Positions 1 through 63,358 of a stretch of DNA of 63,358 nt are shown here, piece by piece. The notes under the pieces were generated by a model. It worked only from the letters and a program-made list of their open reading frames with translations. It did no database searches and was not told where the DNA came from. Each line of letters opens with the position of its first letter. The first letter of the stretch is position 1. Source of the DNA: Methanothrix sp. (GTDB lineage Archaea; Halobacteriota; Methanosarcinia; Methanotrichales; Methanotrichaceae); NCBI GenBank assembly GCA_029907715.1, contig JARYLI010000008.1:1-63358 (forward strand). The letters run 5' to 3'. The position numbers were made by a program, and so were the translations under genes.

Positions 1-1
1 C

Positions 2-610
2 GTTGACACAAAGGTCATCTCCCCGTCCAAAGAAGGCGCCACGATGAGCGATCAGACATACTACTACAAGAAGAACATCGGCGACACTGAGAAGCTCGTC
101 ATAATCGGCGTCCACTTCAAGAACGCATTCCGCGGCGCTGACCAGGATATAGCCACAGTCAAGGGCATATTCCAGGTCTCCGATCAGCCAATGGATGTCT
201 CCGTCGATACAGAGTACGACAAGATGAGAATCTCCAAGGACAACGCCATAACACTGAACAAGAACAAGGACATCGCCCTGATGGCTGGCATCCACGTCAA
301 GACAGCCGACCAGGACGTAATCGACGCTGATAACCCGCTCAGGTTCTACATATACAAGGAGGCGACCATTGAGGGCGCTGCTCCCGCACCTGTAGTCGAG
401 GAGGTTGCCCCGACCAACGTGACCGAGGAGAAGCCTGTAGTCGAGGAGAAGAAGGTCGAGGAGGTTGCCCCGACCAACGTGACCGAGGAGAAGCCTGCCG
501 CAGAGGCAGAGGCAAAGCCTGCAGCTGAGAAGGGCGCTCCCGGATTCGAGGCGGTCTTCGCAGTGACCGGACTCCTTGCGGTCGCATACCTTGTCAGCAG
601 GAGGAACTGA
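2..610 (+). CDS. S-layer-type surface protein, C-terminal part (5' end outside window)
   Basis: The reading frame is open from the first bases of the window, so the ATG at 44 is internal and this is the C-terminal part of a longer protein. The visible part resembles the end of the S-layer duplication domain of Methanosarcinales surface proteins. A linker rich in Glu, Pro, Ala and Thr follows, with two exact copies of VEEVAPTNVTEEKP, each carrying an N-glycosylation sequon (NVT). The last ~25 residues have the PGF-CTERM pattern: a PGFE motif, a hydrophobic segment and a basic tail (SRRN). That is the archaeosortase recognition signal, which implies the protein is cleaved and lipid-anchored at the cell surface. 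Family assignment is by resemblance; the sorting signal is clear. Confidence 0.8.
   Translation, partial: VDTKVISPSKEGATMSDQTYYYKKNIGDTEKLVIIGVHFKNAFRGADQDIATVKGIFQVSDQPMDVSVDTEYDKMRISKDNAITLNKNKDIALMAGIHVKTADQDVIDADNPLRFYIYKEATIEGAAPAPVVEEVAPTNVTEEKPVVEEKKVEEVAPTNVTEEKPAAEAEAKPAAEKGAPGFEAVFAVTGLLAVAYLVSRRN
395..497 (+). repeat. 43-bp exact direct repeat inside the S-layer-type gene
   Basis: The 43 bases at 395-437 recur exactly at 455-497, a 60-base period. The repeat encodes the glycosylatable VEEVAPTNVTEEKP unit. Identity at the DNA level, including wobble positions, points to a recent duplication or ongoing copy-number change in the stalk-like linker. Confidence 0.9.
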
Positions 611-681
611 GGAGAGCTTATCGCTCTCCAGCTCTTTTTTGTAAAATCAGGTTCAAAATCAGGGCCTGAGATATTAAGAGA

Positions 682-1263
682 TTACAGATACCTTCCTCTG
701 GATCGTATCTCCTCGACCCTGGTGAGAACAGCATCTGCGCGCTGGTACGCTCTTCTGTAGCCGCGCCTGAACGCATCTATCAGAGCGTCTGCATCATCAT
801 GCGTGCTTCTCAGAGTCTGGAAGTAGACATGAACATCAACACCCTGCGCCTCGATGCTCTGGTCGTGGTAGGCGAGGCCGAAATCGATGAAGTATATCCG
901 GTTGTCCTTCAGGAGCATGTTCGATGTCGTGAGATCCCCATGCACGATTCCTGCTCTGTGAAGTCTTCCGACGAGCTCCCCCACACGCTCTGAGAGCTCC
1001 GGAGTTATGATATCCCTGAGCTTCTTTCCATCAACATACTCCATCACGAGCTCGAACCTCGAGAGATCCCTGATTATCGGCGTCGGGACTCCGGCGCGCC
1101 TGGCCTCGGCCATTATCCTCGCCTCCATAACAGTCCTCTCCGCACGAAGCCGCTCATCAAGCTCCCTCATGCGATAGCTCTTCGGGAGCCTCCACTTTCT
1201 CACCACATCACCGTCGCGTGTGAGTATGGCCTCAGCGCCCCTGCCTATCTCCATCACAATCAC
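682..1263 (-). CDS. bud32: Kae1-associated atypical serine/threonine kinase Bud32
   Basis: This 193-residue protein is a Bud32/PRPK kinase of the KEOPS complex, which helps make threonylcarbamoyl-adenosine (t6A) at position 37 of tRNAs. The catalytic loop HGDLTTSNM (Asp110, Asn115) and the DFG-type motif IDFGL (Asp127) are present, with a candidate ATP-binding Lys near residue 23. The C-terminal tail is Arg-rich. The start is GTG at 1263, overlapping the stop of the upstream gene by GTGA; the ATG three codons later is an alternative. Many euryarchaea fuse Bud32 to Kae1. Here it is separate, and the neighbouring gene is not Kae1. Confidence 0.92.
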   Translation of the reverse strand: MIVMEIGRGAEAILTRDGDVVRKWRLPKSYRMRELDERLRAERTVMEARIMAEARRAGVPTPIIRDLSRFELVMEYVDGKKLRDIITPELSERVGELVGRLHRAGIVHGDLTTSNMLLKDNRIYFIDFGLAYHDQSIEAQGVDVHVYFQTLRSTHDDADALIDAFRRGYRRAYQRADAVLTRVEEIRSRGRYL

Positions 1264-2300
1264 CCCCTAAGCGCTCTCCACGCCCTGACAAGTCCAACAC
1301 AGCCAGCTATCATCATATCCCCCCAGGGGGCGGCCTGTGTGAGTTTCATGTTCATCCTCTGCACGAAACCAGATCGCCTCGGTCCTGTGACGAGAATCGA
1401 TCTCACCTCACCGGGAACATATTCTGTATGAGCCCCGTGGCCGCCGTCCTCGAAGATCTCGCTGTTCGTGAGCTCTCCGGCACAGAACCGTTTCAGTATA
1501 AGATGAAGCTTCTCAGGATCGATTGCGGATGTGTGGTGCTCGAAGATCGCCGTGATCCTCCAATCATCCACCAGAGCTCCAATCGTATGACCGTTCCCTA
1601 TGTTGAGCACAAGGGCAGGCATTCTGCATCCTTTCTCTTCAAGAGCGCCGAATACCGCAGCCGGGCCTGTATCCATGAGCATCACATCCATTCCCTCATC
1701 ACGCAGATGCCTCCAGACAGCACGCATCCTGCTCAGAACCTCCGGAGGCTCTCTGTGGGCGAAATCCTCGATCCGTCCGCCGTTTTTCAGAGCTGCTCTC
1801 ATTATATCAAACCGCGTGGCTCTGTTCGATCTCTCCGGAGAAAAGCCATGATCCTGGACCGCGACCGCGATCGCCTCCGGCAGATCAATATCAAACGATC
1901 TGAATGCTCTCCGCAGAGCCGTGAGCTCCACATCGCCCGTCCTGATATCAACACAGCCCTCAGGCGGGTCCTTGGTGATCACCACACCCATGGATCTGAC
2001 GCGCTGGAGGTTATCATGCATGCTCAGGGCTGCATCAGCTGTCGCATAGACTCTGAAACCGGATGCGATATGGTTCCTGACCGCAGCGGTCAGAGGTCCC
2101 CCGCCCATCGTGTATCCATGCAGGAAGACATCACTTCCACGATCTGTCGCACTTCTGATCCTACTCGCAATCACCACTGTCTGACTGGGCATGATCATCT
2201 TGTACAGCCCCTCAGGCTCCACATCCTCCCTGTAGAGGAGAATGTCCTGAGTGCCCGCCCCGACATCAACTGCAAGCAACATACACCTCACCGGAGACAC
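1260..2300 (-). CDS. DUF1786 family protein, ASKHA-like fold
   Basis: The 346-residue product begins with an actin/hexokinase-type phosphate-binding loop (DVGAGTQDILLY, near residues 11-22) and has a second glycine-rich loop (NIGNGHTIGALVDD) in its C-terminal half. This fits the DUF1786 family found in methanogens and some bacteria, sometimes labelled as related to pyruvate formate-lyase activating enzyme. No biochemical function is established to my knowledge. The first six codons may be untranslated, since a second Met lies just before the core motif. It is translationally coupled to bud32 downstream (GTGA overlap), so the two probably share a transcript. Confidence 0.75.
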   Translation of the reverse strand: MSPVRCMLLAVDVGAGTQDILLYREDVEPEGLYKMIMPSQTVVIASRIRSATDRGSDVFLHGYTMGGGPLTAAVRNHIASGFRVYATADAALSMHDNLQRVRSMGVVITKDPPEGCVDIRTGDVELTALRRAFRSFDIDLPEAIAVAVQDHGFSPERSNRATRFDIMRAALKNGGRIEDFAHREPPEVLSRMRAVWRHLRDEGMDVMLMDTGPAAVFGALEEKGCRMPALVLNIGNGHTIGALVDDWRITAIFEHHTSAIDPEKLHLILKRFCAGELTNSEIFEDGGHGAHTEYVPGEVRSILVTGPRRSGFVQRMNMKLTQAAPWGDMMIAGCVGLVRAWRALRG

Positions 2301-2397
2301 GCATCTTAGATATTCTCATCGATCAGGTTTTTGTCCTTTCTGGATAATAAATTATCATTTTATTTCACAAAAAGGCATTCTAATTGTACAAAACAGA

Positions 2398-2410
2398 AAA
2401 GATTATATGC
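2398..2410 (+). promoter_or_regulatory. TATA-box promoter of the cysteate synthase operon
   Basis: AAAAGATTATATGC lies with its centre about 27 bp upstream of the ATG at 2432, the spacing for a leaderless archaeal transcript. This supports the ATG at 2432 over a TTG further upstream. Confidence 0.6.
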
Positions 2411-2431
2411 TGCAATGGCCAACCTGGAAGC

Positions 2432-3682
2432 ATGGGCGAGTACACTCTGAGGTGTGCCGGATGCGGAAATGTTCTGAGCGACGGCGCCACCTCATGTCCT
2501 CTGGACGGCGGTCTTCCCAGGGCAGATTACCTCGAGCGCAGATTCAATCCCGGAGAGCTTCCTGGCATCTGGTCTTTCATCGACTGGCTGCCAGTGGATG
2601 GATGGAATCCAAGCACTGGATCATCATCGGTGACTTACAGGAGCTCCGGGCTCGCAGACGAGCTGGATCTGGAGTGCCTGTACATCAGCTTCTCGGGGTA
2701 CTGGCCGGAGCGCGGGGCGCTGATGAGGACATGCAGCTTCAAGGAGCTCGAGGCAGCGCCGACGATGCAGATGCTTCTTGATAGAGGTGCAGAGGAGATC
2801 CTGGTTGTGGCATCCGCAGGCAACACCGCAAGGGCATTCGCCGAGGTCTGCTCCATCACCGGACAGCCGGTTGTCCTTTTTGTGCCAGTACCATCACTGG
2901 ATAGGCTCTGGACGACCGTCGAGCCTGGCAGGGTGCTGGTTGTTGGGGTGGAGGGAGATTACGCTGACGCGATAAAGCTCGCCGGTGTTTTATCCTCAAG
3001 AAACGGCTTCAGGCCAGAGGGCGGCGCCAGGAACATCGCGAGGAGGGATGGCATGGGCACGGTGCTTCTCGATCATGTGAGACGCTCTGGATCCCTGCCG
3101 GCCCACTACTTCCAGGCGATAGGGAGCGGCACAGGCGGGATAGCTGTCTGGGAGGCATCGATGCGCGTCATCGGGGACGGCCGCTTTGGAGAGAGCCTCC
3201 CACGCCTCCACCTGGCGCAGAACATCCCCTGCGCGCCTGTGCATGCGATGTGGCATGGTGCAGGCCAGGAGGAGATGAATTTCGATGCATACGGCTGCCC
3301 TGAGGGGATGCACGATGACGTGCTCTTCAACCGGAACCCGCCATACGCAGTTCCGGGCGGCGTCAGGGACGCGGTCATCTCCTCACGTGGGAGGATATAC
3401 GGCGTGGATAACACCCGGGCGGCGAGCGCACAGAGGCTCTTTGAGAGATCGGAGGGGATCGACATACTCCCAGCGGCTGCGGTTGCTGTTGCAGCGCTTG
3501 CAGATGCCGTGGAATCCGGATCTGTGGGGAGGGATGATGAGATCCTGCTGAACATAACAGGCGGCGGCATGAAGCGCCTCGCCGAGGACTACAGCCGCAT
3601 GAGACTGAAATGCGATCTCAGGCTCGGGCAGCAGGATTCTGCTGATGGAATAGCATCGATAGAGGAGATGGTTTCTGCATGA
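2432..3682 (+). CDS. Cysteate synthase (coenzyme M biosynthesis)
   Basis: This 416-residue fold-type II PLP enzyme is related to threonine synthase. It carries the sequence [10 protein letters not shown], whose Lys is the expected PLP-binding residue (about 104 from this start). Methanosarcinales and Methanomicrobiales use cysteate synthase to turn phosphoserine and sulfite into L-cysteate, which leads via sulfopyruvate to coenzyme M. An N-terminal Cys pattern (CAGCG...C) resembles the zinc-ribbon start of threonine synthase relatives. Glycine-rich phosphate-binding loops (GSGTGG, ITGGG) are visible. The stop overlaps the next gene by ATGA. Threonine synthase is the alternative, but the SFKELEA motif and the methanogen setting favour cysteate synthase. 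Confidence 0.85.
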
Positions 3683-4440
3683 TCATCACGATAAAAGGCG
3701 GATTTGATAAGGATGGCATGCCTGAATGTGTCAGAAGTTTGGATATATCGAGCGGTGAGGTTATAGGCATCGTTGGGCCCACAGGTTCTGGCAAGAGTTC
3801 CCTCATATCAGATCTGGAGCAGTTCGCCCAGGGCGATACACCATCGAGGCGGTATATACTGATCGACGGCTCCCCGCCGGATCCGGGTATGCGGCATGAT
3901 CCGAGAAGGAAGCCGGTCGCCCAGCTCTCCCAGAACATGCATTTTCTGGCTGACATGAGCGTCTGTGATTTTATTTACATGCACGCCAGGAGCAGGGGGA
4001 GGGACCCGGGGCTGCTCTCCAAAGTTCTGGAGATGGCGAACACCCTGACCGGAGAGCCCGTACATGGAGATGACAACCTGACAGAGCTTAGCGGCGGCCA
4101 GTCCAGGGCGCTGATGGTTGCAGATATCGCCATCATAAGCGACTCTCCCATAGTCCTCATAGACGAGATAGAGAACGCCGGCATAAGGAAGAAAGAGGCT
4201 CTGAGGATGCTCTCGGGAGAGGGGAAGATTGTGTTAGTTGTCACACATGATCCGCTTCTCGCACTCATGACAGAGCGCAGGATCGTCATGAGAAACGGCG
4301 GGATGGTCAAGGTCATAGAAACCACAGAGGAGGAGAGGCGCTTCTGCGATTCCCTGTTCAGGGTTGATACCTGGCTTCTTTCTCTGAGAGAGCTGATAAG
4401 GCGCGGGGAGGTGCTGAGCTCGACGGGGGCAGCTGTTTGA
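3679..4440 (+). CDS. ABC-type ATPase, soluble, in the cysteate synthase operon
   Basis: A 253-residue ATP-binding cassette protein with Walker A GPTGSGKS (33-40), signature LSGGQ (137-141), Walker B with catalytic Glu (VLIDEIE, 159-165) and an H-loop (VVTHD). No membrane subunit is encoded nearby, so it need not be a transporter; SufC-like or other soluble roles are possible. It overlaps cysteate synthase upstream (ATGA) and the GTPase gene downstream (TTGA), so all are expected to be co-translated. The C-terminal ~50 residues after the H-loop do not match anything I recognise. Its function is unknown. Context suggests a role in coenzyme M synthesis or in metallocentre assembly. Confidence 0.8.
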
Positions 4441-5135
4441 AGGTGGTGATAGTGGCCGGAACACCCGGATCCGGGAAGACATCTGTCATGATTCATGCCA
4501 TAAAAAACCTGCAGGATCTCGGTCTCAGAGCTGCTGTGGTCAAGGTTGACTGCCTCTGGACAGAGGATGACGCGCGGATCAGAAGACTGGGCGTGCCGGT
4601 GCGCGTCGGTCTCGCGCGCGATATGTGTCCGGATCACTACTCGATATACAACACAGAGGAGATGATCTCATGGGCGGGATCGCAGGGTGCTGATGTTCTC
4701 CTGAATGAGACAGCCGGGCTGTGTCTCAGGTGCGCCCCTTATCCGGACAGAGCCCTGGCGGTCTGCGTCATTGATGTCACCTCCGGGCCGAACACGCCTC
4801 TCAAGATCGGCCCGCTGCTCACGACAGCTGATGTTGTGGTCGCCACAAAAGGGGATCTGGTATCGCAGGCGGAGCGGGAGGTCTTCAGGGAGAGGATCGT
4901 CGAGGTCAATCCCGGCTGCAGGATCGTTGAGGCGAACGGGCTCACAGGCAAGGGGTCGAGGGAGCTTGCAGATCTCATAAAAGACTCCAGCGATATAGAG
5001 GATGAGATGCTTCTGAGGCACAACCCGCCCCTGGCGGTCTGCACGCTCTGCACCGGTGAGCTGAGAGTATCGAAGAAACACCATCGTGGAGTTCTGAGAC
5101 ATCTCGATGGCTTCACGGAGTACGTGGGGGAATGA
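4437..5135 (+). CDS. HypB/CooC-like P-loop GTPase
   Basis: A 232-residue SIMIBI-class P-loop protein with Walker A GTPGSGKT (8-15), a NETAGLC switch-like segment and a TKGD motif at the expected guanine-specificity position, so it is probably a GTPase of the HypB/UreG/CobW type. It has several cysteines (CPDHYS, LCLRC, CTLC) that could bind metal or an Fe-S cluster. The start is TTG, overlapping the preceding stop; GTG codons lie two and three codons in. Family members deliver nickel or other cofactors to metalloenzymes. Lying between an ABC ATPase and an Fe-S domain protein, it looks like part of a cofactor-insertion or sulfur-transfer module. The specific target is unknown. Confidence 0.75.
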
Positions 5136-5749
5136 GAGTGCTGGAGAGACTTCTTCCGGGGTACAACTGCGGGGAGTGCGGGCGCAGGAGCTGCAGGGAT
5201 TTTGCGGAGCATCTCTCCTCCGCTGAGGATATATCGCGCTGCCCTTTCATGTCGCAGGAGCGCTTCAGAGGTCGTTTGGAGGAGATACGCAGAATCCTGG
5301 AGAGGGGAGCATCCCACGAGAGGATCGTGGGCGTCATGGATGGTCTGGAGGCAGAGTTCTCGCTCGGGCCGCTCGATGGGGATATGTCGTGCACAGAGGA
5401 TCTCCACCCGCTCGATCACTGCTCCCTGCAGGCCGGGGACCTGATAAGATACAGGCCTCTTGGATGCCCAATAACTCATTTCGCAGAGGTCCTGGAGTTC
5501 GATCGCGGCGTGGCGAGAGTCCGCATCGTCGGCCCTCTCTCCGCGAAAGGCAGGAACTGCAGGGACCTGGGGATATGCATGGTCCTGGCCTTCGAGGGCA
5601 GGGTGGTGCGTGGAAGAGTGCCCGAGGTAGGGAGGACCGTCAGATTCCTGCCAGAGCACTGCATGATGCAGAAGGTCCACTCAGGGGTTGTCGTCCACTC
5701 AGAGGGGTCGAGGGTCAGGATAGAGGCGATCGATCTCAAGGTCTGGTAA
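5132..5749 (+). CDS. [4Fe-4S]-domain protein ending the cysteate synthase operon
   Basis: The 205-residue product opens with [11 protein letters not shown] followed by a fourth Cys about 18 residues on (SRCPFM). This is the C-x2-C-x4-C-x(16-18)-C arrangement of the small Fe-S domain also found at the N-terminus of the corrinoid protein subunit of acetyl-CoA decarbonylase/synthase. The remaining ~150 residues are a beta-rich domain with further cysteines that I cannot assign. The start overlaps the GTPase stop (ATGA), making it the fourth gene of the operon. It may carry a cluster used by, or delivered by, the two upstream nucleotide-binding proteins. Function unproven. Confidence 0.75.
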
Positions 5750-5794
5750 AACGCTTTATGCGTTGAAATCACATTCTTTTTCAGGAGGGATCTC

Positions 5795-6346
5795 ATGCTC
5801 AGGAGGAACCCGAGAACATCCTGGAACAGCCAGGAATCGATGCCCAGTGTTGCATCCACCGCATACGTGGATGAGTCTGCGGTTGTGATAGGCGATGTCC
5901 GCATAGGGGAGAGCGTTTACATCGGACCATGTGCGTCTATAAGGGCGGATGAGGCGACGCCGATAGTCATAGGCGATGAGTGCAACGTCCAGGACGGCGC
6001 GATATTCCACGGGCTGAAGGGCAGCTCCATAAAGCTCGGAAGGAAGGTCAGCGTCGCACATGGCGCTGTGATCCACGGCCCACTGACGATCGGAGACGAG
6101 AGCTTCATAGGGTTCAATGCAGTTGTGCACGCGTCCACTCTGGGGGAGAGGTGCTTCGTAGGCCACAGGGCGCTGGTGATGGGTGTTACGCTGAAGGATG
6201 GGAGCTTTGTGCCGCACGGAAGCGTCATCGACACCCAGGAAAAGGCGGACGCCCTAGGACCGGTGCCCGATTCTCTCAGGGGATTCAACGCTGAGGTCGT
6301 CGAGGTCAACTGCGAGTTCGCGAGTGGCTACAGAGCAATGCGCTGA
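5795..6346 (+). CDS. Gamma-class carbonic anhydrase family protein
   Basis: A 183-residue left-handed beta-helix protein very like Cam of Methanosarcina thermophila. The three metal ligands are conserved: His72 (IFHGL), His89 (VAHGA) and His94 (VIHGP), as are Arg50 and Asp52 in SIRADE. The acidic loop with the proton-shuttle Glu of Cam is missing, and there is no signal peptide, so it is of the shorter CamH type and probably cytoplasmic. It would interconvert CO2 and bicarbonate, useful in aceticlastic growth; some CamH proteins show little activity. A strong ribosome site (GGAGGGATC) precedes the ATG at 5795. A TATA-like TTTATG lies near 5755. Confidence 0.85.
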
Positions 6347-6390
6347 GCACAGGCGCTGGGTTAATCAAGGACCTGTGCATATTATTTTTT

Positions 6391-6996
6391 ATGACACAGA
6401 AGTTCTACACACTTCCTGAGCTGCCATACAGCGCAAACGACCTGGAGCCCTACATCTCCGAGGCGCAGCTCAGGCTGCACCACGACAGGCACCATCTTGC
6501 ATACGTCAATGGTGCGAACGCCATTCTCGAGCGGCTCGATAAGGCCAGAAGAGATGGAGCGGAGATCGACCAGAAGTCAACGCTGAAGGAGCTGTCCTTC
6601 CACATTGGAGGGCATCTGCTGCACAGCCTCTTCTGGGCGAACCTGCGCAAACCACCGAGCAGCGGTCCTGTTGGCGCTCTGGCCCGGGAGATAGAGAGTG
6701 AGTTCGGCTCCTTCGAGCGATTCAGGAAGGAGTTCACAGCAGCCGCTGTGAGCGTCGAGGGCTCCGGCTGGGCTGCGCTTGCGTACTGCATGCAGACCAG
6801 AAGGCCCATAATAATGCAGATCGAGAAGCACAACGTCAACGTGTACCCCATGTTCAGACTGCTCCTGGTGCTGGATGTCTGGGAGCATGCGTACTATCTC
6901 GACTACAGGAATGACAGGGCGAAGTTCGTGGAGGCATTCTGGCAGATAGCCGACTGGGAGGAGGCAAACAGAAGGTTCGAGAGCATCGGGAAGTGA
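6391..6996 (+). CDS. sod: Superoxide dismutase, Fe/Mn family
   Basis: A full-length 201-residue Fe/Mn superoxide dismutase that disproportionates superoxide in the cytoplasm. Metal ligands by alignment with known enzymes are His30 (LHHDRHH), His78 ([10 protein letters not shown]), Asp162 and His166 ([12 protein letters not shown]). The terminal region ([14 protein letters not shown]) is typical. It stands alone between the carbonic anhydrase and the PfkB kinase gene; an AT-rich TATTATTTTTT tract just before the ATG suggests its own promoter. It fits oxidative-stress defence in a strict anaerobe. Whether iron or manganese is used cannot be told reliably from the sequence. Confidence 0.95.
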
Positions 6997-7061
6997 GATC
7001 AAACGGCTCCGCTGCCGGTATGAGATTAGTGGATCGAGGTGCAGCTGAGGAGTGGGTGATT

Positions 7062-8012
7062 ATGATATACACAATCACACTGAACCCTGCAATAGACAGG
7101 ACGATGTGGGTCGAACGCATAACTGATGATGAGCCAAACAGGATAGTCAGAGAGGAGAACTACGCGGGCGGAAAGAGCGTCGATGTCTCGAAGGTGCTCA
7201 AGAACCTGGGGGTTGAGAGCACCGCGCTCGGATTCGTCGGAGGTTTCGCCGGAATGGAGCTTGAGGGCAGGCTCCTCAACGAGGGCATCGGCACCGACTT
7301 CATCAGGGTCTCTGGAGAGACCAGAACAAACATAATCATCCACGAGATCTCGACCGGTCGACAACTCTCATTTTACGCGAAGGGTCCGGAGATCAGGCCC
7401 CATGAGCTCGTCATGCTCATAGAGCAGATAGAGTCCCTGAGGGCGCCCGAGATTGTGACAATCGGCGGCAGCCTCCCTCCTGGCCTGAGCCCTGCTGTGT
7501 ACAGGAGAATAGTGGCAGAGGCGAAGAAGTGCGAGCACAACGGCTGCAGGGCAAAGGTCTTCCTCGATGTCGACGGCAGATCTCTGAGATCCGGGATAGA
7601 GGCCTGCCCTGATGTGATAAAGCCGAACATAAACGAGCTCAGCGAGCTCGTCGGGAGGGAGCTGAAGGAGATCGAGGAGGTTCTCGCTGCGGCCAGAGAG
7701 ATAAACAGAAAGGGCGTGGAGGTGGTGCTGGTCTCGATGGGGCCGCGCGGAATAGTTCTTGTATCAGCCCATGAGGAGTACCATGCGATCCCGCCCCAGG
7801 TCAGGGTCGAGAACACAGTGGGCGCTGGAGATTCGTCGGTTGCTGGCTTCATCTATGGCATGGTCAACGGAAAATCGCTGGACGAGTGCTTGATCTTTGC
7901 TGTGGCAGCAGGCACTGCGACGACCCTCAGGAAGGGCACAGCCCTCGCCAGCAGGGAGGACTTCGAGCAGCTAATTCCCCAGGTAACGCTCAGGACCCTG
8001 AAGCGATCGTGA
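7062..8012 (+). CDS. PfkB-family sugar kinase (1-phosphofructokinase-like)
   Basis: A 316-residue ribokinase/PfkB-family kinase from the ATG at 7062, which is preceded by GAGGAG and GGTGAT; codons upstream of it do not look like the family N-terminus. The protein starts ITLNPAIDRT, has the GGK substrate motif, the GGSLPPG segment and the C-terminal signature NTVGAGDS with the catalytic Asp. These features place it in the hexose-phosphate kinase group (FruK/LacC/PfkB). The substrate could be fructose-1-phosphate, fructose-6-phosphate or another sugar phosphate. It may start the operon that continues with the ubiquitin-like and E1-like genes, after a 94-base gap. Confidence 0.85.
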   Translation: MIYTITLNPAIDRTMWVERITDDEPNRIVREENYAGGKSVDVSKVLKNLGVESTALGFVGGFAGMELEGRLLNEGIGTDFIRVSGETRTNIIIHEISTGRQLSFYAKGPEIRPHELVMLIEQIESLRAPEIVTIGGSLPPGLSPAVYRRIVAEAKKCEHNGCRAKVFLDVDGRSLRSGIEACPDVIKPNINELSELVGRELKEIEEVLAAAREINRKGVEVVLVSMGPRGIVLVSAHEEYHAIPPQVRVENTVGAGDSSVAGFIYGMVNGKSLDECLIFAVAAGTATTLRKGTALASREDFEQLIPQVTLRTLKRS

Positions 8013-8106
8013 TGTCAGACGGCAGAGGCGCTGGAAGCAATCGCATCAGGCCTGCAGTCCTTAAAGCCGTCTTCGGATCTGCAAAGGGCGAGGAGGCTGG
8101 AATCGA

Positions 8107-8358
8107 ATGCGGATCAGGCTGCGATCGTTTGGCACTCTGAGAAGAGATCTGGGCGGAGATCTCATTCTGGAGATGGGCGAGGGCTCTCTGCTCAGGGATG
8201 CGCTCCTCTCCCTGCGAGGGCATGAGCGGCTGCTTGACGGTCTTAGGATAAAGGATGACGTCTACGTGCTGGTGAATGGAAGGAGTGTGAGCGATATCAA
8301 CACAGCTCTCAGGGATGGCGATGAGATCGCGATCGTGCCGGCCATAATCGGAGGCTGA
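8107..8358 (+). CDS. MoaD/ThiS-type ubiquitin-like sulfur carrier or SAMP modifier
   Basis: An 83-residue beta-grasp protein ending in the exposed Gly-Gly (IIGG) that E1-like enzymes adenylate. Such proteins deliver sulfur for molybdopterin or thiolated tRNA, or act as protein modifiers (SAMPs). The next gene, two bases downstream, encodes a matching E1-like enzyme, which supports the pair working together. AGGAGG lies 10 bases before the ATG. Which of the sulfur-carrier or modifier roles applies cannot be decided from sequence. Confidence 0.85.
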   Translation: MRIRLRSFGTLRRDLGGDLILEMGEGSLLRDALLSLRGHERLLDGLRIKDDVYVLVNGRSVSDINTALRDGDEIAIVPAIIGG

Positions 8359-8360
8359 GT

Positions 8361-9128
8361 GTGCTCACAGAGGGAGAGGAGAGGAGGTACGCAAGACAGC
8401 TCCCGCTTCTCGGAATCGAGGGGCAGGAGCGCCTGAAGGAAGCTGGAGTTCTGATAGCAGGTGCTGGCGGACTGGGATCTGTATCCTCATACTATCTGGC
8501 GGCAGCCGGTGTTGGACACATTAGAATCGCGGACTCAGATGTTGTCGACCTCAGCAACCTCAACCGGCAGATACTGCATCGCGTTCCAGGCTTGCGCAAG
8601 GCCCTATCAGCTGAGGAGGCGCTGCGATCCCTGAACCCCACGATCGAGGTTGAGGGCGTTGATGTCTGCATATCGGAGAGCAGCATAGACTATCTGCTGA
8701 ATGATATTGACATCATAGTCGATGCCATGGACAGCTTCGAGGCCAGGTACATCCTGAACTTGGCTGCGCTTGAGCATGCTCTGCCTCTGGTCCATGGCGC
8801 TGTATCAGGGTTCGACGGGCAGGTCACCACAATCATTCCCGGAAGGACTGCGTGCCTGAGATGCGTATTCCCCAAACCACCGCCGAGGGCTGCGCCTCCT
8901 GTCATAGGTGCGACATGCGGCATCATCGGCTCGATCCAGGCTATGGAGGCGATCAAAATGCTCACGGGCCTCGGCGAGCCGCTTGCCAGCAGGCTCCTCA
9001 TATGGGACGGGAGATGCGCCCAGATGGACGAGATCCCGATTGAGAGGAACGAGCGGTGCCCGGACTGTGGCGGCAGGAGTGTGTCCGGTGAGGCGGGATT
9101 TCGTGATGACAGCCGGGAGGAACCATGA
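8361..9128 (+). CDS. E1-like adenylyltransferase (MoeB/ThiF/UbaA family)
   Basis: A 255-residue member of the E1-like superfamily that adenylates the C-terminus of a ubiquitin-like partner. It has the nucleotide-binding loop GAGGLGS (near 33-39), the conserved SNLNRQ segment, a DAMDSFEARY motif and two zinc-binding CxxC pairs (CLRC and CPDC). A cysteine in GATCGIIGS lies near the catalytic-Cys region of ThiF-type enzymes. The start is GTG at 8361, two bases after the modifier gene, and the stop overlaps the RHH gene by ATGA. The arrangement matches the archaeal sulfur-transfer/SAMP activation system (UbaA in Haloferax). Confidence 0.9.
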   Translation: MLTEGEERRYARQLPLLGIEGQERLKEAGVLIAGAGGLGSVSSYYLAAAGVGHIRIADSDVVDLSNLNRQILHRVPGLRKALSAEEALRSLNPTIEVEGVDVCISESSIDYLLNDIDIIVDAMDSFEARYILNLAALEHALPLVHGAVSGFDGQVTTIIPGRTACLRCVFPKPPPRAAPPVIGATCGIIGSIQAMEAIKMLTGLGEPLASRLLIWDGRCAQMDEIPIERNERCPDCGGRSVSGEAGFRDDSREEP

Positions 9129-9667
9129 AGGCACCTGAGAGGATAACGATATCCATGGACGAAGAGACCGCCAGGATATTCAGGAAGCTAAGGGACGAGC
9201 TCGGCATCTCTCAGAGCGAGATGATGAGGGAGGCGCTGAAGTTCTACAGCCGCCACAGGGGCATATTCGAATCTGTGGAGGACAGAAAGCTTTACACGCA
9301 CGCGGAGATGCTCTCCGCAGGGGAGCACGTGATACTCGACATAGATCACTGGCTCCTCTTCCTCAGGTTCATCGATACCCACCCCGATGCTGAGGCGTTC
9401 TGGGAGAAACACAAGGACGTATGCAAGGCACATGCGGAGCAGTTCAGGCACAGGCTCTACAACGCAGATGTTATTCTGAAAAGACTGGAGGCGTGCAACC
9501 TATTCAAGCTGAGCAGGACATCCGAGAGTGAGTACACGCTGATACTCTCCTCTGATCTGAGCAAGAAGTTCGTGAGGACCGAGGTCGAGGAGATCCTCAG
9601 AGGCATGGGGTTCGCCGTCGATATAAAGGAGGACTTCGGGAAGATAAGGGTGAAGCTGCTGCACTGA
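9125..9667 (+). CDS. Ribbon-helix-helix (CopG-type) transcriptional regulator
   Basis: The first ~45 residues form a ribbon-helix-helix DNA-binding unit (RITISMDEET followed by a short helix-turn-helix with LGISQSEMMREAL). The remaining ~130 residues are a probable ligand or partner domain without cysteine motifs. RHH proteins bind DNA as dimers, often as repressors. The gene overlaps the E1-like gene by ATGA, so it may autoregulate this operon. Similar two-domain RHH proteins are common in methanogens; target genes are unknown. Confidence 0.75.
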   Translation: MKAPERITISMDEETARIFRKLRDELGISQSEMMREALKFYSRHRGIFESVEDRKLYTHAEMLSAGEHVILDIDHWLLFLRFIDTHPDAEAFWEKHKDVCKAHAEQFRHRLYNADVILKRLEACNLFKLSRTSESEYTLILSSDLSKKFVRTEVEEILRGMGFAVDIKEDFGKIRVKLLH

Positions 9668-9751
9668 GGCGTCGCTCGAAAGCCGGATGTGCAAGGATGA
9701 ACTTCATCTTCACAGGCAATTCGACATTATCCCAGAGTTGATCTGAACAGA

Positions 9752-9778
9752 GGGCAGCTACTGCCAGATCAGCTGCCC
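9752..9778. terminator. Hairpin between convergent genes
   Basis: GGGCAGCT at 9752-9759 pairs perfectly with AGCTGCCC at 9771-9778 across an 11-base loop. It sits between the converging RHH and aminotransferase genes and may help end transcripts from either side. No T-run follows, so a terminator role is inferred. Confidence 0.4.
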
Positions 9779-9814
9779 ATGAACACTAGGAGTTTCCTCT
9801 GCACCTCTCCCGGG

Positions 9815-10930
9815 TCACTCCATGACGGTCTTGATCCTCTCCAGAGCAAGCCTGAGGCTCTCGTCGGATGTGGCGTATGATATCCGTATGTACGGCCTTC
9901 CATTCGCTCCGAATGCAGACCCGGGCACCGTTATGACACCGGCTGAGCTCAGCCTGGCCGCAAACTCATCGCCATCTCCGACCCTTGGGAATATGTAAAA
10001 CGCCCCCTTCGGGATAACCAGATCAATTCCAAGATCTCTGAGGCCGCGAACCATCATATCCCTCCGACGCTGGAAGGTCTCCCTCATCTCCCGCACGCAG
10101 TCCTGCGGCCCTGTTATGGCCGCGAGCGCGGCGGCCTGTGATATGGATGATGCGCATGCCTGGATGTACTGATGGATTTTAAGCATGACATCGATGGCCT
10201 CCGGAGGCGCAGCCAGGTAGCCCAGCCTCCATCCGGTCATGGCGTACGTCTTCGAGACAGCGTTCACAGTTATGACATTCTCACTGTACCTGCCGGGGCT
10301 GACGTGCTCCCCCTCGTATATGAAGTGCTCGTAGACCTCATCCGAGATGAGGGCGATGTCGTTATCCTCGGCGAGCTCTGCAAGCCCCCGGATCTCGCTC
10401 TCCGACTGGACAGCTCCTGTGGGGTTTGCGGGCGAGTTAACTATGATCGCGCTCGTCTCCGGAGTGATGCGCTCTGCAACTGCATCGACAGAGAGCTTCA
10501 GCTCCTGATCGAGGGGCACACCGACCGGACGCCCTCCGGCTGTCTGGACCAGCGGCCTGTACGAGACGAAGCCCGGATCCGGAATCAGCACCTCATCCCC
10601 GGGAGATGTGACGGCTGCGATTGCCAGAAAGAGGGCCTCGCTCGCGCCCGATGTCACCATCACCTGATCCGGAGTGTATTTCATCCCATTCTCGCGTCCG
10701 AGCTTCTCGCATATCGCTGCCCTCAGCTCAGGTATTCCCAGGTTTGGCGTGTAGCCGGTCATCCCTCGCTCGATCGCCCTGATCGCCGCCTCTTTTATGT
10801 GCCCTGGAGTGTCGAAGTCAGGCTGCCCGATGCTCAGGTTGACCGCGCCAGGTCCGGCGCCATCAAAGCACTTCCGTATACCAGAGCTCTCAATCTCCAT
10901 GATGTGCTCCGCAAATCGCATTCCAATCAC
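9815..10930 (-). CDS. Class I aminotransferase, aspartate aminotransferase-like
   Basis: A 371-residue fold-type I PLP aminotransferase. The PLP Lys is in NAVSKTYAMTGWR, the substrate-binding Asn in NSPANPTGAV, and the Asp in ISDEVYEHF. It belongs to the Igamma subgroup that includes archaeal aspartate and aromatic aminotransferases. The start is GTG at 10930 overlapping the upstream stop (GTGA); an in-frame ATG lies three codons in. A second relative with the same motifs is encoded at 56657-57796, so the two probably divide substrates, which I cannot assign. Confidence 0.85.
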   Translation of the reverse strand: MIGMRFAEHIMEIESSGIRKCFDGAGPGAVNLSIGQPDFDTPGHIKEAAIRAIERGMTGYTPNLGIPELRAAICEKLGRENGMKYTPDQVMVTSGASEALFLAIAAVTSPGDEVLIPDPGFVSYRPLVQTAGGRPVGVPLDQELKLSVDAVAERITPETSAIIVNSPANPTGAVQSESEIRGLAELAEDNDIALISDEVYEHFIYEGEHVSPGRYSENVITVNAVSKTYAMTGWRLGYLAAPPEAIDVMLKIHQYIQACASSISQAAALAAITGPQDCVREMRETFQRRRDMMVRGLRDLGIDLVIPKGAFYIFPRVGDGDEFAARLSSAGVITVPGSAFGANGRPYIRISYATSDESLRLALERIKTVME

Positions 10931-11397
10931 TCATCTGTTCTGTAGTTTGATATGAATCTCGTGAAGTAGTTCAGCCTTTTGAGCTCCTCGCAGAGAGCCC
11001 TCATGCGCACAGGGCCGCCACGCCAGCGCAGGCTCACGCTGACATCGCCATTCGAGATGGCATCTAGGATCGAATCGATGAATAAATCAAGAGCCTCCTC
11101 CCTTGAGAAGGGAACGACGAAGATGGCCCTGTACATATCGCCGCTTCGCGCGTATGATGTCAGAACATACCCCCTGCCCTCAAAATCGCCTATCTCATCG
11201 AAGTCGCAGATTATCACCCGCTCGTGCTCTGCAGCGCAGTCAATCCTAGCGATCGTTCTTATGATCCGGGATACAAGCGACGGAGTCGCGCTCCTTCCGA
11301 ACCAGAGGCTTATCGAGCCGTGTGTCATGAGCAGGGATGCGCTGAGGCCGCTGACCTCTATGGAGACGAGATCCTGCGTCTTCTGAGGCTCGGGCAT
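10927..11397 (-). CDS. Hypothetical protein upstream of the aminotransferase
   Basis: A 156-residue soluble protein I do not recognise. It has no signal peptide, membrane segment or cysteine motif; the predicted pattern alternates beta strands and helices, with an acidic DFDEIGDFEG segment and a basic C-terminus (NYRTDE). A TATA-like AGTTAAATCC on the minus strand near 11421-11430 is placed for a leaderless transcript from the ATG at 11397. The stop overlaps the aminotransferase start, so the two are likely co-translated. Confidence 0.65.
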   Translation of the reverse strand: MPEPQKTQDLVSIEVSGLSASLLMTHGSISLWFGRSATPSLVSRIIRTIARIDCAAEHERVIICDFDEIGDFEGRGYVLTSYARSGDMYRAIFVVPFSREEALDLFIDSILDAISNGDVSVSLRWRGGPVRMRALCEELKRLNYFTRFISNYRTDE

Positions 11398-11845
11398 ACG
11401 GATCCAAGGTTGGGGGGATCGGATTTAACTGTTTTCGCTTGTCTCACGATCGCCATACAATCAATGGCTGAGTCATCGGTTCGGTGCAGGGACAAATGCA
11501 GGGACGCATGCATCCATTGGATTAACAGGTTGCCCACGCCTCCCGCTGAGATCAACATCATGTGACTCACCGAATTCATGAGGTGATATACCGGCGAACC
11601 CTCATATGGCGAATCCACACCCAACGCCAGAATACGAACAGCTCGAGTCCAACGGCAGTCCACGCGGGTCTCATCTTGGCTCATGTGGTTGAATCGCCGG
11701 AGAGGCAAACTCTGGCAATCGATCCAGCATCAACCGGCACTCCATCTTTCCGCGAGATCACCTGTCCGCCGAATCACCGGGATGAGACCACATCCTTTTG
11801 GCATGACTCTGATGTCGTGGTCTCCAGCGTCGCACATGCAAAAGA
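11398..11845. other. Intergenic region without a recognised gene
   Basis: I see no convincing coding region on either strand. The open frames here lack ribosome sites and have biased, low-complexity translations. The right end carries the promoter of the small peptide gene at 11899. Confidence 0.5.
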
Positions 11846-11853
11846 CTAAATAC
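11846..11853 (+). promoter_or_regulatory. TATA box for the 25-residue peptide gene
   Basis: CTAAATAC preceded by purine-rich AAAGA lies about 26 bp before a predicted start of transcription near 11875, giving a leader of about 24 bases that contains the ribosome site. Confidence 0.55.
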
Positions 11854-11898
11854 CTTTTTGTACAGAAATACATTAACCTACTGGAGGTTTGTGATAAA

Positions 11899-11976
11899 AT
11901 GAAAAATGTCTTTCCGTACTGGATAGGTGTTCTCGCAGTAGCATGCGCAGCCATGTTTGTATCAGGTCTGCTGTGA
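11899..11976 (+). CDS. Small single-span membrane peptide, 25 residues
   Basis: The ATG at 11899 is preceded by a strong ribosome site (GGAGGTTTGTGAT at 11883-11895) and a TATA box at the right distance. The product has a short MKN start, aromatic residues (FPYW) and an 18-residue hydrophobic segment (GVLAVACAAMFVSGLL). It would span the membrane once with almost no soluble part. No neighbouring gene runs in the same direction close by. I do not recognise it. The combination of promoter, ribosome site and membrane segment argues for a real micro-protein rather than chance. Confidence 0.6.
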   Translation: MKNVFPYWIGVLAVACAAMFVSGLL

Positions 11977-12045
11977 TGCAATCCTGGTGCAGCTCAGAGA
12001 TCAAACAATTTTTATTAACCTGCATAACAGCCTGATATCCTCATC

Positions 12046-12285
12046 ATGGGACGGGAAGACGATAATCCGGCGAATGCTCCTGTTCTCCATCGAGAGGTTT
12101 GCCTGCTGCCGGCCACTGGCCGATACCATGCAATCCATGTCAAGATCATGTGGTCCGGGAGAAAAGATCGTGAATCGTGCGAGGGATATGTACTCTTCAT
12201 GAAACCCCCGCAGTGCTCAGTCCCTCCAGGCGCATGGAAGATCTCGCCCGAGGCTGTCGATTCCGGCAAAATCATAAGTGATTAG
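12046..12285 (+). CDS. Hypothetical 79-residue protein
   Basis: A TATA-like TTTTTATTAA at 12006-12016 lies about 30 bp before the ATG, compatible with a leaderless transcript. The translation has alternating hydrophobic stretches (YHAIHVKIMW, EGYVLFM) and no membrane segment. There is an overlapping frame on the other strand with less support. I do not recognise the protein, and the gene call is tentative. Confidence 0.4.
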   Translation: MGREDDNPANAPVLHREVCLLPATGRYHAIHVKIMWSGRKDRESCEGYVLFMKPPQCSVPPGAWKISPEAVDSGKIISD

Positions 12286-12352
12286 AGCCCGAGACCCCGA
12301 TTTTGGGCCAGAGAGGTCTTAGAGATCTGCGCCGAACAGCCCCGCTGCGACC

Positions 12353-12366
12353 GAAAGATTTATATT
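12353..12366 (+). promoter_or_regulatory. TATA/BRE promoter of a putative small RNA
   Basis: CGAAAGATTTATAT is a strong archaeal BRE-TATA match. Transcription is expected to start near 12388, immediately before a perfect hairpin and with no downstream gene on this strand. Confidence 0.6.
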
Positions 12367-12387
12367 CGACTATAGACGTAAGCGGAT

Positions 12388-12456
12388 GTGGCAAAAGTCG
12401 TACCATTTTTCCTCCCTCCTACATCCCAGACGACTTTTGCTCCCTCCTTTCATTTT
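12388..12456 (+). ncRNA. Candidate small RNA with C/U-rich anti-Shine-Dalgarno loop
   Basis: The predicted transcript begins with an 11-bp perfect stem: GCAAAAGTCGT at 12391-12401 pairs with ACGACTTTTGC at 12430-12440. The 28-base loop contains TTTTTCCTCCCTCC, and the tail after the stem contains TCCCTCC and T-rich TTTCATTTT. Exposed CCUCC-type sequence could pair with GGAGG ribosome sites, as in several known regulatory RNAs. The aroD gene converges on it from the other side. A minus-strand reading is also possible: GGAGGGAGGAAAA before an ATG at 12406 opens a 44-residue basic frame, which I find less likely. Confidence 0.5.
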
Positions 12457-12489
12457 CGCCATATCTAGAGACTGCGCTTCACTTCAGCA

Positions 12490-13170
12490 TCATCTCGCCC
12501 CCAGGCACCTGAGAGCGGTATCCAGCTCCCTGATGCTCATCTGCCCCGGTGCAGTGGGCTCTGTAACATAGCCGTAGGTCAGCACAGAGCCATAGAGGGG
12601 GGCCACAACCCTCAGATGCCTCCCAACAGCGCCCATGCCGATCACGCAGATGGGATGTGATTCATCCAGGAGAATTCTCAGGAGATCCAGCGCCTCCCGC
12701 ATGGAGCGCGGGGTGACGGCTATCTTCACCACATCAGCGCCCGCGCTCCTGGCGTCCTCTATTATGGCCTGCACGTTCTCCGGCACGCCGCTGAAGTCGT
12801 GGTATGATACAAGAGCAGGGCATGAGATATTCTCCAGCAGCTGATCCCTCCCTGGCGCCATCAGCTCGATGTCGATGATATCGGAAAAGCGCGATGCATC
12901 CATGAGAACACCTATCCGTCGCTCCTCAGACCCCCTGAAGGAGCCGCCCTCTGATGGGATGCGATTCGTGGCCATAAGTGGCAGCGATACTGACGCCCTT
13001 ATGTCTCTGATCACATCTGGATCCTCGAGAAGATCGAGACGCACCTCTATTATGTCCGCCCCCTCTGACTCGGCGCTCCTTGCTGCGCGCTCCGCATCTG
13101 CCCCGAGCGAGGCGACGATCGCAGGGGTTCGGATCCTCAGGCCTCCAAGATCAACCGTTCTGCTGCACAT
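12490..13170 (-). CDS. aroD: 3-dehydroquinate dehydratase, type I
   Basis: A 226-residue TIM-barrel enzyme that converts 3-dehydroquinate to 3-dehydroshikimate in aromatic amino acid synthesis. The catalytic His is in VSYHDF and the Schiff-base Lys in VVKIAV; the barrel's ESEGADIIEVRLDLL strand is typical of archaeal AroD. It lies 35 bases downstream of 3-dehydroquinate synthase, which makes its substrate, so the two form an operon. The 3' end faces the small-RNA candidate. Confidence 0.92.
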   Translation of the reverse strand: MCSRTVDLGGLRIRTPAIVASLGADAERAARSAESEGADIIEVRLDLLEDPDVIRDIRASVSLPLMATNRIPSEGGSFRGSEERRIGVLMDASRFSDIIDIELMAPGRDQLLENISCPALVSYHDFSGVPENVQAIIEDARSAGADVVKIAVTPRSMREALDLLRILLDESHPICVIGMGAVGRHLRVVAPLYGSVLTYGYVTEPTAPGQMSIRELDTALRCLGAR

Positions 13171-13205
13171 CCATCATGCACATCTCCGCTGTTGAGACCC
13201 CTCGA

Positions 13206-14294
13206 TCATCTCTCGATTATCGTCTCATCGATGCTCATGCCGAAATGCCTCGCGCTGTCCTCAACATGCACCAGAACCTTATCACCGGGTTTCAGCTCTG
13301 CCACCGATATCGGGGTTCCGTCATGGGACACGAGCTTTATCGTCTCAGCATTCTGCAAGAGCGTGCTCACCCTGTCGCCATCGACCTCTGCCTCGACCAG
13401 GATCATCGGCCTCCTCTCGATCTTGACCCTGCCGACAACCGCGCTTCTCGTCATCCCGTCACCGCCCACTATCGTTACCTCATCACCGCTCTTCAGCTCT
13501 GACAGGTACCGGGTTTTATCCCCAACCCGTATGTAGGCATGGACCGCTCCGGCATTCACGCGGAACGGCCTTGCCGCAACATACGGGCTCTCCTCGGCCT
13601 CGCTCTGCACCAGGAAGAACGCCCTCGACTGTGAGCCGACAAGCATCCCCTCGCCCCTCCGCATCAGGCTGCAGGTGTCGACGCATACCCTGTCGCCCAT
13701 GCCGACCGGCCTGACAGAGACCACGGTCGCGGCCTTCAGGTCTATCCTGCTCATCCCAGAGCGCTCTGCGGCTGCCTGGACCCGCTTGATCTCAGAGGGG
13801 TCTCGGGTATCAAGAAGCACGCCATCAGCGCCGTGCTCGAGTGTGGAGAGGGCGACCTCTGCCTCCTCTGAGGAGCGGACGCAGCTGATTATCCTGCAGC
13901 CGTATCCCTGGAGCGCTGCGATCATGTTCTCCAGCGGTATGACCTTCCAGTCGGTTCCGACAACAAGGAGATAATCGACATGTTTGCCGAGCTCTGCGGC
14001 GAAGAGCTCATCCTCCTTGGAGCGTATCTCAACATAACCCCCGATGGGCCTGCCCATATTTTCGACGGCCTCGATCTGTTTCTCCCTTGGCACTGATGCA
14101 TCCAGTATCAGAATATCCTCAGAGCCGCGCTCGCGGCCGAAGCACGCGATCTTAATGCTCCCGAGCTCCCTCACAAGATCGATGTGATCTCTGCTCACAA
14201 CCACACAGTCGAAGCCGGACTCGAGCGCTGTGGTTATCAGCGGCTTTACATCATCCCATTCAGGTGCAAGCGCCATGAGCCATTTCTCTTTCAT
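13206..14294 (-). CDS. 3-dehydroquinate synthase, archaeal type (AroB')
   Basis: A 362-residue enzyme of the archaeal 3-dehydroquinate synthase family, which oxidatively deaminates and cyclises 2-amino-3,7-dideoxy-D-threo-hept-6-ulosonate (ADH) to 3-dehydroquinate. The start is the ATG at 14294, preceded by GGAGGTATT; the 29 codons upstream in frame lack family resemblance. Family-like segments include VGTDWKVIPLENMIA, DLKAATVV and VCVDTCSLMRRGEGMLVGS. It precedes aroD in an operon. The partner ADH synthase is not in the window. A TATA box (GGTTAATATACAGG, 14383-14396, minus strand) predicts a leader of about 70 bases. Confidence 0.9.
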   Translation of the reverse strand: MKEKWLMALAPEWDDVKPLITTALESGFDCVVVSRDHIDLVRELGSIKIACFGRERGSEDILILDASVPREKQIEAVENMGRPIGGYVEIRSKEDELFAAELGKHVDYLLVVGTDWKVIPLENMIAALQGYGCRIISCVRSSEEAEVALSTLEHGADGVLLDTRDPSEIKRVQAAAERSGMSRIDLKAATVVSVRPVGMGDRVCVDTCSLMRRGEGMLVGSQSRAFFLVQSEAEESPYVAARPFRVNAGAVHAYIRVGDKTRYLSELKSGDEVTIVGGDGMTRSAVVGRVKIERRPMILVEAEVDGDRVSTLLQNAETIKLVSHDGTPISVAELKPGDKVLVHVEDSARHFGMSIDETIIER

Positions 14295-14695
14295 AATACC
14301 TCCCCGGGTGCAGGGATGGACTATCATTGAGCCAGACTTGCTGGCATGAGGTTTCCTCAACAGTATGCTACTCAGACTCATGCCTGTATATTAACCCTCG
14401 GGCTGGGTGGAATGGTAGCGGATATCACTGGACAGGCTTCGGGACATGCTCGCACATCATCTTTATTATTGAGATCATGACAGAGCTAGGCGTGCCGGGG
14501 CGCAGAAAGCCAACACATCCTCAGATGTCACAAGGCTTATAATGCTTCAGAGTTATTTTTACATGGAAGTCTGATGGCGTCCTGGGTCCTCTGCGGATGC
14601 CACAGAGCGCCTTTAAAATCACGGGCATTCATAGATGGGGAGAGGGGGCTATGATAATGCCAGTTTATGTGCCCTCGTCGAGGGTTGGATAAAGC
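14295..14695. other. Divergent promoter region between aroB'-like gene and TIR gene
   Basis: No gene seen. On the minus strand a TATA box at 14383-14396 serves the shikimate genes. On the plus strand there are two TATA-like sequences, GCTTATAATG (14535-14544) and CTTTAAAATC (14611-14620), ahead of the TIR gene; the nearer one would give a leader of about 55 bases. Confidence 0.5.
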
Positions 14696-15259
14696 ATGAT
14701 CTCCAAGATATACATCTCTCACAGCCAGTCTGACGCTGATCTTGCAGGAGAAATCAGCTCTGCGCTCTACCGCATCTGTCTCGATACGCTCACGTCTCAA
14801 TTCAGATACCATCGCGGCATCTCCAGGGCAGAGTGGGCGTCCTTCGGCATAAGATCATCGGAATGCTTTGTGCCAATCCTGACGTCGAACTCGATATTCT
14901 CCAGGACTGTCAACATGGAGATAGGATTCGCTAAGGCTGTAGATCACCTCATAATTCCGATCGCAGAGGATGGGGTGGAGGTGACATTCTTCATCGAGGA
15001 TGTTGTTCCCATCACATTTTCGTCCGGTGCGTTCGCGAACGCAGTGGCAGATCTGATAAGGATCGTCAGATCCCTCACCAGGCTGGAGTGGCTCAGGGTC
15101 AGGTGCCCGATATGCAGAGAGGAGATGACACAGTACCTCACACCACAGGAGAATGTGGACCGCGCGATAAGCGAGAACAGATACCTTGAGACAGCATGCT
15201 CATTCTGTGAGGCCGCGATCTCGCTCGACCCGAGGACTTTCTCGCCGGTCACTGATTGA
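14696..15259 (+). CDS. TIR-domain protein with C-terminal zinc ribbon
   Basis: Residues 1-~95 look like a TIR domain: IYISHSQSDADLAG at the first strand (the usual F/YISHS..D start), a PILTSNS segment, and NMEIGFA with Glu75 at the position of the catalytic glutamate of NAD-cleaving TIRs, followed by an IPIAEDG strand. The C-terminal part holds CPIC and CSFC pairs about 45 residues apart, a likely zinc ribbon. There is no membrane segment or other effector domain. TIR proteins in prokaryotes often act as NADases in defence or as signalling scaffolds. No recognised defence partner is adjacent. TIR assignment is by motif only. Confidence 0.65.
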   Translation: MISKIYISHSQSDADLAGEISSALYRICLDTLTSQFRYHRGISRAEWASFGIRSSECFVPILTSNSIFSRTVNMEIGFAKAVDHLIIPIAEDGVEVTFFIEDVVPITFSSGAFANAVADLIRIVRSLTRLEWLRVRCPICREEMTQYLTPQENVDRAISENRYLETACSFCEAAISLDPRTFSPVTD

Positions 15260-15429
15260 GCTCAGATCTTTAGCCCGATGCATGAGAGCTGAAGAGAGCG
15301 CTGCAATCATACGATCGCATTGAAAACCACGCTATGAAGAGCAGATCTCCACCGTCGGAGCGTGCATACATGCACTCTCTGAGAGCCACGTTCCTCCATC
15401 AGAGAGGAGATCATCGCCATATCAGACCT

Positions 15430-15448
15430 GAGGGGGGCTCCGCCCCTC
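15430..15448. terminator. GC-rich hairpin between convergent genes
   Basis: GAGGGG and CCCCTC form a short stem around GGCTCCG between the converging TIR and permease genes. It is a plausible transcript-end structure; no T-run is present. Confidence 0.3.
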
Positions 15449-15484
15449 ATCAGTGCCTGAAGACGGTGGCCATTCCTGCAAAAG

Positions 15485-16429
15485 CTACAGGAGGTTTGTC
15501 AGGTAACCTGCAGCCACTGCTGTTGTGAAGATGGTGAGCACAAATGCCGCAAGCAGCCTCTTCTCGAACATGGCCGACAGCAGGGAGAGTTCGGGAATGC
15601 TTGCGCCAGCACCACCTATGACGAGCGCGAGCACAGCACCGACGCTCATGCCCTTCCCGATGAGAGCCAGGCCTATTGGAAGGATCGTCTCAGCCCTGAT
15701 GTAGAGGGGGATGCCGATGAGGGCAGCCGCAGGGATGGCGAGAGGGTTGTCCCGCCCAGCAATCTGGACAACGAGATCTGAAGGCACAAAACCGTAAATG
15801 AACGCCCCAATACCTGCTCCAAGCAGAAGGTACGGCATGAGCTGACGGAAGAGGGCGAGAGCAAAATCAGCCGATCTCCGTATCCTCGATCCTGCATCCT
15901 GCGCTGGCTGATCATCCCTCACAAAAGCCACAGACTTCACCTGAGATTCAAAGCCAAGGGCGTTCAGTACCAGACCGGCCGAAACCGCCACCGCAAAGGT
16001 TACGATGAGGTAAAGCAGAGCAACCCTCCATCCCAGCAGCACAAGGAAGAGCGATAATATGACGGGATTCAGCAGTGGGGAAGAGAACAGAAACGCCATG
16101 CAGGCTGCAAATGGGACTCCGGCATTGAGCATCCCAAGAAGCAGCGGTATTGTGGAGCAGGAGCAGAACGGTGTTAGCGCACCAAAAGCAGCACCTAAAA
16201 CGCTGCCTTCAACGATGTGTCTGCCGCCAAGAGCCCTCTTTACAGTCTCATCCGGCACATACTCCCGAATGAGTCCCACGAGAAAGGTCACACCTATGAA
16301 CAGAACGGTCAGTTCTAATGCGATCTTCACAAAGAAATCGACAGCTACAACTAAATTGTCATGAAACACCCGACCACCCCGAATATCCAGAGCCTGATGC
16401 AGGTAAGACATAAGGTATCCTGCATCCAA
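15485..16429 (-). CDS. Permease of the DUF318/UPF0718 family
   Basis: A 314-residue multi-span membrane protein with the family hallmark FCSCSTIPL near residue 88 and an equivalent second-half motif (IRAETILPIG). About eight hydrophobic segments are visible. Members are linked to export or sequestration of metals or metalloids (arsenic, copper, zinc) and often sit next to ArsR-type regulators or small Cys-rich proteins. Upstream lies a 97-residue protein with a Cys-Cys pair, 20 bases away, so they are probably co-transcribed. The transported ion is unknown. Confidence 0.8.
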   Translation of the reverse strand: MDAGYLMSYLHQALDIRGGRVFHDNLVVAVDFFVKIALELTVLFIGVTFLVGLIREYVPDETVKRALGGRHIVEGSVLGAAFGALTPFCSCSTIPLLLGMLNAGVPFAACMAFLFSSPLLNPVILSLFLVLLGWRVALLYLIVTFAVAVSAGLVLNALGFESQVKSVAFVRDDQPAQDAGSRIRRSADFALALFRQLMPYLLLGAGIGAFIYGFVPSDLVVQIAGRDNPLAIPAAALIGIPLYIRAETILPIGLALIGKGMSVGAVLALVIGGAGASIPELSLLSAMFEKRLLAAFVLTIFTTAVAAGYLTNLL

Positions 16430-16449
16430 AATAGAGTAAATGACTGGCT

Positions 16450-16743
16450 CTACTTCGTTCTGGCCTCGTAGTACCGCCTGTACTCCCTCAAGAAGGCCTC
16501 TTTGTACAGCTCTTCCGCTCCCTCAGCGATGTAGTTGAATTTCCTGAGGTCTTTTACAAGCTCATCGCCGACTGAGTCGTCAGGCGTTTTTCCCTTCCTG
16601 AAATACTCCTGAAAGACCTCGTTCATTCCCATGATGCCTATGAGGCGACCTCCAACGTTTATCTGCTGAAGGCTGATAACACGCCCACAGCAACCACCAC
16701 TCATCCTGCCAAAGATCTTGTCCAGCAAGCAATCACCACACAA
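16450..16743 (-). CDS. Small Cys-containing protein co-transcribed with the permease
   Basis: A 97-residue (or ~92-residue) protein with CGDC at the extreme N-terminus in the longer reading and a GGCCGR motif near residue 17, then a helical, acidic body. The open frame starts at TTG 16743, but a TATA box at 16759-16768 puts the transcript start close to or inside that codon. A second TTG at 16728, preceded by GGTGAT, would give a better-placed start just before LDKIFGRMSGGCCG. The CC motif and position suggest a metal-binding partner or sensor for the permease. I do not recognise a named family. Confidence 0.6.
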   Translation of the reverse strand: MCGDCLLDKIFGRMSGGCCGRVISLQQINVGGRLIGIMGMNEVFQEYFRKGKTPDDSVGDELVKDLRKFNYIAEGAEELYKEAFLREYRRYYEARTK

Positions 16744-16776
16744 CGCATCAATCTCAATTGATATATAAACGTTGTG
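16739..16776 (-). promoter_or_regulatory. Promoter with flanking 7-bp inverted repeat (possible operator)
   Basis: CACAACG (16739-16745) and CGTTGTG (16770-16776) are perfect inverted copies that bracket the minus-strand TATA box TTTATATATC and the expected transcript start of the small Cys protein/permease operon. A dimeric repressor bound here would block TBP and polymerase. Confidence 0.45.
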
Positions 16777-16889
16777 AATGGTGATTTTGTTTATTTCATA
16801 AAGCTGAATGAAGAATACATATCTATAAATGTTGATGCAAAATGATCACATGCAGCCCGGCCCAGCGAGGACTGACCGGTATCCACAAT

Positions 16890-17037
16890 CGCTCTTATTC
16901 ATCTTATGACTTCCCCCGAAGAAAATTCATGCTATGCGCCGGTTTCGACTTATCTTCGACTGCGTCGAAGGCCCGGCGAGGGGATGAGTGGATTCAGCAA
17001 CCGGACCGCATGACCCACAAGTTGCTGAACACAAGCG
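16890..17037 (+). mobile_element. Family A miniature inverted-repeat element, copy 1
   Basis: A 148-bp non-coding element starting CGCTCTTAT and ending in a worn AAGCG terminus. The 8-bp sequence TCCACAAT occurs immediately on both sides (16882-16889 and 17038-17045), the target duplication left by insertion. Inside are palindromes TTCGAC...GTCGAA and TTCAGCAAC...GTTGCTGAA shared with the other copies. It fills the gap between the Cys-protein promoter and the methyltransferase gene. Confidence 0.85.
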
Positions 17038-17127
17038 TCCACAATAATTGCATCAGCGATCGCGGGCTCGCATCCCTTAATCCAAAGGCATGCTAACGTA
17101 ATCGCAACGTGCCCGCGATCAGCGATC

Positions 17128-18003
17128 TTAGCTCCTCCGTCCCAGATACACCCACTGATCGTATACGGCTATGGAGCTGCTGTTGTCTATAAGACTGCCC
17201 TTCCAGCCGAGACCTCCGAGAAGATCTGCGATCCTCTCAGCCTCCCTCTTGGAGTACACCGTGTAGAGTAGCGTGCTCCTGGCGAGTGATGATGATTTAA
17301 CTATTATATCCCTCCAGATGTGCCAGTTCGAGTCGTCTATCAACCCCACCATGAATCCGATCACAGCATCGAAGCTCTCCGTGCTGAAGAACCTCGGGAG
17401 GAGCCTGGCATCCAGCACGAATGTCCTGAAGGGGTCCAGAGCGCCAGCTCTCAGACCCTGGCACACCTCGCACCGGTCCACGTCCATCGCCCATGGGTCT
17501 GTTCCGAGCTTCCTGAGAACCATTGTTCCAGTGCCGCTTCCGCATCCAACCTCAAGCAGCCGAGAGCCATCGTCCAGCAGATCCTCAAGGAGCTCTTTCA
17601 GCATGCTCTCAAGTCTGGATATCCTGTCCGCAGGATGGTGAACGGTCCCGCTCTCAGCACACCCATCGCAGAATATGCCCTCCATCAGCGATACCGAGAG
17701 GCACTCCACTATGGCCTGGAAGAGCTCATCCTCATCTGCATCGACCCTTTCGCAATCCATGCCTTTGATGAGTTCCATCACAGGTCTGCTCTCTGAGTAA
17801 AGATCGGTCAGGAGGATCCAGAGATCCTGGGGCTCCGAGTGCAGCGCAAGAGACCTGTCGTTTACAGCAATGGCGCGATCGAAACTACCGGCTTCAGCCA
17901 CAATATTTCTTGTGACCGGGAGCCATATGAGGTCCTCGAGGGATTCCTCCGCAAGGAATACGCACTCGTCCTCTCCGAGATGGAGCATCCTGTTGATCAG
18001 CAC
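17128..18003 (-). CDS. SAM-dependent methyltransferase, class I, with unknown N-terminal domain
   Basis: A 291-residue protein. Residues from about 145 on form a Rossmann methyltransferase domain with the SAM-binding loop LLEVGCGSGTGT and an acidic end of strand 2 (AMDVDRCEV). The N-terminal ~110 residues are mostly acidic and helical and contain CDGCAESG; I cannot assign them. No close operon partner is evident: it is followed by a mobile element and separated by about 90 bases from the upstream marker 8 gene. The substrate is unknown. Confidence 0.7.
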   Translation of the reverse strand: MLINRMLHLGEDECVFLAEESLEDLIWLPVTRNIVAEAGSFDRAIAVNDRSLALHSEPQDLWILLTDLYSESRPVMELIKGMDCERVDADEDELFQAIVECLSVSLMEGIFCDGCAESGTVHHPADRISRLESMLKELLEDLLDDGSRLLEVGCGSGTGTMVLRKLGTDPWAMDVDRCEVCQGLRAGALDPFRTFVLDARLLPRFFSTESFDAVIGFMVGLIDDSNWHIWRDIIVKSSSLARSTLLYTVYSKREAERIADLLGGLGWKGSLIDNSSSIAVYDQWVYLGRRS

Positions 18004-18093
18004 AGAATTATGCTATGAGCCTGCAAATATGAACCTTCGCACCAGAGCCGCCGGGTAGGTGCAATCATCATATGCGAGAGGCGAGGCGGGAGA

Positions 18094-19077
18094 CTATATC
18101 AGAGGGCTCGGCTGGCGATCCGCATGCAGATATGGCAGGCTCGATCTGTGGATCACAAGTTTGCCTCTGAAATGCAGCGCCCTGTTCAGGACGAGCCGCT
18201 TTCCCTCCTGGGTCATGGCGAATACCGGTATCGATACACCTATCTGGAGCATGGCCCTCTCCCCAGCGACCTCCCTGACGGCCCTGGACGCGCAGGACCA
18301 TATGATATCACAGGTGTCTGCCAGAGCAGCAGCCTCATCCCTGCCTATGCCGGTTGTGTGTACCGCAAGGATCAGAGGGCTCCTTCCAGCCCTTGCCCCT
18401 ATTGCACGGAGATCTCTGGCATCAGAGGACATGCTCCCAGCCAGGGTCACAGCAACCCGCTCAAAGCCTGCATCGAGTGCAGCCACGAAACCTCTGATCT
18501 GGTCTATGGTAGCATGACGATCGATGAGGATGCATCCACGCTGCTCCAGGCCATCCTGGATCGCCTTTATTGGCTCAGTCTTGATGAGCCCTGTCATGTG
18601 TGCTCCGACAGCCTGCAGCACATCCGGCCTGGTTACGATAGCTGTGCCGGCGCCGTCGCAGACAACAACAGCCGCGTCCACCAGACCCTCGGCCATCCCG
18701 TCCATGAGGATCTCCGATGCGCCGAAGCTCACCGGATCCTCTGCAAGCTCAAGAACCCGCTGCGAGCTGTACATGCCGAGATCCATGATGTGGCTGCGAA
18801 TCACCTTCTCCACGGTTTCACGGCTCTCCTCATGGATCCCGTACAGATCCCTCCTGAGAGGGCAGAACCTGATCTGGGGATCGGTCAGGACCTCAGGTAC
18901 CCCATCCCTGATCCTCACCAGAGCCCCGGCCATCTCAGCAAGATGCTCTGCCATCCAGGAAGCATGGATCCTGAATGCACATATAACTATGGCTGCATCA
19001 GTCGTCGCATGAAATCCTGAACGATGCGCCTCCAGCCCGCAGGAATGGAGAACTATGACACCTGTCGAACGCTCCAC
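18094..19077 (-). CDS. Methanogenesis marker protein 8 (DUF2099)
   Basis: A 327-residue protein resembling the DUF2099/methanogenesis marker 8 family, found essentially only in methane-metabolising archaea. Visible features are an N-terminal HSCGLEAHRSG, a central DAAVVVCDGAGTAIV segment and several short cysteine-containing loops (FCPLRRD, IWSCASRAVRE). The function of the family is not established; its distribution suggests a role around methyl-coenzyme M reductase or a methanogenic cofactor. Assignment is by recall of the central motif, not a search. Confidence 0.7.
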   Translation of the reverse strand: MERSTGVIVLHSCGLEAHRSGFHATTDAAIVICAFRIHASWMAEHLAEMAGALVRIRDGVPEVLTDPQIRFCPLRRDLYGIHEESRETVEKVIRSHIMDLGMYSSQRVLELAEDPVSFGASEILMDGMAEGLVDAAVVVCDGAGTAIVTRPDVLQAVGAHMTGLIKTEPIKAIQDGLEQRGCILIDRHATIDQIRGFVAALDAGFERVAVTLAGSMSSDARDLRAIGARAGRSPLILAVHTTGIGRDEAAALADTCDIIWSCASRAVREVAGERAMLQIGVSIPVFAMTQEGKRLVLNRALHFRGKLVIHRSSLPYLHADRQPSPLI

Positions 19078-19327
19078 GCAGTCGAGAGCTGGTCAAAGCC
19101 GGGGATTTTCCCTGTTTTCGGCCTGGAATGAGAGCGAAGGGTGTAGCGTATTTGCTAAATATCGTGCGCGTGCTTGAGGTACAGATCAAGTGAAGCCGCT
19201 ATCATCGGGCATAGTCGTTCATCCAGAAATCTCTCAGGAGGGCATTTTAGCTCAACGTATCGAGCATGTTCGGTGTAGCCGCGTCGAATGCGAAATTTAT
19301 GGGCGCCTCCCGAGCGTGGATGCATGA

Positions 19328-19336
19328 GTTTATATC
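19328..19336 (+). promoter_or_regulatory. TATA box of the PAN gene
   Basis: GTTTATATC is centred about 27 bp before the ATG at 19359, predicting a leaderless mRNA and deciding that start over an in-frame ATG at 19266. Confidence 0.6.
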
Positions 19337-19358
19337 GTTGAAGATCGAAGATGCAACC

Positions 19359-20591
19359 ATGAGTGAATCGTCAGCTATGACGGATCAGGAAAGCCTGATC
19401 GAGTCGTTCACCAAGAGGATCGCAGCGCTCGAGAGGGAGAACAGGGCACTGGCTGAGGAGGCCGAGGCCCTCCGCATGGAGCGCGAGGAGGCCAGAGCGA
19501 AGCTCTTCGAGTCTCTCATATCCAACAAGAAGTATCTGCGCGAGCTTGAGCGTCTTAAGAAGGAGAACGCTCTGCTGAGGCGCATGCCGCTGTTTCTGGC
19601 CACAGTGATAGAGGTGGGCGACGACTACGTCATGCTCAGACAGCATGGGAACAACCAGGAGTTCATAACCACAGCTCCTCCGGAGATAATGGAGAAGCTG
19701 CAGCCGAACAGCAGGGTTGCAATAAACAACTCCCTGACGATAGTGAGACTCCTGGAGAGATCTGTGGATGTCAGGGCGAAGACAATGGAGCTGATAGAGG
19801 CTCCGAATGTGACGTATGATGATGTTGGAGGTCTCGACGCTCAGATACAGGAGATACGCGAGACCGTTGAGCTTCCGCTGACAAGGCCGGAGCTCTTCAG
19901 CAACATAGGAATAGAGCCGCCCAGGGGGGTGCTCCTCTACGGGCTCCCGGGCACCGGCAAGACACTCCTTGCCAAGGCTGTTGCGCACCATGCCAGGGCA
20001 ACGTTCATACACATGTCGGGAAGCGAGCTGGTCCACAAGTTCATCGGAGAGGGCGCACAGCTGGTGAGGGACATATTCCAGATGGCAAGGGAGAAGGCAC
20101 CATCAATAGTCTTCATCGATGAGATAGACGCTGTGGGAAGCATCAGGACGCACGACGGCACAACAGGCAGCGCAGAGGTCAACAGAACCATGATGCAGCT
20201 CCTGGCCGAGATGGACGGCTTCCGGGAGAGAGGGGATGTCAAGATAATCGCTGCAACAAACAGGATAGACATCCTGGATCCAGCTCTCCTCCGGCCTGGC
20301 AGATTCGACAGGATCATAGAGATACCAATGCCCAATGAGGTCGCGAGGCTGAAGATACTTGAGATCCATACGAGAAAGATGAAGAAGGCCGATGATGTCG
20401 ATCTCTCAGCCATAGCGAAGCAGACGGATGGAGCGAGCGGCGCTGAGCTGAAGGCCATTGCTGTCGAGGCCGGAATGAACGCGATACGGCGAGAGGCCAC
20501 TGTGGTCAACATGGATGACTTCAGACAGGCCGTGAAGAAGGTTATGGGTGAGGAGGAGAAGACCGACGAGTCTCTCAGGATGTTCTACTGA
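19359..20591 (+). CDS. pan: Proteasome-activating nucleotidase (PAN)
   Basis: A 410-residue AAA ATPase that unfolds substrates for the 20S proteasome. It has an N-terminal coiled coil (about residues 15-80), an OB-fold segment, Walker A GLPGTGKT (about 195-202), Walker B IVFIDEIDAVG and the second region of homology ([17 protein letters not shown]). The C-terminus reads RMFY. The canonical proteasome-docking HbYX tail has Tyr in the penultimate position; here it is Phe, a conservative change. The gene has its own promoter and no close neighbours. A second AAA unfoldase, Cdc48, is encoded at 36462. Confidence 0.95.
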   Translation: MSESSAMTDQESLIESFTKRIAALERENRALAEEAEALRMEREEARAKLFESLISNKKYLRELERLKKENALLRRMPLFLATVIEVGDDYVMLRQHGNNQEFITTAPPEIMEKLQPNSRVAINNSLTIVRLLERSVDVRAKTMELIEAPNVTYDDVGGLDAQIQEIRETVELPLTRPELFSNIGIEPPRGVLLYGLPGTGKTLLAKAVAHHARATFIHMSGSELVHKFIGEGAQLVRDIFQMAREKAPSIVFIDEIDAVGSIRTHDGTTGSAEVNRTMMQLLAEMDGFRERGDVKIIAATNRIDILDPALLRPGRFDRIIEIPMPNEVARLKILEIHTRKMKKADDVDLSAIAKQTDGASGAELKAIAVEAGMNAIRREATVVNMDDFRQAVKKVMGEEEKTDESLRMFY

Positions 20592-20834
20592 TCCTGAGAG
20601 CTCAGCAACCTATTTTCAGAGGATCCCTATCAACCTCCTGTTCGGGTATCTGCGAATGCTGCCGCATGCGTTTATCAAACAGGCTTTATACCAAAGAGCT
20701 GGATTTTGAGGATCCTATTCAGGATGCTCCCAGTGCATGCCCTGATTGTGTGCTTACAGAAGGAGAGATCTCATGCAGGGCTGCGATCTCTCCCTGAAGC
20801 TCGGAACGATGTGGATCGCCCGAATTTCTGGATG
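20592..20834. other. Intergenic region after PAN with an inverted repeat
   Basis: No gene seen. GGAGAGATC (20762-20770) and GATCTCTCC (20785-20793) form a 9-bp stem with a 14-base loop. A TATA-like GCTTTATACC near 20690 could drive a short non-coding transcript across it. The role of either is unknown. Confidence 0.4.
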
Positions 20835-20844
20835 CATCCAATTC

Positions 20845-21033
20845 CATTTGTCATCGGTTAAGGATTTTCTGAAAATATATTGACCATGGAATTTGACAAA
20901 TTGAGATCTCCCCATAGTGGAGAGTTTGATTCAAATCGACCGCTTGTGGGCTTGAGTCCTGATAGCAGTACTGAGGCGAGATAAGACCATTAAGTCCAAT
21001 TCTACACATGTCGATCTTAACCGATGACGCATG
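20845..21033 (+). mobile_element. Family B 189-bp inverted-repeat element, copy 1
   Basis: The termini are CATTTGTCATCGGTTAAG and, inverted, CATGCGTCATCGGTTAAG. The 10-bp sequence CATCCAATTC flanks the element exactly on both sides (20835-20844 and 21034-21043), as expected for a target duplication. The same 189-bp element occurs at 46024-46212, roughly nine positions in ten identical. It has no gene, so it would need a transposase in trans; the ends resemble IS4-type termini ending in GTTAAGGAT. Confidence 0.9.
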
Positions 21034-21117
21034 CATCCAATTCAGAGCCGGCATGCACTCTGTCTTCAGATAACCCACCGCATGAGGTCGGATGGTGTCT
21101 GTAACCTGAAACAGATA

Positions 21118-21253
21118 AGCTCTTATTGATAAATTGCCTGTGAACCCCGCATGCGATGGTAAAGGCATCGGCTTTGGCATGCGCTTCTGTAGAACGAATG
21201 AGTGCTTCCAGCAGCCGGATTGCGCAACCTGCACCTGCCAAACAATGAGAGCG
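21118..21253 (+). mobile_element. Family A miniature inverted-repeat element, degenerate copy
   Basis: A 136-bp element beginning AGCTCTTAT and ending ATGAGAGCG, worn versions of the family A termini, with GAATGAGTGC inside as in other copies. AACAGATA (21110-21117) and AACAAATA (21254-21261) flank it, a 7-of-8 match. It lies just past the family B element, between PAN and ferredoxin. Confidence 0.65.
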
Positions 21254-21279
21254 AACAAATAAAAAAAGCGGAGAGATTC

Positions 21280-21456
21280 TCACTCAATGTGTATTGCCTC
21301 AGATGGGCAGGCCTCTACGCATGTGCCGCACTCTGTGCACTTCTCCGGGTCGACCACTGCTATCTCCTCATCATCGAGTTTGATAGCCTCCTCCGGGCAC
21401 TCCTCCACACAGGTTCCACAGCTCACACATTCCTCTCTGTTAACTACTGCAGGCAT
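21280..21456 (-). CDS. 2[4Fe-4S] ferredoxin
   Basis: A 58-residue ferredoxin with two perfect CxxCxxCxxxCP motifs ([12 protein letters not shown] and [12 protein letters not shown]), each holding one [4Fe-4S] cluster by cross-coordination. It is a soluble electron carrier. The ATG at 21456 is chosen because GGAGGATTT precedes it and the extra 35 upstream codons do not resemble a ferredoxin. A TATA box (TATATATC region near 21510) lies upstream on the minus strand. In Methanothrix, ferredoxin carries electrons from acetate-derived CO oxidation; that role for this copy is inferred. Confidence 0.93.
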
Positions 21457-21593
21457 TACGAAATCCTCCAATTTGCCTTTTATCGGCCAGTAATCGTGGA
21501 GTAGGCAGATATGATATATACCTTTCGTCAGCAGCTTTTGCAATAAATGCGAATGCAGCATGCTGCACTGAGAATGGTGTGAGAGCAGGCTGA

Positions 21594-23873
21594 TCAGCTG
21601 AGGTCCCTGTATCTCTTCCTGTCCCTGAGCTCCTGCTGCTTCGCGGCGTTCCAGCCGCTGACAGCCTGCAGGTATCCTGTTATCCTGCTTATGTGATCCA
21701 CCTCAGCAGAGCCGCAGCGCGGGCACATCTCCTGGAGACCCGGAGATATTGCGCAGCAGCTCAGGCACACGGTCATATCCCTGGTGAACGCGAAGTACCC
21801 GATCTGAGTGCTCTTCGCGAGGTTCATCCCGAAGCTCATCAGCGACTCTGGATCCGGATCGTTCTCTCCCAGAAAGATGTGAAAGATGTTGCCCCCATCC
21901 ACTATCGGGAAGAAGACATGCTCCAGCATGGCCCGCTCCATTATGGGGATGTCTGCGTTCACGCACACATGGGTGCCGTTTGTGTAGTAGACCGGCAGAT
22001 CCCTTGTCCTGTGAAGGTTCTCCAGCGCTGTCCTGAGATCACCCTTCACAACACGCCTTGCGCACTCCCTGTACTCGTCATGCAGCAGATCCGAGACCGC
22101 AAAGCGCTGCGCAGTGGTCTCGGCTGGAGTCCTCGCAAGCGCGATGGTCATCCCGTGGTCCCTGCTCAGCTTTTTAACATAAAGCTGCATCTCGGTCATC
22201 GCCCTGACAGCAAACCGCCATGCATCCCTCGATTCATGCATCTGTTTACCTGTGTGGAACTGGACCATCTCGTTTATACCCACGACGCCTATTGTGTAGA
22301 CGAGTTTCTCAAGATCCACAGCCATCGCGCCCTTCTCTCCGGTGACCGGGTCCCTGGGCCGCTGGGTGGCAAACGGCATCCGTCCGTTTGCTATGATCTT
22401 GTTCATCCATTCTCTTTTCACTTTGAAGATCTCCACTGAGACATCCATCAGCTCTTTTAGATACTCGAAGAGCAGCTCGTCCTCCCCGCGCGCCCTGTAG
22501 GCAGCCCTCGGGCAGTTCAGCGAGACGACCTGCCACGAACCCATCGAGAAGTGTTTTCCGTCCTTGAAGTAGAGCTTGTCCTCAAACTCGGTGTCGTTCT
22601 GGAAGGTGGAGGAGAACTGATACGCACAGCACTGGTAGCACGATATCCCCTTTCCAGCACCTCTGTACTCTGGGAGCTGGTTGTCGAAGTATGGCGCGCC
22701 GTACTTTGCAGCAAGCTTGAAGGCAAGCATGTACAGATCTCTGTAAGTCGGCAGATCCGGATGTGCACGGTTGAACTCCTCGTCCTCCTTCATGAAATCA
22801 GGCTCGATGCTTATCTCCGGCTTCGGGAAATTGAACGGCTTTCCCCAGTAATCGCCCTCCAGCATGACCTCCATCAGCGCCTTGAATGCGAGCCTCACCT
22901 CCCTCTCGAACTCGCCGTATGTTCTGAGGGGCGCCTGCTCCCCGTTCCATATCCTTCCTTTATAGACAGCAGGTTTGTCCTTCCAGATCGTGGGCACGCC
23001 AGGCGTGAGCTGGACTGAGGAGAAGACTAGCTGCCCGCCCCGCGCGACCATCATCTGGGTCATCTCGTAGACGAACATCTGCATGAGCTGCTTGATATCC
23101 GTGTAGCTCAACCCCTCCAGATACGGTGCCACAAATGTCAGGAAGTTGTAGAAGCCCTGCCCTCCTGCGAAGTTCGTCTGCGCGCTGCCAAGCGCCTTTA
23201 CCGCATGGAGTATCGCCACCTCAGGCTTCTTGGCAGGACCCGCGACGGATGCCTTGGTCCCGCGCCCGTCAGGCATCAATCCGTAGTAGAAGAAGTACCT
23301 GAGATCATGATCTTGGCAGAACGGACGTGTGCCGAAGTATTCCAGATCGTGGATGTGGAGGTCCCCGGAGATGTGGTGATCTGAGAGGTGCGGGGGAAGA
23401 AGCAGGAGGTACTGCTCCTTGCTGATCTTGTCTGCCTTCTTCTTGTGCGACGTCTCCGCGTTGTCCTGAAGGTTCGCGTTCTCCCTCGACTCGAACCCTG
23501 TGCCTATATCGATGAGGTGAGCATCGTACACGGGTGTGCCTATTCTTGTGCATATGTTGCGCCACTCGGGATGATGCCTCTCGAGAAGAACCACGTTCAC
23601 GATCTCCCTGACGAGGGGCCCTGAGAGGTAGCGGACGTTCATCCATCGTATCCTGCGCTCCACCTCCTTCGCGATCTCTTTTGCCTCATCCTCAGTTATG
23701 GCGGGCATTTTATAAAAATTCTCAGATAGCTTGGTCTCCTTGAGAAGCTGCTTCACTATCGCGTTCCTGTCCCAGTCGAGCAGATGCCCATCTGTGGTGC
23801 GCACCTTGGGCATCGCGGAGACAACAACACCCGTAAGGGTCAGCTGTTTGTTTTTCCCGTTCAACATCCCCAC
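21594..23873 (-). CDS. nrdD: Anaerobic ribonucleoside-triphosphate reductase (class III)
   Basis: A 759-residue glycyl-radical enzyme reducing NTPs to dNTPs without oxygen. The N-terminus carries an ATP-cone-like regulatory segment. The C-terminus has the zinc site CLSCC...CPRCG and the glycyl-radical motif RITGYL with the radical Gly at about residue 733. The activating radical-SAM enzyme NrdG is not encoded in the window. The start may be the first Met or one further in (Met21, just before the ATP cone). The next gene downstream, 137 bases away, is a ferredoxin, which may or may not share a transcript. Confidence 0.95.
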
Positions 23874-23987
23874 CCACGATATGTTTCGACAACAAAATCA
23901 GCGTATTCACAACCACCTCTTTATTGTTTTCGCCTGTGATTTGAACATAGAAAAATTATAATTATATTTCCATCGAACGTATTCGAT

Positions 23988-25241
23988 TTACGTGTGTTTT
24001 ACTATAATCACCATCAATATTAACACCATTAATAAAATAAATATAATAATATATTTAACTCTTGTTTTCCAGAGTTCATCTTTAATTGCACCGTAAATCG
24101 GACCTAGAATTATACCAAATATACTAAGAGCTAATAATATATGGTTGCCCCATCTTTCCCAAAAATCTTTTACTACAATCTCGTCATCTTTAAAATGGAA
24201 TCGTTTTTTAAAAAGATAATCATCTGATATTATCGTAATAGCTGGCAGTGAGAACATTCCACTTTTGTTGAATTTCAAATATTCCTCTATATTTATTACT
24301 TCATTGTGATCCAACGAAACATTTTCAAACTTATTTTGATCCACATACTCACAGTAATCTGTATCTTCAAAGACTACTGTAATATTTTGGGTCCTATTAC
24401 CCATACCACCCAAATAAGATATATCATATATTATTCTAACAATATCGTTTTTGGAGATGTCTTTTTGATTGATGTTTGCACCAACTTCAAATAGCGGTTC
24501 TGGTGGATTTATATCGATTTCTGTACTGTAATCCATATCAGCAAACGAAACATCATAAAACCTGAGTGTGGTCTTGATGTTGTACTTCCTTGTATCATTG
24601 GGCTTAACGGCGTACCAGTATAAAAGTCTTGATGGTTTCTGGAGCCGCAGGTCTCCAAATGTTATCAGATGCTTTTTTGGGTCATATGAAAATTTGAAAC
24701 TATTTTCATAATCAGTCTCATTGATCTCAAAGATTCCATCAGAGGCGCTATTTTGACATATACTGAGGTCACCCCCCGTTAACACCTCATAAATCCTGGA
24801 TATATTTTGTACATACAAACCCCTATCAATATTCTCGTGGATCCACAACCCTTTTATCTCGTCGGACGTAGCAGGTATTAACTCAGTAAATACAACTAAG
24901 GTATCCCCAGGATAATAACCATCATCGCTATAAAATCTTCTTCCCGGACATAGATATACAACTTTGTTTATTTTAATTGGATCACCTGCTTGATAGTACT
25001 GCCTTTCGATCGTTCTTGCTGTCGTTCCTGAAGATATAGAGATTGATGGGCTTGCAGCAGGAACTGCCTTAACAGCGGATTTTTGCTCAGATATGCCATA
25101 AACAATTCGATCCAATTCTTTTGTCTCTTCTGCAGTATAACGCAGTGACAAAGCTACTGGAGAGACCATCAGTAGTATCAACAACACATATATAATAATT
25201 TTTGAGTAAATATGCGTATTATCTACATACATCGCATCCAT
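23988..25241 (-). CDS. Unknown exported or membrane-anchored protein, AT-rich island
   Basis: A 417-residue protein with an N-terminal signal or anchor (IIIYVLLILLMVSPVALS), a long extracytoplasmic region with several N-glycosylation sequons (NIS, NET, NDT, NRT, NIT, NVS) and two C-terminal hydrophobic segments, the last followed by VKHT. Base composition is far richer in A and T than the flanking genes. It overlaps the end of the upstream gene by 23 bases, so they are likely one transcript. I recognise no domain. The pair looks like laterally acquired surface proteins. Confidence 0.65.
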   Translation of the reverse strand: MDAMYVDNTHIYSKIIIYVLLILLMVSPVALSLRYTAEETKELDRIVYGISEQKSAVKAVPAASPSISISSGTTARTIERQYYQAGDPIKINKVVYLCPGRRFYSDDGYYPGDTLVVFTELIPATSDEIKGLWIHENIDRGLYVQNISRIYEVLTGGDLSICQNSASDGIFEINETDYENSFKFSYDPKKHLITFGDLRLQKPSRLLYWYAVKPNDTRKYNIKTTLRFYDVSFADMDYSTEIDINPPEPLFEVGANINQKDISKNDIVRIIYDISYLGGMGNRTQNITVVFEDTDYCEYVDQNKFENVSLDHNEVINIEEYLKFNKSGMFSLPAITIISDDYLFKKRFHFKDDEIVVKDFWERWGNHILLALSIFGIILGPIYGAIKDELWKTRVKYIIIFILLMVLILMVIIVKHT

Positions 25242-26517
25242 TTAAAATCCCCCACACATTTGTCGTGGTTGATCGTATATCTGCTGCTGTACAGCTGTAG
25301 CAACTACGCGATTGGTTGATAATACAACTATTGATACCACTTCTATTTCTTTCGACTATTCTATACAGATTGCTATTGTTGTAAATTCTATTAGTACCAC
25401 TTATATTTATATTTTGGCTGAATTGAACACCTATTAAGCAATTTATTGTGTTTGAATAAATAATATTGCGTTCAACTGTATTTCTAAATGAGTCATTAAA
25501 AAATATAAACCCATCCGATGAATAAATAATATTATCCGAGATAATACTGTCGTTTAATTTGTCTGTACAAATTGCCTTGGTATAATGATCACTTCCTGAA
25601 GATTCCGGCGTCCTAATTGTAACCCCGCTTATTAGGATTCGCGAGGAGTTGCCGAGCTCAATTCTCCCGAATATTTCCGGCTTACTATCTGCAACAGCGG
25701 ACTTAATAGAGAGATCATGTACACCCTCTATTTTTACGTCACCATCATACCTGCAGCCGCCAGGAAGCAGATAAATCTGCGTATTGTTTTTGACATAACC
25801 ATTTATATTATCACGGCAATTCAAATATACACAAGCTCTGTTTACAGGAATAACTTTTCTATACGAACATCTTGCACCATTCGATCTCAAAACATCGACT
25901 TGGAGATTCGTATCATTATCTCCAGCATTCCATATTATGCTCGGAGTGCCTTGGCCACTTACAATACCATTACCATTCACAGACCATTGATATGTTGCAT
26001 CGTTTATATTAGAGATTTCAGCTCTCAAGTTAGTTTGATTTACACAGTGTGTATTATCTGAGACGATTATGTCCAAAAATGGACATCGAGACTGGAGAGG
26101 CAGTCCGACTACTGCACGACCTTTGGGTATGGTAGACATAATGCCAAATACCCATTTTAGTTCGTCACCTCGTCTAACAGTATAATTTTTTAATTGCCAC
26201 TCCGTACCTATAAACTCACACTGGAAAACATTATTTTTGTAGAATTTCATATATGTAAATGGTGCATCTTCCTTCCACCATCCAAACGTGAAATCATTGA
26301 TATCTTCCGTTACATTCAACTTAATGCAAACTTCTCCTCTGCGTATTTCCTGAAGATCTATCGTATAATTATAAGTATTTTTGGTATTATCATAATAACT
26401 GTTCCAACAAATATCATCGCAGCACTCGATTTCGTACGGTTCCTGACCATGTGTCATAAAAGGATATGCGTATATAAAAAATATAAGTAGTAATATCATA
26501 TATATAATAAATTGCAT
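25219..26517 (-). CDS. Secreted parallel beta-helix protein with Ig/PKD-like domain, AT-rich island
   Basis: From the ATG at 26517 this is a 432-residue protein with a signal sequence (IIYMILLLIFFIYAYPF). An N-terminal cysteine-containing region is followed by a PKD/Ig-like stretch (YQWSVNGNGIVSG) and a C-terminal region of repeated short strands (ISDNIIYSSDG, VERNIIYSNT) typical of right-handed beta-helix (NosD-like) surface proteins. There are many N-glycosylation sequons and a Cys-rich tail (CYSCT, CDVCR). The open frame extends upstream, but those codons look non-coding. It is AT-rich like its neighbour. Ligand and function are unknown. Confidence 0.65.
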   Translation of the reverse strand: MQFIIYMILLLIFFIYAYPFMTHGQEPYEIECCDDICWNSYYDNTKNTYNYTIDLQEIRRGEVCIKLNVTEDINDFTFGWWKEDAPFTYMKFYKNNVFQCEFIGTEWQLKNYTVRRGDELKWVFGIMSTIPKGRAVVGLPLQSRCPFLDIIVSDNTHCVNQTNLRAEISNINDATYQWSVNGNGIVSGQGTPSIIWNAGDNDTNLQVDVLRSNGARCSYRKVIPVNRACVYLNCRDNINGYVKNNTQIYLLPGGCRYDGDVKIEGVHDLSIKSAVADSKPEIFGRIELGNSSRILISGVTIRTPESSGSDHYTKAICTDKLNDSIISDNIIYSSDGFIFFNDSFRNTVERNIIYSNTINCLIGVQFSQNINISGTNRIYNNSNLYRIVERNRSGINSCIINQSRSCYSCTAADIRSTTTNVWGILNGCDVCR

Positions 26518-26787
26518 GCGGTGATGTTGATCCGGCCGTGCGCTTCTTGTGAATGGATGTGCACATACACCAACCGGCTTGCACGAGCTCGAAGTTGTCA
26601 AACACTTAAAAACTAACACCAAAAGTAGTAAATTACAAAACTGGATCATATGTCAACCACCCAAGCATTTAATATATGATACTAACAACTGATAACATAT
26701 AATTCGAAACCGAACATTACACAATCTTATTGTATCGCGCTCACTTAATAAATAAGCCAGTCTGCCCAACATATCAACTGAGTAACC

Positions 26788-26943
26788 TTATTCCCTCCTG
26801 AAAATCCCTATCATCCAATCTGCTATATAAAACCACCGTTTGAATCTCGTGTTGTTAGGTTCTATCCCAAATTCCATATTAATGTTCCAGTCTGTAGTAT
26901 TTTCGCGTTTCGATTCCAACAGTTCGATTCTCTTTATTCTTGT
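26788..26943 (-). pseudogene. Probable 3' remnant of a gene, AT-rich island
   Basis: A minus-strand frame open from 26943 to the TAA at 26788 encodes about 51 protein-like residues ending RWFYIADWMIGIFRRE. It has no good start codon with a ribosome site (only TTG at 26919 or an internal ATG), and an in-frame TGA lies just upstream at 26944-26946. It is best read as the surviving end of a truncated gene. I cannot name its family. Confidence 0.35.
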
Positions 26944-26989
26944 TCAGGTTAGAGATCATGTTGTGGGCTCGAATAACTGAATGGGCTCG

Positions 26990-27082
26990 CAGGAATCAGC
27001 GTGCACTGGTATAACGCCGCATGAATCCCAGGAGGTCGCATGCGACGTATCTCAAAGATATGGTGTACACAACCATTGCGTG
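26990..27082 (+). repeat. Family C dispersed repeat, copy 1
   Basis: CAGGAATCAGC at the left, a CGCATGAATCC centre, TCGCATGCG and a right end resembling GTGTACACAACCATTGCG recur with changes at 36232-36315. A shorter match lies at 52313-52347. It is non-coding and intergenic. No clear terminal repeats or target duplications were found. Confidence 0.5.
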
Positions 27083-27130
27083 ATCCGTGATGCGCCGGGA
27101 GTACTCCCTCTCCTGAGTCTGCTCCCGAGA

Positions 27131-28180
27131 TCATCGCGAACTGCGTGACCCCTCCACCCTTCTGTAAGCTTCCAGGAATGCATCGTTCTGCTCCGGCGTT
27201 CCCATGGTGACCCTTATGTGGTGGTTGTCAGAGCCAGGTATTCCCGAGCAGTCCTTTACAGATATTCCTTCTTTCAGAAGATCCTCAACTAGCGCGCTGG
27301 AATTCCTCTCGGTCTCCACATACAGGAAATTTGCATGCGATGGGGACGCCCTCAAATATCGAGCGACCCTTTCCCTCTCAGCCACGATCTTCTCGACGAT
27401 CCTCCGCATGTGGTCTGTATCTCTCAGAGCTGCCACGCCGCCAGCTATCGCAGGAGCGCTTATGCCGAAAACCGGCGCAGCCCTGGTGTACTGCTCCACC
27501 ACCCACTCTGGCGCGACCGCATACCCTATCCTGAGCCCTGCGAGGCCGAATGCCTTTGACAAAGTCCTTCCAACGATGAGGTTCTCGTACCTCTCGACCC
27601 ACTCCGCATGGCCCACACCCGCGAACTCGGCGTAAGCCTCATCCAGAAAGACCATGGAGTCTGTGCCCTCCAGAACCTCCCGGAGCAGCTCATCATCTAT
27701 CAACCCTCCTGTGGGGTTGTTCGGTGAGCAGATGAATGTGAGTGATGTATCCTTTGGAATCTCCCTCAGATTGCGGCCGAGCACGGGCTTTGCGCCGCAG
27801 AGCCTCGCTGCGAGCTCGTAGTAGGTGTATGTCGGCACAGGTATGAACACCGACCGGCCCCTCTCCAGGAAGAGCCTCGACACAGTGTCAATTATGCCAT
27901 CAAGCCCTGCCCCTGCGATCACGAGATCCTCTGAAACGCCAAGGTACTCCGCAGCAGCGCTCAGAAACTCATCCTGCGACGGATACCTTCTCAGATCCGC
28001 GGAGCTCACGGCCCTGACGACCTCGGGAGACGGGCCGTACGGGTTCTCATTCCTGCTGAGAAATATTATCCTCTCAGCGGGTATGCCGTAAAGGCGCTCG
28101 ACATCCATCATGCTGATCCCGGGATCGTCAGGTGTCAAGCTCTGCAGTGTGTCCACAAGGAGGTGCCGGTGGCCCATCAC
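27131..28180 (-). CDS. hisC: Histidinol-phosphate aminotransferase
   Basis: A 349-residue fold-type I PLP enzyme that transaminates imidazole-acetol phosphate in histidine synthesis. The N-terminal SRNENPYGPSP is characteristic of HisC, with NNPTGG, DEAYAEF and the PLP Lys in RTLSKAFGLAGLRIGY. It stands alone between repeats, with no other his genes in the window. Related HisC-like enzymes can act on other substrates, but the N-terminal ENPYGPSP motif supports the assignment. Confidence 0.9.
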   Translation of the reverse strand: MMGHRHLLVDTLQSLTPDDPGISMMDVERLYGIPAERIIFLSRNENPYGPSPEVVRAVSSADLRRYPSQDEFLSAAAEYLGVSEDLVIAGAGLDGIIDTVSRLFLERGRSVFIPVPTYTYYELAARLCGAKPVLGRNLREIPKDTSLTFICSPNNPTGGLIDDELLREVLEGTDSMVFLDEAYAEFAGVGHAEWVERYENLIVGRTLSKAFGLAGLRIGYAVAPEWVVEQYTRAAPVFGISAPAIAGGVAALRDTDHMRRIVEKIVAERERVARYLRASPSHANFLYVETERNSSALVEDLLKEGISVKDCSGIPGSDNHHIRVTMGTPEQNDAFLEAYRRVEGSRSSR

Positions 28181-28217
28181 AGCACACCTCTTTTCCTGTG
28201 CATGCGCATTCTGTTTA

Positions 28218-28370
28218 CACTCTTATCCATCTGATGACCTGCCCGAAGAGGCAGCAGCCGTGCTATGCACTCGTTTCGACTTATCTTCGACTGCGTCGAA
28301 GGCCTTGCGAGGGGTGAGTGCATTCAGCAGACTCCCCCCATGCCTCCAAGTTGATGAATACATAAGAGCG
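28218..28370 (+). mobile_element. Family A miniature inverted-repeat element, copy 2
   Basis: A 153-bp element with CACTCTTAT and ATAAGAGCG termini, flanked by the exact 8-bp duplication TCTGTTTA (28210-28217 and 28371-28378). Internal TTCGAC...GTCGAA and TTCAGCA palindromes match the other copies. It lies between the start of hisC and the end of the downstream isomerase gene. Confidence 0.9.
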
Positions 28371-28460
28371 TCTGTTTATTGCTGATTCTGTTATCGCCAC
28401 AACAGATCGCGATCCGGCATTATGCGGTCCAACAGGCCTCGTATCATCAGGCCGGAGAAC

Positions 28461-29369
28461 TCATGCACCCATCTCCCAGCCGAGCCACTCCTTTATTATT
28501 ATGTAGCTCATCTCGGGCGGTATGGCTCCGACCTCGGTGCATATCACATCTATGTACTGATGTGGTGTCACATCGAAGGCAGGATTTCTCACCCGGAGAT
28601 GTTTGTACCTCATGTAGTCATCCAGAACCTCCTCAGGTCCCCGCTCCTCGATCTCGACAAGCTCCCCCATGAGAGTGTCCGGGCTGAACTTGTAAGTCTC
28701 TGCTGCCACCATGAACGGCTTCCTGGCCTCATGTGCGCAGAGAGCGATCTGTGATGTCCCTATCTTGTTGACGAGCGAGCCGTTGGCAGTTATCACATCA
28801 GCGCCGACAACAACAAGATCCACATCCTCGATGACGCTTCTGACTGCAGAATCCACAATCAGCTCTGTTGGAATGCCGACCTCATCAAGCCTTTTTATGG
28901 TCAGATGCCCCTGATACCTGGGCCTGGACTCGGTGGCTATGATTCTTATGCTCTTTCCATCCGTGTGAGCGCGCTCTATGACCGCCAGAGCAGCGCTTGA
29001 GTTGCAGTGAGTCAGTATCACATCCCCATCCCTGACCCTCCTGCTTCCGATCTCACCGATCCTCTCCACAGCCTTCAGGGATCTCTCTATGAAGCGCTCA
29101 GCATTTGCCACGATCTCTCTCCTGGCAGACTCGAGATCAGCAGAACGGTACCTCACCACCATCCTAACGGCATTCGATAGGGAGACGGCCGTTGGCCTGG
29201 TTCTTAGAAGCGTATCCGCAGCATTCTTCAGTTCCCTGTCGAACTCATCCAGACTCGAGACGTCGAGGGTCAGAGCAAAATCCCTCAGCGCAGCAGCTGC
29301 GGCACGTGCGATGAGCCCTGCGCCCCTTATCTCCATGCTCCTGATCTTCTCTGCGGTATCCTCTATCAT
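28461..29369 (-). CDS. Ribose-1,5-bisphosphate isomerase (eIF2B-related family)
   Basis: A 302-residue member of the eIF2B/MtnA superfamily, closest by appearance to the archaeal e2b2/ribose-1,5-bisphosphate isomerases that convert ribose-1,5-bisphosphate to ribulose-1,5-bisphosphate for a form III RubisCO in AMP recycling. Typical motifs are THCNSSAAL, ATESRPRYQG, VVVGADVITANGS and NKIGTSQIAL. The ATG at 29369 is chosen because the upstream in-frame residues do not fit the family. RubisCO and AMP phosphorylase are not in the window. MtnA at 44999 is the paralogue with the distinct thioribose role. Confidence 0.85.
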   Translation of the reverse strand: MIEDTAEKIRSMEIRGAGLIARAAAAALRDFALTLDVSSLDEFDRELKNAADTLLRTRPTAVSLSNAVRMVVRYRSADLESARREIVANAERFIERSLKAVERIGEIGSRRVRDGDVILTHCNSSAALAVIERAHTDGKSIRIIATESRPRYQGHLTIKRLDEVGIPTELIVDSAVRSVIEDVDLVVVGADVITANGSLVNKIGTSQIALCAHEARKPFMVAAETYKFSPDTLMGELVEIEERGPEEVLDDYMRYKHLRVRNPAFDVTPHQYIDVICTEVGAIPPEMSYIIIKEWLGWEMGA

Positions 29370-29538
29370 GATTCTATGCAGCGCATCCTCCTGAGATCTA
29401 TGTTGCGATGTACCAGGGGTTTCTCCGAATAAGGAGCAGAAGCCAGAAATTGAACCTTGCTGCTTTTGATCAGAGACACGCAATCCTTAATCGGACACGT
29501 CCATCAGAGATCCAGAGTCATCGAGATCATCGCGTTTC

Positions 29539-30021
29539 TCATCTCCATATCCTCTCAGCCAGCTTTGCGACCCTCTCGCCAAGCTTTCTGCATGTGTTCA
29601 GAGAATTATCATCAGGAGATCCAATTGCTATGGCGCCGTAATGCCCTCCGGTCTCCATCGGATCCCCTGCAACTACCATCCCGTGTATCATCATCGCCTG
29701 AATTATGGAGAGGATCGTCGTCTGATTTCCCCCCTCGATGCTTGCAGACGAGGTGAAGGCAGCACCGATCTTGTTCTCCAGCTTCCCCCTAACCTTCGCG
29801 CTTCTGTCGAAGAGCTGCTTGACCTCTGCCGCCATCAGCCCGTAGTATGTGGGCGAGCCGATCACTATTCCGTCGGCCGATTTGAGATCATCGAGCTGCA
29901 CATCCTCTACCCTCTTGAGAGCAACCTCTGCTCCAGCATCCTTCGCCCCCTCCGCCACAGCTCTGGCCATCTTTTCCGTGTTGCCCGTGCGGGAGTAGTA
30001 CGCGACCAGTATCCTAGCCAT
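29539..30021 (-). CDS. Flavodoxin/WrbA-like FMN protein
   Basis: A 160-residue flavodoxin-fold protein starting ARILVAYYSRTGNTEKMA, where SRTGNTE is the FMN phosphate-binding loop. GSPTYYG and a Gly-rich TGGHYGA segment contact the flavin in the family. It may be a flavodoxin or an NAD(P)H:quinone reductase of the WrbA type. The ATG at 30021 is preceded by GGAGGAATATC, which decides the start over one five codons upstream. It is transcribed alone or with the isomerase gene 169 bases downstream. Confidence 0.88.
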   Translation of the reverse strand: MARILVAYYSRTGNTEKMARAVAEGAKDAGAEVALKRVEDVQLDDLKSADGIVIGSPTYYGLMAAEVKQLFDRSAKVRGKLENKIGAAFTSSASIEGGNQTTILSIIQAMMIHGMVVAGDPMETGGHYGAIAIGSPDDNSLNTCRKLGERVAKLAERIWR

Positions 30022-30415
30022 GATATTCCTCCGCATTGATTGTTTGCATTCATCATACTTAACTTTCTCTCATCGTGCATGCATATAAACGTTTGAAAAG
30101 GATGCGATACACAGGCAAAATTCGAAATACATTATATTTTTTAATTAACATTGTGTAGTTCACCAATCTGGAGGTAGAAGATCACAGATGTTCCACCTCA
30201 GAACAAATATGGTGAGATGTGCATGAAAATCGGGCGCAATGAGAATGTGGATTGATGGAGATTGGGCTGCGAGACGAGAGCAGGCTGGGCATCACACCGG
30301 TTGAGGTCGTACAAAACTGCGTCAGCAATCCATCTCGTCATGTGGATCACTCAGGCTCATGGCTTCCAGCAAGTTGTGCCCTCCCAGATGCTGGCTGTTC
30401 CGATATAAGTTCTCG
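30022..30415. other. Intergenic region with an orphan promoter and ribosome site
   Basis: On the plus strand, TATATTTTTTAATTAAC (30132-30148) and CTGGAGGTAG (30169-30178) look like a promoter and ribosome site, but the ATG that follows opens only 12 codons. No other gene is seen on either strand. It may be the leader of a lost gene or encode a very short peptide. Confidence 0.4.
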
Positions 30416-30536
30416 AGCTCATCCATCTGATAACCTGCAGAAGAAACACTGGCCATCTATCCGTTCCTGGATGGTGAAAGGGTGCCTCAAGCAACCAGAT
30501 TGCATGCCCTCAGGCTGCTAAGCATATAAGAGCACG
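30416..30536 (+). mobile_element. Family A element, divergent subtype
   Basis: This copy begins AGCTCATCCATCTGATAAC and ends ATATAAGAGC, matching family A ends imperfectly. Its middle (GCAGAAGAAACACTGGCC, ATCTATCCG, CAGATTGCATGCCCTCAG) is shared with the copy at 39212-39317 rather than with the main type. Possible duplications AGTTCTCG and AGTTCTAT flank it (6 of 8). It abuts the stop codon of the transglutaminase-like gene. Confidence 0.55.
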
Positions 30537-30540
30537 AGTT

Positions 30541-31911
30541 CTATCTCACGGCCTTGATGCGCATCCACGACCTGAGCCGTTCATCCCCTGGCTCCAGCCA
30601 CATGCCCTCCTCAGGGTTCAGAAGCGAGTAGTGGACGCTCGAGTTGTACATCACCCCTCTGTAATAGGCTGCGTCGCTCCTGATCGATCCGAGGTTCACG
30701 AAGTTCTGCGCGCTATCCACCACTGCGGACTCTATCGCTGTGTATCCATCCTCCGTTCTGACCACAACCCACATGTGCTCGCCGAGCGGATGATCCTTCG
30801 CCCCAACCATCAGATACGCGTCGTAGCCCATTCCTTTCAGAAAAGACCAGCAGACCTGCGATGCGTTGGAGCAATCAAACACGCTCTCACGGTATCGTGG
30901 GATGTAGATGTGCTCCTCGAGAAGCCTCTCCAGGTCTCTGCGGTCTGTGCTGTTGTCCATCTCCAGGTGAACATATCTGGATGGCTCACATCTCCTCACG
31001 ATATAATCAACAGGCACACTGAGATTGATCGAGTTGGCCGCTGCAAGCTCCTCAGGATCTCTGTACACAATTCCAGTATACCATTCATCCTCAAAGACCT
31101 GCGCCCCCACTGCCCTGTCGGGGTTAAGAGGGTTGAGCGAGATCGCCTGCCATTCATCACCGTCCTTCACAGCGACCCATATGCTGCCATGCCTCTGCAT
31201 GATAACAGGGGTGTATCCAGCACCCTTCAGGAGATAAAAGACAGCAGCAGGTCTCAGGAACAGATCCTGAGGAAATGAAACATCAATGCCATCGTATGAT
31301 AGAAGCCCTCTCTCAGATACCGTGTGATTCGTGTGTATCAGAAACTGACCGCCGGTCAGGTGTGATGGGTCTGCGTACCTCCAGCTCGAGAGCAGATCTG
31401 AGAGGAGGAGCGACCACGTGTCATTGCGCCTCCCTCTTTTAACCAGAGTCGTGGATCTGTCGGTCTCTGAGATTGTTCTCAGAATGTCAAACAGTATCCG
31501 GGTATCGCCGGAGCACGACTTCATCGAGGCGATGTATGTGCGATCCGTGGCGGGAGAGTACCACACTGCAAAGGTCTTCCTAGTGCTGCATCCCGCGAAG
31601 CTGTAGTTGATATCAAGAAAGCTCACCTCAATATCTCTGATGCGGGAGCTGTAGCGGCTCACGGATCCAACCACAAGACCGTTGCCGGTGTACAGCTCTT
31701 GGATTGCATCAAGGTATTTCTCAGGCCCGACGCCAGCATCCCTCAGCCAGAAGAGGTTGAACATCAAGCAGTGCGCCTCTGTGGTCAGCACCCCTGACCC
31801 CTCGTTTCCCCGAACGGTTGCATTCCCGATAATGATGGAGAAGTCGGGCGCCTGAAGCGCAAGGGAGGAATCGATTAGAAGCCCGATGAGGAGAAGCATC
31901 TTCAAATGCAT
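30541..31911 (-). CDS. Secreted transglutaminase-like protein
   Basis: A 456-residue protein with a signal peptide (LKMLLLIGLLIDSSLAL). In the C-terminal third, FDCSNASQVCW, GEHMWVVV and an acidic-residue segment (IESAVVDS) give the Cys-His-Asp/Glu order of the transglutaminase-like peptidase superfamily. Several N-glycosylation sequons are present. It is expected outside the cell membrane and could process or cross-link surface proteins. It is 9 bases upstream-adjacent to the end of a glycosyltransferase gene that points the same way, so the three genes at 30541-34148 may be one surface-biogenesis transcript. The N-terminal two thirds are unassigned. Confidence 0.65.
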   Translation of the reverse strand: MHLKMLLLIGLLIDSSLALQAPDFSIIIGNATVRGNEGSGVLTTEAHCLMFNLFWLRDAGVGPEKYLDAIQELYTGNGLVVGSVSRYSSRIRDIEVSFLDINYSFAGCSTRKTFAVWYSPATDRTYIASMKSCSGDTRILFDILRTISETDRSTTLVKRGRRNDTWSLLLSDLLSSWRYADPSHLTGGQFLIHTNHTVSERGLLSYDGIDVSFPQDLFLRPAAVFYLLKGAGYTPVIMQRHGSIWVAVKDGDEWQAISLNPLNPDRAVGAQVFEDEWYTGIVYRDPEELAAANSINLSVPVDYIVRRCEPSRYVHLEMDNSTDRRDLERLLEEHIYIPRYRESVFDCSNASQVCWSFLKGMGYDAYLMVGAKDHPLGEHMWVVVRTEDGYTAIESAVVDSAQNFVNLGSIRSDAAYYRGVMYNSSVHYSLLNPEEGMWLEPGDERLRSWMRIKAVR

Positions 31912-31920
31912 TTTGTATCC

Positions 31921-32832
31921 CTAACGCCTCTTTCTGTAGAGCTCCCTCATCACCTCTCTGTGCATTGTGGCCATCATGTCTCCCTGGATGCCCATGAGGA
32001 ACAGCTGGAACCCGACGATGATCAGTATAGCGGTCAGGATCGTCAGAGGTATGTGCTCCACCCTTCCGTTGAGCCAGTCCCTCACGACGTATAGACCGAG
32101 CATAAATCCGACAGATCCAAAGATAGCACCCATCAGCCCGAAGTAGAAGAGAGGATTCTGTGTCTTGGCGAGCCTGTAGATCGTTAGCATGATCTTCGGG
32201 CCGTCTCGGAGCGGGCTGAGCTTGGTCCTGGTTCCACCTGCTCTCGGCAGGTACGTTATCGGTACCTCCACGATCCGGAGGCCCTTCTTCAGGCTCTCTA
32301 TCGTTATCTCCGACTCGATCTCGAAGCCTGTCATTGAGAGATCCAGGCTGGAGATACCCGATCTGGTGAACGCCCTGTATCCGGAGAGTATGTCCCTGAG
32401 CCTCACCCCATAGATTATCCCGAATAGCAGGTTGATGAGCCAGTTCCCCACCAGGTTCAAACGCTTCAGCGATCCGCCCCTCAGATTGGAGAACCTGTTA
32501 CCTATGACGTGATCAGCTCTGCCCCTCATGAGTGGATCCAGAAGCCTGTCAACCTCTGACGGCAGATACGTGCCATCGCCATCTATGAGCACGATGTACT
32601 CCTTGTCTATAAGCCCGAAGGCCTCGAGGAGGGCCTGCCCCTTCCCGGATCCGCTCTGGACGATCACCCTCGCGCCGGCTTCCCTCGCCAGATCAGGGGT
32701 GCCATCTGTGCTGTGCCCGTCGATCACGAGGATATCCTGGAAGCCCATGCGTCGGAAGTCCTCTATGACTCCCCTGATGGACCCCGCCTCGTTGAGCGTG
32801 GGTATAAGCACACAAACATCGTCTCTCTTCAA
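31921..32832 (-). CDS. Family 2 glycosyltransferase, AglJ/DPM1-like
   Basis: A 303-residue GT2 enzyme: LIPTLNEAGSI at the start, VIDGHSTDGT, the metal-binding IDGDGTYLP and a C-terminal pair of membrane segments. Such enzymes put the first sugar on dolichol phosphate for S-layer N-glycosylation (AglJ) or make dolichol-phosphate sugars. The gene overlaps the phosphohexomutase gene by ATGA, which supplies sugar-1-phosphates for nucleotide-sugar donors. The glycosylated surface proteins in this window fit the same theme. Exact sugar unknown. Confidence 0.85.
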   Translation of the reverse strand: MKRDDVCVLIPTLNEAGSIRGVIEDFRRMGFQDILVIDGHSTDGTPDLAREAGARVIVQSGSGKGQALLEAFGLIDKEYIVLIDGDGTYLPSEVDRLLDPLMRGRADHVIGNRFSNLRGGSLKRLNLVGNWLINLLFGIIYGVRLRDILSGYRAFTRSGISSLDLSMTGFEIESEITIESLKKGLRIVEVPITYLPRAGGTRTKLSPLRDGPKIMLTIYRLAKTQNPLFYFGLMGAIFGSVGFMLGLYVVRDWLNGRVEHIPLTILTAILIIVGFQLFLMGIQGDMMATMHREVMRELYRKRR

Positions 32833-34148
32833 TTCCCGCTCCTCATTGCGCTCAGGATCATGTTCTCATACATGCCCGCTATCTCCTTCACGTCATCCTT
32901 CACGCTCTCCACGTAGATCCGGATCAGCGGCTCGGTGTTCGATGGTCTTATGAGAACGGTGTGACCCTCCCCCATCACCTTTATGCCATCGGTGGTGTCG
33001 GGCTCGAGATCCGAGAGCCTCTCCAGGAGTCTCCTCATCAGAGCCGGTGCATCAGCGATATCCTTCAGCCTTATGCTCTTCTGGATGTATGGATAATCAG
33101 GTATCTCGTCAGCCATATGAGAGAGCCGCTCCACGGCCACGATCTCGGCAAGCGCCAGGCTCATGGCGAATGGATCGTCGGAGTACTGAAACTCGGGAAT
33201 GAAGAAATGACCGCTTCTCTCGACGCCGAGAACCGCCCCCGAGTTCTTGACCCTGTTGGCCACAAATACATCACCAACCCTCTCACGCTGCACCTTTATC
33301 CCGTAGCGCTCGAGCTCCCTCTCCAGTATCATGGAGCAATCGAAGCCTGCAATGACCAGATCTCCTGGTTTGTAACGCCTTCTCGCGATTATTATCGCTA
33401 TCTTTTCAGGGGGCAGAACTCTCCCTCTATCATCGATCACCATCCCGCGGTCTGCATCTGGATCAAACCCCACTCCGAAGTCCGCGCCTGTGCTGATAAC
33501 CTTCGCAGCAGCGTCTCGAAGTGATTCTGCTGTTGGCGCGGGCCCTCTCCCCGGAAACCTTCCGTCCATGGTCGCATTCAGGAGCTCCACATCGATTCCG
33601 GCTCTGGTGTATACAGGAGAGATGCCGCATGCAGATCCGTTGCCCGTGTCGAGCACGACTCTGAGATCTCTGGTTATCTCGACCTTCTCTGCAGCATAAT
33701 CTCCGTACTCGATAATTGCCCTGTCAGCGTCCTCCACGGTCAGGCTTCCATTTCCAGACCTGAACCCGCCTCCTGTGTATATATCCACAATTCCGGCCTC
33801 TCTGTAAAGCATGCCATAGCCATCGCCGGTTCGGAAGCGTATGCCGTTGTACTCAGGTGGGTTGTGAGAAGCAGATATGTATGCTGCAGCTCTTCTCCCA
33901 CTCCTCATGGTCACGTATCCCAGAATCGGTATTGGTATCACGCCGTAACTGTGAACATCCACGCCTGTCCCGAGAACGCCCCTGAGAAACGCACCCTCCA
34001 GCGAGGGGCCGCTGGTCCTGGTATCCCGGCCCAGAGATATCGCCCCGCCTGAGAGATAGGTGCCAAAAGCGGCACCGACGCGCATCGCAACGTCCTCTGT
34101 CAGCTCATCTCCGTAGATGCCCCTAACATCATATGCTCTGAAGATCAC
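32829..34148 (-). CDS. Phosphomannomutase/phosphoglucomutase family enzyme
   Basis: A 439-residue alpha-D-phosphohexomutase. The phosphoserine loop is SASHNPPEYNG, the metal loop DPDADRG, and the C-terminal phosphate-binding RPSNTEPLIRIY is intact. It interconverts hexose- or hexosamine-6- and 1-phosphates. Coupling by ATGA to a glycosyltransferase suggests a role in making donors for surface glycans. Mannose, glucose and glucosamine phosphates are all possible substrates. Confidence 0.9.
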   Translation of the reverse strand: MIFRAYDVRGIYGDELTEDVAMRVGAAFGTYLSGGAISLGRDTRTSGPSLEGAFLRGVLGTGVDVHSYGVIPIPILGYVTMRSGRRAAAYISASHNPPEYNGIRFRTGDGYGMLYREAGIVDIYTGGGFRSGNGSLTVEDADRAIIEYGDYAAEKVEITRDLRVVLDTGNGSACGISPVYTRAGIDVELLNATMDGRFPGRGPAPTAESLRDAAAKVISTGADFGVGFDPDADRGMVIDDRGRVLPPEKIAIIIARRRYKPGDLVIAGFDCSMILERELERYGIKVQRERVGDVFVANRVKNSGAVLGVERSGHFFIPEFQYSDDPFAMSLALAEIVAVERLSHMADEIPDYPYIQKSIRLKDIADAPALMRRLLERLSDLEPDTTDGIKVMGEGHTVLIRPSNTEPLIRIYVESVKDDVKEIAGMYENMILSAMRSGN

Positions 34149-34281
34149 AAAAGGCTGTGATCGCCGAGATTAAAAATAGTTTTCGAGAGACGCATCGGTA
34201 AGCCCAGGAGATAGCAGGAGTGCTGACGATACAATTCGAGACCAAAGAAGAACTGTCCTGTATAGGCGGTGATGATAATGG

Positions 34282-34354
34282 TAGCCCGGCCAGGATTCGA
34301 ACCTAGGTAAGGAGGTCCAGAGCCTCCCGTGATTGACCGCTACACCACCGGGCT
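34282..34354 (-). tRNA. tRNA-Gln (anticodon CTG)
   Basis: A 73-base cloverleaf with acceptor stem AGCCCGG/CCGGGCT, anticodon stem GGAGG/CCTCC around loop CTCTGGA (anticodon CTG) and T-loop GGTTCGAATCC. Discriminator A is followed by CCA in the genomic sequence (34279-34281). No intron. Confidence 0.93.
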
Positions 34355-34455
34355 GCCTGTTTCTTCTCGTTGCAGAGGTGTCATATTAATCTATCGATCG
34401 AGCTGCAGGGACAGGCATCATGCTGCTCAGGTCTGCATCTGCTCATGATCGTCTC

Positions 34456-34578
34456 CGCTCTTATCCATCTGATAACTTGCCCGAAGAGGCGCCACTCGTG
34501 CTATGCGCTCGTGGCGAGCGAATGAGTGGATTCAGCAACAAGCTTGCATGTCTTTCAAGCTGCTGAACACATAAGAGC
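34456..34578 (+). mobile_element. Family A miniature inverted-repeat element, copy 4
   Basis: A 123-bp element with perfect CGCTCTTAT and ATAAGAGCG ends. ATCGTCTC (34448-34455) and ATCGTCGC (34579-34586) flank it, a 7-of-8 duplication. It lacks the TTCGACTTATCTTCGAC hairpin seen in the longer copies but keeps TTCAGCAAC...GCTGCTGAA. Confidence 0.9.
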
Positions 34579-34631
34579 GATCGTCGCCTGTGCACTGATA
34601 GGTCGCTACCCATGATCTCCGACAGCATCCT

Positions 34632-34673
34632 CTTTCAGGCGGTCGCATGCCACTGAATGCCTATCCCTGAAAG
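34632..34673. other. Inverted repeat downstream of pyrI
   Basis: CTTTCAGG (34632-34639) and CCTGAAAG (34666-34673) are perfect inverted copies with 26 bases between. It lies about 50 bases past the pyrI stop and could be a transcript-end structure for pyrBI. Confidence 0.3.
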
Positions 34674-34723
34674 GCCACACGGCTGCAATCAGTGGATCCA
34701 TACCACCGGTGGATCCAGCTGAC

Positions 34724-35188
34724 TCAAAGCAGGTAATCCGCGATCCTCTCTGTCAGAGGCTGATCGCAGTAGAAGCACCGCAGAACGACCGGGTTCTTCC
34801 CCTTCACCAGCATCTTCGGCTTTATCGGCTCATTGGTGTTTGATATGCAGCTCGGGTTCTGGCAGCGCACAACTCCCACTATCACATCCGGTAGATCGAC
34901 AGCGTATTTCTCCACAACCGCGTAATCCCTGACTATGTTTATAGTCGCGCCCGGAGCTATGAGGGCTATCTTGTTGACCTCATCCTCCCTCAGCTCTCTG
35001 TCCTCGACCTTCACTATATCCTTCTTGCCCAGCTTTCTGCTGCCGACATTCATTATCACGCTGACTGTCGCATCAGTTGTCCCGGAGATGCCGAGAATCT
35101 TGAGCACATTCAGCGCCTGACCTGCCTGTATGTGGTCTATGACGGTTCCAGACCTGATGGGGCGGACCTTGAGCTCTCTCTCCGCCAT
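34724..35188 (-). CDS. pyrI: Aspartate carbamoyltransferase regulatory subunit
   Basis: A 154-residue regulatory chain. The N-terminal nucleotide-binding domain begins LKVRPIRSGTVIDHI, and the C-terminal zinc domain has four cysteines (CQNPSC...CFYC). It assembles with PyrB to give allosteric control of the first committed pyrimidine step by nucleotides. It begins 4 bases after pyrB. Confidence 0.96.
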   Translation of the reverse strand: MAERELKVRPIRSGTVIDHIQAGQALNVLKILGISGTTDATVSVIMNVGSRKLGKKDIVKVEDRELREDEVNKIALIAPGATINIVRDYAVVEKYAVDLPDVIVGVVRCQNPSCISNTNEPIKPKMLVKGKNPVVLRCFYCDQPLTERIADYLL

Positions 35189-35191
35189 TGT

Positions 35192-36178
<987 letters not shown>

Positions 36179-36231
36179 TCACCAGATGACGTCCCCTTAT
36201 CGGTTTGGCGCTTGAATAGCTGATGTGCTGC

Positions 36232-36315
36232 CAGGAATCAGCAGGCACTTGCACAACACCGGATGAATCCGTGGTCGCATGCGCCTTAATCATACGTGTT
36301 TACAATCCATGCGTG
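36232..36315 (+). repeat. Family C dispersed repeat, copy 2
   Basis: It shares CAGGAATCAGC, GGATGAATCC, GGTCGCATGCG and a right end like GTGTTTACAATCCATGCG with the copy at 26990. It lies between pyrB and cdc48. The rest of the 36107-36461 spacer holds the cdc48 promoter (ACTTTTAAGAAT near 36364). Confidence 0.5.
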
Positions 36316-36461
36316 CACAGATGGCATAATCTCGGGATAGTGGCCTTTGGGGGCAGGAGGCAAACTTTTAAGAATCAATCTACCATATCTCCGTGGGGGA
36401 TTGGAGCTAGCTGGGGTCGGAAATCGGGAACGCTACCGCATTCAGGGGATGGTTTTGGACT

Positions 36462-38732
36462 ATGAGCGAATCTGTGCGGCTGAAGGTTGCAGAGGCAGAT
36501 CAGAGGGATGTGGGAAAGGGCATAGCCAGGGTCAGCGATGAGTATATGAAGAGAATGGGCGTGCGCCCGCTTGATGTCATCGAGATCACAGGCGACAGGA
36601 GAACCGCTGCGCTGGTCGTGAGCGCTTACAGCTCAGACCAGGGGCTGGACATCATACGCATGGATGGCCTGATCAGATCGAACGCCGGATCGAGCATAGG
36701 TCAGTATGTTGAGGTGAAGAAGGCGGAGTGGTCAGAGGCGAAGCATGTGACCCTCGCCCCCGTGACGAAGGGCATGCAGATCTTCGCTCCGAGCGAGGTG
36801 CTCACCAAGGTCTTCCAGGGGAGGCCGGTGTGCAAGGGCGACATAATCTCGACCACAAGTGTTCGAAGACCACCATCAGATACATTCGGCAGAGAGACGA
36901 TGTTCGAGGAGATATTCCGGGGTTTCCTGGGAGCGCAGGCGTTCGGCCTGGGAGAGATCAAGCTCAGGGTCGTCTCCACGAATCCCCCGGGGCTTGTCAA
37001 GATAACTGATGCGACCGAGATCGAGCTTCTGCCCCAGGCAGTTGAGATTTCAGAGCGCCCGGTGCCATCTGTCTGCTACGAGGATGTCGGCGGGCTGAAG
37101 AACGCCATAACCAAGGTCAGGGAGATGATCGAGCTACCGCTGAAGCACCCGGAGCTTTTCGACCGGCTGGGCATAGATCCACCCAAGGGCATACTCCTCT
37201 ACGGGCCCCCGGGCACCGGGAAGACCATGCTGGCTAAAGCCGTGGCAAACGAGAGCGATGCGTACTTCATATCTGTCAACGGTCCGGAGATAATGTCGAA
37301 GTACTACGGTGAGTCCGAGAAGGCCCTGAGAGATATATTCGAGGAGGCTGAGAAGAACGCTCCCGCGATAATATTCCTGGACGAGCTGGACTCGATAGCT
37401 CCGAAGCGCGGCGAGGTCACAGGAGAGGTGGAGAGACGTGTTGTGGCACAGCTCCTCTCGCTCATGGACGGCCTGAAGGAGAGGAAGAACGTTCTCGTCA
37501 TCGGCTCCACAAACAGGCCCGAGGCCCTGGATGTCGCCCTCAGGAGGCCCGGAAGGTTTGACAGGGAGATAGAGCTCGGGGTCCCGGATTATGAAGGCAG
37601 GAAGGAGATCTTTCAGATACACACCAGGGGGATGCCTCTTGCAGACGATGTCAACATCGATGAGTTCGCGGAGCTGACCTACGGATTCGTTGGCGCGGAC
37701 ATAGCGGCAGTGTGCAGGGAGGCTGCCATGAATGCTCTGCGCAGGATCCTGCCGGAGATAGATCTGGATGAGCCGACGATACCCAAGGAGATCCTCGACA
37801 GGCTCGTCGTCCGGCGGGTCGACTTCGAGGCTGCTCTCAGGGAGATACAGCCCTCTGCGCTGAGGGAGATAATGGTCGAGGTTCCGAAGGTCAGCTGGGA
37901 TGACATAGGCGGTCTTGAGGACGTGAAGCAGCTCCTCATAGAGGCAGTTGAGTGGCCGCTCCGCTACGCGAACAACTTCAAGAGGCTGGGGATCAACGCG
38001 CCAAAGGGAATACTGCTGTATGGACCGCCAGGCACTGGAAAGACCATGCTGGCAAAGGCGGTTGCAAACGAGAGCGATGCCAACTTCATAACGGCGAAGG
38101 GAAGCGCGCTCCTATCAAAATGGTACGGCGAGAGCGAGAAGCGGGTCGCGGAGATATTCAGAAAGGCCAGACAGGTCGCTCCAGCTGTGATATTCCTGGA
38201 TGAGCTCGATGCACTCGTACCGGTCCGCGGCGGTGCGGTTGGGGAGCCCCATGTCACGGAGAGGATCGTGAATCAGCTGCTCTCAGAGATGGACGGCCTG
38301 GAGGAGCTCCATGGTGTTGTGGTTATAGGAGCGACAAACCGCCCGGATATCGTGGATCCGGCGCTTCTGAGGCCAGGAAGATTCGACGAGCTTATACTCG
38401 TGCCTGTGCCTGACAAACCCTCCAGAAGGAAGATCTTTGAGGTTCACACAAAGAACATGCCTCTGGCTCCGGATGTCGACATAGATGCGCTTGTTGAGAT
38501 GACAGAGCATTACACCGGCGCGGATATAGCGGCGATATGCAGAAAGGCAGGCCGCCTGGCGCTCAGAGAGAGCATGAGTTCGGAGTATGTTCAGCAGAGG
38601 CACTTCCTGGCGGCGATTCGCGAGATAGGTCCCTCTGTGACCCCTGACACCATGAAGTACTACCTGCGGCTTGCGGAGTCGCTGAGGAAGAAGGCATCCA
38701 GAGAGATTGAGCGCGGAGATATGTACGTGTGA
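36462..38732 (+). CDS. Cdc48/VAT AAA ATPase
   Basis: A 756-residue double-AAA unfoldase. The N-domain (about 1-190) has the double-psi barrel and four-stranded barrel of VAT. Two ATPase domains follow, each with Walker A GPPGTGKT (about 248-255 and 521-528), Walker B FLDELD and arginine fingers in RRPGRFD/LRPGRFD. It threads folded or tagged proteins, and in archaea can feed the proteasome. The C-terminus (ERGDMYV) ends with Met-Tyr-Val, a canonical HbYX proteasome-docking tail. It is transcribed alone. Confidence 0.97.
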
Positions 38733-38805
38733 GGATATGCGGGCGTCGATGTGATTTATCCATGTGAATAAATTGTTAACAGGTCATCTTTTTTATTACA
38801 TAAAA

Positions 38806-38813
38806 TTTAAATA
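38806..38813 (+). promoter_or_regulatory. TATA box of a second putative small RNA
   Basis: TTTAAATA in AT-rich context predicts a transcript start near 38836. No open reading frame on this strand follows; a structured sequence does. Confidence 0.55.
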
Positions 38814-38835
38814 GTATTACTGATACCCATGGTAA

Positions 38836-38900
38836 TGGGCGGCCGGTCTTACTAGCCGCGGGCTGAAGCTGTCCCTCCATCTTCTTTCTCAGCCCGCACC
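38836..38900 (+). ncRNA. Candidate small RNA with UCCCUCC loop
   Basis: The predicted transcript carries a 9-bp perfect stem, GCGGGCTGA (38858-38866) with TCAGCCCGC (38889-38897). Its 22-base loop contains TCCCTCC followed by C/U-rich sequence. Just 5' a smaller stem GCGGC/GCCGC (38839-38843, 38855-38859) overlaps it by two bases, so alternative folds are possible. After the stem comes ACCTCC. This is the same design as the candidate at 12388. The 3' end is uncertain; a TTTTTAAAAG sequence at about 38999 is one possible end. Confidence 0.45.
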
Positions 38901-39033
38901 TCCTTGCCGAAAATGCCTGCGCTCGCATTCCATCTGATGTGCTGCCCTGCAGATCTCCACCCATTCCACCCATGTGCCACCACTCTCCAGCACGGCATTT
39001 TTAAAAGAGATCAATTCCAGTTATTTCTTCTAT

Positions 39034-39203
39034 CGCTCTTATCCATCTGATGACTTGTCCGCAGAGAGCAGTCACGCTATGCGCTCGTTTCGACTTATCT
39101 TCGACTGCGTCGAAGAGTTCGACGAATTCGAAGGCCCGGCGAGCGAATGAGTGCATTCAGCAACCTCCCGCATGACCTCCAAGTTGCTGAATACATAAGA
39201 GCG
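39034..39203 (+). mobile_element. Family A miniature inverted-repeat element, copy 5
   Basis: The longest copy, 170 bp, with perfect CGCTCTTAT and ATAAGAGCG ends. TCTTCTAT (39026-39033) and TCTTCGAT (39204-39211) flank it, 7 of 8 identical. It has an extra GAGTTCGACGAATTCGAAG insertion in the central hairpin, and the TTCAGCAAC...GTTGCTGAA palindrome. Confidence 0.9.
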
Positions 39204-39211
39204 TCTTCGAT

Positions 39212-39317
39212 TTCATCTGATCACTTGCAGAAGAAGCACTGGCCATCTATCCGCTCCTGGAGAGCGAACGGGTGCTTCCGGCCGCCAGATTGCATGCCCT
39301 CAGCTGCTGAGCACATG
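39212..39317 (+). mobile_element. Family A divergent-subtype copy interrupted by copy 5
   Basis: Directly after copy 5 lies CATCTGATCACTTGCAG..., and the segment ends GAGCACATGATGGCG, a worn family A end. Its middle matches the divergent copy at 30416 (GAAGCACTGGCC, ATCTATCCG, CAGATTGCATGCCCTCAG). Only its left terminus is missing, consistent with copy 5 having inserted at that terminus. Confidence 0.55.
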
Positions 39318-39487
39318 ATGGCGAATACCTCTCCAGAAGCCATTTCAGTGGTATGATCCAGAGAGGGGGCATTAACTCATCCAGCCCCATAACCAGAATC
39401 CTCGTTTGAGCCATCCGCATCCAGCCACGCAAAGGATTTTATCTGGGTCTGTGGCTACTTCAGGCAGTATCAATCTGAGGAGAGAAG

Positions 39488-40729
39488 ATGGAGATCTCTG
39501 CACAGGAAAAGTACGAGTTCAAGCGTCTGCTGGATGAGCTCAGATCGAAATCTGGAAGGGGCACAGAGCTCATCTCCCTTTACATACCCCCGGACAAGCA
39601 GATATCGGATGTGATGGCCCAGCTCAGGGAGGAGCACGGCCAGGCAGCCAACATAAAGTCGAAGCTCACCAGGACCAACGTCCAGAGCGCCCTGGAGTCA
39701 GCGATGGCGAGGCTCAGGCTCATCCCTAGAGCTCCCGAGAACGGGGTCGTCCTCTTCATCGGCGCTGTTGACATCGGAGGCAACAGGACAGACATGTACA
39801 CAAAGGTCATAGAGCCGCCTGAGCCGATCACCACATACCGCTACCACTGCGATTCGTCGTTCCTTCTGACGCCGCTTGAGGACATGCTCTCAGAGAAGAA
39901 GACATTTGGCCTGATAGTTCTTGACAGAAGGGAGGCAACCATCGGCATACTCAAGGGCAAGAGGATCGAACCTCTGAAACACCTCACATCAACAGTTCCT
40001 GGAAAGCAGAGAAAGGGGGGGCAGTCTTCTCACAGGTTTCAGCAGCTGAGGCTGATAGCAATCCACGACTTCTACAAGAGGATAGGGGAGGCTGCGAACG
40101 ATGCGTTTCTGAGCATCGATCCGAAGGAGCTTCAGGGCATACTCATAGGCGGCCCATCCCCAACAAAGGAGGAGTTCGTCGCAGGGAACTTCCTGCATCA
40201 CGAGCTCCAGAAGAAGATACTGGACGCATTCGATGTATCATACACTGATGAGGCCGGCCTCTCGGAGCTCGTCGAGGCTGCGCAGGACAGGCTTCTGGAC
40301 CTTGAGCTCACCCAGGAGAAGCTGGCCATGCGCCGTTTCATGAAGGAGCTCGTGAGCGACAAGGGTCTCGCATCGTACGGAGAGAAGGAGGTGCGCCAGA
40401 ACCTCGCCCTGGGGGCAGTGGATCTCCTTCTCCTCTCTGAGGAGCTCAGGAAGACGAGAGTCAAGGTCAGATGTCAGAACCAGAGCTGCGACTACACGGA
40501 TGAAAGGACGAGGACATCATCATCCCCCGCGATAGGGATCTGCCCCAGGTGTGGCTCGCCCCTCACAATAACAGAGGAGGTTGATCTGATAACAGAGCTC
40601 TCCCAGCTTGCTGAGCAGAGCGGAGCAGCTGTGAAGATAATATCCACAGACTTCGAGGAGGGGGCGCAGCTCCTGCATGCATTCGGCGGGATCGCGGCTG
40701 TGCTGAGGTACAAGACATCACACCGCTGA
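39488..40729 (+). CDS. prf1: Peptide chain release factor aRF1
   Basis: A 413-residue class-1 release factor that reads all three stop codons. The NIKS motif (55-58), the YxCxxxF motif (YHCDSSF) and the catalytic GGQ (177-179) are all present. The C-terminal domain includes a zinc-ribbon-like set of cysteines (CQNQSC...CPRCG). The ATG follows GAGGAGAAG. The gene is alone; the next gene starts 51 bases later. Confidence 0.97.
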   Translation: MEISAQEKYEFKRLLDELRSKSGRGTELISLYIPPDKQISDVMAQLREEHGQAANIKSKLTRTNVQSALESAMARLRLIPRAPENGVVLFIGAVDIGGNRTDMYTKVIEPPEPITTYRYHCDSSFLLTPLEDMLSEKKTFGLIVLDRREATIGILKGKRIEPLKHLTSTVPGKQRKGGQSSHRFQQLRLIAIHDFYKRIGEAANDAFLSIDPKELQGILIGGPSPTKEEFVAGNFLHHELQKKILDAFDVSYTDEAGLSELVEAAQDRLLDLELTQEKLAMRRFMKELVSDKGLASYGEKEVRQNLALGAVDLLLLSEELRKTRVKVRCQNQSCDYTDERTRTSSSPAIGICPRCGSPLTITEEVDLITELSQLAEQSGAAVKIISTDFEEGAQLLHAFGGIAAVLRYKTSHR

Positions 40730-40780
40730 ATCCACATGCTTCCCGACCCTCACGAGCATTGAAATCCTGCATGGAAACAG

Positions 40781-41206
40781 ATGGATATGACCATGATAGA
40801 GATCACAGTTCGCGCCCTGGTGAAGCCCACCGAGAGGGTGGAAAGGGTTGTGATGGCCATAGAGCGGATATTCCCAGACCTCACGCTTGACATAAGGGAT
40901 GATATGGTACAGGGCTACGGGGGAATATCCTCCCTCCGGGTTTTCCGCAAGATATTAAGAGATGAGAGGATACTTGACACAGCGAGGTCTGTGATGCTTG
41001 CGGGCAGGGTGGGCGATTCGTATCAGTTCAGGATAAGCAAGCCCGGAGCGTTCATGGGGCGTGTTGGCTTCCCGCCAGAGGAAGAGCCGCTCGGATCGAT
41101 ACATGTGGAGATATACGGCGGCGATATGGTCCTGGACTGGCTTGCTCCCAGGACTGTAGATGGAAAGCCTGTGATGGAGATAGAGCTGGACGAGGTGGAT
41201 ACATGA
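40781..41206 (+). CDS. UPF0201 family RNA-binding-type protein
   Basis: A 141-residue protein of the archaeal UPF0201 (COG1325) family, which has a ferredoxin-like fold and is considered RNA-binding, possibly linked to the exosome. The start may be the second Met (40793), because family members begin close to IEITVRALVKPTE. It overlaps the next gene by ATGA. No experimental role known to me. Confidence 0.75.
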   Translation: MDMTMIEITVRALVKPTERVERVVMAIERIFPDLTLDIRDDMVQGYGGISSLRVFRKILRDERILDTARSVMLAGRVGDSYQFRISKPGAFMGRVGFPPEEEPLGSIHVEIYGGDMVLDWLAPRTVDGKPVMEIELDEVDT

Positions 41207-41964
41207 TAAGTTTCTCCTCAAGCGCGCTGGTGAACAGGCCTTTCGACTGGGCATACCAGCTTGAGGATTTAGGATACACAGGCTGGGAGATCGTCTGCGA
41301 GGGCATGCAGCGTCTCACCGAAGAGAACGTGGACGAGGCGAGAAAGATAGCGGAGACGACAGATCTGGTGATAACACTCCATCTGCCATACTCGGATCTG
41401 AACCTTGCATCTGTGAACCAGCCAATATGGGAGGAGAGCATCAGGCAGATGAAGAGCTGTTTGACTCTGGCAGCAGATTTCGCAGAGCTCGCTGTGGTTC
41501 ACCCGGGCCATCTCTCCCCTCTCGGAACGCAGGTGCCGGACCGCGCGTGGGAGCAGAACATTCTCGGGATAAGGAGCATATGCGACCATGCCGCTGACCT
41601 GGGAATCACAATTGCCGTTGAGAACATGGTCAACATACCAACGCTTCTGGGCAGGGCGCCGTTCGAGATCGTTGGAATCATGGAGACAGTCGACAGGGAG
41701 AACCTGGGATTCACGCTCGATGTGGGGCATGCCAACACAAACGGAAACCTGAAGGAGTTCCTGGAGATCAGAGAGAGGATAACACACGTCCACATACATG
41801 ACAACCACGGGGAGAGGGATGAGCATCTGCCTGTCGGCTCAGGGACCGTCGACTGGCAGCTTGTCTTTTCATCGCTCAATGGATACAGAGGCAGATACGT
41901 CACAGAGGCCAGATCCCTGGTACAGGGCCAGACGAGCCTGAACAGAATAAAAAGGTTGATGTAA
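41203..41964 (+). CDS. TIM-barrel sugar phosphate isomerase/epimerase-like protein
   Basis: A 253-residue AP-endonuclease-2/xylose-isomerase-like TIM barrel. Metal ligands of the fold are apparent: His in VVHPGH, Glu in IAVENM, Asp/His in LDVGHAN, His in HVHIHDNHGERDEH, and a terminal Glu in VTEARS. Members isomerise or epimerise sugars, or act in myo-inositol metabolism. Substrate unknown. It is coupled to the UPF0201 gene by ATGA overlap. Confidence 0.8.
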   Translation: MISFSSSALVNRPFDWAYQLEDLGYTGWEIVCEGMQRLTEENVDEARKIAETTDLVITLHLPYSDLNLASVNQPIWEESIRQMKSCLTLAADFAELAVVHPGHLSPLGTQVPDRAWEQNILGIRSICDHAADLGITIAVENMVNIPTLLGRAPFEIVGIMETVDRENLGFTLDVGHANTNGNLKEFLEIRERITHVHIHDNHGERDEHLPVGSGTVDWQLVFSSLNGYRGRYVTEARSLVQGQTSLNRIKRLM

Positions 41965-42023
41965 GGAGGGTAAGGGGACGGATCGTTCCGCACTGGCTGG
42001 ATCTGCGCACCCCGAGCAATGAG

Positions 42024-42686
42024 ATGAGGCGGGAAGATAAGAGCGATCTGGAGGCTCTCATCGATGAGCTCCTGAAACACTTCGATGAGAAGGATGCTGC
42101 CAGGGAGGAGGCGCTGAGGCTTTCCAGAATTGTAATCAGATTGGCATCAACCGCCATACGCGCCACTCACAGAAGGGAGCGGAGCGAGGCGGAGAGGCTT
42201 CTCAAAGAGGCGCGTGAGCATCTCAGCGCGATAAAGAACCTCCTGATCACGCATCAGGACGTGAGATGCTCTGGATTTGTGGACGATGCAGAGCAGGAGT
42301 TCGTCGAGGCGAGCGTCCTCTTCTCCCTGATATTCGAGGGGAGAATGCCCACCCACGTGGATCTCGATGTCGATCCGGTGAGCTATCTCGGCGGCCTTGG
42401 CGATCTGACGGGCGAGCTCAGGCGGAGCATACTGGAGCTAATAAGGAACGGCAGGCCTGAGGATGGAGAGGTCCTCCTCGAGATAATGGAGGAGATATAC
42501 CACATGCTCATGAGGTTCGATTACCCTGAGGCCATCATGCGCGGGCTCCGCCGGAAGACAGATCTGGCGAGGTCGATGATAGAGAGGACGCGCGGCGACA
42601 TAACAAACGCCATCCAGATACAGTCCCTCGAGAGGCATCTCGCCCTTCTGGAGGATAAGCTTAAAGGGTCGTACTCAGATCTCTAG
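42024..42686 (+). CDS. Translin-family protein
   Basis: A 220-residue all-helical protein resembling archaeal translin (COG2178), a nucleic-acid-binding oligomer related to the human translin/TRAX RNA-processing complex. The pattern of a long first helix with heptads (LRLSRIVIRLASTAIRATH) and an FDYPEAIMRGLRRKTDLARSM segment near the C-terminus is typical. A GGAGGG at 41966-41971 lies too far upstream to serve this ATG. SepRS follows 3 bases after the stop. Confidence 0.7.
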   Translation: MRREDKSDLEALIDELLKHFDEKDAAREEALRLSRIVIRLASTAIRATHRRERSEAERLLKEAREHLSAIKNLLITHQDVRCSGFVDDAEQEFVEASVLFSLIFEGRMPTHVDLDVDPVSYLGGLGDLTGELRRSILELIRNGRPEDGEVLLEIMEEIYHMLMRFDYPEAIMRGLRRKTDLARSMIERTRGDITNAIQIQSLERHLALLEDKLKGSYSDL

Positions 42687-42689
42687 AGC

Positions 42690-44327
42690 ATGAAGTTCGA
42701 CCCGGCCGAGATCAGAGAGGCTGCTGAAAAGGACTTTGATAGCGCCTGGAAACGTGGCATTGACTATCTCGAGAGGCCCTCGCTGGAGAGGACCTATCCG
42801 AGAAGGAGCTATTCTCACGGAAGACCGCACCCTGTCTTCGAGACCATCCAGAGGCTCAGGGAGGCCTATCTGCGCATGGGGTTCACAGAGATGATGAATC
42901 CCGTTATAGTGGATGCACAGGAGGTCCACAGACAGTTCGGATCCGAGGCGCTTGCTGTTCTTGACAGATGCTTTTACCTCGCAGGCCTGCCGCGGCCGGA
43001 TGTTGGCATCTCAGAGAGCAGGCTCTCGATGATCAGGTCGATAATGGGAAGGGATATCACCGCTGAGGAGATAGAGGCTCTCAGAGAGGTGCTGCACAGT
43101 TACAAGAAGGGCGCTGTGGAGGGAGACGACCTGGTTCCGGAGATCTCCAGGGCGATCAACGCCCCTGACTCCCAGGTATCGATGATGCTCGAGAGCGTGT
43201 TCCCGGAGTTCAGAGAGCTCAAACCGGAGCCCACAAGCAGGACCCTGAGGAGCCACATGACCTCCGGGTGGTTCATATCGCTCTCGAACCTATGGTACAG
43301 GACGCCCCTGCCTGTGCGCCTGTTCTCTGTGGACAGATGCTTCAGAAGGGAGCAGTCGGAGGATGCAGCCCGTCTCATGTCCTATCACTCTGCGAGCTGT
43401 GTTGTGATGGACGAGGAGATGTCTGTGGACGAGGGGAAGGCGATCTCAGAGGGGCTTCTGAGCCAGTTCGGGTTCGAGAACTTCAGGTTCAGGCCGGATG
43501 AGAAGCGCTCCAAGTACTACATTCCGGGGACGCAGATAGAGGTCTACGCCTACCATCCAGGCCTTGTGGGATCTGAGACGAAGTACGGGAGCGGCTGGGT
43601 CGAGATAGCAACCTTCGGTGTGTACTCGCCAACAGCCCTGGCCCAGTACGATATTCCATACCCCGTTCTGAACCTGGGGCTTGGCGTTGAGCGCCTGGCG
43701 ATGATACTCTACGGATCGAAGGACCTCCGTGCTCTGTCCTATCCGCAGCTCCAGCCAGACTGGAGCCTGAAGCCGATCGAGATCGCCAGGATGATACATG
43801 TGGATAAGAGCCCTATGACCAGCGCAGGGAGAGATATAGCGAGGTCGATCGTGGAGACCTGTGTGAAGCATGGAAACACCCCCTCGCCGTGCGAGTTCGA
43901 CGCGTGGGAGGGGGAGCTCTTCGGCCGGAGAATAAAGGTATCTGTGGTCGAGCCGGAGGAGAACACAAAGCTCTGCGGTCCCGCTTACCTAAATGAGATC
44001 GTGGTCTACAGGAACGAGATACTTGGAATACCGAGAACACCGAAGTGGGAGGCCGCCTTCGAGGAGGGTGTCCAGACCGGCATAAGGTTCATAGACGCAT
44101 TCGCGGAGCTGGCAGCGCATGAGATCGAGATAGCGACCATTGAGGGTAGGGACAGCGAGACCAGGGTGAGGATTGTGAGGACCGCGGGCGAGATCAATGT
44201 GAGAATCGATCCTGCGCTGGAGAGGTACATCACGAGCTACAAGAAACGCATCGACATCCGCGGGCCGGTGTTCACAACAGTGCGCTCAAAGCTGCTGCAG
44301 GGGGATCAATACGGAGAGAAGGCCTGA
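42690..44327 (+). CDS. sepS: O-phosphoseryl-tRNA(Cys) synthetase
   Basis: A 545-residue class II synthetase that loads O-phosphoserine onto tRNA-Cys, which SepCysS then converts to Cys-tRNA. Class II motif 2 is visible ([10 protein letters not shown]) and motif 3 ([13 protein letters not shown]), together with THS-type substrate loops (SHMTSGWF). This indirect route is characteristic of methanogens and a few relatives. SepCysS is not in the window. The upstream translin gene and downstream rpiA run in the same direction with short spacers, so a long transcript is plausible. Confidence 0.93.
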
Positions 44328-44338
44328 TACCAACCTCG

Positions 44339-45009
44339 ATGAAAAAAGGCTTGCCGGAGAGTCTGCCGCGTCGCTGGTCAGAGACGGCACGGTCGTGGGA
44401 CTCGGCACAGGCTCCACCGTTGCATGGACGATAAGGGCGATAGGGAGAATGGTGGCTGATGGGCTTGATGTTCTCGGCGTTCCGACATCCTATCAGTCAG
44501 AGACGCTGGCGATAGAGTGCGGGATTCCGCTGACGACCCTCTCACAGAATCCGGTGCTGGACCTGGCCATAGATGGCGTCGATCAGATCGATATAGGGAT
44601 GAACGCAATCAAGGGCGGGGGTGCGGCGCACACAAGGGAGAAAGTGGTATCGATCGCTGCCAGGCGTTTCGTGGTGGTGGCAGATGGATCTAAGCTTGTG
44701 GAGGTGCTGAACAGACCCGTTCCTGTAGAGGTCCTGCCGTTTGCGGCAAGGGTCGTCGAGCGCGAGCTCATCAGGATTGGTGGATCTCCTGTGATACGTC
44801 AGGCCCGTATGAAGGACGGCCCTGTGATAACAGACAACGGGAACTTTGTGATGGACGTGTCTTTTGGAGAGATACGGGAGCCTGTTTCTCTATCCCGGCA
44901 GATATCTCTGATACCGGGCGTGGTTGAGCACGGAATATTCACAAAAATACATGAGCTTCACATCGCCCGCAATGGGACGGTGGAGGTGATCAGGAGAGAT
45001 GATCTCTGA
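44339..45009 (+). CDS. rpiA: Ribose-5-phosphate isomerase A, apparent frameshift at N-terminus
   Basis: An RpiA-type isomerase of about 222 residues interconverting ribose- and ribulose-5-phosphate. [30 protein letters not shown] and [10 protein letters not shown] match the family. The family-like N-terminus ([16 protein letters not shown]) is readable in frame from before 44341, but that frame has no ATG, GTG or TTG between the in-frame stop at 44200 and the GTG at 44395, which would cut off the first helix. The ATG at 44339 is in another frame, followed by six A's; one extra A would give MKKRLAGES and join the frames. Either a sequencing error, a slippage site or an unusual start is implied. 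Confidence 0.85.
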
Positions 45010-46015
45010 GTCCAGAACAATCTGGTGGGACGATGGGATAAAGACCATCGACCAGACCAGGCTCCCCGCAGAGTTCGTCGTGATCACGATCAGAAGCGTG
45101 AAGGAGCTCATAGACGCTATCACCTCCCTCAAGATACGCGGTGCGCCCGCGCTCGGCGCCGCCGGCGGGTACGGCATCGCCCTGGCCGCGATGAGGTCAG
45201 GGTTTCCTGACAGGGATGGTGTGCTGCATGAGATGGAGATCGCTGCAGAGATGATCAAAAGCTCGAGGCCGACTGCGATCAACCTCTCATGGGGTGTGGA
45301 CCGGGTTCTGAGAGCAGCTCAGGCCGGAGAGGTCGCGGATGAGGTGCGCGAGATCGCGCTCCGCGAGGCTGAGAGGATTGCAGAGGAGGATCTGATCATC
45401 AACAGGATGATCGGCAGGAATGGCGCGAAGCTCCTCAGTGATGGTGACAGTGTTCTGACACACTGCAACGCCGGCAGGCTGGCCTGCGTCGGATGGGGCA
45501 CCGCGCTCGGCGTGATACGCCAGGCTGTGATGGACGGGAAGGAGATCCATGTGTACGCATGTGAGACCAGGCCTCTGAACCAGGGATCCAGGCTCACCAC
45601 GTGGGAACTCATGGAGGACGGCATAGATGTGACCCTGGTGTGCGACAGCGCATCAGGCATGCTCATGCGCAGGGGCTTGATCGACAGGGTCATAGTGGGC
45701 GCGGACAGGATCACGAGGGATGCGGTCTTCAACAAGATAGGAACATACACGCACGCCCTTATCGCGAGGGCACATGGAGTTCCATTCTACGTGGCAGCGC
45801 CGCTCTCGACATTCGATGCAGCACACGATGAGAGCGAGATAGTGATCGAGGAGAGGGATGGTGACGAGCTCAGACGTCTCGGGGAGACAAGGCTTGCGCC
45901 AGAGGGCGTGAGGGTTTACAACCCCGCGTTCGACGCCACGCCGGTTGAGCTCGTCAGCGCGATAATAACAGAGAAGGGAGTGTTCAGGCCGCCGCTAATG
46001 CCTCCTGGCATCTAA
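44999..46015 (+). CDS. mtnA: S-methyl-5-thioribose-1-phosphate isomerase
   Basis: A 338-residue MtnA of the eIF2B-related family, isomerising methylthioribose-1-phosphate (in archaea possibly also 5-deoxyribose-1-phosphate). [23 protein letters not shown] with the active-site Cys, [20 protein letters not shown] and [10 protein letters not shown] are typical. It overlaps rpiA by 11 bases. It is distinct from the ribose-1,5-bisphosphate isomerase at 28461, which lacks the IRGAP motif. Confidence 0.93.
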
Positions 46016-46023
46016 GTCTGCCC

Positions 46024-46212
46024 CATTGCTCATCGGTTAAGGATTTTATGTAAATATATTGACCACGAAATTTGACAAATTGAGACCGTGCCAGATTGGC
46101 GAGTTTGGTTCAAATCGACCGCCTGTGGACTTGAGTCCTGATAGCAGTACTGAGGCGAGATAAGACTATTAAGTCCAATTCTACACATGTCGATCTTAAC
46201 CGATGACGCATG
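46024..46212 (+). mobile_element. Family B 189-bp inverted-repeat element, copy 2
   Basis: Identical in length to the copy at 20845-21033. The left end is CATTGCTCATCGGTTAAG and the right end is CTTAACCGATGACGCATG. The 10-bp AAGTCTGCCC occurs exactly on both sides (46014-46023 and 46213-46222). The insertion begins nine bases after the mtnA stop, and the duplication starts just after that stop. Confidence 0.92.
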
Positions 46213-46422
46213 AAGTCTGCCCACATCACCGATCGACAGGATCTGACCTGCAGACTTTCATGAGCGTTCCTGTGATCTCCATTTCAGCAATCCTCATGGT
46301 CAGGCCACGATCCAGGCATTATAGATGCGGAAACCAACAGTTAGATATCCTGCCAGAGGTATATCCATGCAGCTTTGAGGGCTCAGTAGGATATTCGATA
46401 AGCTCTGTTTGGTGGTTGAGAC

Positions 46423-46773
46423 ATGAGGACGATATCGGTTATCTCTGTGCTGATCCTGCTTCTCGCATCCGGCTGTCTCGAGCGGGAGGACTCCCAGACA
46501 TCAGGCTCCTCTGAGCTGACCGCTAAGATCATCTCCCCGAAGGCGGGAGCTGTTCTGTCAAAGGGTCCTGTGGTCATGGAGGCCAGCGCGCGCGGCGGAA
46601 GAGGCCCGTACACCTACGAATGGTGGTCGAGCATGGACCGGTACCTGGGGTCGGGAAGCAGGATAAATGTCGATGCGAGCAGGCTGAAGAGGGGTGAGCA
46701 TCTCATAGTCGTCAAGGTCCGTGACTCCACAGGGAAAGCGGTTCAGGGAAGTGTCATCGTGGATGTGATCTGA
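46423..46773 (+). CDS. Small lipoprotein with Ig-like domain
   Basis: A 116-residue protein with a signal peptide ending in a lipobox (LLLASGC) so that Cys18 would be lipid-modified, a Ser-rich linker, and an Ig/PKD-like beta domain (GPYTYEWWSS, KRGEHLIVVKVRDSTG). It would sit on the outer face of the membrane. It stands alone between the mobile element and sufC. Function unknown. Confidence 0.75.
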   Translation: MRTISVISVLILLLASGCLEREDSQTSGSSELTAKIISPKAGAVLSKGPVVMEASARGGRGPYTYEWWSSMDRYLGSGSRINVDASRLKRGEHLIVVKVRDSTGKAVQGSVIVDVI

Positions 46774-46888
46774 AGCTCCACATCCTCAGAATCCATGCGC
46801 GTATGCGTGTGATTCATTCAAAAGCCTCGCGATTGATGCGAAAGTGTAAATAAACCGAGAACTCAACAGAATTCCACCAAACCTGGAG

Positions 46889-47626
46889 GTGTTCGGGCTG
46901 CTTGAGATAGAGGATCTGCATGTCAGCATCGGCGGCCGGATGGTTCTGAAGGGCATAAACCTTAAGATCGATCGGGGGGAGAATCATGCCCTCTTCGGGC
47001 CGAATGGATGCGGCAAAACCACACTGCTCAATACGATAGCAGGCGTGCCCAGATATGTTGTGGAGAGCGGGAGGATACTGTTCAAAGGAAAGGATATAAC
47101 CCATCTGCCAATGGACGAGCGGGCGAGGATGGGGATAGGGATCGCGTTTCAGAGCCCGCCTGCGATAAGGGGGTTGAAGCTGAAGGACCTCATAAAGCTG
47201 TGCAACCCTGATGCGAACCCGGAGAAGGTGCTGAGGGAGATGAACTTCCTGGAGTTCGCGGATCGTGAGGTCAATCGCGGCTTCTCCGGCGGGGAGATCA
47301 AGAGATCCGAGATGGCCCAGCTGCTTGCGCAGAGGCCGGAGCTTGTGATGCTGGACGAGCCGGATTCAGGAGTGGATCTGGAGAACATAAAGCTCATCGG
47401 CAGGGCGATAAACAAGCTCACTGAGAAGGACACGAAGCCGAGCAAAAGGATCCGCTCCGGCATCATAATAACACACTTCGGCCATATTCTCGATTACATT
47501 TCAGTAGACAAAGCCCATGTGATGCTGGAGGGCACGATAGTCTGCACAGGCAGCCCGAGGGAGATACTGGAGCAGATCAAGACAAGAGGATACGAGGGGT
47601 GTGCCAGGTGCCTATGTCCGACATAG
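46889..47626 (+). CDS. sufC: SufC-type Fe-S assembly ATPase
   Basis: A 245-residue ABC ATPase of the Suf system with Walker A GPNGCGKTT, signature FSGGEIKRSEMAQLL, Walker B VMLDEPDSG and an H-loop (ITHFGH). FSGGE-KR-E is the SufC hallmark. Together with the adjacent SufB-like scaffold it forms the two-gene minimal Suf-like system of methanogens. The GTG at 46889 overlaps its GGAGGT site, so the true start may be a few codons downstream. The Cys-containing tail (CARCLCPT) is unusual. It overlaps sufB by 13 bases. Confidence 0.92.
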   Translation: MFGLLEIEDLHVSIGGRMVLKGINLKIDRGENHALFGPNGCGKTTLLNTIAGVPRYVVESGRILFKGKDITHLPMDERARMGIGIAFQSPPAIRGLKLKDLIKLCNPDANPEKVLREMNFLEFADREVNRGFSGGEIKRSEMAQLLAQRPELVMLDEPDSGVDLENIKLIGRAINKLTEKDTKPSKRIRSGIIITHFGHILDYISVDKAHVMLEGTIVCTGSPREILEQIKTRGYEGCARCLCPT

Positions 47627-48825
47627 CTGATAGGGCGAGGAAGGCTCTGGGCAAGAAGGCGACCTACGGCCCGGATGTGGACCTCGAGAAGTACGATGTT
47701 GAGGCTAAGCCTCACGAAGAGGTTCAGAGACTTGAGGAGATTCCGGAGGACGTCAGGAAGGCAGCGCTGGGGGTCGGCGTGACTCTTGAGAAGGAGGTCG
47801 GTGGCGCATACATCCAGATGGACCAGACGCCGGTCGTTGCAAAATCCTCCACAGAGGGGATCGAGGTTCTGGATATAGCCACTGCTCTGAAGAAGTATGA
47901 TGGCCTCAGGGACTACTGGTGGAAGCTCGTGCCTGTGGACCAGGACAAGTACACGGCAGATGTTGCTCTCCATCCACCTGCGGGATATTTCCTGAGGGCA
48001 AAGAGGGGCGCGAAGACGATATTCCCGCTGAAGAGCTGCCTGTATCTAGGGCAGACGAACCTGAACCAGAGGGTGCACAACATAGTAATAGCGGAGGAGG
48101 GCAGTGAGCTTCATGTCATCACAGGGTGCACGACGCCCAGCCATGTGCAGAGGGGGCTGCATCTCGGTGTGTCTGAGTTCTTCATAAAGAAGGGCGCGCA
48201 CGTCAGCTTCACAATGATCCATAACTGGGGGCGCGAGGTCGAGGTCAGGCCCAGGACAGCGATATACATGGAGGAGGGCGCCACGCTCTCGAACAACTAC
48301 ATCTGCCTGACGCCCGCCAAGACCCTTCAGACATACCCGAAGGCGATACTGGATGGGCCGGGTGCGGTGGCGAGCTTCAACACAGTGCTGTACGCTAAGG
48401 AAGGGCATCTCGATACCGGAAGCGAGGTCATGCTCAGGGCGCCCGGCTGCAGCGCGGACTCCATAACAAGAGCGGTCTCGGTCGGCGGGGAGATAATAAC
48501 CCGCGGAAAGATGATCGGAGAGGTGCCCGATGTCAAGGCGCATCTGGAATGCGTGGGGCTGATTCTCTCCGAGAAGGGAAGGATTGACTCCATACCAGAG
48601 CTGGATGGGAGATGCGGCGGCCTTGACATGTCACACGAGGCTGCGGTCGGCAAGATCTCGGAGCTGGAGCTGGAGTATCTCATGGCGAGGGGCCTGACAA
48701 AGGATCAGGCGACCGGCGTCATAGTCAGGGGATTCCTGGATGTGGAGATAAAGGGCCTGCCAGAGTCCCTCAGGGAGGAGCTGAGGAGGATAACGCAGCT
48801 TCAGGAGCTGCATGGAGGAGCCTGA
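47614..48825 (+). CDS. sufB: SufB/SufD-like Fe-S scaffold protein
   Basis: A 403-residue SufBD-family beta-helix protein on which Fe-S clusters are built with SufC. The C-terminal SHEAAVGKISELELEYLMARG is characteristic, and cysteines at CLYLGQTN, TGCTTP, APGCSAD and HLECVG are candidates for cluster or sulfur binding. The ATG at 47614 lies inside the end of sufC, so the two are co-translated. Methanogens with this two-gene set lack SufS/SufE and probably use sulfide directly. Confidence 0.92.
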   Translation: MSDIADRARKALGKKATYGPDVDLEKYDVEAKPHEEVQRLEEIPEDVRKAALGVGVTLEKEVGGAYIQMDQTPVVAKSSTEGIEVLDIATALKKYDGLRDYWWKLVPVDQDKYTADVALHPPAGYFLRAKRGAKTIFPLKSCLYLGQTNLNQRVHNIVIAEEGSELHVITGCTTPSHVQRGLHLGVSEFFIKKGAHVSFTMIHNWGREVEVRPRTAIYMEEGATLSNNYICLTPAKTLQTYPKAILDGPGAVASFNTVLYAKEGHLDTGSEVMLRAPGCSADSITRAVSVGGEIITRGKMIGEVPDVKAHLECVGLILSEKGRIDSIPELDGRCGGLDMSHEAAVGKISELELEYLMARGLTKDQATGVIVRGFLDVEIKGLPESLREELRRITQLQELHGGA

Positions 48826-48835
48826 AGGCAAGCGC

Positions 48836-48949
48836 CTCACAGACGCCTGATCTCCGGAAACACCATCACATTCTGCCGATAGGTATGCGCGTGATCAGAT
48901 CGCTGCGTCATGAGTCTCACAGACGCCTGATCTCCGGGAACACCATCAC
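48836..48949. repeat. 34-bp direct repeat at the phosphoesterase 3' end
   Basis: CTCACAGACGCCTGATCTCC and 14 further bases at 48836-48869 recur at 48916-48949 with a single difference. The right copy is the end of the phosphoesterase gene (VMVFPEIRRL-stop on the minus strand), so the left copy is a duplicated gene tail in the spacer. Confidence 0.75.
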
Positions 48950-49624
48950 CTCCCCCTCCATCTCGACCACGGGGTGGAGTTTTCCGGTGTCAATCCTCCT
49001 GAGCAGGGGTGAGAGCAGATCGGAGTTCTCCAGATGGTTCACAGCCACACCCTGGCAGAGGGGATTGAAGGCCGGCAGGACGATGATGTCCATGCCGTCC
49101 ATGATACCCCCGCCGAAGAGGTAGCACGGTATGCGCATCATCTCGACATCCAGCACCGGATGCTCGTGGCCCATTATCAGATGGCCGTGCTCCCTCAGGT
49201 CCTCGTCCCCATGGGATACCGTGTATCCCCCCTCATCGTATCTCCTCTGAGCTGTGAATCCCATGTATGGCAGCATCCCGTCATGTGTGCCTGAGACCAG
49301 GACAAGCTCACATCTGGACCGGATTGCGCTCAATACAATTTCAAGCTTCCTCCGTATCCTCTGATCCGCCCGTCCGAATGAATGCACCACATCTCCGGCG
49401 AGGACGAGCTTTCTTGGATTGAATCTTTCCAGTATGTGCTCAATCCTTTTCAGCAGCTCCTCCCTCTCTCTCAGCGGAAAGACGAGACCCTGAGCGAAGA
49501 GCACCTCCTCCAGGCCTATGTGGATATCCGAGAGCACACATGTCCCGATCTCTTTAATATAAAGTGATCCCAGAAGGAAATCGAACCTTTCAAACAGATG
49601 CTCTCGCAGATCCTCGATGCTCAC
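48917..49624 (-). CDS. Calcineurin-like metallophosphoesterase linked to Lhr
   Basis: A 235-residue COG1407-type phosphoesterase. Two-metal motifs are visible: LSDIHIG, LAGDVVHSFG, SGTHDG and GHEHP. In archaea this protein is often encoded next to an Lhr-type helicase; here its start overlaps the lhr stop by 4 bases. A role in DNA or RNA repair with Lhr is inferred from that linkage. The active site looks intact; the substrate is unknown. Confidence 0.85.
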   Translation of the reverse strand: MSIEDLREHLFERFDFLLGSLYIKEIGTCVLSDIHIGLEEVLFAQGLVFPLREREELLKRIEHILERFNPRKLVLAGDVVHSFGRADQRIRRKLEIVLSAIRSRCELVLVSGTHDGMLPYMGFTAQRRYDEGGYTVSHGDEDLREHGHLIMGHEHPVLDVEMMRIPCYLFGGGIMDGMDIIVLPAFNPLCQGVAVNHLENSDLLSPLLRRIDTGKLHPVVEMEGEVMVFPEIRRL

Positions 49625-52236
49625 GCTGCGCTCTCTCCCGCGATCCTCTCCATCACCCTTCTCTGGAACTCCTTCAGAAGCGCAAGCCTATCCTGCGCAA
49701 GAACGACATCAGGAGCTCCAATGGACGCTATTCCGAATGCCATCGGGCCAGGCGACGGGCTTATCTTTCTCACGATCTCTATATCCCCGGTGTTTATTGC
49801 TGCCACAACGCTATTCATGTTATCAAGCTCGAACTTGTCCTCGATGATCTCGCGGTAGCTCTCCTTCAGGACCGCGAAGTCCTCGAGCCGCTTTGCGAGA
49901 CCTATGAGCATGTCCGCGGATACCTGCTGCCTTCTAGCGCTCTTCCTGTGCCCCATGTAGTTCCTCAGGATCATGAAGAACCTGGTGGCGTTTATCCTGA
50001 ACACCCTCTTCAGGAGGTTTGTGTTCTCGACCGCTCTCCTGAGCAGATCCTCGCACATCTCAGGCCTGATTGATCTTAGAGCTGTAATGGGATCTGCCCT
50101 CGAACCCTCAGCGATTGAGAGCATGAAGCCTGTGTCCGCGATCGATACCAGAACGTTGCTCCTGCCCTCCCTTGAAATGAGGTATGCGATCATCCTGCTG
50201 AATCCATCGTTGAATTTCAGCCCATAGTTGGTCATGAAGTAGTACACCCTTCTCCCTCGCGAGAGGGTCTCCTCCACAACGATGCGCCTGTCGGTCGAGA
50301 CGGAATCCTCTCCGAGGTACCTGATCTGCTGCTCGAATATCTGGTAAATGCTCCTGGCGCTGTTCTCGTCTATCGGGAGCATCTCGAGGAGGTGCTGAAC
50401 AACCACCTCCTCATCAGCTCCCCTGATGAGATCGAGCATGTGAGCCCTGAACTGAAGCACCCTCAGGCCGAGATCAAATGACAGTGGTAGTTTCTCAGAG
50501 AACCAGCTCGGTATCGTAGGACGCTCTCCGGTGGGATCAACGTAGATCTTTCCGCCACGCCTGTATCTGAATGCATACGATCTGCCGCCAAGGACGAACA
50601 CATCGCCCTTTGAGAGCCGCTCCAGGTATTTCTCATCCAGGTTCCCGACCCACCTCCCATCTCTTGTGACGACATCGCAGGAGAACTCGTCCGGTATCGT
50701 CCCCATGTTGAGCATGTATATCATCCTGGAGTTCCTGCCGCGTTTGCCGAACTCACCCGTCGCAGGGTCGTACCAGATCTTCGCATAGATATTTCTCTCC
50801 TCCAGATCGGCATAGGCACCCGCGAGATAGCTCATGACAGACCTCAGATCTCCCTCGCTGAGGTCCCTGTAGCAGTACGATCTTCTTATGATCCTCAGCG
50901 CATCCTCGATCCGCCATCGCCGCTCCAGGGCCATGCCGAGGATGTGCTGGCAAAGAACATCAAGACAGTTTCTGGGTATGTGTATCCTGTCCACAAATCC
51001 CTCTCTTGCGCATCCGAGCATCACCGCGCACTCTATGAGCTCGTCCCTGTCAAGAACAACGACCCTCCCCTTGACCACCTGATCGAGGCTGTGGCCTGCT
51101 CTCCCTATCCTCTGGAGCAGAGCAGCCACAGACTTCGGCGACCCTATCTGGAGGACGAGATCCAGATGTGGCATGTCTATCCCGAGTTCCAGTGATGTGG
51201 AAGAGGTCACAACCCTCAGATCCCCTGATTTCAGCCTCTCCTCAACATCCAGCCTGCTCGTCTTCCCCATTGAGCCGTGATGGCACCCTGAGTTGCTCTC
51301 GTTGTATCGATCCGGATACCTGGCCCTGAGGTTGTAGAGTATCCGCTCGGCCCCGTTCCTGGTATTTGTGAATATGAGCGTGTTTCTGTGTGACTGTATG
51401 AGCTCATCCAGAGTCTCGTACAGCGCCCGGCTGAGCTCTCCCGGAGTCGTGGAGATTAGATCGGGCACCGGGCATATCAGCCTTAGATCGAACTTTCTGG
51501 AGAACCTGGTGTCGATGATCTCAACCTCTCTGCCCACACCACCGAGAAATGCCGCGACCTCCCGGAGCGGCTCGATGGTCGCGGAGCAGCCGATCCTCAC
51601 AAAGCTATCCCCGCCTGTCTCCCTTTTGAGCTCCTCCAGCCGCTCCAGGCTGAGCGAGAGGTGAACGCCCCTCTTGGAGCCTGCAAGCGAGTGTATCTCG
51701 TCGACTATGACCCACCTGACGGTCCTGAGCTTCTCCCTGAAGCGCGGTGAGTTCAGCAGCAACGCCAGGCTCTCAGGCGTTGTGTTCAGTATGTGCGGGG
51801 TCTTTCTGAGCATCTTCGCCCTGTCTGATGATGATACATCCCCATGCCTGATGGCGTGCCTGATCTCCACCGCCTCTATTCCCTGCTCTGCAGCGATCTC
51901 CTGTATCTCAGCCAGGGGGCGCTCCAGGTTTCTGTGTATGTCATTGGCCAGCGATCTCAGCGGCGATATGTAGAGGCAGTACACGCTGTTCTCGAGCCCG
52001 TCTGTTCTGGAGAGTATGAAGAGGCTGTTTATTATGGAGATGAAGGCGGACAGCGTCTTGCCCGATCCAGTTGGTGAGCTTATGAGCACGCTCTTTCCCG
52101 CGTGGATCAGGGGCACTGCGAGCCTCTGGGGCGGTGTGAACATCCTCTCCCGGCCGCCAAAGCTTCTGATCCACCATTCCCTGACCGTATCATCGAACAG
52201 AGAGAGTATCTCATCGTCTGAGTGATCCATCCGCAT
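49621..52236 (-). CDS. Lhr-type superfamily 2 helicase
   Basis: An 871-residue SF2 helicase. Walker A is SPTGSGKT, motif II VDEIH, motif III CSATIEP, motif V/VI SLELGIDMPHLDLV and QRIGRAGH. The long C-terminal part forms the winged-helix and Lhr-core domains. Archaeal Lhr proteins unwind or anneal DNA and RNA:DNA forks and act in repair or RNA metabolism. It is coupled to the phosphoesterase downstream. Whether it is aLhr1 or aLhr2 I cannot settle without alignment. Confidence 0.9.
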   Translation of the reverse strand: MRMDHSDDEILSLFDDTVREWWIRSFGGRERMFTPPQRLAVPLIHAGKSVLISSPTGSGKTLSAFISIINSLFILSRTDGLENSVYCLYISPLRSLANDIHRNLERPLAEIQEIAAEQGIEAVEIRHAIRHGDVSSSDRAKMLRKTPHILNTTPESLALLLNSPRFREKLRTVRWVIVDEIHSLAGSKRGVHLSLSLERLEELKRETGGDSFVRIGCSATIEPLREVAAFLGGVGREVEIIDTRFSRKFDLRLICPVPDLISTTPGELSRALYETLDELIQSHRNTLIFTNTRNGAERILYNLRARYPDRYNESNSGCHHGSMGKTSRLDVEERLKSGDLRVVTSSTSLELGIDMPHLDLVLQIGSPKSVAALLQRIGRAGHSLDQVVKGRVVVLDRDELIECAVMLGCAREGFVDRIHIPRNCLDVLCQHILGMALERRWRIEDALRIIRRSYCYRDLSEGDLRSVMSYLAGAYADLEERNIYAKIWYDPATGEFGKRGRNSRMIYMLNMGTIPDEFSCDVVTRDGRWVGNLDEKYLERLSKGDVFVLGGRSYAFRYRRGGKIYVDPTGERPTIPSWFSEKLPLSFDLGLRVLQFRAHMLDLIRGADEEVVVQHLLEMLPIDENSARSIYQIFEQQIRYLGEDSVSTDRRIVVEETLSRGRRVYYFMTNYGLKFNDGFSRMIAYLISREGRSNVLVSIADTGFMLSIAEGSRADPITALRSIRPEMCEDLLRRAVENTNLLKRVFRINATRFFMILRNYMGHRKSARRQQVSADMLIGLAKRLEDFAVLKESYREIIEDKFELDNMNSVVAAINTGDIEIVRKISPSPGPMAFGIASIGAPDVVLAQDRLALLKEFQRRVMERIAGESAA

Positions 52237-52312
52237 GAGTTATCCCGGGCGTGGACATAGATCTTGTGGTCACATGAGTTCTGGCCCCCGAACAGATGAA
52301 CATGCTCTCAGA

Positions 52313-52347
52313 GATCAGCATGCACCGGCATACTGCCGCCCGAACAC
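52313..52347 (+). repeat. Family C dispersed repeat, short match
   Basis: ATCAGCATGCACCGGCATAC here resembles the AATCAGCGTGCACTGGTATA stretch of the copy at 26990 for about 35 bases. It lies just left of a family A element. Confidence 0.35.
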
Positions 52348-52377
52348 CACAGGGTCGGATTCCTGTGAATTCGGTGA

Positions 52378-52519
52378 CGCTCTTATGTATTCAGCAACCA
52401 GAAGGATGCAAGACGGTTGCTGAACGCAATCATTCGTTCGCCAGGCCTTCGACGAAGTCGAAACGAGTGCATGGCAGGACCGGTGACCCTGCGGACAAGT
52501 TACCAGATGGATAAGAGCG
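52378..52519 (-). mobile_element. Family A miniature inverted-repeat element, copy 6
   Basis: A 142-bp copy in the opposite orientation, with perfect CGCTCTTAT and ATAAGAGCG ends and the GTTGCTGAA and CGACGAAGTCG palindromes. TTCGGTGA (52370-52377) and TCCAGTGA (52520-52527) flank it (6 of 8), suggesting an older insertion. It lies between lhr and the tRNA genes. Confidence 0.85.
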
Positions 52520-52625
52520 TCCAGTGATGCGAGCACACGAGCCAAGACCACCGATGAGATAATCTCGTGGAATCCAGCTACCTAAAGCCCGCCAGGATGC
52601 GATTGCGCAGGATACATCGAAACGC

Positions 52626-52635
52626 TTATAAATGG
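52626..52635 (+). promoter_or_regulatory. TATA box of the tRNA-Lys/tRNA-Trp genes
   Basis: GCTTATAAAT lies about 26 bp before the tRNA-Lys 5' end and is likely to drive both tRNAs, which are only 4 bases apart. Confidence 0.7.
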
Positions 52636-52655
52636 CTTTGTCATATTACCGACGC

Positions 52656-52729
52656 GGGCCGGTAGCTTAGTCAGGTAGAGCGAAAGGCTCTTAACCTTTA
52701 GGTCGGGGGTTCAAATCCCTCTCGGCCCG
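52656..52729 (+). tRNA. tRNA-Lys (anticodon CTT)
   Basis: A 74-base cloverleaf: acceptor GGGCCGG/TCGGCCC with a terminal G-U, anticodon stem AAAGG/CCTTT around CTCTTAA (anticodon CTT), T-arm GGGGGTTCAAATCCCTC, discriminator G. No intron and no encoded CCA. Confidence 0.93.
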
Positions 52730-52733
52730 CTAA

Positions 52734-52916
52734 GGGGCTGTGGCCTAGCCAGGTAGGGCGACGGGCTCCAGCGGTATGATTTGGATGATGAGCAACGGGT
52801 CTGCTGAGCCATCTCGACGGGGATGGCGTTGATGATCCGTTGGAGCACTGAGAAGATCATGTGTTCTCAGAATCGGAGAGACCCGTCGATCGTGCGTTCG
52901 AATCGCACCAGCCCCA
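52734..52916 (+). tRNA. tRNA-Trp (anticodon CCA) with a 109-base intron
   Basis: Exons 52734-52771 and 52881-52916 join after position 37 to give acceptor GGGGCTG/CAGCCCC, anticodon stem ACGGG/CCCGT around CTCCAGA (anticodon CCA) and T-arm GTGCGTTCGAATCGCAC, discriminator A. The canonical position of the intron fits removal by the archaeal splicing endonuclease at a bulge-helix-bulge. It starts 4 bases after tRNA-Lys. Confidence 0.93.
52772..52880 (+). ncRNA. Box C/D guide RNA within the tRNA-Trp intron
   Basis: Box C ATGATGA (52785-52791), D' CTGA (52804-52807), C' TGATGA (52830-52835) and D CTGA (52848-52851) are all present. The guide before D' (ACGGGTCTG) pairs with CAGACCCGT around position 39, and the guide before D (TTGGAGC) pairs with GCTCCA; the rule of five nucleotides upstream of the D boxes picks C39 and C34. 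This matches the known euryarchaeal intron that directs 2'-O-methylation of its own tRNA. Confidence 0.88.
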
Positions 52917-52971
52917 CCTTTCTGACGGCACCGTTAAATAGAATGCTCCACACCCTCTGAGTGGTGCTGAA

Positions 52972-53274
52972 ATGTACTCGGATATCCTCACGATGTGCTG
53001 GTCAATAAAAGAGGTCAACAAGAACCTTTCAGACAGAGAGCCACTGATGGATTACACCGTGCGCTATCTGAAGAAGGCATGCTCCCGTCTTGGCGACATG
53101 CTCCTTCATATCGACTCGCAGTCTCCGGGCGAGGAGATCAGCGTCAGAGACAGGGACGGGAGAGAGCGGCGATTCTCGCTCAAGGAGATCGCAAAGATGC
53201 TGCTCGACGCAAAGAAGGTCGTTGAGTTCAACCTCATCGATAACATTGAGTCTTGGGCGAGATCAAAGGCGTGA
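52972..53274 (+). CDS. Conserved-looking hypothetical protein, 100 residues
   Basis: A helical, charged, soluble 100-residue protein with no cysteine motif beyond two isolated Cys residues. A TATA-like GTTAAATAG at 52933-52941 is placed for a near-leaderless start at the ATG. It lies between tRNA-Trp and purA. I do not recognise it. Codon usage and a continuous amphipathic helix pattern (LKEIAKMLLDAKKVVEF) support coding. Confidence 0.65.
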   Translation: MYSDILTMCWSIKEVNKNLSDREPLMDYTVRYLKKACSRLGDMLLHIDSQSPGEEISVRDRDGRERRFSLKEIAKMLLDAKKVVEFNLIDNIESWARSKA

Positions 53275-53373
53275 TATGCGCCTCATTTTTATCGCCGGAA
53301 TTCTCCGGCAGTGTGATCGCATGGAGGGGAGTGTGGGAAATGGTTTATCTACAATGCATCAAACCCAGGCAGC

Positions 53374-54639
53374 ATGTTCACGATAATCACAGGTGCACAG
53401 TTTGGTGATGAGGGAAAGGGCAAGATTGTCGATCTGCTTGCTGAAAAGTATGATATCATTGCGCGCTTTCAGGGCGGAGATAACGCGGGGCACACAGTGA
53501 AGGTGGGGGATAAAACATACAAGCTCCATCTGGTGCCCAGCGGCGTTCTTTTCAACAAAAGACTTCTGATAGGTCCGGGCGTGGTGCTCAACCCGAAGAT
53601 CCTCTGGGGAGAGCTCCAGGCGCTCTGGGGCGAGGGCATGAAGGTCGATCTCGGAATAGATCCCAAGACGAGCATAATAATGCCCTACCACATAGAGATG
53701 GACGCCCTGAGGGAAAAGGCCAGGACAGCAAAGATCGGCACCACCAGGCGCGGTATAGGGTATGCGTATATCGATAAGATCGCGCGCGAGGAGGTGCAGA
53801 TGGCCGACATCACAGATCCGGAGATGCTGAGAAAGAAGCTGGAGGAGATAGCGCCGGCGAAGGAAGCTGCGATAAGGGAGATGGGAGGAGATCCGTCTGT
53901 CGTGAGGGACGAGGCTCAGCTGAGCGAGTACCTGGAGATCGGCAGGTCTCTCAGGAACAACCTCACAGACGTCTCGCTTGAGATAAACAGGGCGCTCGAC
54001 GAGGAGAGGATGGTGCTTGCAGAGGGCGCGCAGGGATCATTCCTGGATGTGATCCACGGCACGCAGAAGTTCGTCACATCGAGCTTCACAACAGCAGGCA
54101 GCGCCTGTGCCAACCTCGGCGTTGGTCCGGTGCGCGTCGATAATGTTGTGGGCGTTGTGAAGGCGTACATCACACGCGTGGGCGAGGGGCCGCTGCCCAC
54201 CGAGCTCAGGGACGAGACAGGAGCCAGGCTCAGGGAGGCTGGCGGGGAGTATGGAACAACGACCGGAAGGCCGAGGCGCTGCGGCTGGTTCGACGCGGTT
54301 CTGGGAAGAAAGGCGGTTTACCTGAACGGATACACCGAGCTCGCTCTGACAAAGCTGGATGTGCTCACCGGCCTCAGGCGAATAAAGATCTGTGTCGCAT
54401 ACGAGCTCGATGGTGAGATACTGGAATACCCGCCGGAGAGCACCTCGGAGCTTGAGAGATGTGTCCCCGTGTACGAGGAGATGGAGGGCTGGTCTGAGAG
54501 CATAAGCGATGCCCTCGACTACAACGACCTGCCACAGAACGCGAGGGCGTATGTGGAGAGGATACAGGAGCTCATGGATGTGGATATAGCTGCGATATCG
54601 GTCGGGCCTGCGAGGGAGCAGACCATCTACATGGAGTGA
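53374..54639 (+). CDS. purA: Adenylosuccinate synthetase
   Basis: A 421-residue enzyme that joins IMP and aspartate with GTP on the way to AMP. The phosphate loop GAQFGDEGKGK, the GGDNAGHTV segment with catalytic His, TTGRPRRCGWFD and NGYTELALTKLD (nucleotide specificity) are intact. A TATA-like GGTTTATCTAC near 53340 suits a leaderless start. Its 3' end overlaps the convergent pyrE gene by 13 bases. Confidence 0.97.
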   Translation: MFTIITGAQFGDEGKGKIVDLLAEKYDIIARFQGGDNAGHTVKVGDKTYKLHLVPSGVLFNKRLLIGPGVVLNPKILWGELQALWGEGMKVDLGIDPKTSIIMPYHIEMDALREKARTAKIGTTRRGIGYAYIDKIAREEVQMADITDPEMLRKKLEEIAPAKEAAIREMGGDPSVVRDEAQLSEYLEIGRSLRNNLTDVSLEINRALDEERMVLAEGAQGSFLDVIHGTQKFVTSSFTTAGSACANLGVGPVRVDNVVGVVKAYITRVGEGPLPTELRDETGARLREAGGEYGTTTGRPRRCGWFDAVLGRKAVYLNGYTELALTKLDVLTGLRRIKICVAYELDGEILEYPPESTSELERCVPVYEEMEGWSESISDALDYNDLPQNARAYVERIQELMDVDIAAISVGPAREQTIYME

Positions 54640-55190
54640 TCGCTCGGAGCGATGCCGAGGTCGTCTCTTGTGAAGAGCGACTCGAGCTCGAATCCTGCAT
54701 CCCTCAGAGCTTCTCTTCCCCCCTCCATCCTGTCCAGGACCGCGAGGGCCTGGACCGGCCTGTAGCCCGCCTCCTCGATGTGCTCGATCGATCTGAGGAG
54801 TGATCTCCCCGTTGTCACGACATCATCGACGACCGCAACCCTCGCGCCCGGCTCCAGAGCCGGCCCCTCGATGAACCTCCTCTTGCCGTGCTTCTTCGGC
54901 TCCTTTCTCACTATCAGGCCGCATAGATTCCTTCCCTCCATATGGCCGACCACAATCATGGAGGATATGATCGGATCTGCCCCCAGCGTCATCCCTCCGA
55001 TGGCACTGACCTCTGGTCTGACGAGATCGAGGAGAAGTTTTGCTGTCAGATACGCTCCCCGTGGTGTGAGGACCATCCTTCTCAGGTCTACGTAGTAGTC
55101 GCTGGTGCGGCCGGATGAGAGAACCACTGTGCCGATCTCAAGCGCCATCTCTTTTATCAGGATGAGAAGCTGCTCCCTGAGCTCTGACAT
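54627..55190 (-). CDS. pyrE: Orotate phosphoribosyltransferase
   Basis: A 187-residue phosphoribosyltransferase making orotidine monophosphate. The PRPP-binding motif VAVVDDVVTTGRS and the KKHGKRRFIEG flexible loop are present. The ORPT-typical DYYVDLRR segment is near the N-terminus. It converges on purA with a 13-base overlap of the two coding ends. pyrBI lies separately at 34.7-36.1 kb. Confidence 0.95.
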   Translation of the reverse strand: MSELREQLLILIKEMALEIGTVVLSSGRTSDYYVDLRRMVLTPRGAYLTAKLLLDLVRPEVSAIGGMTLGADPIISSMIVVGHMEGRNLCGLIVRKEPKKHGKRRFIEGPALEPGARVAVVDDVVTTGRSLLRSIEHIEEAGYRPVQALAVLDRMEGGREALRDAGFELESLFTRDDLGIAPSDHSM

Positions 55191-55232
55191 TCTTACCTCA
55201 GATTGCTGCAGTCATAACCGCCAGAAACATTC

Positions 55233-56132
55233 TCACTTCCGGGCAGCGACCTCAACATCCTCTCTGTATATCGGGGTGCCCTCTGACTCTGTGCATTCCC
55301 TGAAGAGCTTCATCAGGAGCTTTGTCACAGGTCCGGGCCTGCCGTTCCCTATCACCCTGCCGTCGATCCTGGAGACAGGAGCTATCTCAGCTGCGGTCCC
55401 CGTAACGAAGACCTCCTCCGCGGTGTAGAGATCAAAGAGCCCGAGCCTGGTCTCATGAACCGGTATTCCGTTCCTGCTTGCGAGCTCCAGCACGACCTCT
55501 CTGGTTATGCCCTTCAGATTGTTCAGAGTCGGCGGGGTGTGGATCCTGCCGTCTCTGACCACGAATATGTTGTCGCCGCTGCCCTCTGAGATCGTGCCCT
55601 CAGCGTCCAGGAATATCGCCTCATCCCCTCCTTTTATATTGGCCTCTATCTTCGCGAGGATGTTGTTCAGGTAGTTCAGAGACTTTATGTTCGGCGGGAG
55701 CGCTGCAGGCGAGTTCCTTCTGATGGTGACTGTGATCGCGTTCAGGCCGACCTCGTAGAGGTTGCCGTACATCGCGTCCCATCTGACCGCTATTATGATG
55801 ACAGTGGGCTTTGAGCACTTTCTCGGATCGAGGCCCAGGTCGCCAACGCCCCTGGTGACCACAGGCCTGATGTACGCGTCTCTCAGATTGTTTCTCCGCA
55901 GGGTCTCGAGTATCGCCTCGCACATCTCCTCCTGCGTCATCGGTATATCGAGCATTATGGCCTGCGCTGAATCGTAGAGGCGCCTGACATGCGCCTCGAG
56001 CCTGAAGACCCTGCCTCCGTATGCGCGAATGCCCTCGAAGACCCCATCTCCATAAAGAAGACCGTGGTCGAAGACGGAGACCACAGCCTCCTCTCTCGGG
56101 ACGAAGCTGCCGTTGACGTAAACGATGCTCAT
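55233..56132 (-). CDS. ilvE: Branched-chain amino acid aminotransferase
   Basis: A 299-residue fold-type IV PLP aminotransferase for the last step of valine, leucine and isoleucine synthesis. The PLP Lys is in [10 protein letters not shown], followed by [18 protein letters not shown] and TGTAAEI. D-amino acid transaminase and aminodeoxychorismate lyase share the fold, but the FEGIRAY start and LNYLNN motif favour IlvE. GGGAGGACATCC precedes the ATG at 56132. pyrE lies 42 bases downstream in the same direction. Confidence 0.93.
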
Positions 56133-56243
56133 GGATGTCCTCCCAACTTGCTTAGGATAAATGGGTTTTGATGCACGGTATCGATGGATTTATTAAAGAA
56201 TGCATGAACCTAGATGGTTACATCTTCATCGGATGTTGATGTT

Positions 56244-56654
56244 ATGGTACGACTTGGTTTCGTGGTTTCAGAGTTCAATAGGGATATAACATACCAGATG
56301 GAGCTCCTCGGGAGGGAGCATGCGCGATTTCTCGGCGCTGAGGTTGTCCAGACGATAATGGTTCCCGGGGTCTACGACATGCCGCTGGCTGTCAGAAAGC
56401 TCCTGAAGAGCGACGAGATAGATGCTGTTGTGGCGATCGGATGTGTGATCCAGGGCGAGACCGCGCATGACGAGATCGTCGCCCAGCATGCTGCAAGAAA
56501 GCTCATGGACCTCTCGCTGGAGTTCGACAAGCCCGTCACGCTCGGCATCAGCGGCCCGAGGATGTCCAGGCCGGATGCCCACAAGCGCGTCGATTACGGC
56601 AAGCGCGCGGTCGAGGCAGCCGTCAAGCTGGTCAGGCGCCTGAGGGGGGAGTGA
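56244..56654 (+). CDS. ribH: 6,7-dimethyl-8-ribityllumazine synthase
   Basis: A 136-residue lumazine synthase for riboflavin, forming the penultimate intermediate. The VSEFNRDIT start, VPGVYDMPLA and GCVIQGETAHDEIV with the catalytic His are typical of archaeal RibH. The ATG at 56244 is preferred because family members begin at that point; ATG 56214 ten codons upstream is possible given a TATA (ATTTATTAAAG at 56187-56197). The next gene starts 2 bases after the stop. Confidence 0.93.
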   Translation: MVRLGFVVSEFNRDITYQMELLGREHARFLGAEVVQTIMVPGVYDMPLAVRKLLKSDEIDAVVAIGCVIQGETAHDEIVAQHAARKLMDLSLEFDKPVTLGISGPRMSRPDAHKRVDYGKRAVEAAVKLVRRLRGE

Positions 56655-56656
56655 AG

Positions 56657-57796
56657 ATGGTATCAAAGAGGCTCGCCTCGATAGAGGAATCCGCCACCAT
56701 GAGGATCTCTGCGGAGGCCAAGCGCCTGAACTCTGAGGGGTTTGATATCATAGATCTCGGGGTTGGAGAGCCGGATTTCGATACCCCCAGGCACATATGT
56801 GATGCGGCCTGCAGGTACATGATGGAGGGGAAGACGAGATACACGCCGACGAACGGGATACCTGAGCTCAGAAGGGCGATCGCCAGGAAGCTCCGCGAGG
56901 ATAACAGGATCCCGGCGGTGGCGGAGGATGTTGTGGTTACCCCGGGCGCGAAGATGGCTGTCTTCGCGGCCATCCAGGCGCTCCTCGATGAGGGAGATGA
57001 GATGGTGCTCATCGGCCCGTCATGGGTCAGCTACGAGCCCTGCATCAGGTTCGCTGGCGGCAGGCCTGTATGGGCCGATGTCGACCAGGATTTCATGCCG
57101 ATAGACCTTCCTGATGCGATAACAGACAGGACGAAGGCGATACTGGTGAACTCCCCCTGCAACCCAACCGGCGCCGTCTTCGGGCGCAATGTGATGAACG
57201 AGATCAGGGATCTCGCCATCGACCACGATATCTATGTCGTATCCGATGAGGTCTACGAGAAAATAATCTACGGGCATGAACACATCAGCATCGCCTCGCT
57301 CCCTGATATGGCAGACAGGACTGTTACCATAAACGGCTTCTCGAAGTCATACGCAATGACCGGCTGGAGGCTGGGATACCTCACAGGTCCGAGGGATCTG
57401 CTGAAGTGGGTGAGCAGGCTTCTCTCGCACTCTGTCTCTCATCCAACCACCTTCGTGCAGTGGGCGGGGATTGCAGCTCTCGAGGGGCCCCAGGATGCTG
57501 TGAGGAGGATGACTGAGGAGTTCAGGGCAAGAAGAGATCTGCTTGTGGAGGGTCTGAGATCGCTGGGGATAAGATGCGCGCTTCCGGGAGGGGCTTTCTA
57601 CACATTCCCAGACGTATCCCACCTTGGCGGAGGGGATGCCTTCGCTGAGCGTTTGCTTAAGGAGGCGAAGATTGCGGTCACCCCGGGATCCGCATTCGGC
57701 CCTGGTGGGGAGGATTACGTGAGGATATCCTATGCGACATCGATAGATCGCCTCAGAGAGGCGCTGGAGCGCATTGAGAGCATGCTGAACGGCTAG
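56657..57796 (+). CDS. Class I aminotransferase, aspartate aminotransferase-like, second copy
   Basis: A 379-residue PLP aminotransferase with NGFSKSYAMTGWRLGY (PLP Lys), NSPCNPTGAV and VVSDEVYEKI, close in pattern to the enzyme at 9815. GGGGGAG precedes the ATG; a GTG two codons earlier overlapping the ribH stop is the alternative. It is probably an aspartate or aromatic aminotransferase. Co-transcription with ribH is likely but has no clear metabolic logic. Confidence 0.88.
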   Translation: MVSKRLASIEESATMRISAEAKRLNSEGFDIIDLGVGEPDFDTPRHICDAACRYMMEGKTRYTPTNGIPELRRAIARKLREDNRIPAVAEDVVVTPGAKMAVFAAIQALLDEGDEMVLIGPSWVSYEPCIRFAGGRPVWADVDQDFMPIDLPDAITDRTKAILVNSPCNPTGAVFGRNVMNEIRDLAIDHDIYVVSDEVYEKIIYGHEHISIASLPDMADRTVTINGFSKSYAMTGWRLGYLTGPRDLLKWVSRLLSHSVSHPTTFVQWAGIAALEGPQDAVRRMTEEFRARRDLLVEGLRSLGIRCALPGGAFYTFPDVSHLGGGDAFAERLLKEAKIAVTPGSAFGPGGEDYVRISYATSIDRLREALERIESMLNG

Positions 57797-57930
57797 CCGC
57801 ACTGCAGATCTGAAAGAGCCAAGAGGATTGCCAGGGGCGTTCGGGCCGAGATGCCCGTGTGGAGCTCAGAGGTATTAGGTGCGCCCCTTTAGTCTGTCTT
57901 TTTTCCGGATTCACAAATGCATCACAAAAA

Positions 57931-57940
57931 AATTATATAA
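57931..57940 (+). promoter_or_regulatory. TATA box of xseA
   Basis: AATTATATAA preceded by an A-rich tract is centred about 29 bp upstream of the ATG at 57965, predicting an almost leaderless mRNA. Confidence 0.65.
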
Positions 57941-57964
57941 GATTGCGAGAACTGCTCCCTTCAG

Positions 57965-59179
57965 ATGGTATACACATACTCAGTTTCCGAGCTCTGCACC
58001 AGGATCCAGGACAGGATATCGGGAGATGTGAGGCTTCACGATGTCTGGGCGCGTGGCGAGCTCTCGAATGTTGTGAACCACAGCTCAGGCCATAGGTACT
58101 TCACACTGAAGGACTCTGAGGCCCAGATCTCATGTGTCATGTTCAGAGCATACGCCTCTGACCTCGATTTCGTTCTCAGAGACGGAATGAACGTCAGGGT
58201 ATTCGGTGATGTGGGATTCTACAAGGCAAAGGGCAACGTCCAGCTTCAGGTGCGGTTGATCTCTCCGGACACGGGCATCGGGAGGAGCGCGATGGAGCTC
58301 GAATCCATCAGGAGAAGACTGGCCGCAGAGGGACTGTTCGCTCCTGAGAGAAAGAGGCAGCTTCCCAGGTATCCTGAGAGGATCGGGATCGTCACATCGA
58401 TGGATGGGGCTGCGCTTCGCGATGTTATTTTCTCTCTGGGAAAGTATCCTGCAAGGATCATGCTCTCTCCGGCGATCGTACAGGGGGATGCAGCAGCTCA
58501 GAGCATGATATCTGCGCTGAGGGCACTGCGCGGGAGGGCGGACGTCATAATACTCTGCAGGGGTGGTGGCTCCGCTGAGGACCTGTCCCCGTTCAACGAC
58601 GAGCACCTCGCCCGGGCGATAGCTGAGTGCGATGCCCCTGTCATCTCAGCAGTAGGTCATGAGGTGGATGTCACAATCGCCGATCTGGTCGCGGATGCGA
58701 GGGCGTCGACACCAACAGCTGCCGCGAAGCTCGCAGTGCCTGATGCAGAGGAGATCAGGCTCCGCCTGCGAAATCTGGAGGATCGCATGACGTGGGCGAT
58801 CGATTCGCATCTGGAACGGCTCAGATCGAGACTTGATTACCTAGGCAGGGGCATAGGAGCCCGCCAGATGTATGCTCTCCTGGAGAGAAGAAAAATCAGG
58901 CTCCTGGATCTCTCCAGGAGACTTCCAGATGCTGAGAGATCGATCGTTGATTCGAGGGTGAGACGGCTCGAGATCGCCAGGGCAAGACTGGATTCCGCAA
59001 GCCCTCTCGCGGTGCTCTCGAGGGGCTACACCATGGTCATAGGCCCAGCCGGAGTCGTGTGCCGTGCAGCAGATCTCGACATGGGAGCGAACATCACGCT
59101 TGTGTTCTCAGACGGCGAGGCTTACTGCAGTGTAAACGGAATCAGGCTCCGGGAATCCGGTCGGGGAGGATCGGAGTGA
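57965..59179 (+). CDS. xseA: Exodeoxyribonuclease VII large subunit
   Basis: A 404-residue XseA. The N-terminal OB-fold (about 1-100, WARGELSN, HRYFTLKD), the catalytic core (ERIGIVTSMDGAALRDV, CRGGGSAEDL, SAVGHEVDVTI, ADARASTPTAAA) and the coiled-coil C-terminus are all present. The bacterial enzyme degrades single-stranded DNA ends with many XseB small subunits. No XseB-like gene lies within the window, and the next 200 bases hold only a short duplicated sequence. The family is bacterial in origin and patchy in archaea. Confidence 0.92.
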   Translation: MVYTYSVSELCTRIQDRISGDVRLHDVWARGELSNVVNHSSGHRYFTLKDSEAQISCVMFRAYASDLDFVLRDGMNVRVFGDVGFYKAKGNVQLQVRLISPDTGIGRSAMELESIRRRLAAEGLFAPERKRQLPRYPERIGIVTSMDGAALRDVIFSLGKYPARIMLSPAIVQGDAAAQSMISALRALRGRADVIILCRGGGSAEDLSPFNDEHLARAIAECDAPVISAVGHEVDVTIADLVADARASTPTAAAKLAVPDAEEIRLRLRNLEDRMTWAIDSHLERLRSRLDYLGRGIGARQMYALLERRKIRLLDLSRRLPDAERSIVDSRVRRLEIARARLDSASPLAVLSRGYTMVIGPAGVVCRAADLDMGANITLVFSDGEAYCSVNGIRLRESGRGGSE

Positions 59180-59196
59180 GTCTTGATATCCGCACG

Positions 59197-59252
59197 GGCA
59201 TCGCCATGTGTTGAGCGCTCTCAGGCATCGCCATGTGGGTGGTGAGCGCTCT
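59197..59252 (+). repeat. Short tandem duplication after xseA
   Basis: GGCATCGCCATGTG followed by a TGAGCGCTCT block occurs at 59197-59221 and again at 59224-59252 with a few inserted bases. It is non-coding and lies between converging genes. Confidence 0.5.
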
Positions 59253-59377
59253 GCGGCGTTCTCGTTAGATCTGATCTGAGACCCCTCAGATCACAGGCAG
59301 CCAGATAGCTGCGCATCCGCCTCAGCCAGCAGCGGAGCATCTGTGGTGCTCGTATCAGTTCTGATACCTTCTGTGGT

Positions 59378-59983
59378 TCAGAAGAGCCTCATAAGCTCCT
59401 CTGCTATTATCCTGTATCCGTCCTCGTTGGGGTGATCGAGACCAGGCAGCACAAGCGAGTCGAGCGGCGTGCCGGATCTCACGCGCTCCATCCAGGCCGC
59501 ATAAACATCAACAAATCCCACACCCATCGCGGCTGCGATCTCCCCCATCGCACGGTAATAATCGAGCACGAGTTTGTCGTAGTAGGGGGTGAGCAGAGGC
59601 TGTGAGCTCAGAAGGATTATCTCGCTGCCGCACTTTGAGAGTATTATCTCCACCATCCTCGAGATATTTGATCTGAACTCATCCAGGCTGATCCCGTAGG
59701 CCGCGTCGTTGATGCCGAAGTTTATCGTGACCAGATCAGGTCTGTGGTAGAGAACCGAGAGCCTCAGACGCGCCAGCCCATCCCTGCTCGTATCCCCTGA
59801 GACGCCCTCGTTGTGCATCTCTATCCTGGCATCAGGATATTTCTCCTGAAGCGCCTGCCTCCAGAAGTGCGGAAAGCCATGCCTCACCGCGTATCCCGCT
59901 GTGATCGAGTCGCCGAATGCAACTATCACGACATGACCTCCAGCCCGCAGCGCATCAACCGTCCGTCTGGTGAATCGACTCAT
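59378..59983 (-). CDS. SGNH/GDSL-family hydrolase
   Basis: A 201-residue hydrolase with the block I Ser (FGDSITAGY), block II Gly (NEGVSGDTS), block III Asn (FGINDA) and block V Asp-His (LDHPNEDGY). No signal peptide, so probably a cytoplasmic esterase or lipase. It overlaps the end of trpA by 4 bases, placing it third in the trpBA transcript, although a link to tryptophan synthesis is not expected. Confidence 0.88.
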   Translation of the reverse strand: MSRFTRRTVDALRAGGHVVIVAFGDSITAGYAVRHGFPHFWRQALQEKYPDARIEMHNEGVSGDTSRDGLARLRLSVLYHRPDLVTINFGINDAAYGISLDEFRSNISRMVEIILSKCGSEIILLSSQPLLTPYYDKLVLDYYRAMGEIAAAMGVGFVDVYAAWMERVRSGTPLDSLVLPGLDHPNEDGYRIIAEELMRLF

Positions 59984-60768
59984 GATTGCTGGATGGATGC
60001 TGCAGACTTAACACTTACCTCAGACATAGCCCCTTTCATGCGTCTGATCAGATCCTCGAGCTGATCGAGCTCGTTTCTCCCTATGAGATCAACACATGCA
60101 GAGCCGACTATGACGCCGTCCGCGCCGGCATGGAGGAGCTCTGCAGCATGCTCCGGCCTGGAGACTCCGAAACCAACGGCTCTTGGAATGACCGGGGGCA
60201 CCCTCTCTATCAGATGCTTCGTGGACTCCTGGAGATCCGCGCTTGCTCCCGTGACCCCGGATCTGGCGACGAGGTACACAAAACCTGTGCTCAGGGAGAT
60301 TATCTCAAGGATGCGTTTATCAGGAGTGTTCGGAGCTATCATGTTTATGAGATCTATGCCATGCCGGCTCGCCGCCTCCCTGAGTGGGCGCGATTCCTCC
60401 ATTGGCAGATCTGGCACAATCATCCCGCATATCCCAGATGCTCTGCAGTCTGATGCAAACCTCTCCAGGCCACGCCGGTAAACCATGTTGTAGTATCCCA
60501 TGAAGACCTTTGGCACGCCCTCTATTCTTGATGCAATATCGAAGTAAAGATCTGTGTTCATGCCAGCAGCTATCGCCCTCTGGGATGCGGCCTGTATAAC
60601 TGGGCCGTCCGCGATCGGGTCAGAGTGAGGGAGGCCGAGCTCGAGCACGTCAGCACCTGCGCGTGTTATCCGCTCTGCGATCTCCACAGTCTCATCCGGC
60701 GATGGGTCACCTGCGCAGATGTATACGAAGAGGGGTTTGCATCTCCTGAAAACCTCAGACAGACTCAT
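59980..60768 (-). CDS. trpA: Tryptophan synthase alpha subunit
   Basis: A 262-residue TIM-barrel enzyme cleaving indole-3-glycerol phosphate. The catalytic Glu lies in [12 protein letters not shown] and the Asp in [23 protein letters not shown] and [11 protein letters not shown] bind the phosphate. It overlaps trpB by 14 bases, so the two subunits are made together and channel indole. Confidence 0.95.
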
Positions 60769-61939
60769 AGGCCATCACCGTGTGAAGATCCTTGTCTCCT
60801 CTGCCTGAGATGTTTATCACGCTCAGCTCACCCAGTCTCTCAGGGTGCTCTATCGCGTATCCAACCGCATGAGCAGACTCAAGCGCTGGTATTATGCCCT
60901 CCAGCTTTGAGAGAGCCTTGAACCCCATGATCGCGGTTTTGTCGCTCGCCATCGCCGTCTCGACCCTTCCTGTTTCCACAAGATGAGCGAGCTCTGGCCC
61001 CACCCCCGGATAGTCCAGGCCAGCAGCTATCGAGTAGGACTCCAGTATCTGTCCGTATGGATCCTGCAGTATCTTTGTCATGGCTCCGTGAAGCACCCCT
61101 GGCTCCCCCAGTGACAGAGATGCCCCGTGCTCCGCGCTCCGATCTCCCCTGCCAGGACCCCTGCCCCCAGCCTCGACCGCTATGAGCCTGACGCCATCAT
61201 CTATGAACGGGGTGAATATGCCCATCGCATTCGATCCGCCGCCGACACAGGCGACAATCGTGTCTGGAAGCCTCTTCTCCTCTGCGAGGATCTGCGATCT
61301 CGTCTCATCTCCTATGATCCTCTGGAACTCCCTGACCATTGATGGATACGGATGAGGTCCGGCGACGGTTCCGAGCAGATAGTGTGTGCTCTCGTAACTG
61401 GCAGCCCAGTCCCTGAGAGCCTCGTTTATAGCATCCTTCAGCGTTCTGGAGCCAGACCTGACAGGTATCACCCTGGCGCCCAGAAGTTCCATTCTGAAGA
61501 CGTTCATGCGCTGCCGCTCGATATCCACCTCGCCCATGTATATCTCCGTCTCAAATCCCAGCAGGGCGCCCACGATCGCCGTGGCGACCCCATGCTGGCC
61601 GGCGCCGGTCTCTGCTATCAGTCTTTTCTTCTTCATGTATTTGGCCAGAAGACTCTGTCCCAGCGTGTTGTTGATCTTGTGCGCGCCGCCGTGTAGCAGG
61701 TCCTCCCTCTTGAGGTACACATCCCTTCCGAGAGCTCTGCTGAGATTCTCAGCTCTGTAGAGCGGCGTCGGCCTGCCGGCGAAATCTCTCATGAGAGTTG
61801 AGAGCTCCCTCAAAAACTCCGGATCCGCCCGCAGCCTCTCAAACGCCTCAGCGAGCTCGAGAAGCGGCTGCACCAGCGTCTCGGGTACAAACCTGCCACC
61901 GTATCTGCCGAACCTGACCTCGCAGGATATCTCACCCAT
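60755..61939 (-). CDS. trpB: Tryptophan synthase beta subunit (TrpB1 type)
   Basis: A 394-residue PLP enzyme joining indole and serine. The PLP Lys is in GGAHKINNT, the phosphate loop is [10 protein letters not shown], and [10 protein letters not shown] is intact. It is the TrpB1 type that works with TrpA, not TrpB2. It is the first gene of the trpB-trpA-hydrolase transcript, with two AGTACAT sites in front. Other trp genes are not in the window. Confidence 0.96.
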
Positions 61940-61969
61940 AAATCACGCCACCAGTTTGATGTATAACAA

Positions 61970-62007
61970 AGTACATTGTTGAACTTAATAGTACATCGTA
62001 TTTAAAA
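61970..62007 (-). promoter_or_regulatory. trpB promoter with two AGTACAT operator-like sites
   Basis: AGTACAT occurs at 61970-61976 and 61990-61996, exactly 20 bp apart (two helical turns). The minus-strand TATA TTTTAAATAC is at 61998-62007, so the predicted transcript start near 61976 falls on the proximal site. The spacing and a GTAC core recall the TGTACA boxes bound by the archaeal repressor TrpY before trp genes. The regulator is not in the window. Confidence 0.5.
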
Positions 62008-62045
62008 CTGCCGGGTGGTGTGGAGATGAGAGGAGTATCGTTAAT

Positions 62046-62170
62046 CGCTCTTATGTATTCAGCAACTTGAAGGACATGCAGGCCGGTTGCTGAATGCACT
62101 CATACCCTCGGAAGGAACGCATAGCGTGACTGGTGCCTCTTTGGGCCGAGTTATCAGATGGATAAGACCG
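62046..62170 (-). mobile_element. Family A miniature inverted-repeat element, copy 7
   Basis: A 125-bp reverse-orientation copy, with CGCTCTTAT at the left and ATAAGACCG at the right. TCGTTAAT (62038-62045) and TCGCTAAT (62171-62178) flank it, 7 of 8 identical. It sits about 40 bases upstream of the trpB TATA box. Confidence 0.9.
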
Positions 62171-62257
62171 TCGCTAATAAGTGCATCCAAGCGTCCCACT
62201 GTGATCGATGCAAACGCGGCGCTGTACAGGGGCAGTAAATCCTTCCCGGACGGACGT

Positions 62258-62536
62258 TCATCTATCAGCCAGGCGAAGCTTATTATTATATTTTAAATAT
62301 AAAGCAATTCCACACAAAAAGCTTGCCAGCGACACTGCATTTGATACTATGAGGATCGTGTTATTCAGGTATATGCCGTAGAGGAGCCAGAGAAAGATAC
62401 CTGTGGTGTACTGAAGAAGCATCGGGAGGCTCAGATCTCCGACAAGCTTGGTCCTGTACATCTTGATGATCTGGGGGTAAAATCCGAACATCGTGAGGGA
62501 TCCCGCTGCGATGCCGACCAGATCCCATGACTCCAT
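62258..62536 (-). CDS. SemiSWEET/PQ-loop membrane protein
   Basis: A 92-residue protein with three membrane segments and the PQ motif (FYPQIIKMYRTK), then LQYTTGIFLWLLYGI and a third helix. That is the size and arrangement of a SemiSWEET half-transporter, which works as a dimer to move sugars or small solutes. The substrate is unknown. It lies 15 bases after the secreted protein gene, probably in one transcript. Confidence 0.8.
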   Translation of the reverse strand: MESWDLVGIAAGSLTMFGFYPQIIKMYRTKLVGDLSLPMLLQYTTGIFLWLLYGIYLNNTILIVSNAVSLASFLCGIALYLKYNNKLRLADR

Positions 62537-62551
62537 CGAACCAGCCTCTAA

Positions 62552-62902
62552 TCAGAATGGAGGGATCCAGCTGCTTTCGTTGTACGCCATCGTGTATAGA
62601 CTGTCTGATGTGCTTCCCAGCCAGTCGGTGCCGATCTGTGTTTGAGTCGAGTTTGTATCCCTCACGAGCACGCCATTGACAAGCCTCCATCCTCTTGGCA
62701 CCCCACCCCAGCTCCAGAGGTCGTTGCTGAGGGTCACATTCCTTGTTGTGTTTATGTTGCTCATCAGCCATGCCCTTCCAAAATCCCCGCTGACACTCTG
62801 GAATCTATCCCCTGAGCTCACATTTCCCTGGTTCTCTGCCAAGGCGCACTGGAGCGACAGAATAAGAAGCAGTGCAGCCGCAACTCTCTTGCCTGCATTC
62901 AT
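62552..62902 (-). CDS. Small secreted protein of unknown function
   Basis: A 116-residue protein with a signal peptide (VAAALLLILSLQCALA) and a Trp- and Asn-rich mature part with several N-glycosylation sequons (NVS, NTT, NVT, NST, NES). No cysteines remain after the likely cleavage. A minus-strand TATA (TTTTTATATATC at about 62956-62967) lies upstream. I do not recognise it. Co-transcription with the SemiSWEET gene is likely. Confidence 0.65.
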   Translation of the reverse strand: MNAGKRVAAALLLILSLQCALAENQGNVSSGDRFQSVSGDFGRAWLMSNINTTRNVTLSNDLWSWGGVPRGWRLVNGVLVRDTNSTQTQIGTDWLGSTSDSLYTMAYNESSWIPPF

Positions 62903-63015
62903 GTGCCTGAGGAGGTAATATGTGGGATAAAAGGATGTTGGCAGAGATGCGAATGATATATAAAAAGATGTTTTTTTAAGTGTGAACAGGATGTGCTCTG
63001 TTGAATAATTGAGGT

Positions 63016-63139
63016 CGCTCTTATGCGTTAAACAACTTGTGGGTCATGCTTGGAGGTTGCTGAACGCAATCATTCCCCCGGAAGGAGGGCAGAGCAGGAG
63101 CGGTGTCTCTTTGGGCAGGTCATCAGATGGACAAGAGCG
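63016..63139 (-). mobile_element. Family A miniature inverted-repeat element, copy 8
   Basis: A 124-bp copy with CGCTCTTAT and ACAAGAGCG ends, flanked by the exact 8-bp duplication ATTGAGGT (63008-63015 and 63140-63147). Together with the copy at 28218 it defines the element's ends best. Confidence 0.93.
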
Positions 63140-63329
63140 ATTGAGGTATATAAAATCGAATGCCATCGATTTTTACTGCAACTACAATTTGTATGAATTG
63201 GCCCTATGATATCGGATTCTCGAACATTATTCGACACAGCAATAGGATAAAATAGTTTGAGGCGATATTTTTGCACACAGTTGCTGTGTTGGATAACTAT
63301 TTAAACTAGGAAAATATATAATATATTTC

Positions 63330-63358
63330 ATGGCCTATGAGGATAACCGCAATTGGCG
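63330..63358 (+). CDS. Start of a gene cut by the window end
   Basis: ATG at 63330 opens a frame (MAYEDNRNW...) running off the window. An AT-rich AAAATATATAATATATT tract lies directly before it, centred about 10-20 bases upstream, so the exact promoter element is unclear. Too short to assign. Confidence 0.4.

What the first reader, a model, noticed from the sequence alone, without database searches (positions are those of the whole stretch)
12353..12456. Candidate trans-acting small RNA with an anti-Shine-Dalgarno loop (first)
A strong TATA promoter with no gene behind it leads straight into an 11-bp perfect stem with a 28-base loop rich in UCCUCCCUCC, plus a further UCCCUCC in the tail. These runs are complementary to GGAGG ribosome sites such as those before several genes in this window. 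Known regulatory RNAs in bacteria and in Methanosarcina block ribosome sites in this way.
Basis: partly seen in the sequence, partly recalled or inferred. Interest (0 to 1): 0.65.

Follow-up and report, generated by a model that had tools for sequence, protein, structure and literature searches.

The report
Multicopy archaeal small RNA, CCUCC loop
The hairpin is one of a previously uncatalogued family of very short archaeal RNA genes, present in 3 to about 20 copies in every acetate-eating Methanothrix relative examined and as a single copy in many related methane archaea, and it probably regulates messenger RNAs through a C-rich loop, although its targets are still unknown.

Summary
In detail: a BRE/TATA promoter (12352-12365) lies 31 bp before an 11-12 bp hairpin (12390-12441) whose 28-nt loop carries UCCUCCCUCC, with UCCCUCC again in the tail. 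It is far more than chance. The window's genome has five paralogs (all five in 5 of 6 genus genomes, four in the sixth), with hairpins 96-100% identical inside diverged flanks. A covariance model finds members in 50/50 genomes of the family (Methanotrichaceae-like, 11 genera, several to ~20 copies). A second model finds one copy per genome in three other families of the class, and none outside the class among 393 genomes of the phylum. Six of 11 stem pairs show two-sided changes (cells with such changes: 0/500 shuffles as high), and G·U far exceeds A·C (69 vs 10), so the plus-strand RNA is what is conserved. A palindrome CGNY-N4-RNCG lies between TATA and the start in most members. 72/80 Methanotrichaceae loops and 50/80 tails carry CCUCC. 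Rfam has no match. The 'small RNA' reading is strongly supported. The anti-Shine-Dalgarno mechanism is plausible but unproven: no specific target was found, and outside Methanotrichaceae CCUCC is only partly kept while AUCCC is kept. Best analogue: Listeria LhrC (works like; not homologous).

The parts
12352..12358 (+). BRE-like element CGAAA plus two bases before the TATA box
   Evidence: Conserved CCGAAA upstream of the TATA box in the family
12359..12365 (+). TATA box TTTATAT, 31 bp before the stem
   Evidence: TATA at 29-34 bp in 71 of 76 Methanotrichaceae hits; minus-strand control lacks it
12367..12378 (+). Palindrome CGAC-TATA-GACG between TATA and start site: proposed shared operator
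   Evidence: CGNY-N4-RNCG at this place in 57 of 77 members vs 0.5% of shuffles; TATA plus palindrome only 4 times in 463 kb, one of them this site
12388..12390 (+). Predicted transcription start (inferred from TATA spacing)
   Evidence: Inference; constant TATA-to-stem distance in the family
12390..12401 (+). 5' arm of the hairpin, GGCAAAAGTCGT
12402..12429 (+). 28-nt C-rich, G-poor loop with UUUUUCCUCCCUCCUACAUCCCA
   Evidence: loop motif statistics; near-identical in 6 genus genomes
12430..12441 (+). 3' arm of the hairpin, ACGACTTTTGCT
12441..12460 (+). Pyrimidine-rich single-stranded tail with a second UCCCUCC (12441-12447) and T-rich end; probable 3' end of the RNA
   Evidence: Tail 83-89% identical between genus orthologs while non-coding flanks are mostly 26-46%; CCTCC in 50 of 80 tails
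12490..13170 (-). Neighbouring convergent gene, type I 3-dehydroquinase (not part of the RNA)
   Evidence: Pfam DHquinase_I E 9.7e-44

Best explanation
The locus encodes a 60-75 nt non-coding RNA of a new, ancient archaeal family. A strong BRE/TATA promoter starts the RNA at or within about 2 nt of the hairpin. The RNA is one 11-12 bp stem of near-constant sequence (GGCAAAAGUCG...CGACUUUUGCC), a 20-45 nt unpaired C/U-rich loop and a short C/U-rich tail. The constant stem protects the RNA and is probably a protein handle. The loop and tail (UCCCUCC, ACAUCCC) are the active part and act in trans by pairing with G-rich stretches of mRNAs, most often the GGAGG ribosome sites, so lowering translation. 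Members share a palindromic element just downstream of TATA, so they are probably switched together by one repressor-type regulator and act additively. Shown by computation: the family, strand, structure, promoter, palindrome and loop motif. Inferred: transcription itself, the handle, the regulator, and the ribosome-site pairing.
For: Five paralogs per genome with exact stem arms and controls at zero. Hairpins 96-100% identical in diverged flanks. Covariance model hits in 50/50 family genomes and 11 genera, and one copy per genome in three more families. Two-sided changes at 6 of 11 pairs; cells with two-sided changes 0/500 and pairs with them 3/500 shuffles as high, slid controls far lower. 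G-U 69 vs A-C 10 in 54 distinct stems, so the plus-strand RNA is selected. TATA at 29-34 bp, absent on the other strand. Palindrome in 57/77. CCUCC in 72/80 loops vs 12.9 expected and in 50/80 tails; loops only 6% G. Ribosome sites with GGAGG are used here (13 vs 4-5 of 109). Loops are predicted unpaired. Masking of ribosome sites by single-stranded sRNA regions is known in Methanosarcina mazei (PMC3510493, PMC5867862).
Against: No direct transcript evidence. Loops do not pair better with 5' leaders than shuffles keeping the CCUCC block (350 genes in 21% of one genome). No conserved extended target for the A/B loop in six whole genomes. The exact complement GGAGGGA is not enriched at ribosome sites. 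In the Methanosarcinaceae-like family the loop is AUCCCCUCUAGUUCUCGUCAUA, nearly invariant across several genera, with no CCUCC, which fits a single fixed partner (RNA or protein) better than general ribosome-site binding. The conserved stem sequence is unexplained by pairing alone.
Confidence: 0.55

Rival explanations
1. The RNA is a protein-binding decoy: the C-rich loop and tail are repeated binding sites for an RNA-binding protein (the mirror of CsrB/RsmZ), so that many copies titrate it.
For: Short repeated motif in loop and tail, constant stem, many additive copies under one promoter type; no mRNA target found; loop of the single-copy family nearly invariant over several genera.
Against: No protein candidate; loop sequences around the motif differ between paralogs yet each is conserved on its own across the genus, which suggests distinct partners. 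M. mazei precedents pair with mRNA (PMC5867862).
Confidence: 0.22
2. The loop pairs with a stable RNA or the ribosome itself (for example rRNA or another ncRNA) and controls ribosomes globally rather than chosen mRNAs.
For: Conservation of loop cores (AYAUCCC, CCCCUC) across families without conserved mRNA sites.
Against: Not tested against rRNA here; paralog loops diverge more than a common rRNA partner would suggest.
Confidence: 0.13
3. The inverted repeat is a DNA element (operator or small mobile element) and not an RNA.
For: Inverted repeat with sequence-conserved arms in many copies, some in tandem.
Against: Wobble bias (69 G-U vs 10 A-C) and two-sided changes at 6 of 11 pairs need a single-stranded RNA of defined strand; conservation extends to a promoter at fixed spacing and the tail; same loci in the genus genomes.
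Confidence: 0.03
4. Minus-strand transcription: the G-rich strand is the leader (GGAGG...ATG) of a short gene.
For: Minus strand of the window copy reads GGAGGGAGGAAAAATGG; GGAGG followed by NTG occurs in 32 of 80 members.
Against: No TATA at matching distance on the minus strand; the SD-ATG arrangement of copy A is not kept in the other paralogs of the genus; wobble bias favours the plus strand.
Confidence: 0.02

Closest known systems
LhrC1-5 of Listeria monocytogenes (PMC4132741)
   Same: Five homologous multicopy sRNAs with repeated CU-rich UCCC motifs in loops and single-stranded stretches; promoters share an element and one regulator (LisR); motif pairs with mRNA and blocks translation.
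   Different: Bacterial; two stem-loops; regulator and targets known. No homology is claimed; here one stem with a constant sequence, an archaeal promoter, and a palindrome downstream of TATA.
sRNA162/sRNA171, sRNA154 and sRNA41 of Methanosarcina mazei (PMC3510493, PMC5867862)
   Same: Archaeal intergenic sRNAs; single-stranded regions mask ribosome binding sites.
   Different: sRNA162 is 191 nt with three stem-loops and found only in Methanosarcina; sRNA154 is described as highly conserved in Methanosarcina. The present family is ~60-75 nt with one stem, and the models give no clear hit in the large-genome genus g38 taken to be Methanosarcina.
Nine cold-induced conserved sRNAs with a 'cold box' of Methanolobus psychrophilus (PMC5378194)
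   Same: Multiple conserved archaeal sRNAs with a shared promoter-linked motif.
   Different: Their sequences are not in the text that could be read here; genomes taken to be Methanolobus have only one copy of the present family (1-2 hits), and the cold box is reported upstream of the promoter.

Membership tests
Rfam families (release 15) | Score at or above a family's gathering threshold | tested here: not met
   No match at the locus in the window nor in nine loci from the class
Structured RNA family defined here (R1/R2) | Stem GGCAAAAGUCG/CGACUUUUGCC with covariation | tested here: met
   Window hit 72 bits, E 2.2e-18 (the window copy was in the seed); unseeded hits in other genera and families; covariation
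Structured RNA family defined here (R1/R2) | TATA box 29-34 bp upstream of the stem, same strand | tested here: met
   Window spacing 31 bp; family statistics
LhrC-type multicopy CU-rich sRNAs (works like) | Several homologous copies per genome with repeated UCCC motifs in unpaired regions | tested here: met
LhrC-type multicopy CU-rich sRNAs (works like) | Shared promoter element for one regulator | tested here: inconclusive
   Shared palindrome found; regulator unknown
LhrC-type multicopy CU-rich sRNAs (works like) | Motif pairs with mRNA ribosome sites and represses translation | tested here: inconclusive
   No enrichment over shuffles in 350 leaders; no extended conserved site
M. mazei sRNA162/154/41 families | Homologues in Methanosarcina | tested here: not met
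C/D or H/ACA guide RNA | C/D boxes with kink-turn, or H/ACA hairpin with ACA | tested here: not met
   No Rfam match at the hairpin; boxes not seen in the sequence

The most novel reading that the evidence does not exclude
A class-wide archaeal RNA (single ancestral copy, amplified to 5-20 copies in the acetate-specialist Methanotrichaceae) forms a dedicated regulon of constant-stem, variable-loop 'plug-in' sRNAs under one shared operator, in which each loop is a separate guide carried by a common protein handle. This would be an archaeal counterpart of the multicopy CU-rich sRNAs of Firmicutes, evolved independently.
Probability: 0.35. Interest if true: 0.75.

Novelty: new variant of a known kind. 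Interest (0 to 1): 0.64.

Why it matters
Few archaeal sRNA families are known beyond single genera, and none of the papers found here describes one in Methanothrix, a major aceticlastic methanogen. A multicopy family conserved across a whole class, with a shared promoter palindrome and covarying stem, gives a ready Rfam-type family, a computable target question, and an entry point to post-transcriptional control in methanogens and anaerobic methane oxidisers. Its apparent weakness or loss in the genus taken to be Methanosarcina may explain why work on M. mazei did not reveal it.

Tried and rejected
Bare UCCUCCCUCC count as evidence: rejected, not rare. Promoter as a general regulon marker: CGAAANNTTTATATTCG with up to 1 mismatch marks the RNA loci plus the promoter of a putative archaeal ATPase operon, the latter without the following palindrome. 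Target prediction by duplex energies: no signal over motif-keeping shuffles. Extended complement of the A/B loop in six genomes: only the RNA genes themselves plus hits at the control level. FilI/FilR two-component paper of Methanosaeta harundinacea searched for a palindrome or sRNA link: none mentioned.

Full report
Observation. The RNA folds at -14.1 kcal/mol, z -5.6, 0/200 shuffles as good. The C-rich 10-mer alone is not rare, but the arm-loop-arm composite has an expectation of zero in the window. The only nearby downstream gene is convergent, a type I dehydroquinase ending at 12490.

A five-copy family in the genus. A search of the window's own genome gave a second copy, and the genus search gave more. 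The pattern GCAAAAGNCG-N15..45-CGNCTTTTGC finds exactly five loci in the window's genome, five in four of the other five genus genomes and four in one, with zero in the reversed-pattern controls. Each has the promoter CCGRAANNYTTATATTCGAC at the same distance. Loops differ between paralogs but are nearly identical between species. Within each orthologous set the hairpin is 96-100% identical and the promoter 92-99%, while most flanks are 26-46% (higher flanks lie in or near genes, e.g. downstream of copy A). In the genus, the promoter string with up to one mismatch occurs almost only at these loci; the other place found in all six genomes precedes a putative archaeal ATPase operon and lacks the continuation GAC.

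A class-wide family. A covariance model of the hairpin alone (R1) hits all 50 genomes of the family in 11 genera, 3-16 matches each at E <= 1, some of them the same hairpin read on the other strand. Best hits per genome range from 1e-17 to 2e-6, and detailed listing gives up to about 20 in one genome, several in tandem arrays each with its own promoter. In the wider class R1 finds exactly one copy per genome in three further families. Model R2 from those finds them in 94 genomes outside the window's family, including ANME-2- and Methanoperedens-like ones (names inferred), and in none outside the class among 393 genomes of the phylum. In the Methanosarcinaceae-like family 31 copies share a neighbour family containing a DUF2117 gene, so they are probably orthologs. 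The large-genome genus g38, probably Methanosarcina, has at best a decayed candidate (E 0.009).

RNA, and which strand. On 45 distinct stems, 95.6% of cells are standard pairs; 6 of 11 pairs have two-sided changes, 13 cells (0/500 shuffles as high), and every slid control is far lower. Over 54 distinct stems there are 69 G-U and 10 A-C cells. On the opposite strand every G-U becomes A-C, so selection acts on the plus-strand RNA. This speaks against a pure DNA element and a minus-strand leader. TATA boxes lie 29-34 bp upstream in 71 of 76 Methanotrichaceae-like hits and are missing at that distance on the other strand. With the usual archaeal spacing (established knowledge) transcription starts at or within 2 nt of the stem.

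Shared control. Between TATA and the start most members carry a palindrome CGNY-N4-RNCG (for example TCGTCAATTGACGTA): 57 of 77 against 0.5% in shuffles. TATA plus this palindrome occurs four times in 463 kb of genus sequence, one of them this locus. Its place, over the initiation region, suggests a repressor; the protein is unknown (inference).

Loop and tail. In 80 Methanotrichaceae-like members loops average 30 nt with 6% G; CCUCC is in 72 loops (12.9 in shuffles) and in 50 tails; the commonest longer core is UCCCUCCUACAUC. In relatives the loop keeps AUCCC, with CCCCUC or CCUCC. CCUCC is the classical anti-Shine-Dalgarno string, and GGAGG is used at ribosome sites here (13 of 109 near-unique ATG starts against 4-5 in controls). 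But loops did not bind 350 leaders better than shuffles that keep the CCUCC block, and no conserved long complement exists in six genomes. Short-seed pairing with many mRNAs is therefore the leading but unproven mechanism; a protein decoy or rRNA/ribosome partner remains possible.

Comparison. No Rfam family matches. By anatomy it works most like Listeria LhrC1-5 (multicopy, UCCC in loops, common regulator; PMC4132741), with no homology claimed. M. mazei sRNA162/154/41 mask ribosome sites (PMC3510493, PMC5867862) but differ in length, fold or distribution. A cold-induced group in Methanolobus (PMC5378194) could not be compared in sequence. It is a new RNA family; as a kind, it is a variant of CU-rich trans-acting sRNAs, notable for its constant stem, amplification, shared palindrome and depth of conservation.

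Confidence. That this is a real plus-strand structured small RNA gene: about 0.95. That it acts by pairing with mRNA ribosome sites: about 0.5-0.55.

Noticed in passing
window 52734-52916 with 52781-52853 (+): A tRNA gene whose match spans 183 bp contains an Rfam sR3 C/D-box match inside it: probably an intron-encoded C/D guide RNA in a tRNA (the known archaeal pre-tRNA-Trp arrangement).
   Followed up: no
window 11899-11976 (+): Possible 25-codon membrane peptide MKNVFPYWIGVLAVACAAMFVSGLL preceded by GGAGG in the same intergenic region.
   Followed up: no
window 19328-19420 (+): TATA box followed by the loose palindrome (CGTTGAAGATCG) ahead of an apparent short leader and ATG; may be a chance match or a protein gene with the same operator type.
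   Followed up: no
window 24001-26000: GC drops to 0.35 against about 0.55 around it, as for a recently acquired segment.
   Followed up: no
L157, L170, L175, L201, L207 (other genera): Tandem clusters of three or four copies of the RNA gene, each with its own promoter, about 110-300 bp apart in most cases.
   Followed up: partly
L299 1501-1571 (G208): Possible decayed ortholog in the genus taken to be Methanosarcina: loop AUCCCCUCUA...UUUUCAUA kept, stem changed and weak (E 0.009).
   Followed up: partly

Follow-up and report, generated by a model that had tools for sequence, protein, structure and literature searches.

A short noncoding sequence recurs between the genes of the window, a stretch of 63,358 nucleotides from Methanothrix sp. 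(contig JARYLI010000008.1). This sequence, here called family A, raises the question of whether it is a mobile element and, if so, what moves it, or whether it is a conserved structured RNA. We addressed the question by examining the ends, flanks, orthologous sites, and folding of family A copies in the home genome and related genomes and by searching for a transposase with matching ends.

Family A copies in the window

The home genome (G000) is of the Methanothrix type and comprises 2.0 Mb in 55 contigs, of which the window is contig C8. Among the genomes compared, G005 (JAKPCO01) was its closest relative, and G004 (Methanothrix sp. SKW87), G003 (LCB019-064), G001, and G002 (a single contig of 1,879,471 bp) belong to the same genus. 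All eight copies listed in the original prediction, as well as two divergent ones (30416 and 39212), were located in the window where they had been placed. The copies are as follows, with flank matches given out of 8 bp.

16890 to 17037, plus strand: family A, 148 bp, extended type; 8/8 duplication TCCACAAT at 16882-16889 and 17038-17045
21118 to 21253, plus strand: divergent family A copy, 136 bp; flanks AACAGATA/AACAAATA, 7/8; same site occupied in G005 (99%)
28218 to 28370, plus strand: family A, 153 bp; 8/8 flanks TCTGTTTA at 28210-28217 and 28371-28378; site empty in G005 and G003
30416 to 30534, plus strand: old divergent family A copy; 86% identity to the 39208 copy over 90 nt; no 8-bp flank match at the model ends
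34456 to 34579, plus strand: family A, canonical 124 bp, subfamily S1 type; flanks ATCGTCTC/ATCGTCGC, 7/8; G005 orthologous site without a copy
39034 to 39203, plus strand: family A, 170 bp; flanks TCTTCTAT/TCTTCGAT, 7/8; 98% identity to a nonorthologous G002 copy at 1323510-1323680
39208 to 39323, plus strand: old divergent family A copy (the predicted copy at 39212), adjoining the 39034 copy; no target duplication at the model ends
52378 to 52519, minus strand: family A, 142 bp; flanks 6/8; G005 orthologous site without a copy
62046 to 62170, minus strand: family A, 125 bp; flanks TCGTTAAT/TCGCTAAT, 7/8; truncated copy at the G005 orthologous site
63016 to 63139, minus strand: family A, 124 bp; 8/8 flanks ATTGAGGT at 63008-63015 and 63140-63147; same site occupied in G005 (98%)

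The exact 8-bp repeats reported at 16882/17038, 28210/28371, and 63008/63140 were confirmed. The flanks of the remaining listed copies agreed at 6 or 7 of 8 positions, as had been described, with 7/8 for 34456, 39034, 62046, and 21118 and 6/8 for 52378. No coding ORF was seen in any copy, again in line with the original prediction. The density of about one element per 6 kb held locally but not elsewhere, since 20 model matches were found in a 400-kb sample (1 per 20 kb); the 285 ends counted in the home genome imply about 1 copy per 11 to 14 kb genome-wide. The modal length of family A was 123 to 125 bp, with longer copies of 150 to 175 bp and a maximum of about 200 bp unless other elements were nested within. 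Inside the longer copies lay a palindromic TTCGAC...GTCGAA repeat that varied in length (window 16950-16975, 28281-28304, and 39096-39136) and made up most of their size excess over the 124-bp form.

Ends, copy number, and host range

Aligned copies had CGCTCTTAT...ATAAGAGCG ends in common. When left and right ends were compared across subfamilies, the terminal inverted repeat (TIR) proved to be bipartite and 24 bp long at both ends, with CGCTCTTAT followed by NN RT, NNNNN, and RACTTG. The terminal repeat is thus longer than had first been noticed, and its ends occur far more often than by chance. A left-end pattern of 20 specified bases, searched with up to 3 mismatches, was matched 188 times in the home genome, and the right end was matched 164 times; the reversed patterns, which served as controls, gave 0 matches in both cases. 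The 24-base bipartite pattern CGCTCTTATNNRTNNNNNRACTTG, searched with up to 1 mismatch, occurred 285 times in the home genome, 221 times in G005, 85 times in G004, 82 times in G002, 22 times in G001, and 3 times in G003, and its reversed form had 0 matches in every genome searched. We estimate that the home genome contains roughly 140 to 200 copies.

Of the 44 other family genomes, 43 had no match to the same pattern and one had a single match. A covariance-model search of related genomes was likewise positive in 6/6 genus genomes and in 0/35 others. Family A is thus restricted to the genus, being present in all 6 genus genomes and almost entirely absent from the rest of the family. Plasmid and phage collections contained no family A match. 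Matches in a Zetaproteobacteria sequence (L238) and in viral sequences (L280-L283) were rejected as chance, as they were single ends inside unrelated sequence. One copy was found on a contig binned as Atribacteria (L232, JAAYUT010000010.1), which is probably a mis-binned Methanothrix contig.

Target duplications and target sites

Flank statistics were obtained from 154 unique home-genome copies, many of them picked as strong matches, and from an unselected set of 29 copies from the window and the 400-kb sample, which carries more weight. For the 154 copies, the chance level was determined by pairing the left flanks of copies with the right flanks of other copies. Flank matches among the 154 copies were bimodal, with 52 at 8/8, 17 at 7/8, 8 at 6/8, and the rest chance-like, while a match of at least 7/8 is expected by chance in 0.15% of such mismatched pairs. 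In the unselected set, 12 of 29 copies matched at 6/8 or better versus 1% by chance, and exact flanking repeats were found solely at length 8, never at lengths of 4 to 7 or 9 to 12. End pairs with flanks of at least 7/8 numbered 62 to 72 per DNA sample versus 0 in the reversed-motif control. These results show that the flanks of the sampled copies are far better than chance.

The 99 distinct perfect duplications revealed a symmetric, A/T-rich target of the form WW-WNNNNNNW-WW. Positions -2, -1, +1, and +2 outside the duplication were 89 to 97% A/T, and the first and last duplicated bases were 83 to 84% A/T. A dimeric transposase would be expected to leave such symmetry. Counting against our best explanation, 26 of 94 home-genome copies with near-perfect ends had flank matches of 5/8 or less and no recognizable target duplication, and a test for recombination based on swapped flanks yielded no convincing reciprocal pair of copies to account for them.

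Evidence of insertion

Empty sites, by which the original prediction proposed to check for mobility, exist in sister species. Neither of the outcomes that it named as refuting (no empty alleles, or flanks no better than chance) was seen in the loci and copies examined. At 28218, the orthologous sequences of G005 and G003 aligned straight across with a single target, CTGTTTA, which is a clean empty allele. The copies at 34456 and 52378 were missing at the G005 orthologous sites. The sites of 63016 and 21118 were occupied in G005 with 98 to 99% identity, and a truncated copy was present there at 62046. Because some window copies are empty or absent in G005 and others are common to both genomes, the copies differ in age.

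Nested insertions were also found. The copy at C5:69486 interrupts another repeat within a further family A copy and is flanked by the exact duplication TTGGACTT, and an insertion of the same sort lies at C10:36479 with the exact duplication TTTAGCTC. One other repeat family was hit by five sampled family A insertions. In addition, one copy was inserted in the transposase gene of an IS256-like element (C6:113287-114490), with the duplication TAAGGGTA.

Two further dispersed repeats were observed. A MITE-like repeat of about 190 nt with ends CCATTGGTCATCGGTTAAG/CTTAACCGATGACGCATGG occupies window positions 20844-21033 and 46023-46212 (91% identical); elsewhere it was found within family A copies, and it itself receives at least 5 family A insertions. 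Another of about 110 bp, TATAGTATTCCGCATAAGTTGC...GACGCAAAGGACTATA, was seen inside or near family A copies (stretches L042, L120, and L033).

Subfamilies and genomic setting

Clustering of 198 copies of 115 to 130 bp separated subfamilies that were each dominated by one species: S1 by the home genome (44/50), S2 by G005 (30/39), S3 by G004 (23/23), and S4 by the home genome (16/21). The median nearest-neighbor identity was 96% for both the home genome and G004 and 94% for G005. The 39034 copy was 98% identical to a G002 copy at another locus, while aligned regions of the two genomes were about 84 to 91% identical. This likeness of the sequences would fit recent shared mobility, possibly across species.

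Several features of the genomic setting were recorded. Synteny breaks at the family A loci 16890 and 39034-39323: only about 60 to 190 bp at most separate the left flank of 16890 from the right flank of 39212 in G001, G003, G004, and G002, and the 22 kb that intervene in the window sit elsewhere. In G002 (1639500-1657500), family A copies occur at an exact spacing of 6,885 bp, three times, and a neighboring transposase fragment shares this period; the spacing is that of a multiplied 6.9-kb segment. About eight or nine copies are tightly packed into less than 2 kb in G005 (stretch L194, 5998-7892).

Mobile element or structured RNA

None of 28 copies from the window and the sample lay in ORFs of at least 150 aa, compared with 78% of random 124-mers. 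Such strictly intergenic placement of the sampled copies would also be expected if family A were a conserved structured RNA or a regulatory repeat with a host function (ERIC-, REP-, or riboswitch-like) that is not mobile. In keeping with this, three of the seven copies tested folded better than shuffles (z of about -2.3 to -4.1, with the others near zero to -1.6), and the central 5-bp palindrome kept its pairing with some compensatory change (covariation of 0.37 versus 0.28 when shuffled; 0/500). However, RNAalifold applied to 29 diverse copies returned the terminal-repeat pairing and two short stems alone, with a covariation term of 0.11 kcal; the 3' stem showed no two-sided changes, the subfamilies differed from one another in fold, and Rfam held no match to family A. 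The palindromes that had been predicted to be conserved were thus borne out for the terminal repeats and the one short central palindrome but not for the others, and the proposed compact multi-stem RNA found no consensus support, with covariation about zero and folds that vary by subfamily. Flanking genes were arranged in a tandem:divergent:convergent ratio of 13:6:6, and therefore family A has no fixed tie to terminators or promoters. The precise 8-bp duplications and empty sites demonstrate insertion. A structured RNA is largely refuted as the primary explanation, and an immobile host-functional repeat is to be regarded as highly improbable; the central palindrome may matter at the DNA rather than the RNA level.

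In contrast, the reading of family A as a transposable element, as first suggested, is backed by the duplications, the empty sites, the nesting, the insertion in the IS256-like gene, and the lineage-specific bursts of subfamilies. Family A is short (less than about 500 bp) and noncoding and has TIRs, a fixed 8-bp duplication, and evidence of insertion, which are among the defining features of a MITE. We therefore consider, with a probability of about 95%, that family A is a MITE, a DNA transposon that is non-autonomous and is moved in trans, most likely by a DDE-type transposase, with species-specific bursts followed by decay.

Search for the transposase

That a transposase elsewhere in the genome mobilizes these elements, as the original prediction held, is reasonable, but no transposase among those examined had matching ends. 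A partner with a matching TIR was absent among elements of the five transposase families searched (PF01609, PF01610, PF12762, PF00872, and PF13610). A scan for bipartite ends with a target duplication in about 1.7 Mb of sampled sequence, overlaps included, gave 143 elements, none longer than 455 bp, and hence no full-length IS with family A ends. Those elements of more than 210 bp whose full sequence was inspected were family A copies with nested insertions and not steps toward an IS. Among them were three of the 396- to 455-bp elements considered as intermediates (on C5, C10, and C4), which contained other inserted repeats. The region C12:3592-4866 was rejected as an autonomous copy, as its DDE_Tnp_1 gene belongs to a separate IS5-like element that has ends of its own, AGGATTCCTAT, and has inserted into a family A copy. 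A 3,319-bp end pair (stretch L198) was also rejected, having ordinary genes and no transposase between its ends.

Individual IS elements were also rejected as partners. The flanks of the transposase gene in the IS256-like element on C6 hold GCAGTGTGCCGAAATTGCTGTAA and its inverse rather than family A ends. The IS6/IS240-like element of G004 and G005 ends in GGGGACCTGTCCGAATAA, and the IS1634-like element of G002 (534 aa), whose position next to a family A copy is coincidental, ends in ATCCCACATTCCGCAT; like the IS5-like element on C12, it is a DDE_Tnp_1 element. The home genome has one IS1595-like fragment, which lacks family-A-like ends.

Two IS families have features in common with family A. 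One is an IS5/ISH1-like IS of 988 bp with the TIR TGCTGTGTTGGATAA, 8-bp duplications, and 9 copies in G002; a copy begins at window 63283-63358, where the contig stops inside the IS. Its duplication length equals that of family A, it occurs in the same genomes, and it was recently active. Nevertheless, it is very unlikely that family A is a MITE of this IS: the TGCTGTGTTGGATAA ends are unlike CGCTCTTATNNRT...RACTTG, and G001 and G004 carry family A, abundantly in G004, yet have no DDE_Tnp_1 match. The other is the ISL3 family, whose ends start GGCTCT-like and which duplicates 8 bp. Derivation from an ISL3-type IS since lost from the genus would explain the core GCTCT in the family A end and its duplication length. 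Other genera within the family do have ISL3 transposases, and one ISL3 element, in G019, ends GGCTCC...GGAGCC. They are found, however, in 0/6 family A-carrying genus genomes, and the terminal base of family A is C rather than G, with the remaining TIR also mismatched, which makes an ISL3 origin improbable, although less so than the IS5/ISH1-like one. Because no matching ends were found in the searched families and no long element was detected, the partner of the MITE either has been lost, lies in an assembly gap or elsewhere than in the DNA sampled, or belongs to a family beyond the five searched.

Proposed mechanism and significance

A DDE-type transposase supplied in trans would most likely recognize the bipartite 24-bp TIRs, with the outer CGCTCTTAT block cleaved and the inner RACTTG block bound. 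The ends would be joined to the two target strands with a stagger of 8 bp, at intergenic sites flanked by A/T, and the 8-bp duplications would result. In recent bursts, each species has multiplied one or more subfamilies of its own, and the copies have afterward decayed in place. A more speculative proposal, which we think unlikely though somewhat less so than an ISL3 origin, is that the six Methanothrix species share an unrecognized transposase, possibly host-resident without TIRs of its own or of an undescribed IS family. Its action would have caused repeated bursts, specific to each species, that brought one MITE family to about 1% of the genome with no autonomous copy surviving.

Family A is a large MITE family that spans an important methanogen genus and has been active recently; the literature searched held no account of a MITE from this genus. 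The missing transposase can be sought precisely by the combination of bipartite ends, 8-bp duplication, and A/T-flanked target. The presence or absence of copies can provide strain and species markers, and their pattern contributes to an account of how the intergenic DNA of Methanothrix genomes was built.

Comparison with known elements

Family A differs from the Correia elements of Neisseria, which duplicate TA, in its 8-bp duplication and its TIR. Both Correia and the ERIC elements of enterobacteria resemble it in being 120 to 200 bp long, high in copy number, and intergenic (PMC10969869); Correia exceeds 120 copies in N. gonorrhoeae, and ERIC has 30 to 711 copies per genome. The SM2 and SM3 MITEs of Sulfolobus are, like family A, archaeal, non-autonomous, and multicopy; they reach 25 to 44 copies in a host unrelated to Methanothrix (PMC10969869). 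The same 2024 review includes no Methanothrix or Methanosaeta MITE among the archaeal examples given, and no description of family A was found in the literature searched, which covered few subscription journals.

Kamoun et al. (2013; PMC3852290) catalogue archaeal MITE families, including 19 "MITE-like" structures without an autonomous partner. As far as the accessible portion of that catalogue describes them, these archaeal MITEs are, like family A, short and noncoding with inverted ends and sometimes direct repeats, orphans are known among them, and similarity to the partner is often confined to the TIR. None of those in its tables as available is from Methanothrix or Methanosaeta, and they have 5 to 34 copies each, compared with roughly 140 to 200 for family A in the home genome. 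One of the entries is the MITE of ISHwa6 (IS1595 family) in H. walsbyi, with 165 bp, an IR of 25, and a DR of 8, which comes near family A in size, TIR length, and duplication length and which has just 7 copies (PMC3852290). Altogether, family A is of a known kind, the MITE, and is a new, unusually abundant orphan family of that kind.
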